A stretch of DNA of 47,972 nucleotides from Oscillospiraceae bacterium (GTDB taxonomy: Bacteria > Bacillota > Clostridia > Oscillospirales > SIG519). Under the pieces are notes generated by a model that made no database searches, was not told the DNA's origin, and saw only the letters and a program-made list of their open reading frames with translations. Shown in pieces: positions 1-47,972 of the stretch. Both the position numbers and the translations under genes were made by a program. Where the stretch lies: NCBI GenBank assembly GCA_015067255.1, contig SVMS01000011.1:1-47972 (forward strand). Reading direction: 5' to 3'. Every line of letters starts with the position of its first letter. Position 1 is the stretch's first letter.

Positions 1-170
1 TCAGACAAGGCATAAAACGGAGTTAATCCTCAATGGATTAACGAGTATTTTAACGTAGAATGAGCGAAAATCCGCCTTTTTAAAACGAGTTTGAATTATT
101 TGCTCTACCCTATATGTACGCCGACGAGAACGGATTGACGAAATCTGCACTCTTTTTGGACACCCTGCAA
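1..170. other. Non-coding stretch at window edge, possible dispersed repeat
   Basis: I recognise no gene here. The minus strand is open across the stretch and would encode a basic, arginine-rich peptide. It resembles no family I know and would run into the window edge. All plus-strand frames are closed by stop codons. The stretch contains a perfect 8-bp inverted repeat (22-29 with 35-42, 5-nt loop) and ends at the terminator hairpin at 171-195. Repeat-like or untranslated RNA sequence seems more likely than a gene, but this is inference. Confidence 0.35.
22..42. repeat. Short perfect inverted repeat
   Basis: GTTAATCC at 22-29 pairs with GGATTAAC at 35-42 across a 5-nt loop. No T-run follows on either side, so it is not an obvious terminator. 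It could be part of a structured RNA or of a repeat element extending left of the window. Confidence 0.5.
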
Positions 171-206
171 GAGATGAGAGTTTTGCCCTCATCTCTTTAT
201 TTTTTA
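171..206 (+). terminator. Rho-independent terminator facing the prfB operon end
   Basis: GAGATGAG (171-178) pairs with CTCATCTC (188-195), a perfect 8-bp stem with a 9-nt loop. TTTATTTTTT follows on the plus strand. The T-tract lies only on the plus-strand side, so it would stop a rightward transcript entering from the left edge. On the minus strand the same hairpin lies just past the prfB stop codon but has no U-tract, so it would be a weak terminator for prfB. Confidence 0.65.
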
Positions 207-1306
207 TCAACCATATATTTTAAATAAGCATTTATAAATCCGTTTAAATCTCCGTCCATAACAGCATTTATGTTACCTGACTCAAAGTTTGTACGGTGGT
301 CCTTTACAAGAGTATAGGGCATAAATACATAAGAACGTATCTGAGAGCCCCAACCGATTTCTTTTTGCTCACCTTTAATATCTTCAATTTTGTCAAGATG
401 CTCTCTCTCTTTGATTTCAACAAGCTTTGATTTGAGCATCTTCATAGCAACTTCTCTGTTTTGATGCTGGCTGCGTTCGTTTTGACAAGCACAGATAATA
501 CCTGTGGGAATGTGCGTAATTCTGATAGCACTTTCAGTTTTATTAACGTGTTGTCCGCCTGCACCGCTTGCACGGTAAGTGTCAACCTTGAGGTCTTCAT
601 CACGAATCTCAATTTCGATACTGTCATCTATTTCGGGCATAACCTCAACAGAAGCGAAAGAGGTATGTCGTCTGCCTGAGCTGTCAAAGGGTGAAACTCT
701 GACAAGTCTGTGTACGCCCATTTCTGATTTTAAATATCCGAAAGCGTTAATACCTTCTACGAGAATAACAGCGCTTTTTAAGCCTGCTTCATCACCGTCA
801 AGGTAGTCAAGAATTTTATATTTAAAGCCGTTTTTCTCAGCCCAATGAGTATACATACGGTAGAGCATTTCAGCCCAGTCCTGTGCCTCCGTTCCGCCTG
901 CGCCTGCATGGAAAGTAACAATGGCATTGTTTTTATCATACTCACCTGAAAGCAAAGTTGAAAGACGTTGATGCTCTAATTCACTCTCTATGCCTTCTAC
1001 ACCTTTATTTATCTCATCTAATTGACTTTCGTCTTCCATCTCATCTGCTAATTCAATAAGAGTAAGAGTATCTTCATAAAGAGATAAAAGGGAAGAGTAA
1101 TTTTCGATTTTATCTTTAAGCTGTTTTGTACGTTGTAAAACTTTTTGAGAGTTTTGCATATCGTTCCAGAACTCTTCTTGAGATGCCTGTACTTCAAGCT
1201 CTTCAATTTCTTTTTTTACTTGAGTAAGCTTTAAAGCGTCAGCCAAGTCATCAATATCTTTTTTTAGCTGTAATAAATATAGTTTTTTCTCTTCAAAAAT
1301 CAGCAT
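197..1306 (-). CDS. prfB: Peptide chain release factor 2 (RF2), no frameshift site
   Basis: RF2 reads UGA and UAA stop codons on the ribosome and triggers peptide release. Visible signatures are the SPF anticodon-like tripeptide (residues 205-207) and the GGQ catalytic motif (250-252) followed by HVNKTESA. The coiled-coil N-terminal domain starts MLIFEEKKL. I chose ATG 1306, which sits about 6 nt behind GAAGGGTG, over the TTG at 1339 that lies inside the ispE end; the product is 369 residues. Most RF2 genes carry an in-frame UGA at about codon 25 needing +1 frameshifting. Here the reading frame runs straight through ADALKLTQ, so that autoregulation is absent. It is the last gene of the fhs operon, 22 nt after ispE. 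Confidence 0.96.
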   Translation of the reverse strand: MLIFEEKKLYLLQLKKDIDDLADALKLTQVKKEIEELEVQASQEEFWNDMQNSQKVLQRTKQLKDKIENYSSLLSLYEDTLTLIELADEMEDESQLDEINKGVEGIESELEHQRLSTLLSGEYDKNNAIVTFHAGAGGTEAQDWAEMLYRMYTHWAEKNGFKYKILDYLDGDEAGLKSAVILVEGINAFGYLKSEMGVHRLVRVSPFDSSGRRHTSFASVEVMPEIDDSIEIEIRDEDLKVDTYRASGAGGQHVNKTESAIRITHIPTGIICACQNERSQHQNREVAMKMLKSKLVEIKEREHLDKIEDIKGEQKEIGWGSQIRSYVFMPYTLVKDHRTNFESGNINAVMDGDLNGFINAYLKYMVDKK

Positions 1307-1328
1307 AAAAGCACCCTTCGTTGATAAT

Positions 1329-2210
1329 TTAATTTTCAATAATTCCCTGACAAGGAGAACATATAAAAGCAGAGGAATAATGTTTTTTCATTTCATTTTT
1401 ACATTTTTGAGCATAATCCTGGTTATTGAATATTGCAAAAACAGAAGAACCGCTTCCGCTCATCATAACACACATAGGAGAATATTTTGAAAGCATTGAT
1501 TTAACAGTAGAAATTGAAGGACAAATTGAAATTGCAGTATCCTCCATAACATTGAAAACATACTTAGTAAGTAAATTCAGATTGCCATCTTCGATAGTTT
1601 GTAAAAGCTTGTCAGTAAATGGTCGGTTAATAATAGCATTTTTAGAAAGCATAGAATAAACCTTTGGTGTTGATACGCTTTCCTTTGGCTTGACTATAAC
1701 AAAATAACAGTTAGGCATAGGCTTAAGAGGTGTAAGAATTTCTCCCAAACCCTCACAAAAACAAGTTCCGCCGTTTATACAAAAGGGAACGTCAGCGCCT
1801 ACCGCTTTACCGATTTCGAGAATTTTATGCTCAGACAGCGGAAAATCAAACATTTTATTAAGTCCGATTAAAACGCCTGCCGCATTTGTACTGCCACCGG
1901 CAAGACCTGCACCAACAGGGATTATCTTTTTTATTGATATATGAATAGATTGATTTATTCCTGTAGCTTCAAAAAAAAGCTTAGCAGCTTTGTATGCAAC
2001 ATTTCTTTCGTCAATGGGAATATAAGAAAAATTACAGCTTAAAGAAATACCTTCAGAGTCTGTTTTTTTTATTGATATTTCATCATATAAAGAAACGGAT
2101 TGCATAATAGTTTGAAGCTCGTGATAACCATCGGGACGTTTACCTAAGATATCAAGGCTGAGATTTATTTTCGCAGGACATTGTAAAGTAATACTGTTCA
2201 AAGCTGTCAC
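1329..2210 (-). CDS. ispE: 4-diphosphocytidyl-2-C-methyl-D-erythritol kinase
   Basis: IspE is the GHMP kinase that phosphorylates CDP-methylerythritol in the non-mevalonate (MEP) isoprenoid pathway in the cytoplasm. The N-terminal CPAKINLSLDI segment carries the conserved Lys14. The glycine-rich ATP loop IPVGAGLAGGSTNAAG spans about 97-112, and GADVPF carries Asp140, equivalent to the catalytic Asp of the family. Length 293 is typical. The start is ambiguous. GTG 2210 opens the frame, but AGGTGA lies only 4 nt before TTG 2201, so translation may begin at Leu4 (LNSITLQCPAKIN). The gene is 6 nt downstream of metA, consistent with translational coupling. Confidence 0.95.
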   Translation of the reverse strand: MTALNSITLQCPAKINLSLDILGKRPDGYHELQTIMQSVSLYDEISIKKTDSEGISLSCNFSYIPIDERNVAYKAAKLFFEATGINQSIHISIKKIIPVGAGLAGGSTNAAGVLIGLNKMFDFPLSEHKILEIGKAVGADVPFCINGGTCFCEGLGEILTPLKPMPNCYFVIVKPKESVSTPKVYSMLSKNAIINRPFTDKLLQTIEDGNLNLLTKYVFNVMEDTAISICPSISTVKSMLSKYSPMCVMMSGSGSSVFAIFNNQDYAQKCKNEMKKHYSSAFICSPCQGIIEN

Positions 2211-2216
2211 CTAATG

Positions 2217-3134
2217 CTATTTTATTTCATCGGGATTATAGGGAGTAGTCTGATATACAAAGTAGTTCAACCAATTTGAATAAAGAAGATTAGCGTGAGA
2301 ACGCCAAGTCTTTTTCGGGGGAATAGAAGGGTCGTCATTTTCAAAATAGTTATAAGGTATATCAATTTTTAAACCCTTATCAACATCTCTGAAATATTCC
2401 TTTGAAAGTGTATCAGCATCATATTCAGAGTGCCCCGTAACAAAAAATTGGTTCTTTGTTTTACTTGCTACAATATAAATTCCTGAACGGTCTGAGGACG
2501 ATAAAATTTCAAGCTCTTTACACTTTTTAATATCTTCTTCTTTAATTTCCGTATGTCTTGAATGCGGTACAAAAAACTTGTCGTCAAAGCCCCTTAGTAA
2601 AGGATGGCTTTTTTTAAGCACCTTGTGCTCAAACACACCGAAAATCTTACTATCCATAGGATATTTTTTAATTCCGTAATGATAGTAAAGACCTGCCTGA
2701 GCGCCCCAACAAATATGAAAGCTTGAATGAACGTTTGTTTTAGACCATTCTAAAACAGAACAAAGCTCGTCCCAATATTCCACCTGCTCAAAGGGCATAT
2801 TTTCAACGGGAGCACCTGTAATTATAAGCCCGTCAAACTTTTCATCCTTAATATCATCAAAGGTTTTATAAAAGGCTAATAAATGGTCAGAAGATGTATT
2901 CTTAGGAATATATGTTTTTGTCTGTAAAAGGGTAGGTTCTACCTGTAAAGGCGTATTACTTAACAGACGCAACAACTGTGTTTCTGTAGCAATTTTAGTA
3001 GGCATAAGGTTAAGTATTGCTATTTTAAGAGGACGAATGTCCTGCTTTAGCGCACGCTTTTGCGTCATTACAAAAATATTTTCATTTTCAAGAGTTTTTC
3101 TGGCAGGGAGCCTGTCTGAAATTTTAATAGGCAT
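2217..3134 (-). CDS. metA: Homoserine O-acetyltransferase, MetA family
   Basis: This enzyme activates homoserine for methionine synthesis. The 305-residue length fits the MetA family. The catalytic Cys142 lies in [10 protein letters not shown] and the histidine region is seen in VPHSRHTEI. Residue 111 in [11 protein letters not shown] is Glu. In this family Glu111 is the residue reported to favour acetyl-CoA, while Gly111 (E. coli) favours succinyl-CoA, so I predict acetyltransferase activity despite the historical name homoserine succinyltransferase. It sits between tsaE (13 nt) and ispE (6 nt) in the same operon. I see no SAM riboswitch; the tight spacing leaves no room for one. Confidence 0.95.
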
Positions 3135-3147
3135 AATTTCACCGTTT

Positions 3148-3567
3148 TCAGTTTATATTTTCTATGTTTATTATTCTTTGGTTTTCGTTTTTACCTTGAG
3201 TTATTGTGATTTTTATATAGCTTTTGGGAAGAGCAAAGGGGATGTTTTCGCTCCATTCCACAGCAATTACACTTTTTGTGCCGACGTAATCGTAATAGCC
3301 TGTAGAATAAAGAGAATCCTCGTCATAAATACGGTACATATCAAAATGATATAAAGGTATTTTTCCCAAATATTCGTGCATTATTGTATAGGTGGGACTG
3401 CTGACGTCACCGTCATATCCAAGTCCCTTGGCAAGCCCTGAAACAAAGGCTGTTTTTCCGGCGCCCAAATCGCCGTACATTGCAATATATCCTCCGGTTT
3501 CAATAAGCTTTTTGCCAAGCTCAATTCCGATATTTATTGTTTCGTTATAGCTGTTTGAATATATCAT
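3148..3567 (-). CDS. tsaE: tRNA threonylcarbamoyladenosine biosynthesis ATPase TsaE
   Basis: TsaE is the small P-loop ATPase that works with TsaB and TsaD to make the t6A37 modification of ANN-decoding tRNAs. The Walker A motif GDLGAGKT lies at 32-39, followed by the switch-like [11 protein letters not shown] segment and [10 protein letters not shown], all typical. Length 139 is slightly short of the usual 145-160. The ATG overlaps the fhs stop codon by one base (TGATG), indicating translational coupling. Its usual partners tsaB, rimI and tsaD are not in the window. Confidence 0.93.
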
Positions 3568-5234
3568 CAGAAAAGACCTGTAACAATTCCGTCAGCATCA
3601 ATATCAATGTTTTCTGCGGCGGGAGCTTTAGGAAGTCCGGGCATAGTCATTATATCTCCTGTTAAAACAACTAAAAATTCAGCGCCTGAGGAGATATTGA
3701 TATCTCTGACTGTGATTTTAAAATCAGAAGGTCTTCCCAAAAGGGAAGGATTGTCGCTCAAGGAATATTGAGTTTTAGCAATACATATCGGAAAATGAGA
3801 AAATCCCATTTCGTTTATTTTTTTAATTGTCTTTTTAGCTTTGTCTGTAATGATAATTCCGCTTGCGCCGTAAACACGCTTGGTAACTGCTGTAATCTTT
3901 TCTTCAATGCTCATATTATCATCATAGGTAAGAGATAGTTTTTGCTTGTTTTCAGTGGCTTCTATAACAGCTTTTGCAAGCTCAATTCCGCCGTCTCCAC
4001 CCTTTGCAAACACTTCAGAAAGAGCAAAGCCTACGCCTGCTTCTGAGCAAGCCTTTTTAACAATTTCTATTTCTTCGGGAGAATCTGTATTAAAGCTGTT
4101 CAAAGCAACAATGACGGGAACATTAAAGCCCTTTATGTTATCAATGTGCGCCTTAAGATTGGAAACACCTGATTTTACAGCTTCAATATTGGGAATACCA
4201 ACATCGGCCTTAGCAACACCGCCGTTGTAACGTAAAGCTCTTATTGTAGCAACTATTACACAAGCGTCGGGATTAAGTCCTGCCTTGCGGCATTTAATAT
4301 CAAAGAACTTTTCAGCACCCAAATCACTGCCAAAGCCTGCTTCGGTAATACAGTAATCAGAAAGCTTCATAGCAAGACGGGTTGCTATAACGGAGTTACA
4401 GCCGTGAGCAATATTTGCAAAAGGACCTCCGTGTATAAGACAGGGAGTGTTTTCAAGGGTTTGTACCAAATTGGGCATCAAAGCATCCTTAAGAAGAGCA
4501 GCCATAGCGCCGTTTGCTTTAATATCTCGACAGAATACGGGGCGCTCATCGTAGGTATAGCCTATAAGAATATTACCCAAACGTTTCTTTAAGTCTTCCA
4601 AATCGGAAGAAAGACATAAAATCGCCATAACCTCACTGGCAACGGTTATAGAAAAGCTATCCTGCCTGGGAACACCGTCAACCTTGTTTCCTAAGCCGAC
4701 AACAATATTTCTCAAAGCACGGTCATTCATATCAACAACACGTTTAAAAACAATTCTGCGACAGTCAATATTCAAAGCGTTTCCTTGGTGAATATGATTG
4801 TCTATCATAGCACACAAAAGATTGTTAGCTGCTGAAATAGCGTGCATATCTCCCGTAAAATGAAGATTTATATCTTCCATAGGAACAACCTGCGCATATC
4901 CGCCGCCTGCGGCGCCGCCCTTAACTCCGAAAACAGGACCAAGGGAAGGCTCACGAAGTGCAATTACACAGTTCTTGCCGATTTTTGAAAAAGCCTGTCC
5001 CAATCCTACTGTAGTAGTGGTTTTTCCTTCACCTGCAGGGGTAGGATTTATTGCGGTAACAAGAATAAGCTTACCGTCTTTTTTGTCTTTAAGGCGTTTG
5101 AAAATATCAAGACTTACTTTTGCCTTGTGACGTCCGTAGGGGATAAGCTCATTGTCGTCTATTCCGGCAATTTTAGCAATTTCAGTAATGTTTTTCATCT
5201 TTGCAGCTTGAGCAATTTGAATGTCTGTAAGCAT
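3567..5234 (-). CDS. fhs: Formate-tetrahydrofolate ligase
   Basis: Fhs makes 10-formyl-tetrahydrofolate from formate, THF and ATP, feeding purine and one-carbon metabolism (and the Wood-Ljungdahl methyl branch in acetogens). The family P-loop [14 protein letters not shown] lies at 64-77. Further conserved blocks are [32 protein letters not shown] and [11 protein letters not shown]. Length 555 is typical. It is the first gene of a five-gene minus-strand operon; a sigma-A-like promoter lies at 5291-5319 and GGGAG precedes the ATG. I see no other acetogenesis genes here, so a C1-salvage role is the safer reading. Confidence 0.97.
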
Positions 5235-5290
5235 ATTGTTTCTCCCTAATATTAATATAAATTTATTTAGTGCTTAATAATCCATTATTG

Positions 5291-5319
5291 ATTTTATCAT
5301 AAAATTAAATATTCTTCAA
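5291..5319 (-). promoter_or_regulatory. Sigma-A promoter of fhs operon
   Basis: Reading the minus strand, TTGAAG (plus coordinates 5314-5319) is followed after exactly 17 nt by TAAAAT (5291-5296), with a TG one base upstream of the -10 (extended -10). The predicted start lies about 50 nt upstream of the fhs ATG. It is back to back with the rodA promoter. Confidence 0.65.
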
Positions 5320-5336
5320 GATTTTTTTATTTTTGA

Positions 5337-5365
5337 TTGAAAAACTGTAAAAAAAATAGTATACT
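5337..5365 (+). promoter_or_regulatory. Sigma-A promoter of rodA-type gene
   Basis: TTGAAA (5337-5342), 17-nt spacer, TATACT (5360-5365). The expected transcription start is near 5372, leaving a leader of about 47 nt before the chosen TTG start. It is divergent from the fhs promoter, with the two -35 boxes about 17 nt apart. Confidence 0.7.
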
Positions 5366-5418
5366 GTATTTGTAAAAGTATAATTTTTATTGAAATGGAA
5401 AAAGGAAGGAGAAAATGC

Positions 5419-6561
5419 TTGAAAACCTTTTTTGGATATATAAGAAATTTTTTTAAGGGACTTGACAATTTTCTTATTTTTTTGTGCATAATAAGTCCGG
5501 TGTTTGGATTTGTTCTTGTTTACAGTGCGACTCAAAATACCGATTCTGCGTTGAGAAATGTTTTAATTCAAAGCGTATGTCTTGTTATAGGACTTGCGGT
5601 TATGTTTTTAATAGCATATTTTGACTATGAAATTTATATGCATTTTTCAAAATACATTCTGTTGTTTTTCTTTGTGGCGTTAATTGTTACTTTTTTTGTT
5701 GCAAAAGATGTAGACGGTAACAGAAACTGGATTGACCTTAAAGTAATAAAGCTTCAAACCTCGGAAATAGCTAAAGTAGGATTTATCATTACAATAACAA
5801 CACATATAGCAAAGGTAAGAGAAAATCTTAATTCTCCGTTAATGGTATTACTTTTGTTTGTTCATTTTCTTTGCTATGCAGGTCCTATTGTTCTTCAAGG
5901 GGATATAGGCTCTGTGCTGGTATATCTTGTTATATTTTTGGTTATGCTTTTTGTGGCAGGCCTTAAATACGTTTATTTTGCAGGAGCAGCAGTTGCGGGA
6001 ATTATATGTGTTCCTGTTTTGTGGAACAGTATTATGCCCGAATATATGAAAAAGCGTATATTGACAGCCTTTAATCCTGAGCTTGACCCATTGGGAATAG
6101 GCTATCAGGCAATTCAGAGTAAAACAGCATTGGGCTCGGGTAGATTTTTAGGCAACGGTCTTTTTGACGGAATACAGACTCAGTACAATTTATTGCCTGC
6201 CAAGCATACGGATTTTATCTTTTCTGTTGCGGGAGAAGAGCTTGGATTTATAGGCTGTATGGTAATTATAGCTTTATTGTTTTTGATTATTTTAAGAGTG
6301 GTTTTGGTCGGTATAAATTCAAAAGACGACAATGGAATTTTGCTGTGTACGGGAGTTGCTACAATGCTTGCGGCACAAACTATTGAAAATATAGGAATGT
6401 GCGCAGGTGTATTACCTGTTATAGGAATAACTCTCCCGTTTTTCAGTTACGGAGGCTCATCTCTTATGAGCGTATTCTTATGTATGGGTGTTGTTCAGTC
6501 TGTTTCAAACCATTCGGGAGAAATGATGATAAATTTCAGAGAAAATCTTAAATTTCAGTAA
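5419..6561 (+). CDS. rodA: SEDS-family peptidoglycan polymerase, RodA/FtsW type
   Basis: This is a polytopic membrane glycosyltransferase that polymerises lipid II with a partner class B PBP. It has roughly ten hydrophobic segments. SEDS landmarks are LQGDIGSVLVY, the extracellular loop LPAKHTDFIFSVAGEELG with the conserved Asp, and the C-terminal GITLPFFSYGGSSL. I chose TTG 5419 because GGAAGGAG (5404-5411) lies 7 nt before it. The in-frame ATG at 5395 has no ribosome binding site, and the ATG at 5415 is out of frame. RodA, FtsW and SpoVE cannot be told apart by motif alone; RodA is favoured weakly. The amidohydrolase follows after 15 nt. Confidence 0.9.
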   Translation: MKTFFGYIRNFFKGLDNFLIFLCIISPVFGFVLVYSATQNTDSALRNVLIQSVCLVIGLAVMFLIAYFDYEIYMHFSKYILLFFFVALIVTFFVAKDVDGNRNWIDLKVIKLQTSEIAKVGFIITITTHIAKVRENLNSPLMVLLLFVHFLCYAGPIVLQGDIGSVLVYLVIFLVMLFVAGLKYVYFAGAAVAGIICVPVLWNSIMPEYMKKRILTAFNPELDPLGIGYQAIQSKTALGSGRFLGNGLFDGIQTQYNLLPAKHTDFIFSVAGEELGFIGCMVIIALLFLIILRVVLVGINSKDDNGILLCTGVATMLAAQTIENIGMCAGVLPVIGITLPFFSYGGSSLMSVFLCMGVVQSVSNHSGEMMINFRENLKFQ

Positions 6562-6576
6562 AATAGAAGGGTAAAA

Positions 6577-7365
6577 ATGATAGTTGATTTTCATAATCAT
6601 ATTTTTGATGATTCAATTGCTCAAAGAGCGGTTGAAAAGCTTGAAAAATGCAGTAAATTAAAAGCTTGGCATAACGGAACCAAGACAGATTTATTGCGTT
6701 TGATGGATGAGTCGGGAGTAGATAAGGCGGTTATACTTCCGATAGCCACTAAACCATCTCAGACAAGAAATATAAATAAATGGGCAAAAGAGGTTTCGGA
6801 CTCAAGAATAATCTCTTTCGGTACCTTTCATCAGGACAATGAAAATTATAAAGAAGAGATAGATTTAATAGCTCAAGCCGGTTTTAAGGGTATAAAGCTT
6901 CATCCTGATTATCAGGGCTTTTTTGTCGATGATGAAAAAATGCTTCCAATGTACGATTATATTTTTTCAAAAGGCCTTATTTTGATTTTTCACTGCGGAG
7001 TTGATATAGGACTTCCTCCGCCTGTTCACTGTCCTCCCGAAAGGCTGAAAAACGTGATAAAGCAAATGCAGGGCGGAACATTGATTGCTTCTCATTTGGG
7101 CGGTTTTCTAATGTGGGACGAGGTTGAAAAGTATCTTGTAGGTGAAGAAATATATATGGATACATCTATGGGAACAAAGCACTATAAAAACGAACAGTTT
7201 TTGAGAATAGTAAGGGCGCACGGGGCAGACAAAATACTTTTCGGCAGTGACAGCCCGTGGTCATACGCAAAAGAAGAGATTGAAAACTTGAAAAAAAGCG
7301 GTCTTTCTCAGCAAGAACTGGAATTGATTTTTGAAAAAAATGCCCGAAAACTTTTAGGCGTATAA
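6577..7365 (+). CDS. Amidohydrolase-2 family metal-dependent hydrolase
   Basis: This is a TIM-barrel amidohydrolase related to the ACMSD/TIM-barrel hydrolase group. The strand-1 metal motif is DFHNH (residues 4-8). Further ligand regions are GIKLHPDYQGF, IFHCGVDIG, ASHLGG and the strand-8 aspartate in LFGSDSPWSYA. Length 262 is complete. The substrate cannot be read from sequence. It follows rodA by 15 nt and precedes the murA promoter, so it probably rides on the rodA transcript. GAAGGG lies ahead of the ATG. A hydrolase or decarboxylase acting on a small carboxylic acid is the broad expectation. Confidence 0.85.
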   Translation: MIVDFHNHIFDDSIAQRAVEKLEKCSKLKAWHNGTKTDLLRLMDESGVDKAVILPIATKPSQTRNINKWAKEVSDSRIISFGTFHQDNENYKEEIDLIAQAGFKGIKLHPDYQGFFVDDEKMLPMYDYIFSKGLILIFHCGVDIGLPPPVHCPPERLKNVIKQMQGGTLIASHLGGFLMWDEVEKYLVGEEIYMDTSMGTKHYKNEQFLRIVRAHGADKILFGSDSPWSYAKEEIENLKKSGLSQQELELIFEKNARKLLGV

Positions 7366-7429
7366 AAAAGCGAGAATACAAGATAATATATAATATTATA
7401 ATATTTTTAATAATTTTCTAAAAATCGCT

Positions 7430-7458
7430 TTACTTTACCTGAGGTAATATGGTATAAT
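7430..7458 (+). promoter_or_regulatory. Extended -10 sigma-A promoter of murA
   Basis: TTACTT (7430-7435), 17-nt spacer, consensus TATAAT (7453-7458) preceded by TGG, making an extended -10. The start is predicted near 7465, giving a leader of about 68 nt before murA. A 13-nt palindrome (7435-7447) occupies the spacer. Confidence 0.75.
7435..7447. promoter_or_regulatory. Palindrome in murA promoter spacer, operator-like
   Basis: TTACCTGAGGTAA is a perfect inverted repeat (5-bp arms, 3-nt centre) lying between the -35 and -10 boxes of the murA promoter. That is where a repressor or a MerR-type activator would bind. I cannot name the cognate protein. Chance occurrence is possible given the short arms. 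Confidence 0.4.
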
Positions 7459-7532
7459 ATTCAGTGTTTTTATGTATTTGGTAAATTGGTAAAATTTTTA
7501 TATAAATTTTATTTTCGGGAGATGAATTTCGA

Positions 7533-8828
7533 ATGAAAAGATTTGTCATTGACGGAGGCAAACAGTTAAAAGGAACAGTTGAAATCAGCGGAGCTAAAAA
7601 TGCCGCTGTTGCTATAATACCTGCAGCTATTCTTGTAGAAGGAGTCTGCAGAATAGAGAATATCCCTCAGATAAATGACGTTACTCTTATCTGTGAAATA
7701 TTGCAGAAAATGGGAGCAAATGTTAAAACTATAAATAAAACAACTATGGAAATAGATTGCAGTAAAATGACAGATTACTGCGCACCTACAAATCTGGCGA
7801 GAAAAATGCGTGCCTCTTATTATCTTTTGGGAGCATTACTCGGCAGATTTTATAATGCCCGTGTTGATTTGCCCGGCGGCTGTGATTTCGGAGTAAGACC
7901 TATTGATTTGCATATAAAGGGCTTTGAGGCTTTAGGCGCAAGCGTTAATATAGAGCACGGTATTGTTTATGCAAAGTCTGAAAATTTAAACGGTGCAAAT
8001 ATTTATCTTGATAATGTGTCTGTAGGCGCAACTATAAATATTATGCTTGCGGCTGTAAGAGCACAGGGACAGACAGTTATTGAAAATGCGGCAAAGGAGC
8101 CTCATATTGTTGACGTTGCTAACTTTCTTAACTCTATGGGCGCAAATATAAAGGGTGCAGGAACAGACGTTATAAAAATTACAGGTGTAAGTAAGCTCCA
8201 CGGCGGAACTTATACAATTATTCCCGACCAGATTGAAGCGGGTACTTATATGGTAGCGGCAGCGGCAGTAGGCGGAGAAGTGCTTGTTACAAATGTTATT
8301 CCTAAGCATCTGGAATCAATTTCCGCAAAGCTTACCGAAATAGGCGCTACTATTGAAGAGTTTGATGAAGCAGTTCTTGTAAAAAGAGACGGACCTCTTA
8401 CAAGAGCAAATGTAAAAACCTTACCTTATCCCGGTTTTCCTACAGATATGCAGCCTCAGATAACAACGCTTTTATCGGTTGCAACGGGAACAAGTATAGT
8501 TAATGAAGGCGTTTGGGATAATCGTTTTAAATACGTTGACGAGCTCAAAAGAATGGGAGCGCAGATAAGTGTTGACGGTAAGATAGCTGTTATCGAAGGA
8601 GTCGAAAAGCTTACGGGCGCTATTGTTAAATCCTGTGATTTGCGTGCAGGTGCGGCTATGGTTATAGCAGGCCTTATGGCAAAGGGAATAACAAAGGTAG
8701 AGGAAGTATCCCATATAGAAAGAGGCTACGAAAATATAGTTGAAAAGCTTCGTTCTCTCGGCGCACAAATATATGAAGAAAGCTATGAAGCGGAAGAGCA
8801 AACCATAGCAGCAAACAAGATTGGGTGA
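7533..8828 (+). CDS. murA: UDP-N-acetylglucosamine 1-carboxyvinyltransferase (first copy)
   Basis: MurA transfers enolpyruvate from PEP to UDP-GlcNAc, the committed step of peptidoglycan synthesis; fosfomycin blocks the catalytic Cys. Seen here: SGAKNAA with Lys22-Asn23, catalytic Cys117 in [29 protein letters not shown] with the catalytic Asp, and [13 protein letters not shown]. Length 431 is slightly long owing to a charged C-terminal tail. GGGAG precedes the ATG by 11 nt. It has its own strong promoter and overlaps walJ by 4 bases. A more divergent paralogue lies at 46277-47530. Confidence 0.97.
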
Positions 8829-9622
8829 GTTTTTTGCGTTTTTGCACATTGTTTTCCGGAAGCTCCGGAAACTGTACATATGCTGAGGATAACGGCACTG
8901 CTGTTTTAATAGATGCGGGCTGTAACTGTAAGCGTATAGAAGCTGCACTTGACAGCTTTGGCAAAGATATGAAGCACATAAGCGGTATATTCATTACTCA
9001 CGAGCATACCGACCATATAAGCGCTTTAAAGGTGTTATCCAAAAAATATTCAAAGCACATTTTCGGTACAGAGGCTACTTTGAAAAAAATAGCTGAGATT
9101 TATCCCGAAATTGACAAAAATCTTTTTGTACCCTTTGAAGCAGGGGACGGTGCAGAGCTTTACGGCTTTCGTGTAGTTTCTTTTAAAACCCCTCACGACA
9201 GCTCGTGTAGTGTGGGGTATGTTATAGAAAGCTCAAATAAAAAAATTGCAATCGCAACAGATATGGGGCATATTACTGAAGAATTTTTGCAAAATACTAA
9301 AAATTGCGATTATATTTTGCTTGAAGCTAATTACGATGAAATGATGCTTGAATACAATCAGAATTATCCTTTTATGCTAAAAAAACGTATAGCGGGAGAT
9401 TTCGGTCATCTTTCAAACAGACAAAGCGCACAGGCAATATTGAATGTTCTTGAAAACGGAACTCAAAAAATAATTTTAGGACATCTTTCTGAGCAAAACA
9501 ATACTCCTCAAAAGGCTATGCAGTCAATTAGTATGTATCTTTCTCAAAAAGGAATAAAAAGCGGAGATTTAAGTCTTAGTATTGCTCCAAGACATAATCC
9601 GTCTGAGGTTATTTGCGTATGA
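8825..9622 (+). CDS. walJ: MBL-fold metallohydrolase, WalJ/YycJ family
   Basis: This is a metallo-beta-lactamase-fold protein. The signature HEHTDH (59-64) binds two metals, and [13 protein letters not shown] near the N-terminus is typical of the YycJ/WalJ group, linked in Bacillus to coordination of cell wall metabolism, division and DNA repair. DGFGHLSN-like residues appear as [13 protein letters not shown]. The GTG start overlaps the murA stop (GTGA), and the stop overlaps the rlmH ATG (ATGA). In Bacillus walJ neighbours walRK and rlmH; here the kinase genes are absent but the rlmH link is kept. TTG 8834 is an alternative start. Confidence 0.92.
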
Positions 9623-10098
9623 CTGTGAAAATTATATGTATAGGCAAAATAAAAGAGAAAAGTATTTCTCAGGCTCTTGAAGAATATATAAAGAGAATAA
9701 ACGGATTTTGTAACTTCGAAATTGTTGAGCTTCCTGAAAGCCGTCTGCCTGAAAACCCTTCTCAAAAGGAAGTTGAAAAAGCGTTAAGTAATGAAGCGCA
9801 GGCAATATTGAAGAAAATAAGCGGTAATGAATATGTGTTCAGCCTCTGTATAGAAGGAAAGCAGCTAAGCTCAACAGAGCTTGCCGATAAAATTTCTCAG
9901 ACTATGCTTTACGGAAAAAGCACAATATGCTTTGTAATAGGCTCTTCCTTCGGGCTTGACCAAAGTGTTAAAGCATCCTCTGATTTTAAGCTTTCTTTTT
10001 CTAAAATGACTTTTCCTCATCAGCTTATGAGACTTATTCTGACAGAACAGATTTACAGAAGCTTTACTATTATAAACAATACCGAATACCATAAATAA
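9619..10098 (+). CDS. rlmH: 23S rRNA pseudouridine-1915 N3-methyltransferase
   Basis: RlmH is a SPOUT methyltransferase that modifies pseudouridine 1915 in 23S rRNA helix 69. Seen: N-terminal [15 protein letters not shown], the SAM-binding knot segment CFVIGSSFGLDQSV, FPHQLMRLILTEQIYRSF, and the invariant YHK C-terminus. Length 159 is exact for the family. I chose ATG 9619 (ATGA overlap with walJ, TGAGG upstream) over a TTG two codons earlier. Confidence 0.97.
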   Translation: MTVKIICIGKIKEKSISQALEEYIKRINGFCNFEIVELPESRLPENPSQKEVEKALSNEAQAILKKISGNEYVFSLCIEGKQLSSTELADKISQTMLYGKSTICFVIGSSFGLDQSVKASSDFKLSFSKMTFPHQLMRLILTEQIYRSFTIINNTEYHK

Positions 10099-10136
10099 AA
10101 ATTCTATCTTTACATATTAAGGGATAGGTGATATAT

Positions 10137-11879
10137 ATGCATGATTATAAAGCACAATATGAAAAATGGATAAACAGCGATAAGGTCGATGAAAAGACTA
10201 AAAAAGAACTTGTAGCTTTAAAGGACAATGAAAAAGAATTAGAATACAGATTTTGCAAAAATCTTGAATTTGGTACAGCAGGCCTCAGAGGAATTATAGG
10301 CGCAGGTACAAATATGATGAATATTTATACCGTGCGTTATGCTACACAGGGTATCTCAAAGCTTATTTCCGATTGCGGAGAAGAGGCTCAAAAAAGAGGT
10401 GTGGCAATAGCGTATGATTCACGACATTTTTCTGCTGAATTTGCAAAGCAGGCGGCAGGAGTGCTTGCAGCAAACGGTATAAAATCATATGTTTTTGACG
10501 AGCTGAGACCTACCCCTGAGCTTTCCTTTGCAGTAAGAGAGCTAAACTGTATAGCGGGTATCAATATAACAGCCAGCCACAACCCGAAAGAATATAACGG
10601 ATATAAGGCTTATTGGGAGGACGGAGCTCAGATTTCTCCCGAGCAGGCGCAGGTTGTTATACAGGCGATTTTGGAATCCGATATTTTTGAAGATGTTGTT
10701 TGTATGGATTATCAGGAGGCGGTAGATAAAGGCTACGTAACAATTCTTGATAAAAGCTTTGATGATAAATATTTGAAGGAAGTATCAAAGCAATGTATAA
10801 ATACAGACTCCGTAAAAGCTATAGCAGATGATTTTAAAATAGTATATACTCCTTTTCACGGAGCAGGATACCGTCTTGTCCCTAAAATATTAAAAGAAAT
10901 GGGATTTAAGCATATAATTACTGTACCAGAGCAAATGATTACAGACGGCGATTTTCCCACAGTCAAATCTCCTAACCCCGAGGAAAAAGAAGGCTTTACA
11001 ATTGCTATGGAGATGGCACGCAAGGAAGACGTTGACTTGATTTTGGGTACAGACCCCGATGCTGACAGAGTGGGTGTTGTGGTTCGTGATTCCGAGGGTG
11101 AATATATCGTTCTTTCCGGAAATCAGATAGGAGCAATTATATTAAATTATATAATAACAATACGTGAAAAGAAAAATATGATGCCCAAAAGCCCTGCCGT
11201 TATTAAAAGCATTGTAACCTCAGAGCTTGCAAAGGCAATATGCGATAAGCACAATATCCATATTGAAAATGTTTTCACCGGTTTTAAATATATCGGAGAA
11301 AAAATATTACAGTGGGAAACTTCAAAAGAATATAATTTCCTTTTCGGATATGAAGAAAGCTTTGGCTATCTTGCAGGTAATTACTGCAGAGATAAGGATG
11401 CGGTTTTTGCATCGGCTATTCTTGCAGAGGCAGCAGCCTTTTATGCAGGAGAGGGAAAAACCTTGTATGATGCTTTGATTGATATATATAATGAGTACGG
11501 CTATTATATAGAAAAAAGCATAAGCTACGCTATGCCGGGTCTTGACGGAACTAAGAAAATAAATAATATTATGAGTAATTTACGAAAAGAGATATTCAGA
11601 GAAATAGGCTCAGTAAAGGCTGATACTTTTACTGACTATAAAACAAAAGAAATTACTCAGCTTGATACAGGCGCAAAAAGGGATACAGGAATGTCTGAGT
11701 CAAACGTGCTTTTTTATAAGCTTGTTGACGGCACAAGCGTTGTTGTGCGTCCTTCGGGAACAGAGCCGAAAATTAAAATTTATTATATGACAAGCGGAAA
11801 AACAAAAAAAGAAGCACAGGAAAAGCTTGAAAGCTATATAGCTGATTTTTCAGAAAAACTTGAAGCATTAGGCAATTAA
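10137..11879 (+). CDS. Phosphoglucomutase / phosphomannomutase (alpha-D-phosphohexomutase)
   Basis: The enzyme interconverts glucose-1-phosphate and glucose-6-phosphate, supplying UDP-glucose and envelope sugars. Four family sites are present: the phosphoserine loop ITASHNPKEYNGYK (Ser147), the metal loop GTDPDADRVG (about 304-313), the sugar loop GYEESFGYLAG, and the phosphate-binding RPSGTEPKIKIYY near the C-terminus. Length 580 places it with the long PgcA/PGM2-like group. ATG 10137 is preferred because AGGTGA lies 5 nt upstream; the GTG at 10128 is inside that site. UDP-glucose made from its product could feed the glucan synthase at 33917. Confidence 0.95.
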   Translation: MHDYKAQYEKWINSDKVDEKTKKELVALKDNEKELEYRFCKNLEFGTAGLRGIIGAGTNMMNIYTVRYATQGISKLISDCGEEAQKRGVAIAYDSRHFSAEFAKQAAGVLAANGIKSYVFDELRPTPELSFAVRELNCIAGINITASHNPKEYNGYKAYWEDGAQISPEQAQVVIQAILESDIFEDVVCMDYQEAVDKGYVTILDKSFDDKYLKEVSKQCINTDSVKAIADDFKIVYTPFHGAGYRLVPKILKEMGFKHIITVPEQMITDGDFPTVKSPNPEEKEGFTIAMEMARKEDVDLILGTDPDADRVGVVVRDSEGEYIVLSGNQIGAIILNYIITIREKKNMMPKSPAVIKSIVTSELAKAICDKHNIHIENVFTGFKYIGEKILQWETSKEYNFLFGYEESFGYLAGNYCRDKDAVFASAILAEAAAFYAGEGKTLYDALIDIYNEYGYYIEKSISYAMPGLDGTKKINNIMSNLRKEIFREIGSVKADTFTDYKTKEITQLDTGAKRDTGMSESNVLFYKLVDGTSVVVRPSGTEPKIKIYYMTSGKTKKEAQEKLESYIADFSEKLEALGN

Positions 11880-11916
11880 AAAAATATAGAAAATAGAAAA
11901 AATAGGAGAGAAAAAC

Positions 11917-13095
11917 ATGACAAGTATTAATGCCAGTGAAACAATTTTTGACTTTTCAAAGCAGGTGGCGCCCTTAAGCATTATAGCTATGGACAGTATG
12001 AGCGCTTTGGGAAAGAAAATTGACAATTATCTGACTCTTTGGTCGGGAAACAGCCCTGCATACCAGGCTGATACCTTTTTAGTAGAGGTTGACTGCCCTC
12101 GTTTCTCAACAGGTGACGGTAAGGGTATGATTAAGCAGACTATCAGAGGAAATGACATTTTTATTCTTGTCGATGTTGGAAACTATAACTGTAAATATAA
12201 AATGTACGGCAAGGAAGTGCCTATGTCTCCCGATGACCATTATTGCGACTTGAAGCGTATAATTCAAGCGGCAAGCGGTAAAGGTCACAGAATAACAGTT
12301 ATAATGCCTTTACTGTACGGCGGCCGTCAGCACAGAAGAAACTACAGAGAGTCCTTGGATTGTGCTGTTGCTTTGCAAGAGCTTGAAAGAATGGGCGTAA
12401 CAAATATTATAACCTTTGACGCTCACGACCCCAGAGTACAAAACGCAATACCTCTTATGGGCTTTGATAATGTACGTCCTACATATCAGGTGCTAAAAGC
12501 TTTGCTTCGCCGTCATGACGATATTATTCTTGACCCTCAGCATCTTATGATAGTAAGCCCCGACGAAGGCGCTCTTAACAGAAATATGTATTATTCCTCT
12601 GTTTTAGGCGTTGATATGGGTATGTTTTATAAGAGACGTGACTATTCAAAGGTTATAAACGGAAGAAATCCCATAGTTGCTCACGAATATTTGGGAGCAT
12701 CTGTTGAAGGTAAGGATATTTTTATTTCCGATGATATTATAGCTTCAGGAGAGTCTATGCTTGATTTAGCATATGAGCTTAAAAAGAGAAAGGCAAACAG
12801 AATATTTGCTTCTGCAACCTTTACTCTGTTTACAGGCGGTCTTGAGCTCTTTGATAAAGCATATAAAGACGGCGCAATAACAGGAGTTTTAGGAACAAAT
12901 CTTACATATATTACTCCCGAATGCCGTGAAAGAGAATGGTTTATTGAGGTAGACGTTTCGAAGTATATTTCTTACATTATAGCAGCTATAAACCATGATT
13001 TTTCAGTAAGTATTGCTCTTAATCCCTTAGAGAGAATTCAAATACTTACAGAAAAATATAAGCAAGCACAAAGAGAAAAAGGAATAATCGTTTAA
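11917..13095 (+). CDS. prs: Divergent ribose-phosphate pyrophosphokinase
   Basis: PRPP synthetase transfers pyrophosphate from ATP to ribose-5-phosphate, feeding nucleotide, NAD, His and Trp synthesis. Family blocks are recognisable but altered. PLLYGGRQHRRNYRES replaces the usual YYGYARQDRK-type block, DAHDPRVQN replaces the DLHAAQIQG block, and ISDDIIASGESML stands in for the PRPP loop DDMIDTAGT. Length 392 exceeds the usual 315, with about 40 extra N-terminal residues. AGGAG precedes the ATG. PncB, a PRPP consumer, is encoded 3.3 kb downstream. It could be a second, specialised Prs; catalytic competence is inferred. Confidence 0.88.
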   Translation: MTSINASETIFDFSKQVAPLSIIAMDSMSALGKKIDNYLTLWSGNSPAYQADTFLVEVDCPRFSTGDGKGMIKQTIRGNDIFILVDVGNYNCKYKMYGKEVPMSPDDHYCDLKRIIQAASGKGHRITVIMPLLYGGRQHRRNYRESLDCAVALQELERMGVTNIITFDAHDPRVQNAIPLMGFDNVRPTYQVLKALLRRHDDIILDPQHLMIVSPDEGALNRNMYYSSVLGVDMGMFYKRRDYSKVINGRNPIVAHEYLGASVEGKDIFISDDIIASGESMLDLAYELKKRKANRIFASATFTLFTGGLELFDKAYKDGAITGVLGTNLTYITPECREREWFIEVDVSKYISYIIAAINHDFSVSIALNPLERIQILTEKYKQAQREKGIIV

Positions 13096-13102
13096 TTTTA
13101 TA

Positions 13103-13139
13103 TTGGGACGAGCACGTGTAACAGCGTTTCTTGTCCCAA
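13103..13139 (+). repeat. Intergenic hairpin after prs
   Basis: TTGGGAC (13103-13109) pairs with GTCCCAA (13133-13139). Pairing continues inward through GAG/CTT (one G-U), and after a bulge through ACG/CGT. Only AAAAGTTTT follows, so it is a poor intrinsic terminator; it could be an mRNA-stabilising or processing hairpin or a dispersed intergenic repeat. Confidence 0.5.
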
Positions 13140-13167
13140 AAGTTTTATGCAAAAAGGAGAAATTAAA

Positions 13168-13455
13168 ATGGTAAGACATATAGTTATGTGGAAGCTTAAA
13201 GAAGATGTAAAGCCACATCAAGCAATAGATATTTTACAGCCTAAATTTAAGAATTTGTTGGGAAAAGTCGAAGGCTTAGAGGATATAGACGTGGGAATAA
13301 ACTATAACGGCGGTGAATACGATATCGTTCTTTACTGTGTTTTTGCTTCTAAAAAAGCACAGGACGATTATCAGGCAAATCCGTTACATCTTGAAATAAA
13401 AACAGTTGTTCATTCCCTTGTTTGCGGAAGAACCTGTGCAGATACAGAATTTTAA
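13168..13455 (+). CDS. Dabb (stress-responsive A/B barrel) domain protein
   Basis: A 95-residue single-domain protein that starts MVRHIVMWKLKED and contains VGINYNGGEYDIVLYCVFAS and a central HLEIKTVVHSLV, the usual outline of the dimeric alpha-beta barrel Dabb fold. Bacterial members are mostly of unknown function; some relatives are plant stress proteins or small cyclases. I chose ATG 13168 because GGAG lies 8 nt upstream. It is preceded by the 13103-13139 hairpin and followed by rsmI after 17 nt. Confidence 0.85.
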   Translation: MVRHIVMWKLKEDVKPHQAIDILQPKFKNLLGKVEGLEDIDVGINYNGGEYDIVLYCVFASKKAQDDYQANPLHLEIKTVVHSLVCGRTCADTEF

Positions 13456-13472
13456 AATTTGAAAGGTACAAT

Positions 13473-14291
13473 ATGAGAGAATACAGCCTTTATCTTGTGG
13501 GAACTCCTATAGGAAACTTAGAAGATATATCTCGCAGAGCCTTGAGCGTGCTGAGTGAAGTTGATTTTATTGCAGCTGAGGATACAAGAAATACTTTAAA
13601 GCTTTTAAACCGTTTTGAAATAAAAAAGCCTCTTATAAGCTATCATGAGCATAACAGAGCTATGCGTGAGGAGCAAATAATACAAAGGCTTTTAGAGGGT
13701 GAAAAATGCGCTCTTGTTTCAGATGCGGGTATGCCTGTTATTTCTGACCCCGGCTGTGATTTGGTAAAAGCCTGCATAAAAAATGATATTTCATATACGG
13801 TAATTCCCGGTCCTTCTGCCGGAATTACGGCGTTGTGTATGTCAGGGCTTGATGCTATTAGATTTTGTTTTGAAGGCTTTTTACCGACTCAAAGCTCAGA
13901 GAGAAAAGCACGTTTTTTTGAGTTGTCTAAGGAAAGCAGAACATCAATTTTTTATGAAGCACCTCATCGCCTCAAAAAAACACTTGAAGAAATGTATACT
14001 TTTTTGGGAAATCGAAAAATATATATTGCAAGAGAACTTACAAAGCTTTATGAGCAGGGAATATCAACTACTCTAAAAGAAGCAATAGAGTATTATGAAC
14101 AAAATGAGCCAAAGGGAGAATTTGTGCTTGTTTTAGAAGGCTGTAAACAAGAGGAAGCGCCACAGATAGATATAAAAAAAGAATTTGAAAAGCTTGTAGA
14201 AAACGGCTATTCAAAAAGCGATGCCGTTAAGGAAATTTCTTTAAAGTACGGACTTAAGAAAAACGAGGTGTACTCTGTATGTATAGGATAA
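13473..14291 (+). CDS. rsmI: 16S rRNA 2'-O-ribose C1402 methyltransferase
   Basis: RsmI is a SAM-dependent tetrapyrrole-methylase-fold enzyme that 2'-O-methylates C1402 in the 16S rRNA decoding centre. Seen: LVGTPIGNLEDISRRAL (7-23), AAEDTRNTLKLLNRF, SDAGMPVISDPG, VIPGPSAGITAL and FYEAPHRLKKTLEEM. Length 272 includes the small C-terminal helical domain. ATG 13473 is chosen with GAAAGG upstream. The last 13 bases overlap the next gene, implying coupling. Confidence 0.96.
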   Translation: MREYSLYLVGTPIGNLEDISRRALSVLSEVDFIAAEDTRNTLKLLNRFEIKKPLISYHEHNRAMREEQIIQRLLEGEKCALVSDAGMPVISDPGCDLVKACIKNDISYTVIPGPSAGITALCMSGLDAIRFCFEGFLPTQSSERKARFFELSKESRTSIFYEAPHRLKKTLEEMYTFLGNRKIYIARELTKLYEQGISTTLKEAIEYYEQNEPKGEFVLVLEGCKQEEAPQIDIKKEFEKLVENGYSKSDAVKEISLKYGLKKNEVYSVCIG

Positions 14292-15148
14292 AATTCGGAC
14301 CTGCAGGAAATGACGAAAGCTTTTATGAGCAAGGCTATAAAACAACCTTGCAAATGCCGGGCTGGCTTGAAAAAATGGAACTCAATGCCTATGAATATCA
14401 GTGCGGCAGAGGTGTAAACGTTTCCGAAAACACTGCCAAAGCCTTGGGAGAAAAGGCAAAGGAGCATAATATATCTCTTTCCTTACACAGTCCTTATTTT
14501 ATATCTCTTTCAAGTATAGAAGAGGAAAAAAGATTAAATTCTATAAATTATATTTTGCAAAGCGCAAGGGCTGCAAACGATATGGGAGCAACAAGAATAG
14601 TTGTTCACAGCGGATCCTGTGCAAAAATATCCCGTGAACAAGCCTTGGAATTAGCTAAAGATACTCTTAAAAGAGCTCTTGAAGCTTTAGATGAGCAAGG
14701 CTATTCCCATATAACACTATGTCCCGAAACTATGGGAAAAATCAATCAATTGGGTACTCTTGAAGAGGTGCTCGAGCTTTGCAGTATAGATGAAAGACTT
14801 ATCCCTGCAATAGATTTCGGACATCTTAACGCAAGAACTATGGGAACTCTCAAAACAGCAAATGACTTTGAAAAGATATTAGAAATTACAGAAAATAAAA
14901 TAGGCTATGACAGAATGAAAATTTTTCACAGCCATTTTTCAAAGATAGAATATACAGACGGCGGAGAAAAAAAGCATCTTACATTTGAAGATACAAAATT
15001 CGGTCCTGATTTTGAGCCATTGGCAGAAATTATTTGTAAAAAGAATCTTACACCTACTATAATCTGCGAATCTGCGGGAACAATGGCAATAGATGCAAAG
15101 AAAATGTTAGATATTTATATGAAGCGAAGGAATAGCTATGAACTGTGA
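14279..15148 (+). CDS. nfo: AP endonuclease family 2 / endonuclease IV-like TIM barrel
   Basis: A 289-residue TIM barrel of the endonuclease IV (xylose-isomerase-like) superfamily. The metal-ligand pattern is visible in order: LSLHSPYF, RIVVHSGS, LCPETMGK, AIDFGHLNAR, FHSHFSKIEY and CESAG. Classical Nfo cuts abasic sites with three zinc ions. This shorter sequence matches the clostridial Nfo-like group, so DNA repair is probable but sugar-isomerase-like roles cannot be excluded. It overlaps rsmI (13 nt) and cinA (11 nt). Confidence 0.8.
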   Translation: MYRIKFGPAGNDESFYEQGYKTTLQMPGWLEKMELNAYEYQCGRGVNVSENTAKALGEKAKEHNISLSLHSPYFISLSSIEEEKRLNSINYILQSARAANDMGATRIVVHSGSCAKISREQALELAKDTLKRALEALDEQGYSHITLCPETMGKINQLGTLEEVLELCSIDERLIPAIDFGHLNARTMGTLKTANDFEKILEITENKIGYDRMKIFHSHFSKIEYTDGGEKKHLTFEDTKFGPDFEPLAEIICKKNLTPTIICESAGTMAIDAKKMLDIYMKRRNSYEL

Positions 15149-16388
15149 AATATTAGCTGTAGGAACAGAGCTTTTGTTAGGCAATATAGTAAATACAAAC
15201 GCTCAGTATTTGTCAGAGCAGCTTTCAAGTCTTGGAATTGATGTTTACTATCACACTGTAGCAGGGGATAATAAACAACGTTTGGAAAATGCTTTAAAAA
15301 TTGCATTTGAGCGCTCAGATATGGTTATAACAACAGGAGGCTTAGGACCTACTCAAGATGACCTTACAAAAGAAACAGCGGCGGCATATTTTAATGAAAA
15401 GCTTGTTTGTAATGAAGAGGCGCTTGAAAAAATAAAAGCATTTTTCGAAAAAAGGGGAACAGAGATGGTTGCTTCAAATGAAAAGCAAGCATATATCCCC
15501 GAAAATGCAATTATTTTTCAAAACCGTTGCGGTACGGCACCGGGATTTTTACTGAATAAAAATAATAAAATTCTCATAATGCTGCCGGGACCGCCTTCTG
15601 AAATGAAGGATATGTTTGAAAACTGCGCATTAAAGGAATTGAAAAAATTACAGACAGATACAATGGTTTCAAGAGATATAAAAGTATACGGAGCAGGGGA
15701 ATCCTTTATCGAAAGTAAGCTTCTTTCTTTTATAAATCAAAAAAATCCAACAGTTGCTCCATACGCTAAAAGCAGCGAGGTTCTTTTAAGAGTTACGGCA
15801 AAAGCAGAAAATGAAGAAGAAGCAGCAAAGATGGCTGACAAAACAGTTGAAGAAATTTGCCAAACAATAGGTGAGTATGTCTACGGAATAGATATTGCCT
15901 CTCTTGAGGAAGCGGCGGTTAAGGAGCTTAGTAAAAAAGGCTTGAAGGTAGCAACAGCAGAATCCTGTACAGGCGGAGGGATAGCCAGAAGAATAACTTC
16001 TGTACCGGGTGCATCAAACGTTATTGAATGTTCCTTTGTAACTTACAGTAATGATAAAAAGAATAAGCTGTTAGGTGTATCAAAGGAAACTTTGGATAAA
16101 TTCGGCGCAGTAAGTAAAGAGACAGCAAAAGAAATGGCATACGGTGCAAGAGTTAAGTCAGGTGCCGATATAGGTGTTTCGGCTACGGGCTATGCAGGGC
16201 CGGACGGTGGAGATAAAGAAAATCCCGTAGGGACTGTATATATAGGCATATCAACAAAAGAAAAAAACATAAGTGAAAAAATAATTATAGGCAGAGGCTC
16301 ATTCGAAAGAGAATATGTCCGCCACGGTGCAGAGAATAAAGCTCTTTGGATGATATTAAAAGAAGCAAAAAAATTATTAAAAAAATAA
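15138..16388 (+). CDS. cinA: CinA: competence/damage-inducible, NMN deamidase
   Basis: A two-domain protein. The N-terminal MoCF-type domain (EILAVGTELLLG, TTGGLGPTQDDLTKE, MLPGPPSEM) hydrolyses ADP-ribose-type pyrophosphates in characterised members. The C-terminal CinA/PncC domain (ATAESCTGGGIARR at about 270, ATGYAGPDGGD) deamidates NMN to nicotinate mononucleotide. Length 416 is complete. The start lies inside the end of the upstream gene behind AAGGA. pncB follows directly, also yielding NaMN, so the pair suggests pyridine-nucleotide salvage rather than competence here. Confidence 0.94.
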   Translation: MNCEILAVGTELLLGNIVNTNAQYLSEQLSSLGIDVYYHTVAGDNKQRLENALKIAFERSDMVITTGGLGPTQDDLTKETAAAYFNEKLVCNEEALEKIKAFFEKRGTEMVASNEKQAYIPENAIIFQNRCGTAPGFLLNKNNKILIMLPGPPSEMKDMFENCALKELKKLQTDTMVSRDIKVYGAGESFIESKLLSFINQKNPTVAPYAKSSEVLLRVTAKAENEEEAAKMADKTVEEICQTIGEYVYGIDIASLEEAAVKELSKKGLKVATAESCTGGGIARRITSVPGASNVIECSFVTYSNDKKNKLLGVSKETLDKFGAVSKETAKEMAYGARVKSGADIGVSATGYAGPDGGDKENPVGTVYIGISTKEKNISEKIIIGRGSFEREYVRHGAENKALWMILKEAKKLLKK

Positions 16389-16403
16389 AAAGGGTTGAAA
16401 AAA

Positions 16404-17852
16404 ATGAGAAAAGATATAAATCTTACAATGCTTACAGACTTTTATGAATTTACAATGGGAAACGGCTATTTGAAAACAGGAATGGGAGATAAAATAGCTT
16501 ATTTTGATATATTTTTCAGAGAAGTTCCCGACGGCGGCGGCTTTGCTATTATGGCAGGTCTTGAGCAGGCAGTGGAATATATAAAAAATCTACATTTTGA
16601 CGAAGAGGATTTGGAATTTTTCAGAAAGCAAAATTTGTTTTGCGATGAGTTTTTAGATTACTTGAAAAATTTCAAGTTTACCTGTGATGTTTGGTCAGTT
16701 CCCGAAGGAACACCAATTTTCCCTAAAGAGCCCGTTATGATAATAAGAGGTCCTGTAATTCAAGCACAGTTCCTTGAAACAATGCTTCTTATTTGTGTAA
16801 ACCATCAATCACTAATAGCAACAAAAGCTAATAAAATAGTGCGTTCAGCAAACGGACGTCCTGTAATGGAATTCGGTGCAAGACGTGCACAGGGCTGTAA
16901 TGCAGCATTGCAGGGCGCAAGAGCTACATATATAGCAGGTTGCTCTTCAACCTCCTGTACTGTTGCGGCTCAAAAATGGGGAATACCTGCATCGGGCACA
17001 ATGGCTCATTCCTGGGTACAGCTCTACGATAATGAATATGAAGCATTTAAAAATTATGCAGAGCTTTATCCCGAAAACTGCATATTGCTTATAGATACCT
17101 ATAATGTTTTGAAATCTGGAATTAAAAATGCAATTAAAGTTTTCGATGAAGTGCTTAAACCCAAAGGATACAGACCTGTGGGAGTACGTATAGACAGCGG
17201 AGATATAACCTATCTTTCCAAAAAAATAAGAAAAATCCTTGACGATGCAGGATATCCTGATTGTAAAATTGTGGCATCAAATTCATTGGATGAAATAATA
17301 ATAAGAGAAACAACATTACAGGGTGCTAAGATAGACAGCTTTGGTGTAGGCGAACGTATGATAACATCAAAAAGCGAGCCTGTTTTTGGCGGCGTATATA
17401 AGCTTGTAGCTGTTGAAAATGACGGACAGATAATACCTAAAATTAAAATTTCCGAAAACGTTGCAAAGATTACAAATCCTCATTTTAAAAAGGTATACAG
17501 AATTTATGAAAATTCTACCAATAAGGCTATGGCTGACCTTGTATGCTTATACGATGAGGAAATAGATCAGACAAAACCTTTGGAAATTTTCAATCCCGAT
17601 TATACCTGGAAGCGTAAAGTTATTGAAGATTATACATTGAAGCCTTTGCTTGTAAAGATTTTTGATAAGGGAGAGCTTGTATATGAGCTTCCCGATGTAC
17701 ACACTATAAGAGATTATTGTCTTTCTGAAGTGGATAAGCTTTGGGATGAAGTAAAGCGTTTTGAAAACCCTCACACATATTATGTGGATTTATCTCAAAA
17801 GCTGTGGGATATCAGACACGAAATGCTCGAACGTGAAAATTCCAAAAAATAA
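16404..17852 (+). CDS. pncB: Nicotinate phosphoribosyltransferase
   Basis: PncB makes nicotinate mononucleotide from nicotinate and PRPP with ATP hydrolysis (Preiss-Handler salvage). Seen: MLTDFYEFTMGNGY at the N-terminus, MEFGARRAQG, the regulatory phospho-His segment SGTMAHSWV, LLIDTYNVLKSG and VRIDSGDI. Length 482 is typical. ATG 16404, with AAGGG 9 nt upstream, is preferred to TTG 16395. Its 15-nt spacing from cinA indicates one operon, and prs upstream could supply its PRPP. Confidence 0.95.
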   Translation: MRKDINLTMLTDFYEFTMGNGYLKTGMGDKIAYFDIFFREVPDGGGFAIMAGLEQAVEYIKNLHFDEEDLEFFRKQNLFCDEFLDYLKNFKFTCDVWSVPEGTPIFPKEPVMIIRGPVIQAQFLETMLLICVNHQSLIATKANKIVRSANGRPVMEFGARRAQGCNAALQGARATYIAGCSSTSCTVAAQKWGIPASGTMAHSWVQLYDNEYEAFKNYAELYPENCILLIDTYNVLKSGIKNAIKVFDEVLKPKGYRPVGVRIDSGDITYLSKKIRKILDDAGYPDCKIVASNSLDEIIIRETTLQGAKIDSFGVGERMITSKSEPVFGGVYKLVAVENDGQIIPKIKISENVAKITNPHFKKVYRIYENSTNKAMADLVCLYDEEIDQTKPLEIFNPDYTWKRKVIEDYTLKPLLVKIFDKGELVYELPDVHTIRDYCLSEVDKLWDEVKRFENPHTYYVDLSQKLWDIRHEMLERENSKK

Positions 17853-17874
17853 GTTTTTCAAAGGAGATATAAAA

Positions 17875-18795
17875 ATGAATTACAAAGAAATAAACTATAA
17901 AAATTATGGAAGATGCCTTGAAATAAATAACGGAGTAATTGAACTGATAGTTACTCTTGATGTTGGCCCCAGAGTAATAAAATTTGCTTTTTGTGGAAAA
18001 GAAAATTTATTTTTTGAAGACGTAGACAGAGTTTTTTCATCTGAAAAGGATGAGGTAAAGGAAGTTTACGGAAAAGATGCTAAATGGTATCTTTACGGCG
18101 GGCATAGACTTTGGGTAGGTCCCGAATACGGTTATACATACTATCCCGATAATATTCCGATTGAGTACAGTGTGGACGCAAATAAATTTACTTTTATTCA
18201 AGGACTTCAAACTCCCTTTAATTTACAGGGCAAAACAGTTCTTACAATAGGTGAGGGCGCTGAGGTAAGAGTTGATATGTTCTTAGAAAACAAATCGGAT
18301 AAAACTTATGAAATTGCGCCTTGGGCAATTACTGTTATGAAAGCAGGCGGATGGGAAGTATTTCCTATGAATACCAATGATACAGGTTGGCTTTCCAACA
18401 GAACTCTTATGCTTTGGCCGTATACAAATTTGAATGATGACCGCATATCTTTCGGAAAAGAATTTGTTTTATTAAAACAGGATAAAGAGAAAAAAACTCC
18501 TTTAAAAGTCGGAATGGATAACAACAATGGCTGGTCAGCATACATAAATGACGGAGTTACATTCCTCAAAAAATTTGAATATGATCAAAATGCAGCATAT
18601 ACAGACAACGGCTGTAATTTTGAAACATATACCAGTGAATATATGACTGAGATTGAAAGCTTAGGAAAATTAGTTAAGCTTGTACCTGGAGAAACTGCTT
18701 CTCATTATGAAGAGTGGAAGCTTTTTGATACTGTGCCCGAAAAATGTGACTGTCCGGATGAGATGGGCAAAAGAATACTCGAAATTATAAAATGA
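17875..18795 (+). CDS. Galactose-mutarotase-like beta-sandwich protein (DUF4380-like)
   Basis: A 306-residue soluble protein without signal peptide. Features resemble aldose-epimerase/carbohydrate-binding beta-sandwich folds: early IELIVTLDVGPRVIKF, GGHRLWVGPEYGYTYYP, VDMFLENKSDKTYEIAPWAI and HYEEWKLF near the end. I cannot identify a catalytic pair, so function is unknown; a role on a sugar is plausible. AGGAG lies 8 nt before ATG 17875. Its stop overlaps the next start (ATGA). Confidence 0.65.
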   Translation: MNYKEINYKNYGRCLEINNGVIELIVTLDVGPRVIKFAFCGKENLFFEDVDRVFSSEKDEVKEVYGKDAKWYLYGGHRLWVGPEYGYTYYPDNIPIEYSVDANKFTFIQGLQTPFNLQGKTVLTIGEGAEVRVDMFLENKSDKTYEIAPWAITVMKAGGWEVFPMNTNDTGWLSNRTLMLWPYTNLNDDRISFGKEFVLLKQDKEKKTPLKVGMDNNNGWSAYINDGVTFLKKFEYDQNAAYTDNGCNFETYTSEYMTEIESLGKLVKLVPGETASHYEEWKLFDTVPEKCDCPDEMGKRILEIIK

Positions 18796-19115
18796 CAAAA
18801 ACAATAAATATTGTCTGTGTTATAACTATATGTGTTTGTATAGTTGCTTTCGGTTGCGGGAAAATTGCGGAATTTGCTTTGTCAAAGCCCGATGCTCCCG
18901 CAACGGCAGAGCCTTTGAATATTACAAAAATAAATATAAATACAGCAACCCTTGAAGAGCTTAAGACAATAGAAGCACTTGATGAGCAAATATGTCTTAA
19001 TATAATAAACTACCGTATTAAAAACGGTAGTTTTAAAAGTGTTGAAGAAATAATGCAGGTAGAAGGAATAAGTAAGGAAATATTTGTAAAAATTTTTGGC
19101 CATATAGTAGTTTAA
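18792..19115 (+). CDS. ComEA-like helix-hairpin-helix protein, membrane anchored
   Basis: 107 residues. A hydrophobic N-terminus (about 5-22, ending in a Cys at 22) would anchor it outside the membrane; the Cys context is a poor lipobox. Residues 45-107 form the ComEA-type HhH domain: ININTATLEELKTIEAL and a second hairpin VEEIMQVEGISKE. ComEA binds incoming DNA, but comEC and comEB are not adjacent, so a transformation role is unproven. It is translationally coupled to the mutarotase-like gene upstream. Confidence 0.75.
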   Translation: MTKTINIVCVITICVCIVAFGCGKIAEFALSKPDAPATAEPLNITKININTATLEELKTIEALDEQICLNIINYRIKNGSFKSVEEIMQVEGISKEIFVKIFGHIVV

Positions 19116-19137
19116 ATATTTTTTACAAGGTGAATTT

Positions 19138-21597
19138 ATGCAAAGTAAGATAAATAAATCAATATTGTTATATGCCTTTTCTTTTCTTTTAGGAATAGGC
19201 ATTTTGTTTTTATGCTTTGCAGCAGTGAAAATTTTCCCATTTGGAGAAAAAGCGTTTTTAACGGTTGATATCTCCCATCAATATACAGACTTTTATAGCT
19301 TTTTAAGACAGAGTATTTTTGGGGACAGCGGAAATTTGATATTTTCTTTAAAAACTGCATTGGGTGGAGATACCTTTGGAATTACTTCATATTATCTTTT
19401 AAGCCCTTTGAATTTGATAATACTTTTATTTCCCGAAAAATTTATTTTAGAAGCAGTTCTTGTTATAGCGCTTTTAAAATCAGGACTTTGTGCTTTTTGC
19501 TTTGCTTTTTTTATAAATAAAAAGTTTCCATCTTTAAGCTTTGGAATAAAGCTTGCCTTTTCGCAAATGTATTGCTTCTGCGCTTTTTTCGTGGTCTATG
19601 GGATTTGCCCTATGTGGCTTGACGGCGTGATATTTTTGCCGTTATTGATTGTTTTTCTTGAAAAACTGCTTTATGAAAATAAACCTCTTTTGTATTGTAT
19701 TTTTTTAATACTTACTATTTTATCTAATTATTATATAGGTTTTATGGTATGTGTTTTTTTAGTGCTGTATGTTATTTGCCTATATATAAAACAGCCGTTT
19801 AAAATTCAGCGTATTATAAGCTTTTTTTGTTTTTCAGCTATTTGCGGTGCTTGCTGTGCAGTAGTGCTTTTGCCATCGCTTTTTTCTGTTTTGTCGGGCA
19901 GAGGCGGATATTACGATACCGACTTTTCAATGTATATAAATTTCTCGCTTCCCGATTTTCTTTCAAAGCTTTATTTAGGATATAGTGATACTATAAAAAC
20001 AACCGACGGTGTATATGGACTTCCCAATATATATTCAGGACTTATTTGTGTACCGGGGATTTTCTTCTTTTTCCTTAATAAAAATATTAGCTTAAGAGAG
20101 AAAATAGGAAACGGAATTGTTTTAGGAGTAATAACTCTTTCAATGCTTTTGAATCCGCTTGATTTACTATGGCACGGCTTTAATTCGCCCTATTGGTATC
20201 CTTACCGATATTCCTTCTTGTTTTCATTTATGGCTATCACTATTTGCGCAAAGGGACTGTCAAAGCTTGAAAATATCAGTAAAAAGAGATTGTATTTATC
20301 AATTGCCGTAACAGTTTTGCTTTTCGTTATCGGTGCTTTTTCTGCTCCCTTTGTTTTTGTTATTATAGCTTTTATATTTTTAAGTATATATTTTATAATT
20401 TATCAAAAGAAAATAAGCAAAATAGTTTTAAGCTGTGTGCTTATTCTTGAAGCTTCGTTAAGTACATTTATGCTTGTATTTACTATTGATGACACTTATA
20501 TATACGAAAAAAGAGACAGCTACACTCAGTATGTTTCTCAGGTGAGAGAAATATTAAATGACATTGATTTAAGTGAAAATCTCTATAGAACAGAAAAGAC
20601 CTTTGCGCGCTCCAGAAATGATAATATGTCGCTGTATATTAACGGAATTTCTCATTACAGCTCGGGTTTTAATCAAAAAACCAATAGCTTTATAAAAAAT
20701 ATGGGCTTTTTGCAATCAAGATTTTGGACAAAATATAAAGGTGCAACACCTCTTTCAGACAGTATTTTTTCAATTAAATATGTATTAAGCCAAGAAGAAA
20801 TACCGTTTTATAAGGAAATATCCCGAAAAAATAAATATATCCTTTATGAAAATCCTTATGCCTTGGGTTTAGCTTTTGAAACTAATTCAATAATTGATGA
20901 TTTTGATATTTACAAAGATCCTTTTTTAAATCAGCAAAATTATTTAGATACGCTAAGCTTAAAAAATTTTCAAATTTATAAAAAAGCTTCTTTTGAAAAA
21001 GATGATATGAATTATAGCGTAACAGTAGAAAAAACGGGCAGGCTTTATATGTATCTGTATTCACAAAAGGCATATAATTGTGATGTGTATGTAAACGGAG
21101 AAAAGCTTTGCGAATATTTCAGAGCATATACTTATCCTGAAAATAACTATAATATAGTGGATTTAGGCTATTATGAAGAAAATGATATTGTTGATATAGA
21201 ATTGAACGCTAAGTCAGCAAGAAGCTTTGATATTGATTTTGCTTGCTTTTATACTTTGGATACAGAGGAATTGGAAAAGGCTTTGTCAGACATCAATGAC
21301 TATGAGGTAACTCAAAACAAAGCGGGAGAGTATATAATAAACGTGAAAAATAATAAAAGCGGCTACGTTTCAACAACAATCCCATACTATGAAGGCTTTG
21401 AAGCTTATATAAACGGAGAAAAAATACAGACGTTTGAAAATTATAATACATTTTTAGCCTTTGAAGTCCCCGAAGAAGACAGTATAATAACCGTTAAATA
21501 TAAAAACAAATGGCTCGAAACAGGCGCTGTAATAAGTTTAATAGGAATTTTAATTTTGAGTTTTATTTTAATAATTTCTAAAAAAGTGTTTGCTTAA
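19138..21597 (+). CDS. YfhO family membrane protein (GT-C-like)
   Basis: An 819-residue protein with a dozen or more transmembrane segments in the first 430 residues and a large extracytoplasmic beta-rich region before a final membrane helix (about 795-815). The YfhO signature region FLTVDISHQYTDFYSF follows TM1, then SLKTALGGDTFGITSYY and PYWYPYRYSFLFSF. Family members are implicated in lipoteichoic acid glycosylation in Bacillus and Listeria. AAGGTGA precedes the ATG. The stop codon lies in the loop of the terminator at 21580-21613. Confidence 0.88.
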   Translation: MQSKINKSILLYAFSFLLGIGILFLCFAAVKIFPFGEKAFLTVDISHQYTDFYSFLRQSIFGDSGNLIFSLKTALGGDTFGITSYYLLSPLNLIILLFPEKFILEAVLVIALLKSGLCAFCFAFFINKKFPSLSFGIKLAFSQMYCFCAFFVVYGICPMWLDGVIFLPLLIVFLEKLLYENKPLLYCIFLILTILSNYYIGFMVCVFLVLYVICLYIKQPFKIQRIISFFCFSAICGACCAVVLLPSLFSVLSGRGGYYDTDFSMYINFSLPDFLSKLYLGYSDTIKTTDGVYGLPNIYSGLICVPGIFFFFLNKNISLREKIGNGIVLGVITLSMLLNPLDLLWHGFNSPYWYPYRYSFLFSFMAITICAKGLSKLENISKKRLYLSIAVTVLLFVIGAFSAPFVFVIIAFIFLSIYFIIYQKKISKIVLSCVLILEASLSTFMLVFTIDDTYIYEKRDSYTQYVSQVREILNDIDLSENLYRTEKTFARSRNDNMSLYINGISHYSSGFNQKTNSFIKNMGFLQSRFWTKYKGATPLSDSIFSIKYVLSQEEIPFYKEISRKNKYILYENPYALGLAFETNSIIDDFDIYKDPFLNQQNYLDTLSLKNFQIYKKASFEKDDMNYSVTVEKTGRLYMYLYSQKAYNCDVYVNGEKLCEYFRAYTYPENNYNIVDLGYYEENDIVDIELNAKSARSFDIDFACFYTLDTEELEKALSDINDYEVTQNKAGEYIINVKNNKSGYVSTTIPYYEGFEAYINGEKIQTFENYNTFLAFEVPEEDSIITVKYKNKWLETGAVISLIGILILSFILIISKKVFA

Positions 21598-21613
21598 TTG
21601 CAAACACTTTTTT
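21580..21613 (+). terminator. Terminator overlapping the yfhO 3' end
   Basis: A perfect 14-bp stem: AAAAAAGTGTTTGC (21580-21593) with GCAAACACTTTTTT (21600-21613), loop TTAATT containing the yfhO stop codon. It ends the long housekeeping run that begins at the murA promoter or further upstream. Confidence 0.9.
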
Positions 21614-21689
21614 CTATTTGAAACAGTATATAAAACATAAAGCTGAAAATAATAATATACATCATATAAAAAGAGAGGATTACGGCAAA

Positions 21690-23192
21690 ATGTCTGAATA
21701 TATTCTCGAATTGAAAAATATCGTAAAAAAATTCGATGCAATAACTGCCCTTGACAATGTGGAGCTAAAGCTTAAAAGGGGAGAAACTCTTGCCTTAATG
21801 GGCGAAAACGGAGCAGGAAAATCAACCCTGATCAAAGTTATAACAGGAGTTCATAAGCCTGACAGCGGTACTGTTTTGGTAGACGGAGAAAAGGTGGAAT
21901 TTTCTTCAACGCTTGATTCGTTAAAGTATGGTATAGCGGCTATTTATCAGCACGTTACATCGTTTCCCGACTTGACGGTAACAGAAAATATCTTTATGGG
22001 AAGAGAAATTTTAACCCCTTTAGGAACATATAATTGGGGACAAATGAGAAAACAGGCAAAAGAGCTATTAAAGAGTCTTAGTGCAGATATAGATGTCAAT
22101 AAGCCAATGGAAACCTTGAGTGTCGCACAGCAACAGCTTGTAGAAATAGCAAAAGCACTTTCGAGAAATGCACGTATTCTTATAATGGATGAGCCTACAG
22201 CTTCACTTACAAAGCACGAATGTGAAGAACTTTATTCCATTGTTGACAACTTAAAAGAAGACGGAGTATCAATTATTTTTATAACGCACCGATTTGAAGA
22301 TATGTACCGTCTTTGTGAAAGTGTAACGGTTTTCAGAGATTCCAAATATATAGGCCATTGGCAGACAAATGAAATTTCAAACGAAAAGCTTATAGAGGCT
22401 ATGGTTGGCAGAACACTTACCCAAATGTATCCTGATAAAAATGTAAAAATAGGGCAAAAGGTTTTAAGTGTTAAAAATCTTTTTAAAACAGGATATTTTA
22501 AAGATATATCCTTTGATGTGCATGCGGGGGAAATAGTTGCATTTACAGGTCTTGTAGGCTCAGGAAGAACAGAGGTATGTCAGTCTGTTTTCGGAATATT
22601 AAAGGCTGATAAGGGAGAAATTTTTATAAATAATGAAAAAATAGATGTAATATCTCCTACGCACGCTTTGAAAAAAGGAATTGCTCTTTTACCTGAAGAC
22701 AGGCAAAGACAGGGACTCATTTATGAATTCCCTCTATATAAAAATGTTTCTGCAGCAGTTCTTGAGAAGTTTTCCAAGTCAGGCTTTATGGATGAAAATC
22801 AAGAAATAGAAACAGCAATACAGCTTTGCAATAAAATGGCTTTAAAAGCAAAGGATATAAGTGATACTCCCAATGCGCTTTCGGGAGGAAATCAGCAAAA
22901 GGTGGTTTTTGCAAAGCTTCTTAATTGCAATTTAAAAGTGCTTATTCTTGATGAACCTACAAAAGGTATAGATGTAGGTGCTAAGTTTTCTATTTATCAG
23001 ATAATGAATGAGCTTGCCGCAGCAGGATATGCGATAATAATGGTATCAAGCGAAATGCCTGAGGTTTTAGGCGTTTCTGACAGAATATATGTATTCAAAT
23101 CAGGAAGAATTACTGGAGAATTTAAAACAAAAGAGGCAACTCAGGAAATGCTTTTGTCAGCAGCTCTTGCTAAAGAAGGGGGAGAGGGATAA
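21690..23192 (+). CDS. Sugar ABC importer ATPase, two-domain RbsA/MglA/RhaT type
   Basis: A 500-residue ATPase with two fused nucleotide-binding domains that powers a CUT2-type simple-sugar importer. Domain 1 has Walker A GENGAGKST, signature LSVAQQQLVEIAKAL and Walker B ILIMDEPTAS. Domain 2 has the degenerate GLVGSGRTEVC loop and full signature LSGGNQQKVVFAKLL with LILDEPTKGIDVG. ATG 21690 behind AGAGAGGA is preferred to an upstream TTG at 21618. The two permeases and binding protein follow within 2-31 nt. The substrate (rhamnose-, AI-2- or ribose-like) cannot be fixed. Confidence 0.95.
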   Translation: MSEYILELKNIVKKFDAITALDNVELKLKRGETLALMGENGAGKSTLIKVITGVHKPDSGTVLVDGEKVEFSSTLDSLKYGIAAIYQHVTSFPDLTVTENIFMGREILTPLGTYNWGQMRKQAKELLKSLSADIDVNKPMETLSVAQQQLVEIAKALSRNARILIMDEPTASLTKHECEELYSIVDNLKEDGVSIIFITHRFEDMYRLCESVTVFRDSKYIGHWQTNEISNEKLIEAMVGRTLTQMYPDKNVKIGQKVLSVKNLFKTGYFKDISFDVHAGEIVAFTGLVGSGRTEVCQSVFGILKADKGEIFINNEKIDVISPTHALKKGIALLPEDRQRQGLIYEFPLYKNVSAAVLEKFSKSGFMDENQEIETAIQLCNKMALKAKDISDTPNALSGGNQQKVVFAKLLNCNLKVLILDEPTKGIDVGAKFSIYQIMNELAAAGYAIIMVSSEMPEVLGVSDRIYVFKSGRITGEFKTKEATQEMLLSAALAKEGGEG

Positions 23193-23194
23193 TA

Positions 23195-24184
23195 ATGAAC
23201 GCTTTGAAAAAAATTACCGGATATCATAATTTCGGTCTTATATTGGGAATAGCAGGCTTGCTTATTATAGCGGCGTTTTTAACTCCTTCTATGTTTTCTT
23301 TAACAACAGCACATAATATGCTTCAAAACAATTCAGTATATGCTTTGCTTTCTATAGGAATGATGTTTGTACTGTTGACAGGTGGAATAGACCTATCCGT
23401 AGCATCGACATTGGGTCTTTCGGGAGTATCTGCATCTCTTCTTATGGATAATTTCAATGAAGTACCCGCAATAGTATGGCTGATAGCTTCTGTTGTTATA
23501 GGTGCTTTGTGCGGATTTGTAAACGGACTTCTTATAGGAAAGCTTAAAATGATTCCTCTTATTGCAACCTTAGGAACTATGTATATTTACAGAGGAATAG
23601 CTTTTTTAATAAGTAACGGTGTCTGGGTTTTTCCTCATCGTTTTACAGAGGATTATAAAGCCTTTGCACAGGGAAAAATATTTGGAATTTATAATATTAT
23701 CTGGATAACGGTAATTGTTTATATAATAGTTGCATTTTTCCTTGGATATACAAAAAGCGGCAGATATATTTACGCCGTAGGAACAAATGAAAACTCGGCA
23801 AAAATAGCGGGAATAAATCCATCGAATGTAAAGGTGTTAGCCTATACACTATGCGGAGCAGTAGCAGGACTCGCAGGAATGTTATTTACTGCAAACTATG
23901 CTCTTTGCTCATCGCAGATAGGCACAGGCTTTGAAATGCAAGCCATAGCAATATGTATTTTGGGCGGAGTAAGTATAAACGGTGGCAGAGGCAGAGTTGA
24001 CGGAGTAGTAATAGGCGTTATAATTATGAGCATTATTTCTAATTTTATTTCGATGCTTCCGGGTTTCAGCGTATGGCAGGATGCAATACGGGGTATAATC
24101 ATAATTATAGCAGTAGCAATAAATCTTATTACAGGAAAAATGATTGAAAATAACGCCTTGAAAGAAAGAGATGCTTTGATATGA
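23195..24184 (+). CDS. Simple-sugar ABC permease 1
   Basis: 329 residues, about 8-10 transmembrane helices, BPD_transp_2 family (RbsC/RhaP type). Family features include VLLTGGIDLSVASTLGLSGV early and the C-terminal cytoplasmic motif AIAICILGGVSINGGRGR that docks on the ATPase. It starts 2 nt after the ATPase stop. Two distinct permease genes rather than one homodimeric RbsC is the arrangement known from Rha and Lsr transporters. Confidence 0.93.
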   Translation: MNALKKITGYHNFGLILGIAGLLIIAAFLTPSMFSLTTAHNMLQNNSVYALLSIGMMFVLLTGGIDLSVASTLGLSGVSASLLMDNFNEVPAIVWLIASVVIGALCGFVNGLLIGKLKMIPLIATLGTMYIYRGIAFLISNGVWVFPHRFTEDYKAFAQGKIFGIYNIIWITVIVYIIVAFFLGYTKSGRYIYAVGTNENSAKIAGINPSNVKVLAYTLCGAVAGLAGMLFTANYALCSSQIGTGFEMQAIAICILGGVSINGGRGRVDGVVIGVIIMSIISNFISMLPGFSVWQDAIRGIIIIIAVAINLITGKMIENNALKERDALI

Positions 24185-24214
24185 TAGAAATATCTCTTTG
24201 GGAGGAATTTTAAA

Positions 24215-25192
24215 ATGACACGGGATTTAACAGTTAAAAAGAAATTTGATTTGTCTAAATTTCTTGTCAGCTGGGAAATGATACTTGTATATATTTTGAT
24301 ATTTATAAATATTATTCTTATGCTGACAAAACCAAACCTTTATTTTTCTTCCGGAACTATTACCTCAATTATACAGTCGGGTATGGACCTGTCATTTATG
24401 GTACTGGGAATGATATTTATATTGATGATAGGAGATATAGACGTTTCAACAGCATCTACAATGATTGCCTGCGCTATGACAACGGGCTTGATTTTTCAAT
24501 CGGGAGCAGGAGCTTTTTTTGCAATTTTGGGAGGTTTGTTGACAGGAATATTATGCGGAGCAATTAACGGTACATTAGTTGCACTTTGTAAAATGCCCTC
24601 TGTTATTGTAACTATAGCGACTTCGTTGGTTTTCAGAGGAATAGTAAGGATAATTTTAGATGTAAATGTGCTTAAAAGCTATCCTTCGTGGCTTTCAAAG
24701 CTTTCTTGGGGTAATATCTTCGGAATACCTTTTTCTCTCATTATTTTTATTTTGGCAAGCATCGGTTTTGCAATATGCTTGCATAAATCAAGATTTGGCA
24801 GAAAGCTTTATATGATAGGTAACAGCACAGAGGTTTCAAGATATTCGGGTATACGTGTAAAAACAATAAAGATAATAGTATTTATTATAATGGGAATAAT
24901 GGCATTTGTATCTTCTTTATTTTTTATAGGAAGAATGGGAAGCATAAGCTCAGATATGGGAATAGGCTATGAGCTTAATGTAATTGCAATAGCCGTTTTA
25001 GGCGGAATTTCAACCAATGGAGGAAAGGGAAGAGTTTACGGCTGTATTATTTCAACACTTATAATAGCATTTTTAAATTACAGTCTGGGACTTTTAGGAA
25101 TAGAGTCTAATACCCGCACAATTGTCGTAGGATTAATTTTGATAATTGCGGTATTGATATCAAATATAAAATTAAAGGCTTCAAAAGCCTGA
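24215..25192 (+). CDS. Simple-sugar ABC permease 2
   Basis: 325 residues, the second BPD_transp_2 permease. It shares the FILMIGDIDVSTASTM and AIAVLGGISTNGGKGR blocks with its neighbour but is clearly diverged from it, consistent with a heterodimeric channel. GGGAGG precedes the ATG. The 30-nt gap to permease 1 keeps it within the operon. Confidence 0.93.
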   Translation: MTRDLTVKKKFDLSKFLVSWEMILVYILIFINIILMLTKPNLYFSSGTITSIIQSGMDLSFMVLGMIFILMIGDIDVSTASTMIACAMTTGLIFQSGAGAFFAILGGLLTGILCGAINGTLVALCKMPSVIVTIATSLVFRGIVRIILDVNVLKSYPSWLSKLSWGNIFGIPFSLIIFILASIGFAICLHKSRFGRKLYMIGNSTEVSRYSGIRVKTIKIIVFIIMGIMAFVSSLFFIGRMGSISSDMGIGYELNVIAIAVLGGISTNGGKGRVYGCIISTLIIAFLNYSLGLLGIESNTRTIVVGLILIIAVLISNIKLKASKA

Positions 25193-25205
25193 AAAGGAGT
25201 TTAAA

Positions 25206-26348
25206 ATGAAAAGCAAAAAAATTTTTTCGGCAATATTATCAGTTTTATTACTAAGCACCTGTCTTATAAGCTTTACAGCTTGTAATTCAGAAACAGCAGG
25301 AGGCCTTGAAGGTGCTCACGTATTTATGTTTAAAAGTACGGGAAATACTTTCGGAGACCTTATGTATGAAGGATTTAAGGAGTATATAGAATCAAAGGGC
25401 GGCAAAGCCGTATATAAAAGTCCGGCTACAACAACAGTTGCCGCACAGGTTTCACTTATTGACGAGCTTATAACTCAAAAGGTAGCATCAATAACAATTT
25501 CAACAAACGGAGAAGCAGGATACGACGAGGTTTTGAAGAAAGCTCAGAATGCAGGAATTAAAATTGTTTCGGTAGACTCAAAGGTATCTCCCGACTACAG
25601 AATAACTCACGTTGACCCCACTTCCCAAAGCGGCGTAGGTGAAACACTTGTACAAGCCGCTGTGCTTATAGCTATGAGAAAAGATTATCCCGAGGATGCA
25701 GATATAAAAAAAGCTTGCGATGATGCCTTGGCAGACTATAAAGGCGAAGAAATAAAATTAGGAGTTCTTTCCGCATCTATTGATACACCCGTCCAAAACG
25801 GCTGGATAGCTAAAATGGAAGAGGAATTAAAGCGTGATGTATATAAAGGCAAAGTAAGTCCTACTATAGATAAAAAATACGGAAACGATGACCCTACAGT
25901 AAGTACAACTCAGGCAAATGCCTTTATTTCAGAAAATAAGGTTGATGTTATCATATCACCGACAACAGTAGGTATGGCAGCAGCAGGACAGGCATTGAAA
26001 AGTTCAAAGTCTGATATTAAGCTCACAGGCTTAGGACTTCCCAGCGAAATGCAGGATTTTATGCCTAAAAAGAGTAGCGACAATGCCTTTGATTATGTTT
26101 GTCCTTATATGTTTTTATGGGATGTAATAGATTTGGGAAGAGTTGCCGCAGCGGCATCATGGGCTGCATTTGATGCAGATTTCAGCGGAGAAATGGGAAA
26201 AGACTTTACAATTCCCGCAACAGGCGAATATAAGGAAAGAAAATTCACTGTAGAAAAACATCCAGACGATGAAGGAACAATAGTTCTTGTAGGCGCACCC
26301 TATTCATTCTATAAGGGTAATATGGAAACTTGGATTCCAAAGCTTTAA
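25206..26348 (+). CDS. Sugar-binding lipoprotein of ABC importer (RhaS/LsrB-like)
   Basis: A 380-residue periplasmic-binding-protein-like protein (peripla_BP_4). The signal peptide ends at a lipobox-like SFTAC with Cys26, so it should be a membrane-anchored lipoprotein. It begins binding-domain strands at GAHVFMFKSTGNTFGDLM and has the SITISTNGEAGYDEVLKKA and ITHVDPTSQSGVGETLVQA blocks, then LTGLGLPSEMQDFM near the hinge. The pattern is closest, from memory, to rhamnose and AI-2 binding proteins. No sugar catabolic genes flank it, so the ligand stays open. Confidence 0.9.
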   Translation: MKSKKIFSAILSVLLLSTCLISFTACNSETAGGLEGAHVFMFKSTGNTFGDLMYEGFKEYIESKGGKAVYKSPATTTVAAQVSLIDELITQKVASITISTNGEAGYDEVLKKAQNAGIKIVSVDSKVSPDYRITHVDPTSQSGVGETLVQAAVLIAMRKDYPEDADIKKACDDALADYKGEEIKLGVLSASIDTPVQNGWIAKMEEELKRDVYKGKVSPTIDKKYGNDDPTVSTTQANAFISENKVDVIISPTTVGMAAAGQALKSSKSDIKLTGLGLPSEMQDFMPKKSSDNAFDYVCPYMFLWDVIDLGRVAAAASWAAFDADFSGEMGKDFTIPATGEYKERKFTVEKHPDDEGTIVLVGAPYSFYKGNMETWIPKL

Positions 26349-26363
26349 AAAGGAGAAAATAAA

Positions 26364-26813
26364 ATGACATTGACACAAAAAGAACAAACACTTATAAAAG
26401 ATATGAAGGACCAGGAACAGCTTTGTATTGAAAAGTATATGAAATATGCAAACGATGCCTGTGACGGAGGATTAAAAAATCTTTTTTCTCAAATAGGTCA
26501 AGTAGAACAACAGCATTTGCAAACTTTAAATCAAATTGAAAGCGGTACAGTTCCGACAGGCAACGGCGGAGGAACTCAGCCTCAAGTACCTGCTCAACCT
26601 TCAAACTGTTCAGCAGAAGATAAAAATAAAGATAAATATCTTTGTCAGGATGCTTTGGCAACAGAAAAGCACGCTTCAACTCTTTATAATATTTCGATAT
26701 TTGAGTTTTCAGATACAGCAATAAGAAATTTGCTTAACCATATTCAAAAAGAAGAGCAGGAACACGGCGAAAAAATATATGCGTATATGTCAATGAACGG
26801 TATGTACGCATAA
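26364..26813 (+). CDS. CotF-like spore coat / ferritin-like helical protein
   Basis: 149 residues: two helical halves (4-55 and 85-145), each with E/H-rich ferritin-like pattern (VEQQHLQTLNQIE and EEQEHGEKIYAYM), joined by a Gly/Pro/Gln-rich linker. This matches the CotF / DUF2383-like spore coat family. It follows the sugar-binding protein by 15 nt with AGGAG ahead of the ATG and is the last gene before a terminator. Its place in a sugar importer operon is unexpected. Metal binding by the E..H pairs is possible but not shown. Confidence 0.75.
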   Translation: MTLTQKEQTLIKDMKDQEQLCIEKYMKYANDACDGGLKNLFSQIGQVEQQHLQTLNQIESGTVPTGNGGGTQPQVPAQPSNCSAEDKNKDKYLCQDALATEKHASTLYNISIFEFSDTAIRNLLNHIQKEEQEHGEKIYAYMSMNGMYA

Positions 26814-26866
26814 TATAACGATAAAAAACAGACATATAATGGTTGCTTTTTATAAGAAAGAAAATG

Positions 26867-26894
26867 CCCCGATAGATTTTAAAATCTGTCGGGG
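26867..26894. terminator. Bidirectional terminator between convergent genes
   Basis: CCCCGATAGATTTT (26867-26880) pairs with AAAATCTGTCGGGG (26881-26894) with one G-U pair; the TTTTAAAA centre forms the loop. It is flanked by ATAATTTTAT on the right and, on the minus strand, CATTTTCTTTC. It serves the sugar importer operon and the converging 26901-29471 operon. Confidence 0.85.
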
Positions 26895-26900
26895 ATAATT

Positions 26901-27494
26901 TTATATCGTATGATTACGGCAATTTATGGATTTAAACCGTTGTTCGCAATGCTTTGCAGAAGATGATGGAATTTTGAAAATGTGGTCATTTCCTGAAACA
27001 ATAATATGAATTACACATTTTTTACCGATATAATCAAAGCTATAATCTTCAATCTTATCGGTTTGATATGTTTTAACGCTAAATTTAAATATTCTAATTT
27101 TCCCTCGTTTATATACAGCTACGCCTCGGTGTACAAAAATATAAATTAGGGTTAAATATATAATAGAAGAAACAAACAAAAATACAATTTTTATTGCAAT
27201 GTTTTCGAGAATTGCTATCCATATTAATGCTACAATGAAGGCAACTGACGAAAATAATATTGCAATTGTTGTAGTAAACACTCCTACACAGTAATACATT
27301 TTTCTCGGATTGACTTTTTCAAAGTAAAATAGAATATGATATACCGTCAAAACGGCAAGAAAACAAAGAAGCCAGTGATCTATTCGTTTATATGTATCCA
27401 AAATATTTACCATATCAAAAATGGGAGAAAGCAATCCTAAAATAACGGTGTAGGTAATGATTGATGCAAAATAGTTTATCACCTTTTTTACCAT
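26901..27494 (-). CDS. Unknown membrane protein with C-terminal soluble domain
   Basis: I do not recognise a named family. The 197 residues comprise about four transmembrane segments (roughly 8-28, 40-58, 65-90 and 93-118) followed by a basic cytoplasmic domain (about 120-197) with alternating beta-strand pattern (RIFKFSVKTYQTDKIEDYSF, KCVIHIIVSG) reminiscent of PH-like membrane-associated domains. It is last in the kinase-ECF-radical SAM operon, 24 nt after the radical SAM gene, and runs up to the shared terminator. Function unknown. Confidence 0.6.
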   Translation of the reverse strand: MVKKVINYFASIITYTVILGLLSPIFDMVNILDTYKRIDHWLLCFLAVLTVYHILFYFEKVNPRKMYYCVGVFTTTIAILFSSVAFIVALIWIAILENIAIKIVFLFVSSIIYLTLIYIFVHRGVAVYKRGKIRIFKFSVKTYQTDKIEDYSFDYIGKKCVIHIIVSGNDHIFKIPSSSAKHCEQRFKSINCRNHTI

Positions 27495-27518
27495 TTCTTA
27501 TTCTCATTCCTTTATTTA

Positions 27519-28124
27519 TCAGCTTTCATACGGTCGTATGCGAAGGGTAGCGCCTATAGAATTACAAATTTCGAGGCAACGCTGTTGCTCTTCGGGAGAA
27601 GTTACAACATCTACCACTGTCATCATAACATCAGGAACATAGTTTACGCAATCTTTTGTAAACTCAAGCATAGCGTCGTATGAGTCAATACCGAATTTAG
27701 AACGCACTATTTTAAGATAATCCTCTTTATTGGTAGCATTAAGGCTTACGGAAACTGCATCAATAAGTCCTTTGAGCTTGGGCGCAGTTTTTTCTTTCCA
27801 AATTAAATCGGATAAACCGTTTGTATTTATACGGATTTTTATATTACTTTTTTCTTTAATATATTTTGCTACCTTCAGCAAAGCGTCAAGACGTTCTGTA
27901 GGTTCTCCAAAACCGCAAAAAACAATTTCAGTGTATTTATCTAAATCCCAAGTGTCAATGCTGTCACAAATTTCTTGTACAGTGGGCTCACGCTCAAGCC
28001 AAAGAGAGTCTGAATCATAAACTTTGTCGTTGTTATTTCTCAGGCAAAAAGTACAGTCACAAGGACAACGGTTTGTGATATTGACATAAATTCCGTTTTT
28101 AACCTGGTATGTAATAGTCATCAT
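27519..28124 (-). CDS. Radical SAM protein, TatD-associated type
   Basis: A short (201 residue) radical SAM protein. The 4Fe-4S ligating cysteines are Cys20, Cys24 and Cys27 (CX3CX2C, with an extra Cys22 inside the motif). Then VFCGFGEPTERLDALL supplies the GE motif and IRINTNGLSDLIW the ribose-contact strand. Length and pattern recall the family annotated as TatD-linked radical SAM proteins, sometimes fused to or beside TatD nuclease; no tatD is in this window. The gene lies 7 nt after the ECF S-component, so it is co-transcribed with the B6 genes. Substrate unknown. Confidence 0.85.
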   Translation of the reverse strand: MMTITYQVKNGIYVNITNRCPCDCTFCLRNNNDKVYDSDSLWLEREPTVQEICDSIDTWDLDKYTEIVFCGFGEPTERLDALLKVAKYIKEKSNIKIRINTNGLSDLIWKEKTAPKLKGLIDAVSVSLNATNKEDYLKIVRSKFGIDSYDAMLEFTKDCVNYVPDVMMTVVDVVTSPEEQQRCLEICNSIGATLRIRPYES

Positions 28125-28131
28125 ACTTTTG

Positions 28132-28629
28132 TCACCTTATAAATTTTTTAATATCAATTTTATCAAATGTAATGCCAATAAGGATAAATACAATACTGCT
28201 AAAAACACATTGAGTTATATTTCCCCAAATTGCAGCTATAGGAGAAAAGAAATTACCCGTTATCAACGCATCGTAAATGTAATAGCCACCAATACATATT
28301 AAGGAGGAAGGGACTAAGGCAAATATATTTCTTTTAGAAATAATTTTGTGCGTTTTTCTGCAAAAGAAAAATACAGTTATAGCTTTAATGATTACAGAAG
28401 CAGGCGCCCAAAGAGCAAAGCCTGTAAGACAGTCAGCAAGAAGAGCACCGCCTGCACCTACAAAGACAGCATAAGGCAATGGGAGTATGCAAGAAGCAAG
28501 ATATATAAATCCGTCTCCTATATGTATATATCCCGTATGGATTGGAATATGAAGATAAGCAGTAAAAACAAATACAATAGCAGTAAAAACTCCTGCAAGG
28601 CACATAAGCTTTATGTTTTCTTTTTTCAT
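28132..28629 (-). CDS. pdxU: ECF transporter S-component, probable vitamin B6 uptake
   Basis: 165 residues, 5-6 transmembrane helices, no soluble domain. The N-terminal AGVFTAIVFVFTAYLHIPIH and HIGDGFIYLASCILP blocks match the S-component family (TIGR04002-like) that has been linked by genome context to pyridoxine. Placement 17 nt downstream of a pyridoxal-type kinase supports uptake followed by trapping through phosphorylation. The shared ECF module (EcfA, A', T) is not in the window. The substrate is inferred from context only. Confidence 0.75.
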   Translation of the reverse strand: MKKENIKLMCLAGVFTAIVFVFTAYLHIPIHTGYIHIGDGFIYLASCILPLPYAVFVGAGGALLADCLTGFALWAPASVIIKAITVFFFCRKTHKIISKRNIFALVPSSLICIGGYYIYDALITGNFFSPIAAIWGNITQCVFSSIVFILIGITFDKIDIKKFIR

Positions 28630-28646
28630 TATATATAAAAGCTCCT

Positions 28647-29471
28647 TCAGATTTCTGATAAAAATTCTTCAAAACAAATACCGTCAGTTTTCGGTAAACC
28701 GAGCTCAACAGTTTTGCGCAAAGCTTTGGCAATAAAAGAAGAAGCGTGTTGAATAGAAGTTGTAAAGTCTTTGCCATTAACAGCATCAGCGGCAATAATT
28801 GAAGAAAAAACATCACCGGTTCCTGCACGGCATGGACCTACTTTGTGTGCTGTAATAACAATAGGTGCTTTTCCTTTTTCAAAAATAAAATTATCAAGGT
28901 TGTCTTGGTGTTCAAGACCTGAAATAACAATTTTTTTCGGTCCCATTAAGCTAAGCTTTTGACATATTTCAAGAAGTCCATCTTTGTCTATATCATTACG
29001 GTATTTAGTATTAGTAAGAATACAAGCCTCTGTGAGATTAGGAGTAAGAATATCAGCATATGGGACTAAAGAACCCATTTTTTTTGCAAGCTCGGGAGAG
29101 TAGGTGGGGTATAGCTCTCCGCAATCACCCATAATTGGGTCTATAACAATAACGGCATCTTCTTTTTTAAAATACTCAAAAAAATGTTTTACTATATCTA
29201 TTTGTTCCGGAGAACCGAGAAAACCTGTAAGTATTCCGTTAAAATTAAGATTTAACTTTTTCCATTCTTCTATATAAGAGCTCATATGTTCGGTGAAATC
29301 TGTATAATAAAAGCTATCAAAGCCTGTATGGTTAGAAAAAATTGAGGTAGGCAAGGGACAGCACTGAATTTTCATCGCAGATATAATAGGTAATGAAACA
29401 GTAATAGAACAACGTCCAAAACCGGAAAAATCATTGATAACAGCTATTTTTTTTTGCTGTGTGCGTAACAT
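28647..29471 (-). CDS. pdxK: Pyridoxamine/pyridoxal kinase
   Basis: A PfkB/ribokinase-fold vitamin kinase, 274 residues. Seen: INDFSGFGRCSITVSLPIIS at the N-terminus, VIDPIMGDCGELY, TPNLTEACILTN, and the anion-hole / catalytic block GTGDVFSSI with Asp220. It phosphorylates pyridoxal, pyridoxine or pyridoxamine. The NDFSGFGR start is typical of the PdxK/PdxY-like group of Firmicutes. A strong AGGAGG lies 8 nt upstream. It heads the minus-strand operon and diverges from the MocR-type regulator, whose promoter overlaps its own. Confidence 0.9.
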   Translation of the reverse strand: MLRTQQKKIAVINDFSGFGRCSITVSLPIISAMKIQCCPLPTSIFSNHTGFDSFYYTDFTEHMSSYIEEWKKLNLNFNGILTGFLGSPEQIDIVKHFFEYFKKEDAVIVIDPIMGDCGELYPTYSPELAKKMGSLVPYADILTPNLTEACILTNTKYRNDIDKDGLLEICQKLSLMGPKKIVISGLEHQDNLDNFIFEKGKAPIVITAHKVGPCRAGTGDVFSSIIAADAVNGKDFTTSIQHASSFIAKALRKTVELGLPKTDGICFEEFLSEI

Positions 29472-29483
29472 TTGCTTTCCTCC

Positions 29484-29512
29484 TTGCTTTTTATTTTTAA
29501 ATAGTATATAAT
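29484..29512 (+). promoter_or_regulatory. Promoter of the MocR-type regulator
   Basis: TTGCTT (29484-29489), 17-nt spacer, consensus TATAAT (29507-29512). The -10 region overlaps the -10 of the opposing kinase promoter (29503-29531), so a protein bound here would affect both genes. Confidence 0.65.
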
Positions 29513-29531
29513 ATTTTTGGTCATATGAAAA
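29503..29531 (-). promoter_or_regulatory. Promoter of the pdxK operon
   Basis: On the minus strand TTTTCA (plus 29526-29531), 17-nt spacer, TATACT (29503-29508). The -35 is weak, which fits a promoter that depends on an activator such as the divergent MocR-type protein. A loose direct repeat, TCATATG (29521-29527) and TCAGAATG (29535-29542), is a candidate binding site. Confidence 0.5.
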
Positions 29532-29562
29532 TAGTCAGAATGGGAGAAAAATATATAACCAG

Positions 29563-30669
29563 ATGAAATACATAATAGATAAAGATGATACTTTGCCTGC
29601 TTATCTTCAGCTTTATAGGCAAATGAGGGAAGATATAATAAAAGAGATATACCCTTATAACAGTAAGCTGCCTTCAAAAAGAATACTTGCAGAAGAAATG
29701 GGATTAAGCACAGTAACAGTAGAGCACGCATATTCGCTTCTTTGTGATGAGGGATATGCGGAAGCTAAAGAAAGAAGCGGATATTTTGTTATTTTTCGCA
29801 TAGATGACGGCTTCGCAAGTGCATCGGATAAAACTGTTTCAAATACAACCTTGTCTAATCACAATAAAAGTGCATCTTCCGAATTTCCATTTTCGGTATT
29901 TACAAAAACAATGCGAAGCGTAATGAATGATTTTGGAGAAAGTATTTTAGAAAAATCTTCAAATTTAGGTTGTATAGAATTAAGAGAAGCAATAAGACAA
30001 TACCTTGCAAGAAGCAGAGGTATTATTGCTGATACAAGGCAAATTATTATAGGCTCAGGCTCTGAATATCTTTATAGCTTAATAATAGATATGCTTGGAA
30101 GAAATAAAGTGTATGCAATAGAAAGCCCCTCATATAAAAAGATAGAGCAGGTATATAAAGCTTCCGATGTAAAATACGAAAAGCTACCTCTTGGTAATGA
30201 TGGAATAGAAAGCATTGCTTTAAGAGAAAGTAAAGCAGACGTTCTTCATATATCTCCGTATCGTAGTTTTCCAAGCGGAGTAACAGCAAGCGCATCTAAA
30301 CGCCACGAATATATGCGTTGGGCGAGTAAAGATAACAGATATATTATAGAAGATGATTTTGAATCGGAGTTTTCAGTTTCGAAAAAGCCCGAAGAAACGT
30401 TGTTTTCAGACACATCAAAGGAAAATGTTATCTATATGAACACTTTTTCTAAAACTATATCCCCGTCGCTTCGTGTGGGGTATATGGTTTTGCCCGAAAA
30501 ATTAGTGGCTGTATTTGAAGAAAAATTAGGCTTTTATTCTTGCACAGTACCGACTTTTATGCAGTTTGTTTTGGCAAAGCTTATTTCAAACGGTGATTTT
30601 GAAAGACATATAAACAGAGTAAGAAGAAAAAAGAGAAAAGAAGCAACTGATAATTTAAAAAGCTTATGA
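29563..30669 (+). CDS. MocR-type GntR regulator, C-terminally shortened
   Basis: An N-terminal GntR winged helix (about 10-75: LPAYLQLYRQMREDI, LPSKRILAEEMGLSTVTVEHAY) is joined by a linker to a fold-type I aminotransferase-like domain that binds PLP rather than catalysing. The Schiff-base lysine is Lys297 in NTFSKTISPSLRVGYM. The PLP-contact block IIEDDFESEF carries Phe266 where MocR proteins usually have Tyr. At 368 residues it is about 80-100 short: it stops after RHINRVRRKKRKEATDN, losing the small C-terminal domain, and the stop codon sits in the terminator stem. Divergence from a B6 kinase suggests PLP sensing. Confidence 0.85.
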   Translation: MKYIIDKDDTLPAYLQLYRQMREDIIKEIYPYNSKLPSKRILAEEMGLSTVTVEHAYSLLCDEGYAEAKERSGYFVIFRIDDGFASASDKTVSNTTLSNHNKSASSEFPFSVFTKTMRSVMNDFGESILEKSSNLGCIELREAIRQYLARSRGIIADTRQIIIGSGSEYLYSLIIDMLGRNKVYAIESPSYKKIEQVYKASDVKYEKLPLGNDGIESIALRESKADVLHISPYRSFPSGVTASASKRHEYMRWASKDNRYIIEDDFESEFSVSKKPEETLFSDTSKENVIYMNTFSKTISPSLRVGYMVLPEKLVAVFEEKLGFYSCTVPTFMQFVLAKLISNGDFERHINRVRRKKRKEATDNLKSL

Positions 30670-30694
30670 GTCGTAAAAACTCATAAGCTTTTTT
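30657..30694. terminator. Bidirectional terminator between mocR-type gene and ricT
   Basis: A perfect 15-bp stem: AAAAAGCTTATGAGT (30657-30671) with ACTCATAAGCTTTTT (30679-30693), 7-nt loop, T-runs on both strands. The TGA stop of the regulator (30667-30669) lies within the left arm, and the ricT stop codon begins 4 nt past the right T-run. Confidence 0.92.
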
Positions 30695-30697
30695 GCA

Positions 30698-31561
30698 TCA
30701 TATAGAATCGTCTGTAACGATTTCTGTTTCCTGGGTTTCAGGCTCTTCTTTTTTCTTTAATATTTTAAGGTCTTCTTTATTATAAATTTTTGGAGTAGCA
30801 TCAGGATTGCTGTCCAAACGTACTTTTACAAGACCTTTAAGCAAATAGATTTCCGTTACAACGCCGTTGCCGTCCGGAGTTTGTACTATACTGCCTACAC
30901 GTGGAGTTGTTTTAGCCAAATCTTCATATGCGTTTTGCTCGTATTTAAGACAGCACATAAGCCTGTCGCAAGTTCCTGAAATTTTTGTAGGATTAAGAGA
31001 TAGGCCTTGTTCCTTTGCCATTTTAATAGAAACAGGGTGAAAATCTCCTAAAAATGAGGAACAGCAAAAAGGTCTGCCGCATATTCCCAAACCGCCTTGA
31101 AGCTTTGCTTCATCGCGTACACCGATTTGACGAAGCTCAATTCTTGTTTTGAAAATTGATGCCAAATCCTTTACCAATTCACGAAAGTCAACTCTGCCTT
31201 CGGAGGTAAAATAAAATAGAAGTCTGTTTGAATCAAAGCTACATTCAACGTTTATAAGGTTCATATCAAGCTTATGCTCTAAAATTTTCTTTTGGCATAT
31301 TTCAAAGGCTTGTTTTTCTCTTTCAACAGCCTCTTGAGATTTTTTTATATCTGCCGGAGTAGCTTCTCTTAATACGTTTTTAAGAGGGGGCACAATACAG
31401 TCATCAGGAACCTCTCTGTTTTCCAAAGCCACTTCTCCGATTTCTACTCCGCGTGAAGTTTCAACAATAGCAAAGCTTCCTTTTTTAAAATTTATTCCTG
31501 CGGGACCAAAATAATAAATTTTTCCGCCTTTTTTGAATTTTATTCCAATAACCTCTGTCAA
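30698..31561 (-). CDS. ricT: RicT (YaaT), PSP1-domain iron-sulfur protein
   Basis: RicT is the PSP1-domain subunit of the RicAFT (YlbF-YmcA-YaaT) complex, which in Bacillus binds Fe-S clusters and affects RNase Y-dependent mRNA processing, sporulation and biofilm. The cysteine-rich blocks GICGRPFCCSSFLGDF and GTCDRLMCCLKYE are conserved. I chose TTG 31561: GGGAGGA lies 6 nt upstream and TTG overlaps the holB TGA (TTGA). The ATG at 31576 lies inside that ribosome binding site. The product is 287 residues with an acidic C-terminal tail. Confidence 0.95.
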   Translation of the reverse strand: MTEVIGIKFKKGGKIYYFGPAGINFKKGSFAIVETSRGVEIGEVALENREVPDDCIVPPLKNVLREATPADIKKSQEAVEREKQAFEICQKKILEHKLDMNLINVECSFDSNRLLFYFTSEGRVDFRELVKDLASIFKTRIELRQIGVRDEAKLQGGLGICGRPFCCSSFLGDFHPVSIKMAKEQGLSLNPTKISGTCDRLMCCLKYEQNAYEDLAKTTPRVGSIVQTPDGNGVVTEIYLLKGLVKVRLDSNPDATPKIYNKEDLKILKKKEEPETQETEIVTDDSI

Positions 31562-32412
31562 TGAACTTCCTCCCAAATTTTAATAAATAAAACAGTAACC
31601 GAAAGATTGATATTTGAATTTGATTCTATTTGTGTATAAGCATCTTCTAAGATGTTAACAACATTTAAAAGCTGTTTTATAGTAGTTTTCGAAGCGGCAA
31701 GCGCATAGTCTTTTGAAAAATCAGGTATGTAAAGGTCTGCACCTTTAACACTTTTTGAGATTATTATATCCCTGAATACGTTTTTTAAAAGACTGATTTG
31801 CTTTAAAAGAGACTCACGCTTTTTAGAAAGAGAGTCTGAAAATTTTAGAAAAGCAAATTCATTTGTACCATATAAAGCCTTTAAAAAATCAGAAGCTGTC
31901 TGAAGCTCTTTTTTCTTAGAAGCTTCATCCTCAGAAGAAAGCAAGAGTCTGATACAACGGGAATTGATTGTTTCAAGCATAGCTTCTCCCTCGGGAGTAA
32001 TAAGAATAAATACTGCATATTCCGGAGACTCTTCAAGGGTTTTTAAAAGAGCATTCTGTGCGGCAACGGTGAGTAAATTTGCCTGCGGGATTATATAAAT
32101 TTTCTTTTTGCTTTCATTGGGAATAACAAAAACGTCTGCAAAAATTTGACGTGAAGCTTCAACACCGATTGTCGCTCTGTCTTTTTGGACAGATACAGTA
32201 ATAACATCAGGATGAATATCCTTTTGTATTTTCAAACAGTCTTTACATTTTTTGCAGGGGACTTGTTGACCGACACATTCAAAGCACATAGCCATAAGCT
32301 TTGCTGCTTCAAGTGCTCCTGAGGTATCATTACTTTCAATTAAATAGGAATGACTAAGACGGTTTGAAGCTGCAGCAGACAATATATAATTAAAAAGCTC
32401 TTGCTTTTCCAA
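31558..32412 (-). CDS. holB: DNA polymerase III delta-prime subunit
   Basis: Delta-prime is the stator of the clamp loader that places the beta clamp on DNA. Present: zinc-module cysteines (Cys46, 53, 56, 59 around CKKCKDC), NALLKTLEESPEYAVFIL, and the SRC motif in TINSRC. The P-loop position (ESNDTSGALEAA) lacks the GK signature, as expected for non-ATP-binding delta-prime. Length 284 is short but usual in Clostridia. Start is TTG 32412 with AAAGGG 12 nt upstream. The holB-ricT order is conserved in Firmicutes, but tmk is not beside it here. Confidence 0.93.
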   Translation of the reverse strand: MEKQELFNYILSAAASNRLSHSYLIESNDTSGALEAAKLMAMCFECVGQQVPCKKCKDCLKIQKDIHPDVITVSVQKDRATIGVEASRQIFADVFVIPNESKKKIYIIPQANLLTVAAQNALLKTLEESPEYAVFILITPEGEAMLETINSRCIRLLLSSEDEASKKKELQTASDFLKALYGTNEFAFLKFSDSLSKKRESLLKQISLLKNVFRDIIISKSVKGADLYIPDFSKDYALAASKTTIKQLLNVVNILEDAYTQIESNSNINLSVTVLFIKIWEEVH

Positions 32413-32452
32413 TTTTATGTCAATCCCTTTCAGCTAAAACATTTACTATACT

Positions 32453-32481
32453 ATTATAAATGAAAAACAATTTATTTGCAA
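32453..32481 (-). promoter_or_regulatory. Promoter of holB-ricT
   Basis: On the minus strand TTGCAA (32476-32481), 17-nt spacer, consensus TATAAT (32453-32458), about 40 nt ahead of the holB start codon. Confidence 0.65.
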
Positions 32482-32504
32482 CAAAAAAATAACATTATAT
32501 CAAG

Positions 32505-32533
32505 TTATTAAAAAAATAGTGTCTTAATATAAT
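32505..32533 (+). promoter_or_regulatory. Possible promoter of the LysM-GH18 gene
   Basis: TATAAT (32528-32533) with TTATTA (32505-32510) at 17-nt spacing; GGGGAG lies before the ATG at 32568. The -35 is poor, and a spore-specific sigma factor could be used instead because the product looks like a spore protein. Confidence 0.4.
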
Positions 32534-32567
32534 ATTTGTATGAAATTCTGATGGGGAGAGTGTAAAT

Positions 32568-33842
32568 ATGATAATACATACGGTACAATCGGGAGAAACA
32601 GTAAATTCTATTGCAGAGAATTATAATATAACAATAAGCAGACTTATAGAATATAACGGACTTTTAGCTCCTTATACCTTGGCTGTAGGACAAAGCTTGG
32701 TAATTTTGTATCCAAAAACAGTACATACGGTAGTAGAGGGTGATAGCCTTTTTTCTATTGCTCAGCAGTATAATACGAGCGTAAGACAGCTTTATAGAAA
32801 TAATGCCTCTTTAAAAGGAAGGCCGCAAATATATGAGGGTCAGAGTATAATAATTGATTTCACCGATACACCGACGAGAGAGGTGGTAATAAATGCATAT
32901 GCATATCCTTTTATAGAGCAAAGGCTATTAGAGGGGACTCTATATTATCTTACAAACCTTCTTCCGTTTACATACGGCTTTACTCCTCAGGGGGAGCTTG
33001 TTGACCTTGATGATGAACAGCTTATTTCTTCTGCACAGTATTATGGAACATCGTCATTTATGCATATTTCTACACTTACGCAGGAAGGGAATTTCAGTAG
33101 TGCCCTTGCAGAACAGCTTTTAAATGATGAAGCGGCACAACAGCGTCTGATAGAAAACATTTATCAAAATATGAGAAATAAAGGCTATACAGGTCTTGAT
33201 ATTGATTTTGAGTTTATTCCGGCACAGCTCAGAGAAAATTATATAGAATTTGTAAGGAAAGCCACACAGTATTTGAATAACTACGGGTATGACGTTATAG
33301 TTGCTCTTGCCCCGAAAACTTCATCAGCTCAAAGAGGTCTTTTATATGAGGCTCATGATTACGCAGGTCTTTCAGAAGCGGCAAACTATGTTTTTTTAAT
33401 GACATATGAATGGGGATATACGTATTCAGAGCCAATGGCAGTAGCTCCTATAGAAAATGTCAGAGCTGTTGTAGAATATGCATTGACTCAAATGCCGCCT
33501 GAAAAAATAATTTTAGGATTACCTAATTATGGTTATGACTGGCCTTTACCATATGTAAAGGGACAGACTAAAGCAGTAAGTATTTCTACATCGCAGGCTT
33601 ATGATATAGCGGTAAAATATAGGGCTGAAATCCTTTATGACGAGGTTTCTCAAGCTCCGCATTTTGTTTATACAAATGAAAACAATCAAGTGCACGAGAT
33701 ATGGTTTGACGATGCAAAAAGCATATCTGAAAAGCTTTCCCTTATAGAAGAATATTCTTTGTATGGCGGCGGTTATTGGAGCCTTATGAAGCGTTTTCCG
33801 TCAAATTGGAGTGTTCTTAACGCTATGTATATAGTGAGATAA
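32568..33842 (+). CDS. LysM-GH18 cortex-lytic N-acetylglucosaminidase (SleL/YaaH-like)
   Basis: 424 residues: two N-terminal LysM repeats (about 3-48 and 51-97: HTVQSGETVNSIAENYNITI, HTVVEGDSLFSIAQQYNTSV) bind peptidoglycan. A GH18 barrel (about 105-424) has the catalytic motif GLDIDFEF with Glu215 as proton donor and FLMTYEWGY later. LysM starts at residue 1-4 with no signal peptide, as in SleL/YaaH proteins made in the mother cell and assembled into the spore. Those enzymes degrade muramic-lactam cortex during germination. It stands alone, 74 nt before the glucan synthase gene. Confidence 0.9.
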   Translation: MIIHTVQSGETVNSIAENYNITISRLIEYNGLLAPYTLAVGQSLVILYPKTVHTVVEGDSLFSIAQQYNTSVRQLYRNNASLKGRPQIYEGQSIIIDFTDTPTREVVINAYAYPFIEQRLLEGTLYYLTNLLPFTYGFTPQGELVDLDDEQLISSAQYYGTSSFMHISTLTQEGNFSSALAEQLLNDEAAQQRLIENIYQNMRNKGYTGLDIDFEFIPAQLRENYIEFVRKATQYLNNYGYDVIVALAPKTSSAQRGLLYEAHDYAGLSEAANYVFLMTYEWGYTYSEPMAVAPIENVRAVVEYALTQMPPEKIILGLPNYGYDWPLPYVKGQTKAVSISTSQAYDIAVKYRAEILYDEVSQAPHFVYTNENNQVHEIWFDDAKSISEKLSLIEEYSLYGGGYWSLMKRFPSNWSVLNAMYIVR

Positions 33843-33916
33843 AATCAAATTTTTTACATTTAATTAACGTTTTTGAGCATACTAAAAACAAAAATTAAAA
33901 AACGGGGATTAAGTGT

Positions 33917-36900
33917 ATGGATAAAAGCTTATATGTTTATGCAAAGCAGGCGGAATATATAAAAAAATATCAACAAAATCTTACCCTTGCTGAAAAAAAC
34001 GAGGGAGATAAACGCTGGCTTTATGAAAATATATATATAGTTATGCAGGAAGTCTATTTTGCCCTTAATGAATTAAGGGGTAACAGCGGTATTGCCTTTG
34101 ATATAGCAAAAGAATGTATTTCAAACTTTGAATATGATATTTCTTTAGAAAATTTAGGAGCAATTCTAAAAAGCGATAAATACAAGAATGTTTTAAAATA
34201 TGAAACTATTTCAAAAATACTTTTATGCTTAAGATTGGAGCTATGTTACAGACTTTACAGACTTTGCAGAGGTAAAGAAAAATGTAGCTTTAAGGATATA
34301 ATTATCGCTTACCGCAAACTTTGCGATATAGAGCAAAAGGATGTTTTAAGCTTTTGGGAGGTTGAGAGGGTATTAGAAAAAGACCCTGAGAATGTATATT
34401 CCTCTATGACAGACGCGTCAAAGGATTATTACAGAAAAAAAGTTGCGGAGCTTGCTGATAAAAATAATATTTCTCAGCTTGAACAGGCAAAAAAAGTATT
34501 GAACGAAGCTCAAAAAAATAACGTTCATTTGGGAAAAATACTTTTTAAAAAAGAAAAAAACATAGCAGGTTATATATATTTATTTTTGTTGACATTTTTT
34601 ACAGTGGCTTTAAGCAGCGTTCTTACAGCTTTTTTGGGACGTTGGTGGAGCTTTTTCCTATTTGTAATTCCTGTAAGTGAAATTGTTAAAAAAATATTAG
34701 ATTTTTCCTATTATAAATTCAGAAAAATAAGACCTTGTTTTGTAATTAAGCTAAAGGAGATACCCGATAATGCGCTTACAGCAGTAGTTATATCGTGTCT
34801 TGTAACAAGCAAAAAGGATATAGAAAAGCTTATAACAAGAATAAAAAAGCTTAATTGTACAAACGGTGGTAAAAACGTACTTTTCGGACTTTTGGTAGAT
34901 TTTAAAGACAGTAATCTGAAAGTAGAAAAAGGCGATGAAGAATTAAAGCAAACTCTAAAAAAAGAAATAGAAGAATTAAAAAACGATTGCTTTTTCTGTG
35001 TTGTAAGAAACAGAAGCTATAATCCAAAAGAAAAAATATTTATGGGTTTTGAGCGAAAAAGAGGAGCAATATGTGAGCTTGTTTCCTATATATATCAAGG
35101 CAAAAAAATCAACGGTGATATCTTTGGAAATCAGGAAAGATTAAGAAAAATAAAGTATATTACAGCTTTGGACAGCGATACAAATTTACCAATACAAGAA
35201 ATTAAAACTCTTGTAGGTGCTATGCTTCATCCATCAAATAAGGCAGAAATTGATGAGAAAAAAGGCATTGTAAAGAATGGCTATGGAATAATCGTTACAA
35301 GACTGTCAGCGGATTTGGCATCTTCTCAAAAAAATCTTTTTTCAAAAATTTATGCAGGCTTCGGCGGTAGCGAAACCTACAGCAACCCTACCTATGACCT
35401 TTACTATGATATTTTTGAAGAAAGTATTTTTTCGGGAAAAGGAATTCTTGACGTAGAAGCATTTTATAAAACGGCAATTAAAAAAATCCCTCATAACAAA
35501 ATTTTAAGCCACGATTTATTAGAAGGTTTTTTTATGAGAACAGGCTTTGTAGGCGAGGTTGCTATGACAGACAGCTTTCCTTCAAGTGTATTTGCTTATT
35601 ATAAACGTGCTCACAGATGGTATAGGGGAGATGTGCAAAGCCTTATATTCTTATTTAAAAAGGTTGTTAATTCCAAGGGGGAAAAAGAGCTTTCGGGAAT
35701 TTCCTCAATAAATAAATTCAAGCTTTTGGATAATATAAGAAGAATGCTTTTGATAAGAGCTAATTTACAGCTTTTACTATGGGGCTTTTTTTCACCGATT
35801 TGTTTTGCTGTGGGAATTATATCACTGTTTTCGGGACAGATTATTTCTCTTGTTGATACAGTAGTGCACGGTGGCCTTGAAGCTATAAAAATACGATATT
35901 CTTCAAAAACAATATCAGTATTTAAAAGCGTATTTTTAAGCGCATTGTTTGATTTGATTTTTTTACCTTATGCTGCTTTGGTAAGCTTTCACGCTTTTTA
36001 TGTAGCGCTTATCCGTATGCTTATTACTAAGAAAAAGCTTTTGGTTTGGATAACAGCCGCACAATCGGATAAAAGAAAAGATACTCTTCTGAGCTATTAT
36101 AAAGGAATGATAATATGTCCGGTTTTTGCATTGGTTTTTATTCTTACACTGAAAATTCACCTTATTGTCATAGGAGTAGGTTTTGCTCTTGCGCCCTTAG
36201 CGGCATATCTGATTTCTAAACCAACCCCGGAACAAATAAGAAAAATACCTGCTGAAAAACAAGAAAAGCTTATGGAATATGCAAAAGATATATATAGCTA
36301 TTTTGCAGATTTCGTAAATCAAGAAAACAATTTTTTGCCGCCCGATAATTTACAGGAGCAGCCTGTTTACCGTCAGGCTAAAAGAACGTCACCTACCAAT
36401 ATAGGTATGTCTCTTATTGCTCATGTCAGCGCCCATATTTTAGGAATAATTACTTTTGAAAGCTTAGTTTCAAAAATTGAAAATACAATTGAAACAATAA
36501 AAAAAGCTGAAAAATACAGAGGTCATCTTTATAACTGGTATTCAACAGAGGATTTAAAGCCTTTAGAGCCACGATATATTTCTACCGTTGACAGCGGAAA
36601 CTTAGCTTGCAGTCTTTGTCTTTTGTATTCTTATCTATCAAAGAACAAGGCTAAAGAAAGCTTGCTTAATGATATAAAAAATATAGAAAATGAAATGGAT
36701 TTTGATTTCTTATATAATAAGAAAAAGAAGCTGTTTTATATAGGGGTAGACAGTGAAGGTAAAACAGGGGATAACTGCTACGACCTTTTTATGAGCGAAT
36801 ACAGAATGACGGGATACTATCTTATAGCAAAGGGAAAGGTTGGCAAAAAGCACTGGTCTGCCTTAAATAGACTATTTATAGGTTACAGAGGCTATTTCGG

Positions 36901-39900
36901 CTTGAAATCCTGGAGCGGAACAATGTTTGAATATATGATGCCTAACTTGTTTTTGCCTTGTTATAGTGGCAGTCTTATATGGGAAGCAACTCATTTTGCT
37001 ATAAATGAACAAAAAAAATATCATAGACCCTACGGAATTTCCGAAAGCGGATTTTATGCTTTTGATAATGAGCTTTCCTATCAGTACAGAGCCTTTGGAG
37101 TGCCTAAGCTCGCTCTTGATAAATACAGACAGGGTGAAAGGGTTATATCACCTTATTCAACCTTTTTGACTGTTGCTATACAGCCCTTCAGCGCCCTTCA
37201 TAATCTTGAAAGATTAAAAAAATTAGGTGTATATGGAAAATACGGATTTTTTGAAGCAGTAGACTTTACAAAAAATCGTGCTAACGGTCAATTCGCTATA
37301 GTAAAAAGCTATATGGCACATCACTTGGGAATGAGTATATGCGCAATATGTAATGCACTTTGCGACGATGCACTTGTAAAAATATTTATGAGTGATTTGC
37401 AGATGAATAGCTTTGAAGAATTGTTATGCGAAAAGGTACCTGCTCGTATAAGCTTATATAATGAAAAACAAGATTTCCGTATTCCTGATATGAAGCTGCT
37501 TCCTGTTTCAGTTGTAAGCCGTGAAATTTCAATGAATAATCAGAGAGCTTCTGTAATTTCAAACGGTTCAATGAATGCTGTTGTTTCTGATAATGGATGT
37601 TGTATTATTAAGTATGGCGGAGTCGGAGTATTAAAATATCGCAGAGATAATTTTAAAATGCCTCAAGGTGTTTTTGCTTTTATAATTGATAAAAATAAAA
37701 AATACAGTGTAACCTCAGCACCGTTTTTCGATACAAATCAAAACTATAAGGCGACTCTTTCTGAAAGCAGAGCAGTTTATTATTTGAATACTCAGAATTT
37801 TGATGCGACAATGGTATCTACATTGCATAAATCACAGCCTGCGGCAATTTTTGAGCTTAGTGTTGAAATGAAGAAAAATCAAGATATAAGCTTTGCTTTT
37901 TATTTAGAGCCTATTTTAACAGCCTTTGAAAGCGAACTTTCCCATCCTGCTTTTTCTGCACTGTTTACTTGCTGTCAATATGATGAGAGAGATTTTGTGA
38001 TTTTTACACGCCGTACAAGAACTCCTGAAGATAAGGAAATATGGCTTGCCGCAGGAGTGCTTAGCAGTGATAGTGAGTTAAAATATGAAACAATGAGAGA
38101 AAATATTTTGCCCAGAATGGAAGGTCTTTCAGATATTGATTTGAGAGAAAACAGCTTTAAAGGAGTGGCACCATCTCCTGTAAATCCTTGCCTTTGTATT
38201 TTAGGAAAAATGAAGCCACAAAAGAATAAGGCTTCTGCTGTTTTGCTTTTATGCTGCGGCAAAACTAAAGAGCAGGCACAGGAGATGTTTTTAAATCTGA
38301 AAAATGAAAAAACTTCTTTGATGAGTCAAGCCTTACCGCCCTTTTCAACACTTTCTCAAAGAAAACAGGAAACAGCTCTTAAAATTTTACCAAAGCTTTA
38401 TTATAATACTAATCCAATAATACAACCGCCCGAAAGAAGCTATGGCTTAGATACCCTGTGGCAATACGGAATTTCCGGAGATATTCCTATAATTTGCACA
38501 TCTATAAATAAACAAGAGGATTTAAAAGCATTAAGAACACCTATTGATATATATGTATATTTCCGTAAAAAAGGAGTTAACTGTGACCTTGTAATTTTTT
38601 ATGACGAAAAACAAGGCTATGACAGACCGCTTTATAATGGAATAAATGCACAGATAAATCAAATTCGTATAAGCGGATACCGTTCAAAAGGTGATATATA
38701 TACGGTAAATCTCCCTGTTCAAGAGAGAAGATTTTTACTTCGTATGAGCGTATTTAGCTTTGAAGAAAAAGACGAAAGCTTTTCTCAAAACAAATTTTTA
38801 CCTTTTAGGCTTTCATACGGCGAAAGTGAGCCTAACAGGGAAGCTTTATTTAATCAAACTCAAATAGGAGGTTTTTCGCAAAAGGAATATAAAATAACGA
38901 ATAAAAGACATTGGAGCTTCAGACCTCCTTACTGCGCAATAATTGCAAATAAAAATTTCGGCACTTTGGTTTCAGATAGCTCATTGGGCTTTACCTTTGC
39001 ATTAAATGCAAGAGAAAATAAGCTGACTCCGTGGTCAAATGATACTGTATATGATAACAGCGGAGAAAGACTTTTTTTACGTTGTCATGGAAAAATATAT
39101 GATATATGCCGTGAAGGTCATACTGTTATAAGGCCTGATAAAGCAATTTTCGAGGCAAAGCTTGATTTTGCAGAGATAAAGGTTACTGTAACAGTAGACG
39201 GTATAAAGCCGTGCAAATATGTAGACGTAGAAATAAAAAACAATTCTCAACGTATGGAAAATATTGAGCTTTGTTTTTATTGTGAGCCTATTTTAAGTTC
39301 ACAAACCCGACACGGTGCAATAGCAACAGAAAATATAAACGGAGTATGGAGCGCAAGAAATATTGTTAATAACGGATATGGCGGAATAATGTTTTTGTAC
39401 TGTAAAGACAGCACCTACGGAACAGACAACAGAAGAAAATTTTTACAGGGTATATGGAACGCATTGACTAAAAAGCCTTGTGAAAATTGTCTTGCTGTAG
39501 GAGTGGAAAAGCAGCTTAACAGTGAACAAAGCTTTAAAACAAGCTTTATTCTGGGATATGCAAAATCTAAAGAGGCTATTGAAAACTGTATCAAAGAAGA
39601 GAGAATAGAAAATAAATTTGACAGAAAATTTATTATTGATACTCCCGATGAAGAATTGAATCTTTTTTATAACAATTTTTTGCAAAAACAAATTTTATAC
39701 TCCCGTCTTTTTGCTAAAACAGGCTTCTATCAATGCGGTGGTGCTTTTGGCTTCAGAGACCAGCTTCAAGATGCAATCTGCATCAGTTCAATCTATCCGG
39801 AAATTTTAAAGCTTCAGATTTTGCGTTGCTGTTCAGTACAGTTTGAAGAGGGCGACGTTATGCATTGGTGGCACGAGTACTGTGAGTCAACAAAGATTAT

Positions 39901-40981
39901 AAAAGGCGTGCGCACAAGGTGTAGCGATGATTTGCTATGGCTCCCATACGCTCTTTGTGAATATATAGAAAAAACGGGAGATAAAACAATTCTCGATAAA
40001 AAAATATTTTATCTTAAAGCAGATGAACTGAAAAAAGGAGTTAACGAAGCCTATATTACTCCCGAAAAATCACAGATTAAGGAAAATGTATACGAGCACG
40101 CAGTAAGAGCTTTTAAAAAGGGGCTTAACTATGGAGAAAACGGACTTATTCTTATAGGCAGCGGAGATTGGAATGACGGCTTTAATAATGTAGGCGCACA
40201 AGGAAAAGGCACTTCTGTATGGCTTAGTCAGTTTGTCGTTTTGGTAGCAGAGAGATTAAAAAAGCTTTGCATTGAATTAGCAGACAGCGAAACTGCTAAG
40301 CTTTGTAAAACAACTGCTCAAGCTTTAAGAAAAAACATTGAAGATGTAGCCTTTGATTCGGGCTATTATATAAGAGGCTTTTTTGATAACGGGGACCCAT
40401 TGGGAAGTCAAAACAGTGATGAATGTAAAATAGATGCTTTGCCTCAAAGCTTTGCTTCAATAATAGGACTTGAAAAAGATAGGGTTAAAAGTGCGCTTGA
40501 AAATGCCGTTAAAGAGCTTGTAGACGAGGAAAACGGAATAATTTCTCTGTTTGTTCCGCCTTTTGATAACAGCAAAAATAATCCCGGGTATATAAAAAGC
40601 TATATACCCGGAATTAGAGAAAATGCAGGACAATATACGCACGCAGCATTATGGCTTGTATTAGGACTGATTAAGGACAAACAAACCGATAAAGCCTATG
40701 AACTTTTAAAAATGATAAATCCGTTAAGTCACGCAAGAAACAGCCATACAGCTAAAAAATATCTCACAGAGCCATATGCATTATCTGCTGATATATATAC
40801 AGCTCAAGGTCTAAAGGGAAGGGGAGGCTGGAGCCATTATACAGGTTCAGCAGGCTGGTTCTTTAAAATTGTAACGGAAGAAATAATGGGAGTTACGCTG
40901 AAAAACGGAGAATATACCTTCAATCCCAAATATCCTTCGCAGTGGGATAATAAAGCAAGCATAAAAATAGAAGAAAACTAA
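33917..40981 (+). CDS. Cyclic beta-1,2-glucan synthase-like protein (GT84 + GH94)
   Basis: A 2354-residue multi-domain membrane enzyme. The N-terminal region has a membrane pair near 215-255, a GT84-like transferase (ITALDSDTNLPIQEIKTLVG near 415, MRTGFVGEVAMTDSFPS, YKRAHRWYRGDVQS) and further helices around 620-770. A glycoamylase-like block (RYISTVDSGNLACSLCLLYS near 885) follows, then a C-terminal GH94 phosphorylase domain with GSGDWNDGFN near 2082 holding the expected catalytic Asp and RGGWSHYTGSAGWFFK near the end. Such enzymes polymerise UDP-glucose, cyclise the chain and trim it. It is shorter than the roughly 2800-residue proteobacterial enzymes. GGGG precedes the ATG; the end overlaps the converging gene. 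Confidence 0.9.
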   Translation: MDKSLYVYAKQAEYIKKYQQNLTLAEKNEGDKRWLYENIYIVMQEVYFALNELRGNSGIAFDIAKECISNFEYDISLENLGAILKSDKYKNVLKYETISKILLCLRLELCYRLYRLCRGKEKCSFKDIIIAYRKLCDIEQKDVLSFWEVERVLEKDPENVYSSMTDASKDYYRKKVAELADKNNISQLEQAKKVLNEAQKNNVHLGKILFKKEKNIAGYIYLFLLTFFTVALSSVLTAFLGRWWSFFLFVIPVSEIVKKILDFSYYKFRKIRPCFVIKLKEIPDNALTAVVISCLVTSKKDIEKLITRIKKLNCTNGGKNVLFGLLVDFKDSNLKVEKGDEELKQTLKKEIEELKNDCFFCVVRNRSYNPKEKIFMGFERKRGAICELVSYIYQGKKINGDIFGNQERLRKIKYITALDSDTNLPIQEIKTLVGAMLHPSNKAEIDEKKGIVKNGYGIIVTRLSADLASSQKNLFSKIYAGFGGSETYSNPTYDLYYDIFEESIFSGKGILDVEAFYKTAIKKIPHNKILSHDLLEGFFMRTGFVGEVAMTDSFPSSVFAYYKRAHRWYRGDVQSLIFLFKKVVNSKGEKELSGISSINKFKLLDNIRRMLLIRANLQLLLWGFFSPICFAVGIISLFSGQIISLVDTVVHGGLEAIKIRYSSKTISVFKSVFLSALFDLIFLPYAALVSFHAFYVALIRMLITKKKLLVWITAAQSDKRKDTLLSYYKGMIICPVFALVFILTLKIHLIVIGVGFALAPLAAYLISKPTPEQIRKIPAEKQEKLMEYAKDIYSYFADFVNQENNFLPPDNLQEQPVYRQAKRTSPTNIGMSLIAHVSAHILGIITFESLVSKIENTIETIKKAEKYRGHLYNWYSTEDLKPLEPRYISTVDSGNLACSLCLLYSYLSKNKAKESLLNDIKNIENEMDFDFLYNKKKKLFYIGVDSEGKTGDNCYDLFMSEYRMTGYYLIAKGKVGKKHWSALNRLFIGYRGYFGLKSWSGTMFEYMMPNLFLPCYSGSLIWEATHFAINEQKKYHRPYGISESGFYAFDNELSYQYRAFGVPKLALDKYRQGERVISPYSTFLTVAIQPFSALHNLERLKKLGVYGKYGFFEAVDFTKNRANGQFAIVKSYMAHHLGMSICAICNALCDDALVKIFMSDLQMNSFEELLCEKVPARISLYNEKQDFRIPDMKLLPVSVVSREISMNNQRASVISNGSMNAVVSDNGCCIIKYGGVGVLKYRRDNFKMPQGVFAFIIDKNKKYSVTSAPFFDTNQNYKATLSESRAVYYLNTQNFDATMVSTLHKSQPAAIFELSVEMKKNQDISFAFYLEPILTAFESELSHPAFSALFTCCQYDERDFVIFTRRTRTPEDKEIWLAAGVLSSDSELKYETMRENILPRMEGLSDIDLRENSFKGVAPSPVNPCLCILGKMKPQKNKASAVLLLCCGKTKEQAQEMFLNLKNEKTSLMSQALPPFSTLSQRKQETALKILPKLYYNTNPIIQPPERSYGLDTLWQYGISGDIPIICTSINKQEDLKALRTPIDIYVYFRKKGVNCDLVIFYDEKQGYDRPLYNGINAQINQIRISGYRSKGDIYTVNLPVQERRFLLRMSVFSFEEKDESFSQNKFLPFRLSYGESEPNREALFNQTQIGGFSQKEYKITNKRHWSFRPPYCAIIANKNFGTLVSDSSLGFTFALNARENKLTPWSNDTVYDNSGERLFLRCHGKIYDICREGHTVIRPDKAIFEAKLDFAEIKVTVTVDGIKPCKYVDVEIKNNSQRMENIELCFYCEPILSSQTRHGAIATENINGVWSARNIVNNGYGGIMFLYCKDSTYGTDNRRKFLQGIWNALTKKPCENCLAVGVEKQLNSEQSFKTSFILGYAKSKEAIENCIKEERIENKFDRKFIIDTPDEELNLFYNNFLQKQILYSRLFAKTGFYQCGGAFGFRDQLQDAICISSIYPEILKLQILRCCSVQFEEGDVMHWWHEYCESTKIIKGVRTRCSDDLLWLPYALCEYIEKTGDKTILDKKIFYLKADELKKGVNEAYITPEKSQIKENVYEHAVRAFKKGLNYGENGLILIGSGDWNDGFNNVGAQGKGTSVWLSQFVVLVAERLKKLCIELADSETAKLCKTTAQALRKNIEDVAFDSGYYIRGFFDNGDPLGSQNSDECKIDALPQSFASIIGLEKDRVKSALENAVKELVDEENGIISLFVPPFDNSKNNPGYIKSYIPGIRENAGQYTHAALWLVLGLIKDKQTDKAYELLKMINPLSHARNSHTAKKYLTEPYALSADIYTAQGLKGRGGWSHYTGSAGWFFKIVTEEIMGVTLKNGEYTFNPKYPSQWDNKASIKIEEN
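40584..40611. repeat. Intragenic perfect inverted repeat in the glucan synthase gene
   Basis: CCGGGTATATA (40584-40594) pairs with TATATACCCGG (40601-40611), 11-bp perfect arms and a 6-nt loop. It lies inside codons for NPGYIKSYIPG. No T-run follows. It may be a coincidental consequence of the repeated PG-Y-I / YIPG codons. Confidence 0.6.
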
Positions 40982-41967
40982 ATTTTTTCGCAATATTCTC
41001 TGAGTAGCTTAACGTATATTCTATAGTTTTCTACTGAAACATCGGGCGGAGTCTGATGGTCAACAGAAGGAATATATCCGCCTGATTTTATAGCGGGAAG
41101 AAGACGTTCAAATTCTTTTCTCATAGCCTCTTCGCCGTTTTTCATAATAGTTTTGTCAAAGCCACCCATCATCAGCCAATCGGGGTGGTTTTGACGTATT
41201 CTGTTAACATCAACGCCCGCCTGACGCTCTAAAGGTAAAACACCCTCGATACCAACCTCTTTAAACCAGGGAATAAGAGGTTCAACATCACCGTCGGTAT
41301 CTATAAATACTTTGGTGCCTTTAGCCTTTATAAGAGGAACAATCTCTTTGTAAAAAGGTGCCATAAATTCGTCAAAAAGGTCTTTTGAAATCATAGGTCC
41401 GTGATTATATGACATATCCTCAGCAAAGGTCATAAATTCGGGAGTCAATACCTCGTAAATAGCTTCTATAACCTTTTTATGAAATTCAATTAAATCTGTA
41501 TTTATTCTTTTCATAAGCTCAGGATAGTCATAAAAAGAATAAAGGTGATTTTCTATTCCGAAAAGAGTACGGGGAAACCAGAAAAAGCCTTCCAAAGTAA
41601 ACCAAACAGCAATTTTACCTTCATCGTGTTGTTGCTTAATCTGAAGAAGAGAAGCTTTTATATTTTCAAAAGTGTTTTCCGGATAAAGATGAGAAAGTAA
41701 ATTTTCATAATCTTTTTCATCTTCCATTATAGGAGCGCCTTCATATGCAGGAGCAGGGGTAGTTTCATCACGGGAAGGGACCCATAGCTGATACTGTGTA
41801 TCAAGTCCGAAAAAATCAAAGAGTTCAAATTTATCAGAAGGAACCGAACTGTTTTCTTCTTGCCATTTTGCAACAGTTTTGTCCCACCAGGTAGCCCATT
41901 CTACAGCAGGTACCTTATCAACCTTTTTCATATTTAAAATAGCTTGCATACGTTCTCTGACAGTCAT
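40978..41967 (-). CDS. Uroporphyrinogen-decarboxylase-superfamily protein (first)
   Basis: 329 residues, TIM-barrel UroD superfamily: MTVRERMQAILNMKKVDKVP start, LFDEFMAPFYKEIVPLIKAKG, FIDTDGDVEPLIPWFKEVG and GGFDKTIMKNG. It lacks the N-terminal Arg motif (RQAGR-type) that true HemE needs, and lacks the HxC zinc motif of MtaA-type methyltransferases, so neither heme synthesis nor corrinoid methyl transfer can be assigned. GGAGGT precedes the ATG. Its stop overlaps the stop of the glucan synthase gene tail to tail. Confidence 0.85.
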   Translation of the reverse strand: MTVRERMQAILNMKKVDKVPAVEWATWWDKTVAKWQEENSSVPSDKFELFDFFGLDTQYQLWVPSRDETTPAPAYEGAPIMEDEKDYENLLSHLYPENTFENIKASLLQIKQQHDEGKIAVWFTLEGFFWFPRTLFGIENHLYSFYDYPELMKRINTDLIEFHKKVIEAIYEVLTPEFMTFAEDMSYNHGPMISKDLFDEFMAPFYKEIVPLIKAKGTKVFIDTDGDVEPLIPWFKEVGIEGVLPLERQAGVDVNRIRQNHPDWLMMGGFDKTIMKNGEEAMRKEFERLLPAIKSGGYIPSVDHQTPPDVSVENYRIYVKLLREYCEKI

Positions 41968-41997
41968 ATAAAGACCTCCAAAAAAATCTTTTTTAAA

Positions 41998-42026
41998 ATA
42001 TTACAATATAATTAAATTAAAGTCAA
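41998..42026 (-). promoter_or_regulatory. Promoter of the first UroD-family gene
   Basis: On the minus strand TTGACT (plus 42021-42026), 17-nt spacer, TAATAT (41998-42003), about 31 nt ahead of the ATG. It is divergent from the Fur-family promoter at 42095. The roughly 70 bases between the two promoters are AT-rich with no other feature I can name. Confidence 0.5.
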
Positions 42027-42094
42027 TGGTTTTATTTTGATTTTTGGTAATATTTTATGATGTTTTTTTATTATTAGAAAATATTACGTTTTTG

Positions 42095-42123
42095 TTGACA
42101 ATTTACTATATATATGATAAACT
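42095..42123 (+). promoter_or_regulatory. Promoter of the Fur-family regulator / metal importer operon
   Basis: Perfect TTGACA (42095-42100), 17-nt spacer, TAAACT (42118-42123) with TG at 42115-42116 (extended -10). The start is predicted near 42130, inside the palindrome at 42119-42153, so repressor binding would block this promoter. Confidence 0.7.
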
Positions 42124-42153
42124 CAAATTGATAATGATTATCAATTTGAGTTT
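42119..42153. promoter_or_regulatory. Fur-box palindrome overlapping -10 and +1
   Basis: A perfect inverted repeat with 17-bp arms around one central G (42136). The core TGATAATGATTATCA (42129-42143) equals the Bacillus-type 7-1-7 Fur consensus. Firmicute Zur and PerR consensus differ at the outer bases (TCGTAAT and TTATAAT respectively). It covers the -10 box and start point of the downstream regulator gene, so autoregulation by a Fur-family protein is strongly suggested. The TTTTTT after it is not a terminator signal, because most of the left arm lies upstream of the transcription start. Confidence 0.85.
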
Positions 42154-42175
42154 TTTGCAGGGGTTGATTTTTAGT

Positions 42176-42562
42176 ATGAAAATGTATAATACAAAACAGA
42201 AAAGTTTAATTATTGATTTTTTTAAAAACAGTCCTGATAAATGCTTTAGTGCAAAGCAAATAATACAGTCAAATGAGCTTGAAATGGGGCAGGCGACTGT
42301 TTATAGAATGTTGTCAAAGCTTTCGGAAGAAGGAGTTTTGAAAAAATTTATTTCCGAATATGACGGCTGTGCAAATTACCGACTTAATAATTGTAATAAC
42401 TGTGATTCTCATTTTCATTTAAAATGTTTAAAATGCGGAGAGATTATCCATACCGATTGCGATATAATGGGAAAAGTGGGTACCCATCTTGCTAAAGACC
42501 ATAATTTTGTTATGGATAATTCAAAAACTATAATATATGGCGTTTGTAAGGATTGTAAATAA
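42176..42562 (+). CDS. Fur-family metal-responsive repressor (Fur or Zur)
   Basis: 128 residues: N-terminal winged helix (CFSAKQIIQSN, MGQATVYRMLSKLSEEGVL) and C-terminal dimer/metal domain with HFHLKCLKCGEIIH. Two CxxC pairs (Cys84/87 and Cys124/127) form the structural zinc site of Fur-type proteins. The start ATG 42176 has AGGGG 12 nt upstream; a second ATG lies two codons on. Its own promoter carries a Fur-consensus box. Co-transcription with a ZnuABC-like importer argues for zinc sensing, the box sequence for iron; I leave it unresolved. Its stop overlaps the znuA ATG by one base. Confidence 0.9.
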   Translation: MKMYNTKQKSLIIDFFKNSPDKCFSAKQIIQSNELEMGQATVYRMLSKLSEEGVLKKFISEYDGCANYRLNNCNNCDSHFHLKCLKCGEIIHTDCDIMGKVGTHLAKDHNFVMDNSKTIIYGVCKDCK

Positions 42563-43491
42563 TGAAAAGATACTTAAGTTTTTTAATAGCTGTAATGTTG
42601 GTTTTAATATCATTTGCAAGCTGCAAAGGGCTTGAAGAAAATAAATCGGATAATAAAATCAATATTATTTCAACAAATTTTCCGTCTTATGATTTTGCGA
42701 GAGAAATATGTAAAGATAAAGCAAATATAACAATGCTTGTACCTCCGGGAACGGAAAGCCATTCCTACGAGCCGACCCCGAAGGATATTATAGCATTACA
42801 AAATTGTGATTTGTTTATCTATACGGGCGGAGTATCAGATTCCTGGATTGAAAAAATATTAAATTCATTGGAGAAACCTATAAATACTCTTAAAATGATG
42901 GATTGTACAGAAATACTAAAGGAAGAATTGAAAGAAGGTATGCAACATCATACAGAGCATAGCGGAGAAGAGTATGACGAACACGTGTGGACCTATCCCA
43001 AAAATGCAATTAAAATAACAGAAGGAATTTATAAAAAAGTAATTGAAATAGATTCGCAAAACAAAGAGCATTATGAGCAGAATAAAGAAAAATATATAAA
43101 TGAAATTAAAAATCTTGACAATGCTTTTGAAATGTTGTTTAATAATAAAAAAGTAACTTTGATTTTTGCCGATAGGTTTCCTTTTCGCTACTTTGTTGAA
43201 GGATACGGACTTGATTATTACGGAGCATTTCCCGGCTGCAGCAGTGAAACAGAGCCCAATGCCTCTACCGTAGCTTTTTTAATAGATAAAATCAAAGCAG
43301 AAAAAATATCAACAATTTTTTATATAGAGCTTTCAAATAAAAAAATGTGTCAAAGTATAGCTTCTCAAACAGGCGCAAATATTGCTTTGCTTCATTCTTG
43401 CCATAATATTTCCAAAGAAGAAAAAGAAAGAGGAGAAACTTATCTCTCTCTTATGTATAAAAATTATGAAACGTTAAAAAATGCTTTTTAA
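42562..43491 (+). CDS. znuA: Metal ABC importer binding lipoprotein, ZnuA/AdcA-like
   Basis: 309 residues, cluster A-I metal-binding protein. The signal peptide ends at lipobox ISFASC with Cys21. Metal-site elements: His67 (GTESHSYEP), the His/Glu-rich loop MQHHTEHSGEEYDEH (127-141) and His141 in DEHVWTYP. Where ZnuA usually has a third His (SHDAFGYF-type block) this protein has FADRFPFRYF, with Asp204. The FPGCSSETEPNAST block follows. The His-rich loop favours zinc; the altered third ligand leaves room for manganese or another metal. Confidence 0.88.
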   Translation: MKRYLSFLIAVMLVLISFASCKGLEENKSDNKINIISTNFPSYDFAREICKDKANITMLVPPGTESHSYEPTPKDIIALQNCDLFIYTGGVSDSWIEKILNSLEKPINTLKMMDCTEILKEELKEGMQHHTEHSGEEYDEHVWTYPKNAIKITEGIYKKVIEIDSQNKEHYEQNKEKYINEIKNLDNAFEMLFNNKKVTLIFADRFPFRYFVEGYGLDYYGAFPGCSSETEPNASTVAFLIDKIKAEKISTIFYIELSNKKMCQSIASQTGANIALLHSCHNISKEEKERGETYLSLMYKNYETLKNAF

Positions 43492-43514
43492 AAGCTATTT
43501 GAAAGGGATTTAAT

Positions 43515-44213
43515 ATGTCACTTTTAAGCTGTGAAAACATAAGCTTAGGATATGACGGAAATATAATTTTGTCTGACCTTAGCCTTGAAGTAAACGAAGG
43601 CGATTATATTTATATTGTCGGTGAAAACGGAAGCGGAAAGAGTACGTTTATTAAAGCGTTGCTTTCCTTAAAAAATGTTTCAAAGGGTAAAATAAAGTTT
43701 TCAGACGGACTTAAAAAATATGAGATAGGCTATTTGCCACAGCAAAGTGATTTTCAAAAGGATTTTCCTGCTAACGTATATGAAATTGTGCTTTCGGGTT
43801 GTCTTAATTCGAGAGGGCTGCGTCCGTTTTATTCTAAAAAAGAAAAAAATACAGCCTTGGAAAATATGAAAAAAATGGGTATTGAAAATCTTTTGAAAAA
43901 ATCCTATTCTGAGCTTTCAGGAGGTCAACAACAGAGAGTGCTTTTTGCAAGAGCTCTTTGTGCAACCAAAAAGCTTTTGCTTTTAGACGAGCCATATACG
44001 GGCTTAGACCCTGTTGCAACCCTTGAAATGTATAATTTGATTGAAAAAATCAATAAAGACGGTATAAGTGTAATTATGGTATCTCACGATATAAAAACTG
44101 CGGTAAAATACGCAAGTCATATTTTGCATCTTGGAAATAAAGAAATTTTCTTTGGAAAAACTGAGGATTATTTAAAGAGTAAATTTTCAAAAGAATTTAT
44201 GGGAGGAGAATAA
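43515..44213 (+). CDS. znuC: Metal ABC importer ATPase, ZnuC-like
   Basis: 232-residue ATPase: Walker A GENGSGKST (36-44), Q-loop IGYLPQQSDF, signature LSGGQQQRVLFARAL, Walker B LLLLDEPYTGLDP and switch His in VMVSHD. AAAGGG precedes the ATG. It sits 23 nt after the binding protein and 1 nt before the permease, a tight transporter cassette. Confidence 0.93.
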   Translation: MSLLSCENISLGYDGNIILSDLSLEVNEGDYIYIVGENGSGKSTFIKALLSLKNVSKGKIKFSDGLKKYEIGYLPQQSDFQKDFPANVYEIVLSGCLNSRGLRPFYSKKEKNTALENMKKMGIENLLKKSYSELSGGQQQRVLFARALCATKKLLLLDEPYTGLDPVATLEMYNLIEKINKDGISVIMVSHDIKTAVKYASHILHLGNKEIFFGKTEDYLKSKFSKEFMGGE

Positions 44214-44214
44214 A

Positions 44215-45042
44215 ATGCTTGATGAGCTTATTAAAATCTTTTCTTCCTATGAGTTTATGCAGCGTGCTGTTATTGTGGGTGGTCTTGTAGCACTTTGCGC
44301 CGCATTACTTGGTGTAAGCCTTGTTTTGAAAAGATATTCTATGATAGGGGACGGCCTTTCTCACGTAGGCTTTGGAACTATGGCAATAGCAACTGCTTTG
44401 AATTTTGCCGAGCTTGAATTTTCTATACCTATTGTAGTTATTTCTGCATTTTTATTACTTAGAATAAGCGAAAACAGTAAAATAAAAGGTGATGCGCTTA
44501 TCGCTATGATATCTACGGGAGCCTTGGCTATAGGCGTTATGGTTGTTTCTCTTACAAAGGGAATGAACGTAGATATTCAAAATTTTATGTTTGGAAGCAT
44601 ACTTACCATTGAGAAAAAAGACCTTTGGCTGTCTGTTGTTTTATGTATTGCGGTTCTTGTTTTATATATTTTTTCCTATTCGAAAATTTTCTCAGTAACC
44701 TTCGATGAAAGCTTTGCTAAGGCTACGGGAGTAAATACCGGAGCATATAATATGCTTTTGGCAATACTGACATCAATAACAATAGTATTGGGAATGAGGC
44801 TTATGGGTGCTTTGCTAATTTCTGCACTTATAATCTTTCCGCCTCTTTCTTCAATGCGGATTTTTAAGAGCTTTAAAAGAGTTGTTATTTTTTCAGCTAT
44901 TGTTGCCGTTATATCTTTTGTTTTAGGTATAATTATTTCCTATTTTTATTCAGTGCCCGCAGGCGCAAGTATAGTATGTGTAAATATAGCTATGTTTATA
45001 TTATGTATGTCTATAGGAAATATAAAAAAATTTATAAATTAA
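44215..45042 (+). CDS. znuB: Metal ABC importer permease, ZnuB-like
   Basis: 275 residues, about 8-9 transmembrane helices of the ABC-3 family. Landmarks are MIGDGLSHVGFGTMAIA, NFMFGSILTIEKKDLW, GMRLMGALLISALIIFPPLSSMRI and the C-terminal YFYSVPAGASIVCVN. It starts one base after the ATPase stop. A second UroD-family gene follows after 26 nt, probably on the same transcript. Confidence 0.93.
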   Translation: MLDELIKIFSSYEFMQRAVIVGGLVALCAALLGVSLVLKRYSMIGDGLSHVGFGTMAIATALNFAELEFSIPIVVISAFLLLRISENSKIKGDALIAMISTGALAIGVMVVSLTKGMNVDIQNFMFGSILTIEKKDLWLSVVLCIAVLVLYIFSYSKIFSVTFDESFAKATGVNTGAYNMLLAILTSITIVLGMRLMGALLISALIIFPPLSSMRIFKSFKRVVIFSAIVAVISFVLGIIISYFYSVPAGASIVCVNIAMFILCMSIGNIKKFIN

Positions 45043-45068
45043 TTTAAAAGCAGGGAAGTGATAAGATT

Positions 45069-46025
45069 ATGACAAACAAAGAGAGATTTATAAAAGCATT
45101 AAAAAGAGAGCCTATAAGCGGTTATGTACCTCATTTTGAACTTGTATTCTTTCTTAGTATGGAAAGTATAGGAAAGGTTCATCCTACACACAGAGGCTTC
45201 GGTCAATGGAATCAGATGAGTACAAAGGAAAAGCTTGCACAGATTAAGGATGCGGCATCTGTATATGTTGATATAGCAAAGAAATATGACCACAGTGCTA
45301 TATTTATTCAAGGTCCTATACATGATGATATAGATACATATGTTGAGCTTATTAATCAGGTTAATGAATTGGGTGAAGGACAATATTATGTAACAATTCA
45401 CGGAGATTATACATTTCCTATTCCCAATGGCGAAAATATGGTTGAAGAAGCTATAAAGTTTTATGAAGAGCCCGAAAAAATGCACGAAATTGCAAGAGAA
45501 AATATTAAAAACGGAACAAACTTTATTGATATGCTTTTGAAAAAAGGTGCGCAGCTTGACGGAATAACTATGTGTAGTGACTACTGCTTTAATGATAATC
45601 CATTTTTATCACCTGATATGTTTTCGGAGTTTATTACACCGTACTTAACAGAGCAAATAAAGGCGTATAAAGATATGGGACTTTATACAATAAAGCATAC
45701 AGACGGTAATATAATGCCTATTATAGATGACCTTGTAGGCGCAGGTCCTGATGCATTACATTCTCTTGACCCTCAGGGTGGAGTAGACCTTAAATTTGTT
45801 AAGGAAAAGTATGGAGATAAAATTTGTCTTATAGGAAATGTAAATTGCGGACTTTTACAAACAGGAACAGAAGAGGAAATAATAGAGGATTGTAAAAGAG
45901 CTCTTCGTGACGGAATGCCCGGATACGGATATATCTTTTCTTCTTCAAATTGTGCATATACAGGACTTGCTCTTGAACGCTATGAGCTTATGCACAGCAT
46001 ATGGAGAGAGTACGGAAAATATTAA
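45069..46025 (+). CDS. Uroporphyrinogen-decarboxylase-superfamily protein (second)
   Basis: 318 residues, TIM-barrel UroD superfamily: MTNKERFIKALKREPISGYVP, CSDYCFNDNPFLSPDMFSEF, TIKHTDGNIMPIIDDLVGAG, LHSLDPQGGVDLKFVKEKYG and LIGNVNCGLLQTG. It has neither the HemE Arg motif nor the HxC zinc ligand pair of MtaA/MtbA (HTDG instead), so its chemistry is unknown. It is not a near duplicate of the 40978-41967 protein. It is the last gene of the metal importer operon (26 nt after znuB) and ends at a strong terminator, so its expression is probably metal-regulated. Confidence 0.85.
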   Translation: MTNKERFIKALKREPISGYVPHFELVFFLSMESIGKVHPTHRGFGQWNQMSTKEKLAQIKDAASVYVDIAKKYDHSAIFIQGPIHDDIDTYVELINQVNELGEGQYYVTIHGDYTFPIPNGENMVEEAIKFYEEPEKMHEIARENIKNGTNFIDMLLKKGAQLDGITMCSDYCFNDNPFLSPDMFSEFITPYLTEQIKAYKDMGLYTIKHTDGNIMPIIDDLVGAGPDALHSLDPQGGVDLKFVKEKYGDKICLIGNVNCGLLQTGTEEEIIEDCKRALRDGMPGYGYIFSSSNCAYTGLALERYELMHSIWREYGKY

Positions 46026-46031
46026 GTGATA

Positions 46032-46066
46032 AAAAAATCTCGCTGATAAATTCAGCGAGATTTTTT
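46032..46066. terminator. Bidirectional terminator
   Basis: A perfect 15-bp stem: AAAAAATCTCGCTGA (46032-46046) with TCAGCGAGATTTTTT (46052-46066), loop TAAAT. T-runs lie on both strands, and it serves the metal importer operon and the converging DUF1858 gene, whose stop is 2 nt away. Confidence 0.95.
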
Positions 46067-46067
46067 G

Positions 46068-46262
46068 TTATTCAAAATGGCTGTTGAGCTTTTCTAAAAA
46101 CTCATCAATGTCTACTCCGTGAACAGCACAAGCTTGCTCAAGAGTTTCTCCTCTTGCAGAGGGACAGCCTAAACAATGCATTCCTATTTCAAAGAAAAAT
46201 TGTGCTGTTTCAACATCATAATCAAGAACATCACCGATAAGAGTTTCCTTTGTTACTTCCAT
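46068..46262 (-). CDS. DUF1858 redox-disulfide domain protein
   Basis: 64 residues. It matches the small DUF1858 / hybrid-cluster-protein-associated disulfide family: VTKETLIGDVLDYDVETAQFF, then IGMHCLGCPSARGETLEQAC with the CxxC pair Cys30/Cys33 and the later VDIDEFLEKLN. Family members are proposed redox partners and are often near hybrid cluster protein; none is visible here. AGGAG precedes the ATG. It follows murA2 by 14 nt on the same strand. Confidence 0.9.
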   Translation of the reverse strand: MEVTKETLIGDVLDYDVETAQFFFEIGMHCLGCPSARGETLEQACAVHGVDIDEFLEKLNSHFE

Positions 46263-46276
46263 TTTTGTATCTCCTT

Positions 46277-47530
46277 TTATTTGTTATCATAAAATATTTT
46301 TGCACCGACAGATGATAGCTTGGGAACTATGTCCTCGTATCCTCTGACGATGTAATTAACATTGTTTATTTCGCTTCTTCCGTTTGCTCCTAATGCAGAC
46401 ACTATAAGAGCTGCACCTGCACGAAGATCGGTTGCATCAAGGCTTGCACCGTGAAGCAATGACGTGTAAATCTCAACCTTGTTGCCGATTTTTTTGAATT
46501 TTGCGCCCATTTTTTCAAGCTCGCAAAGATAGGCAAAGCGTTCTGGAAAAATTGTTTCTGTAATTTCTCCGACACCATCGCAAAAGCAAAGCATCGCCGA
46601 AAATTGAGGGTGCAAATCTGTTGGAAATTCAGGATATGGGGCCGTAAAAACGCTTGTTGATACAAGCTTTTCTGGGGATTTTATACATACAAATCCGTTT
46701 TTGTATTTTATCGATATTCCAGTCTTTTCAAAATGAGGAATAATAGGCAAAATATGCTCATAATCAACATTTTTAAGATAAATTTTGCCCTTGGCACTAC
46801 CTACGCATGTCGCATATGTGAGTGCCTCTATCATATCAGAATAAATACGATATCTTTTGCCATTCAAGGACCTCACCCCAACAACTCTTATAGAATTGCC
46901 AAAAAGCCGTATATTAGCGCCACAAATGTTCAAAAAGGCAATAAGATCAAGCACATGGGGCTCCTTAGCCACATTTTCGATAGTTACTGTGCCTTCTCCT
47001 ACGCAAGAAGCTATTATCATATTTATTGTAGCACCAACAGAAATTTTGTCAAGGGTTATTTTTACATTTTGTAGTCTTTTAGAAAGCGAAAGCGCTATAA
47101 ATTCTCCGTCCTCAGTACAGCTTGCGCCAAGGCATTTAAAGCCCTTTATATGCTGTTCTATCGGTCTTGCGCCAAAGTTGCATCCACCTGGATATACCAT
47201 ATGAACACTTCCGTATCTTGAAAGGCAGCTTGACATAAGATAAGCAGATGCCCTCATTTTTGATATTAAATCCATATCAAAATATATGTTTTGGGCATTT
47301 TTAGTGTTAATTTTTATTGTATGGGCATCGATAAAGTCAGCCTCGGCGCCCATTTGACGCAAAATTTCGAGCGAATTATGCACATCGCTCACTCTTGGCA
47401 TATTATCAAGCACACACTCTTCTTTTATAAGCAAGCAGGCAAAAATTATAGGTAGTGCAGAATTTTTCATTCCACTTACTTCAATTACACCATCAAGAGA
47501 TTGCCCACCATCAATAATAATTTTTTTCAT
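46277..47530 (-). CDS. murA2: UDP-N-acetylglucosamine 1-carboxyvinyltransferase (second, divergent copy)
   Basis: 417 residues with the MurA fold and key residues kept: Lys22-Asn23 (SGMKNSALP), Cys117 in YPGGCNFGARP, FPTDLHPQFS with the catalytic Asp, and TDLRAGAALIVSALG. Several usually fixed positions differ from the copy at 7533: SGMKN for SGAKN, SDMIEALTYA for the IEAGTY block, TDLHPQ for TDMQPQ. It is probably the MurA2-type paralogue found in low-GC Gram-positives. Activity is likely but unproven. AGAGGT precedes the ATG. Confidence 0.93.
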   Translation of the reverse strand: MKKIIIDGGQSLDGVIEVSGMKNSALPIIFACLLIKEECVLDNMPRVSDVHNSLEILRQMGAEADFIDAHTIKINTKNAQNIYFDMDLISKMRASAYLMSSCLSRYGSVHMVYPGGCNFGARPIEQHIKGFKCLGASCTEDGEFIALSLSKRLQNVKITLDKISVGATINMIIASCVGEGTVTIENVAKEPHVLDLIAFLNICGANIRLFGNSIRVVGVRSLNGKRYRIYSDMIEALTYATCVGSAKGKIYLKNVDYEHILPIIPHFEKTGISIKYKNGFVCIKSPEKLVSTSVFTAPYPEFPTDLHPQFSAMLCFCDGVGEITETIFPERFAYLCELEKMGAKFKKIGNKVEIYTSLLHGASLDATDLRAGAALIVSALGANGRSEINNVNYIVRGYEDIVPKLSSVGAKIFYDNK

Positions 47531-47541
47531 TTTTACCTCTC

Positions 47542-47570
47542 GTGAATAAAACTGTTATCATTATATTCAC
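47542..47570. repeat. Inverted repeat upstream of murA2
   Basis: GTGAATA (47542-47548) and TATTCAC (47564-47570) form a 7-bp inverted repeat with 15 nt between, in the 59-nt gap between the DUF3810 gene and murA2. Without a T-run it is not a terminator; it could be an operator or mRNA hairpin just ahead of the murA2 ribosome binding site. Confidence 0.4.
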
Positions 47571-47589
47571 AAAAGGTATTTTTCGCTAT

Positions 47590-47972
47590 TTAGCTCTTTA
47601 TCTTCGCCTTGTAATATGCAACTGTCAAATCAGTGACCATTCCGTAGCTTTTTGTGCCCTGCTCTTGACCATTAGCCTGTAAGAACGAATCATTTATACT
47701 ATTAGAAATTTCAGATGTCTTTGAATCGGCATATTTTTTGAAGAATTTTGAATAGCTTGCTCTTTCTCTTTTTGCCTCAACACAAAGGCGAGCTGAAACA
47801 GCGCTATAAAGCTCCTTATCTGCCGAATATAAGGCGTTCATAACATCAGAGTAAACATCCAAATAGCCACTATATTGAAGATACGGATCATCTGACAAAA
47901 TACAAACCATAAATGCCACGAAATTCGCCTCTTCCTCTCTTGCAATTCCTCGCTGATGTGCAAGCTCATGAG
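47590..47972 (-). CDS. DUF3810 zinc metallopeptidase-like protein, cut by window edge
   Basis: Only the C-terminal 127 residues are in the window; the reading frame stays open to the right edge. It begins in HELAHQRGIAREEEANFVA, the HExxH zinc motif plus downstream Glu (HELAH ... EEEAN) characteristic of DUF3810 membrane-linked putative metallopeptidases. The rest is helical and ends with GTKSYGMVTDLTVAYYKA, a family-typical C-terminus. The N-terminal membrane helices would lie outside the window. The GTG at 47919 is an internal codon, not the start. It is 59 nt upstream of murA2 on the same strand. Confidence 0.88.
   Translation of the reverse strand, partial: HELAHQRGIAREEEANFVAFMVCILSDDPYLQYSGYLDVYSDVMNALYSADKELYSAVSARLCVEAKRERASYSKFFKKYADSKTSEISNSINDSFLQANGQEQGTKSYGMVTDLTVAYYKAKIKS

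Follow-up and report, generated by a model that had tools for sequence, protein, structure and literature searches.

The DNA analyzed here, called the window, is a stretch of 47,972 nucleotides, and the features around its PdxR-type regulator gene are collected in Table 1. Upstream of the regulator gene, on the opposite strand, pdxK is followed by a gene for the S component of an ECF transporter and a gene for a radical SAM protein. Elsewhere in the window, an ORF at 33917-40981 encodes a protein of 2354 residues in which the catalytic and the supersandwich domain of Glyco_hydro_94 and a stretch resembling glucoamylase were recognized; presumably it is of the cyclic glucan synthase type.

Table 1. 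Features of the regulator locus, with positions in the window.
Feature	Position	Strand	Basis and remarks
TIGR04100 radical SAM protein	27519..28124	-	NCBIfam; downstream of the ECF gene
ECF transporter S component, possible B6 transporter	28132..28629	-	TIGR04002; PF07155
pdxK, pyridoxamine/pyridoxal kinase	28647..29471	-	NF005491, 288 bits, cut-off 231; divergent from the regulator
Probable regulator promoter	29484..29512	+	-35 29484-29489, -10 29507-29512; by eye from the alignment
Probable pdxK promoter, TTTTCA-17-TATACT	29503..29531	-	Scan, 9/12 matches; -35 adjoins box2
Candidate operator inverted repeat box1-box2, TGGTCATATGAAAATAGTCA	29518..29537	.	Alignment of 57 intergenic regions
Candidate operator box2, ATAGTCAG	29531..29538	.	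Pattern search
Candidate operator box3, ATAACCAGATG	29555..29565	.	Direct repeat of box2 at 24 bp; includes the start codon
PdxR-type regulator ORF, C-terminally truncated	29563..30669	+	368 aa, ATG to TGA
GntR winged helix-turn-helix, residues about 13-76	29599..29790	+	Pfam and AlphaFold model
Aminotransferase fold-type-I large domain, residues about 105-344	29875..30594	+	Pfam and model
Asp264 codon, equivalent of GabR Asp279 (pyridine nitrogen)	30352..30354	+	Alignment
Lys297 codon, equivalent of GabR Schiff-base Lys312	30451..30453	+	Alignment; unconstrained in the short clade
Arg304 codon, equivalent of GabR Arg319 (PLP phosphate)	30472..30474	+	Alignment
Terminal helix, residues 345-367	30595..30663	+	Model and alignment
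Terminator-like hairpin	30657..30693	+	First arm contains the stop codon

The regulator begins with a GntR domain (PF00392, residues 14-76, 45.8 bits), and the match to Aminotran_1_2 (residues 132-357) stops at profile position 278 of 361. The NCBIfam profile of PdxR, NF052282, was matched with 388.5 bits (cut-off 320), and this match stops at position 362 of 448. The small C-terminal subdomain of the aminotransferase-like domain, which normally comprises about 300-350 residues in total, is thus absent, and full-length relatives continue past the terminal helix by a median of 92 residues. Because the profile matches end early and these residues are missing, the protein was classed as a truncated descendant of PdxR and not as an ordinary MocR/GabR member; NF052282 was also matched by all 49 proteins of set A2 at E values up to 1e-30. 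The AlphaFold model had a mean pLDDT of 90.3, with residues 83-103 below 50. It superimposed on PdxR of B. clausii with a Z score of 33.4 and 2.4 Å over 273 residues, the best GabR chains being tied, and its end falls opposite residue 380 of 478 in B. clausii PdxR and residue 382 in GabR. The initial annotation, made from the sequence alone, had described a protein of 368 residues with a GntR helix-turn-helix and Lys297 in an SKT motif, ending after the helix that precedes the small domain. ORF, Pfam and alignment agreed with this description, Lys297 lying within NTFSKT, and so did the terminal helix and the ends of both profile matches.

The same annotation had placed the stop codon in a perfect terminator stem with no coding remnant downstream, and both statements were borne out. 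The stop codon (30667-30669) lies within a perfect stem of 15 bp (30657-30671/30679-30693; -17.5 kcal/mol, z -6.7). Directly after the hairpin comes psp1 (30698-31576), which runs on the minus strand towards the regulator gene and leaves no space for a leftover C-terminal coding sequence. A search of the genome with the PdxR profile gave six matches, none limited to the C-terminal part of the profile, and of the 26 commonest neighbour families listed, none was seen to lie predominantly downstream of the regulator in over 8 loci with the short form.

The initial annotation had proposed a search for orthologues of like length, whereas full-length orthologues in sister strains, with a premature stop in the window alone, would have indicated a pseudogene. 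An equally short orthologue was found in 14 of the 58 other genomes of a first search. A search of the order with a profile of 15 short proteins, at E values up to 1e-60, gave matches in at least 196 of 394 genomes, the own genome counted. Among the matches listed, 78 other short proteins (judged by the open frame), one partial and 21 full-length proteins were taken. Together with the window protein, six full-length loci of the first search (L018-L022, L024) and 80 named loci they made up 187 sequences; from the first search, L023 and L025-L032 were not included. The partial L227 (246 aa) and the near-identical rows L159, L044 and L073 were dropped before the tree was built, and the 183 remaining homologues fell into 127 proteins under 400 residues and 56 of 435-553 residues, with none at 399-434. 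In a tree that was built by a quick search without the lysine column and the C-terminal part, and rooted on L024, 126 of the 127 short proteins (349-398 residues) formed a single clade with an SH-aLRT support of 99. PdxR and GabR, the relatives with solved structures, have the full length; the truncation is therefore read as one loss, and the C-terminal domain was probably lost once, in an ancestor of the short clade. The exception, L110, is a homologue of 376 residues with its end close to that of the short clade; it may have been truncated independently or reflect a faulty assembly. Short forms occur not only in metagenome bins, but also in strain-titled records, i.e., Oscillibacter sp. ER4 (L057), Butyrivibrio proteoclasticus P18 (L066) and Parafannyhessea umbonata KHGC19 (L049).

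Whole-gene dN/dS values were 0.04-0.18 in the 24 measurable pairs of 55 that were tried, the other 31 being too diverged at silent sites. Seven of the measurable pairs consist of two members without the lysine, six of them from among four close relatives, and their values were low as well. The short regulator is thus a conserved truncation under purifying selection. A pseudogene or a split gene, for which the missing C-terminal part might speak, was ruled out by the 126 proteins of like length in one clade and by dN/dS values far below 1. A special basic tail was also considered and rejected, because the net charge of 5.8 in the short clade differs too little from the 4.2 of full-length proteins in the same columns. 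No relative of the regulator was found in the viral contigs that were searched.

The PLP contacts of GabR, as given in Table 2 of PMC6917764, correspond in the alignment to Tyr191, Lys193, Phe236, Asp264, Phe266, Lys297 and Arg304. Tyr191 and Arg304 were present in all 126 short members and Asp264 in 125; on the tree, Tyr191, Arg304, Gly164 and Gly166 did not change at all and Asp264 changed once. The PLP lysine, which had been described as kept, is not a constant feature of the clade: the column of Lys297 holds Lys in just 82 members, Arg in 29, Gln in 6, Met in 4, His in 3 and other residues in two. It changed 29 times, compared to a column median of 25 (55th percentile), and 24 switches between Lys and another residue were counted. 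Each of Tyr191, Asp264 and Arg304 was retained in all 44 members without the lysine. The lysine is missing also in 12 of the 56 full-length relatives (7 switches), and its loss does therefore not follow from the truncation alone. L093, L097, L106, L107 and L117 are full-length PdxR homologues with Gln or Arg at this position, and the full-length homologues without the lysine include records of Pseudoflavonifractor phocaeensis An901 and Streptococcus porci DSM 23759 (L117). In the genus Streptococcus just 5 of 118 genomes had a match at E values up to 1e-60.

Two further residues had been given weight in the initial annotation. Phe266 was said to replace the usual Tyr in contact with PLP, and it does align with Tyr281 of GabR. 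However, Tyr281 is listed as a ring-stacking residue in PMC6917764, so that Phe retains the aromatic ring and loses the hydroxyl group. The residue is also not diagnostic, as the position is occupied by Phe in 90, Tyr in 34 and Val in two short members and is thus aromatic in all but two. The lost ligand-binding Arg of GabR had been put forward as the reason for altered sensing. In the 56 full-length relatives the column of GabR Arg430 contains Asp (22), Glu (14), Gln (4), Ala (4), Gly (4), Ser (3), Lys (2), Asn (1), Arg (1) and His (1), and B. clausii PdxR has Ala. With Arg in a single full-length relative, amino acid recognition of the GabR type was probably never there to be lost. Other positions distinguish the short clade: Ser at 235 in all 126 members (His/Gln in full-length proteins), Tyr at 250 in all 126 (Leu in 46 of 56 full-length proteins), and Tyr/Phe at 233 (Ser/Asn/Thr/Ala in full-length proteins). 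These coordinated changes, some of them near Phe236 in the sequence, may be adaptations to the missing lid.

A gene of B6 type was found within 3.2 kb of the regulator gene in 91 of the 126 short members (ecfS 59, pdxK 32, pdxS 10, pdxT 10), and in 77 it was divergent and upstream; six members have less than 1 kb of upstream DNA. The respective numbers for the full-length relatives were 36 and 32 of 56. Neighbours were named by clusters of sequence similarity, and two members per cluster fit the Pfam families (PF07155, PF08543, SOR_SNZ and SNO). According to PMC9997740, PF07155 is the family of the transporters PdxU and PdxU2. Its members can also transport other vitamins, and vitamin B6 is the presumed substrate of the ECF S component. 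Linkage to B6 genes was seen in 61 of 82 short members with the lysine and in 30 of 44 without it, and 35 of 126 had no recognized B6 gene within 3.2 kb. A match to PdxS was absent from the own genome; in the order search, among the matches listed, 5 of 79 short-form genomes had one and 74 had none. ORFs related to TIGR04100 lie near seven short-form regulators, including that of the window, and the one other that was checked matched Pfam Radical_SAM.

The divergent intergenic region contains a putative operator of direct and inverted repeats. In most of 57 short-clade intergenic regions the same layout recurred, namely promoter, TG..ATAT.AAAATA.YCA, AGGAG and ATAACCAGATG, in this order. The second element represents box1 and box2 as an inverted repeat, AGGAG is Shine-Dalgarno-like, and the final three bases of ATAACCAGATG are the start codon. 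The inverted repeat was found in 53 of 125 short regions (mean of shuffles 0.39) and in 16 of 56 full-length regions (shuffles 0.14), box3 abutting the ATG in 48 of 125 and 0 of 56, and the complete set of three boxes in 38 short and 2 full-length regions. In the full-length loci L114 and L099, as seen by eye, box2 and box3 are kept and the ribosome site and the start codon are placed after box3. The operator pattern is thus partly common to full-length PdxR, and the loss of the lid seems to have altered DNA recognition little. Short members with the lysine had the inverted repeat in 39 of 81 cases and box3 at the ATG in 36 of 81, compared to 14 and 12 of 44 without it, and, therefore, the regulators without the lysine may differ more than the pocket suggests.

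The promoter of the regulator gene is TTGAC-like and TATAAT-like in many relatives, and the promoter scan did not report it. Two sites like that of pdxK were found in the region compared to a mean of 5.0 in shuffles, so that the evidence for the pdxK promoter is weak and the promoter positions rest on the intergenic alignment. In the window, box1 is located where the regulator transcript would start and box2 beside the -35 element of the possible pdxK promoter. Such a placement would suit a regulator that represses itself and activates its targets, as has been reported of other PdxR proteins (PMC5320631; PMC11619246). A ribosome-site-like GGGAG lies 16 bases before the start codon (29542-29565), which is unusually far. 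A similar [AG]GGAG-like site at 13-18 bases was seen in 64 of 125 short-clade genes, and in 50 of 125 there was none within 25 bases. Box3 occupies the gap between GGGAG and ATG, as though the start codon had shifted into the operator.

Structural alignments with B. clausii PdxR (PDB 7pq9, 7zla, 7zn5, 7zpa, 7zth) showed the same winged helix-turn-helix and large domain fold at 32-35% identity. As in the locus of the window protein, its B6 targets are divergent and its operator combines direct with inverted repeats (PMC5320631), but it has 478 residues including the small C-terminal domain, Tyr at the position of Phe266, and pdxST as targets. As described in PMC5320631, apo-PdxR activates the divergent B6 operon and PLP counteracts the activation, the inverted repeat being preferred by the PLP-bound state and the direct repeat by the apo state. 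For PdxR of S. pyogenes, PMC11619246 reports activation of pdxKU without B6 and repression of its own gene in reporter assays, with RT-qPCR results less clear than the fusions. The nearest full-length relatives that were found are PdxR homologues such as Mitsuokella L098 and L116. The full-length homologues share inverted repeat and B6 neighbours with the short clade, but differ in their length, in the position of box3 and in residue 235. GabR of Bacillus subtilis resembles the window protein in its architecture and most PLP contacts, but it is full length, has Arg430 in the small domain, and responds to PLP and GABA.

The short regulators may sense vitamin B6 loosely or not at all. The explanation that is preferred, tentatively and at a probability close to even, is that control of B6 supply has remained with the shortened PdxR, which would bind a phosphorylated vitamer in a reversible manner and could do without the Schiff base. 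We infer a dimer that would bind the operator between the regulator gene and the divergent B6 genes, would repress its own gene via box1 at its promoter and box3 on its start codon, and would activate pdxK and the transporter gene when B6 is scarce. The half-open pocket, with aromatic residues, Asp264 and Arg304, would bind PLP or another 5'-phosphorylated vitamer reversibly, which would end the activation. A Schiff base with Lys297 may form in the window protein, but would be unnecessary, given that the lysine disappeared repeatedly among relatives whose other contacts stayed fixed. Conservation of the ring and phosphate sites, alongside a drifting aldimine lysine, is the pattern expected of a reversible sensor of B6 phosphates. 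A precedent from outside the fold is E. coli YggS: according to PMC9601805, crystals of a variant with the PLP lysine replaced still had PLP in the same site without a covalent bond, although the affinity was reduced and some PLP was bound by other lysines in solution. On the other hand, the conserved pocket residues could serve folding, loss of the lid should lower the affinity, and neither the members without a recognized B6 gene nearby nor the rarer operator pattern in those without the lysine fit well. EnuR of Ruegeria pomeroyi, of the same MocR architecture, also speaks against reversible binding without the lysine: PMC8739950 reports that the lysine is conserved in all 278 inspected proteins and needed for induction, unlike in the short clade, and that the Lys302His variant lost the PLP colour.

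As this variant was also a constitutive repressor (PMC8739950), it is in line with the main rival of reversible sensing, a regulator blind to PLP that has only DNA binding and dimerization left. Such a protein would be a constitutive activator of B6 salvage and an autorepressor, with the pocket kept for folding; this is rather doubtful. It would account for a lysine column that evolves like an average one, for the absent lid, and for the lower frequency of the operator pattern in members without the lysine, and with no PdxS in most of the listed short-form genomes steady salvage may cost little. The unchanged Tyr191, Asp264 and Arg304 in members without the lysine argue against it, as do the inverted and direct repeats of the operator, which match the preferences of PLP-bound and apo PdxR (PMC5320631). 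In the model of the initial annotation, PLP would be sensed through an internal aldimine with Lys297, and amino acid recognition would have gone with the truncated part. The lysine in two thirds of the short members, the window protein included, and the response of full-length PdxR to PLP (PMC5320631) are consistent with this model, but it is unlikely in view of the 44 members that lack the lysine and have nevertheless kept the other contacts and, in 30 cases, the B6 linkage. That the missing domain is provided by a separate protein is highly improbable, as neither a C-terminal-only profile match nor a common downstream family was found, and a premature stop can practically be dismissed. The claim that PLP is sensed and not an amino acid adduct thus survived in part. 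A conserved truncation under selection beside B6 genes makes it likely that the protein responds to PLP or a different B6 vitamer rather than to an amino acid, but the arguments from the lysine and the Arg did not hold. In addition, an action of PLP on PdxR itself is not new, but is already part of the published PdxR model (PMC5320631).

The truncated short clade appears to be a new variant of PdxR, without a matching description in the literature examined. Titles and abstract openings of the MocR/PdxR literature, mostly other than subscription papers, described no truncated group or group without the lysine, and the available parts of PMC5320631, PMC4944035 and PMC6677901 do not mention one. 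In the MocR regulators GabR (PMC6917764) and EnuR (PMC8739950) PLP is reported to be held by a lysine. It is conceivable, albeit with considerable doubt, that the short clade has shed the lid and, in a third of its members, the Schiff-base lysine, and that what was a tight covalent site now senses phosphorylated B6 vitamers reversibly and without a covalent bond; these might include PNP and PMP, neither of which carries an aldehyde. Some of the selected regulators of the clade have the lysine and others lack it, many sharing the same operator pattern, and this natural series makes the need for Schiff base and lid in B6 sensing directly testable. In many Clostridia in which no PdxS is seen, the short PdxR is likely to act as the B6 switch.
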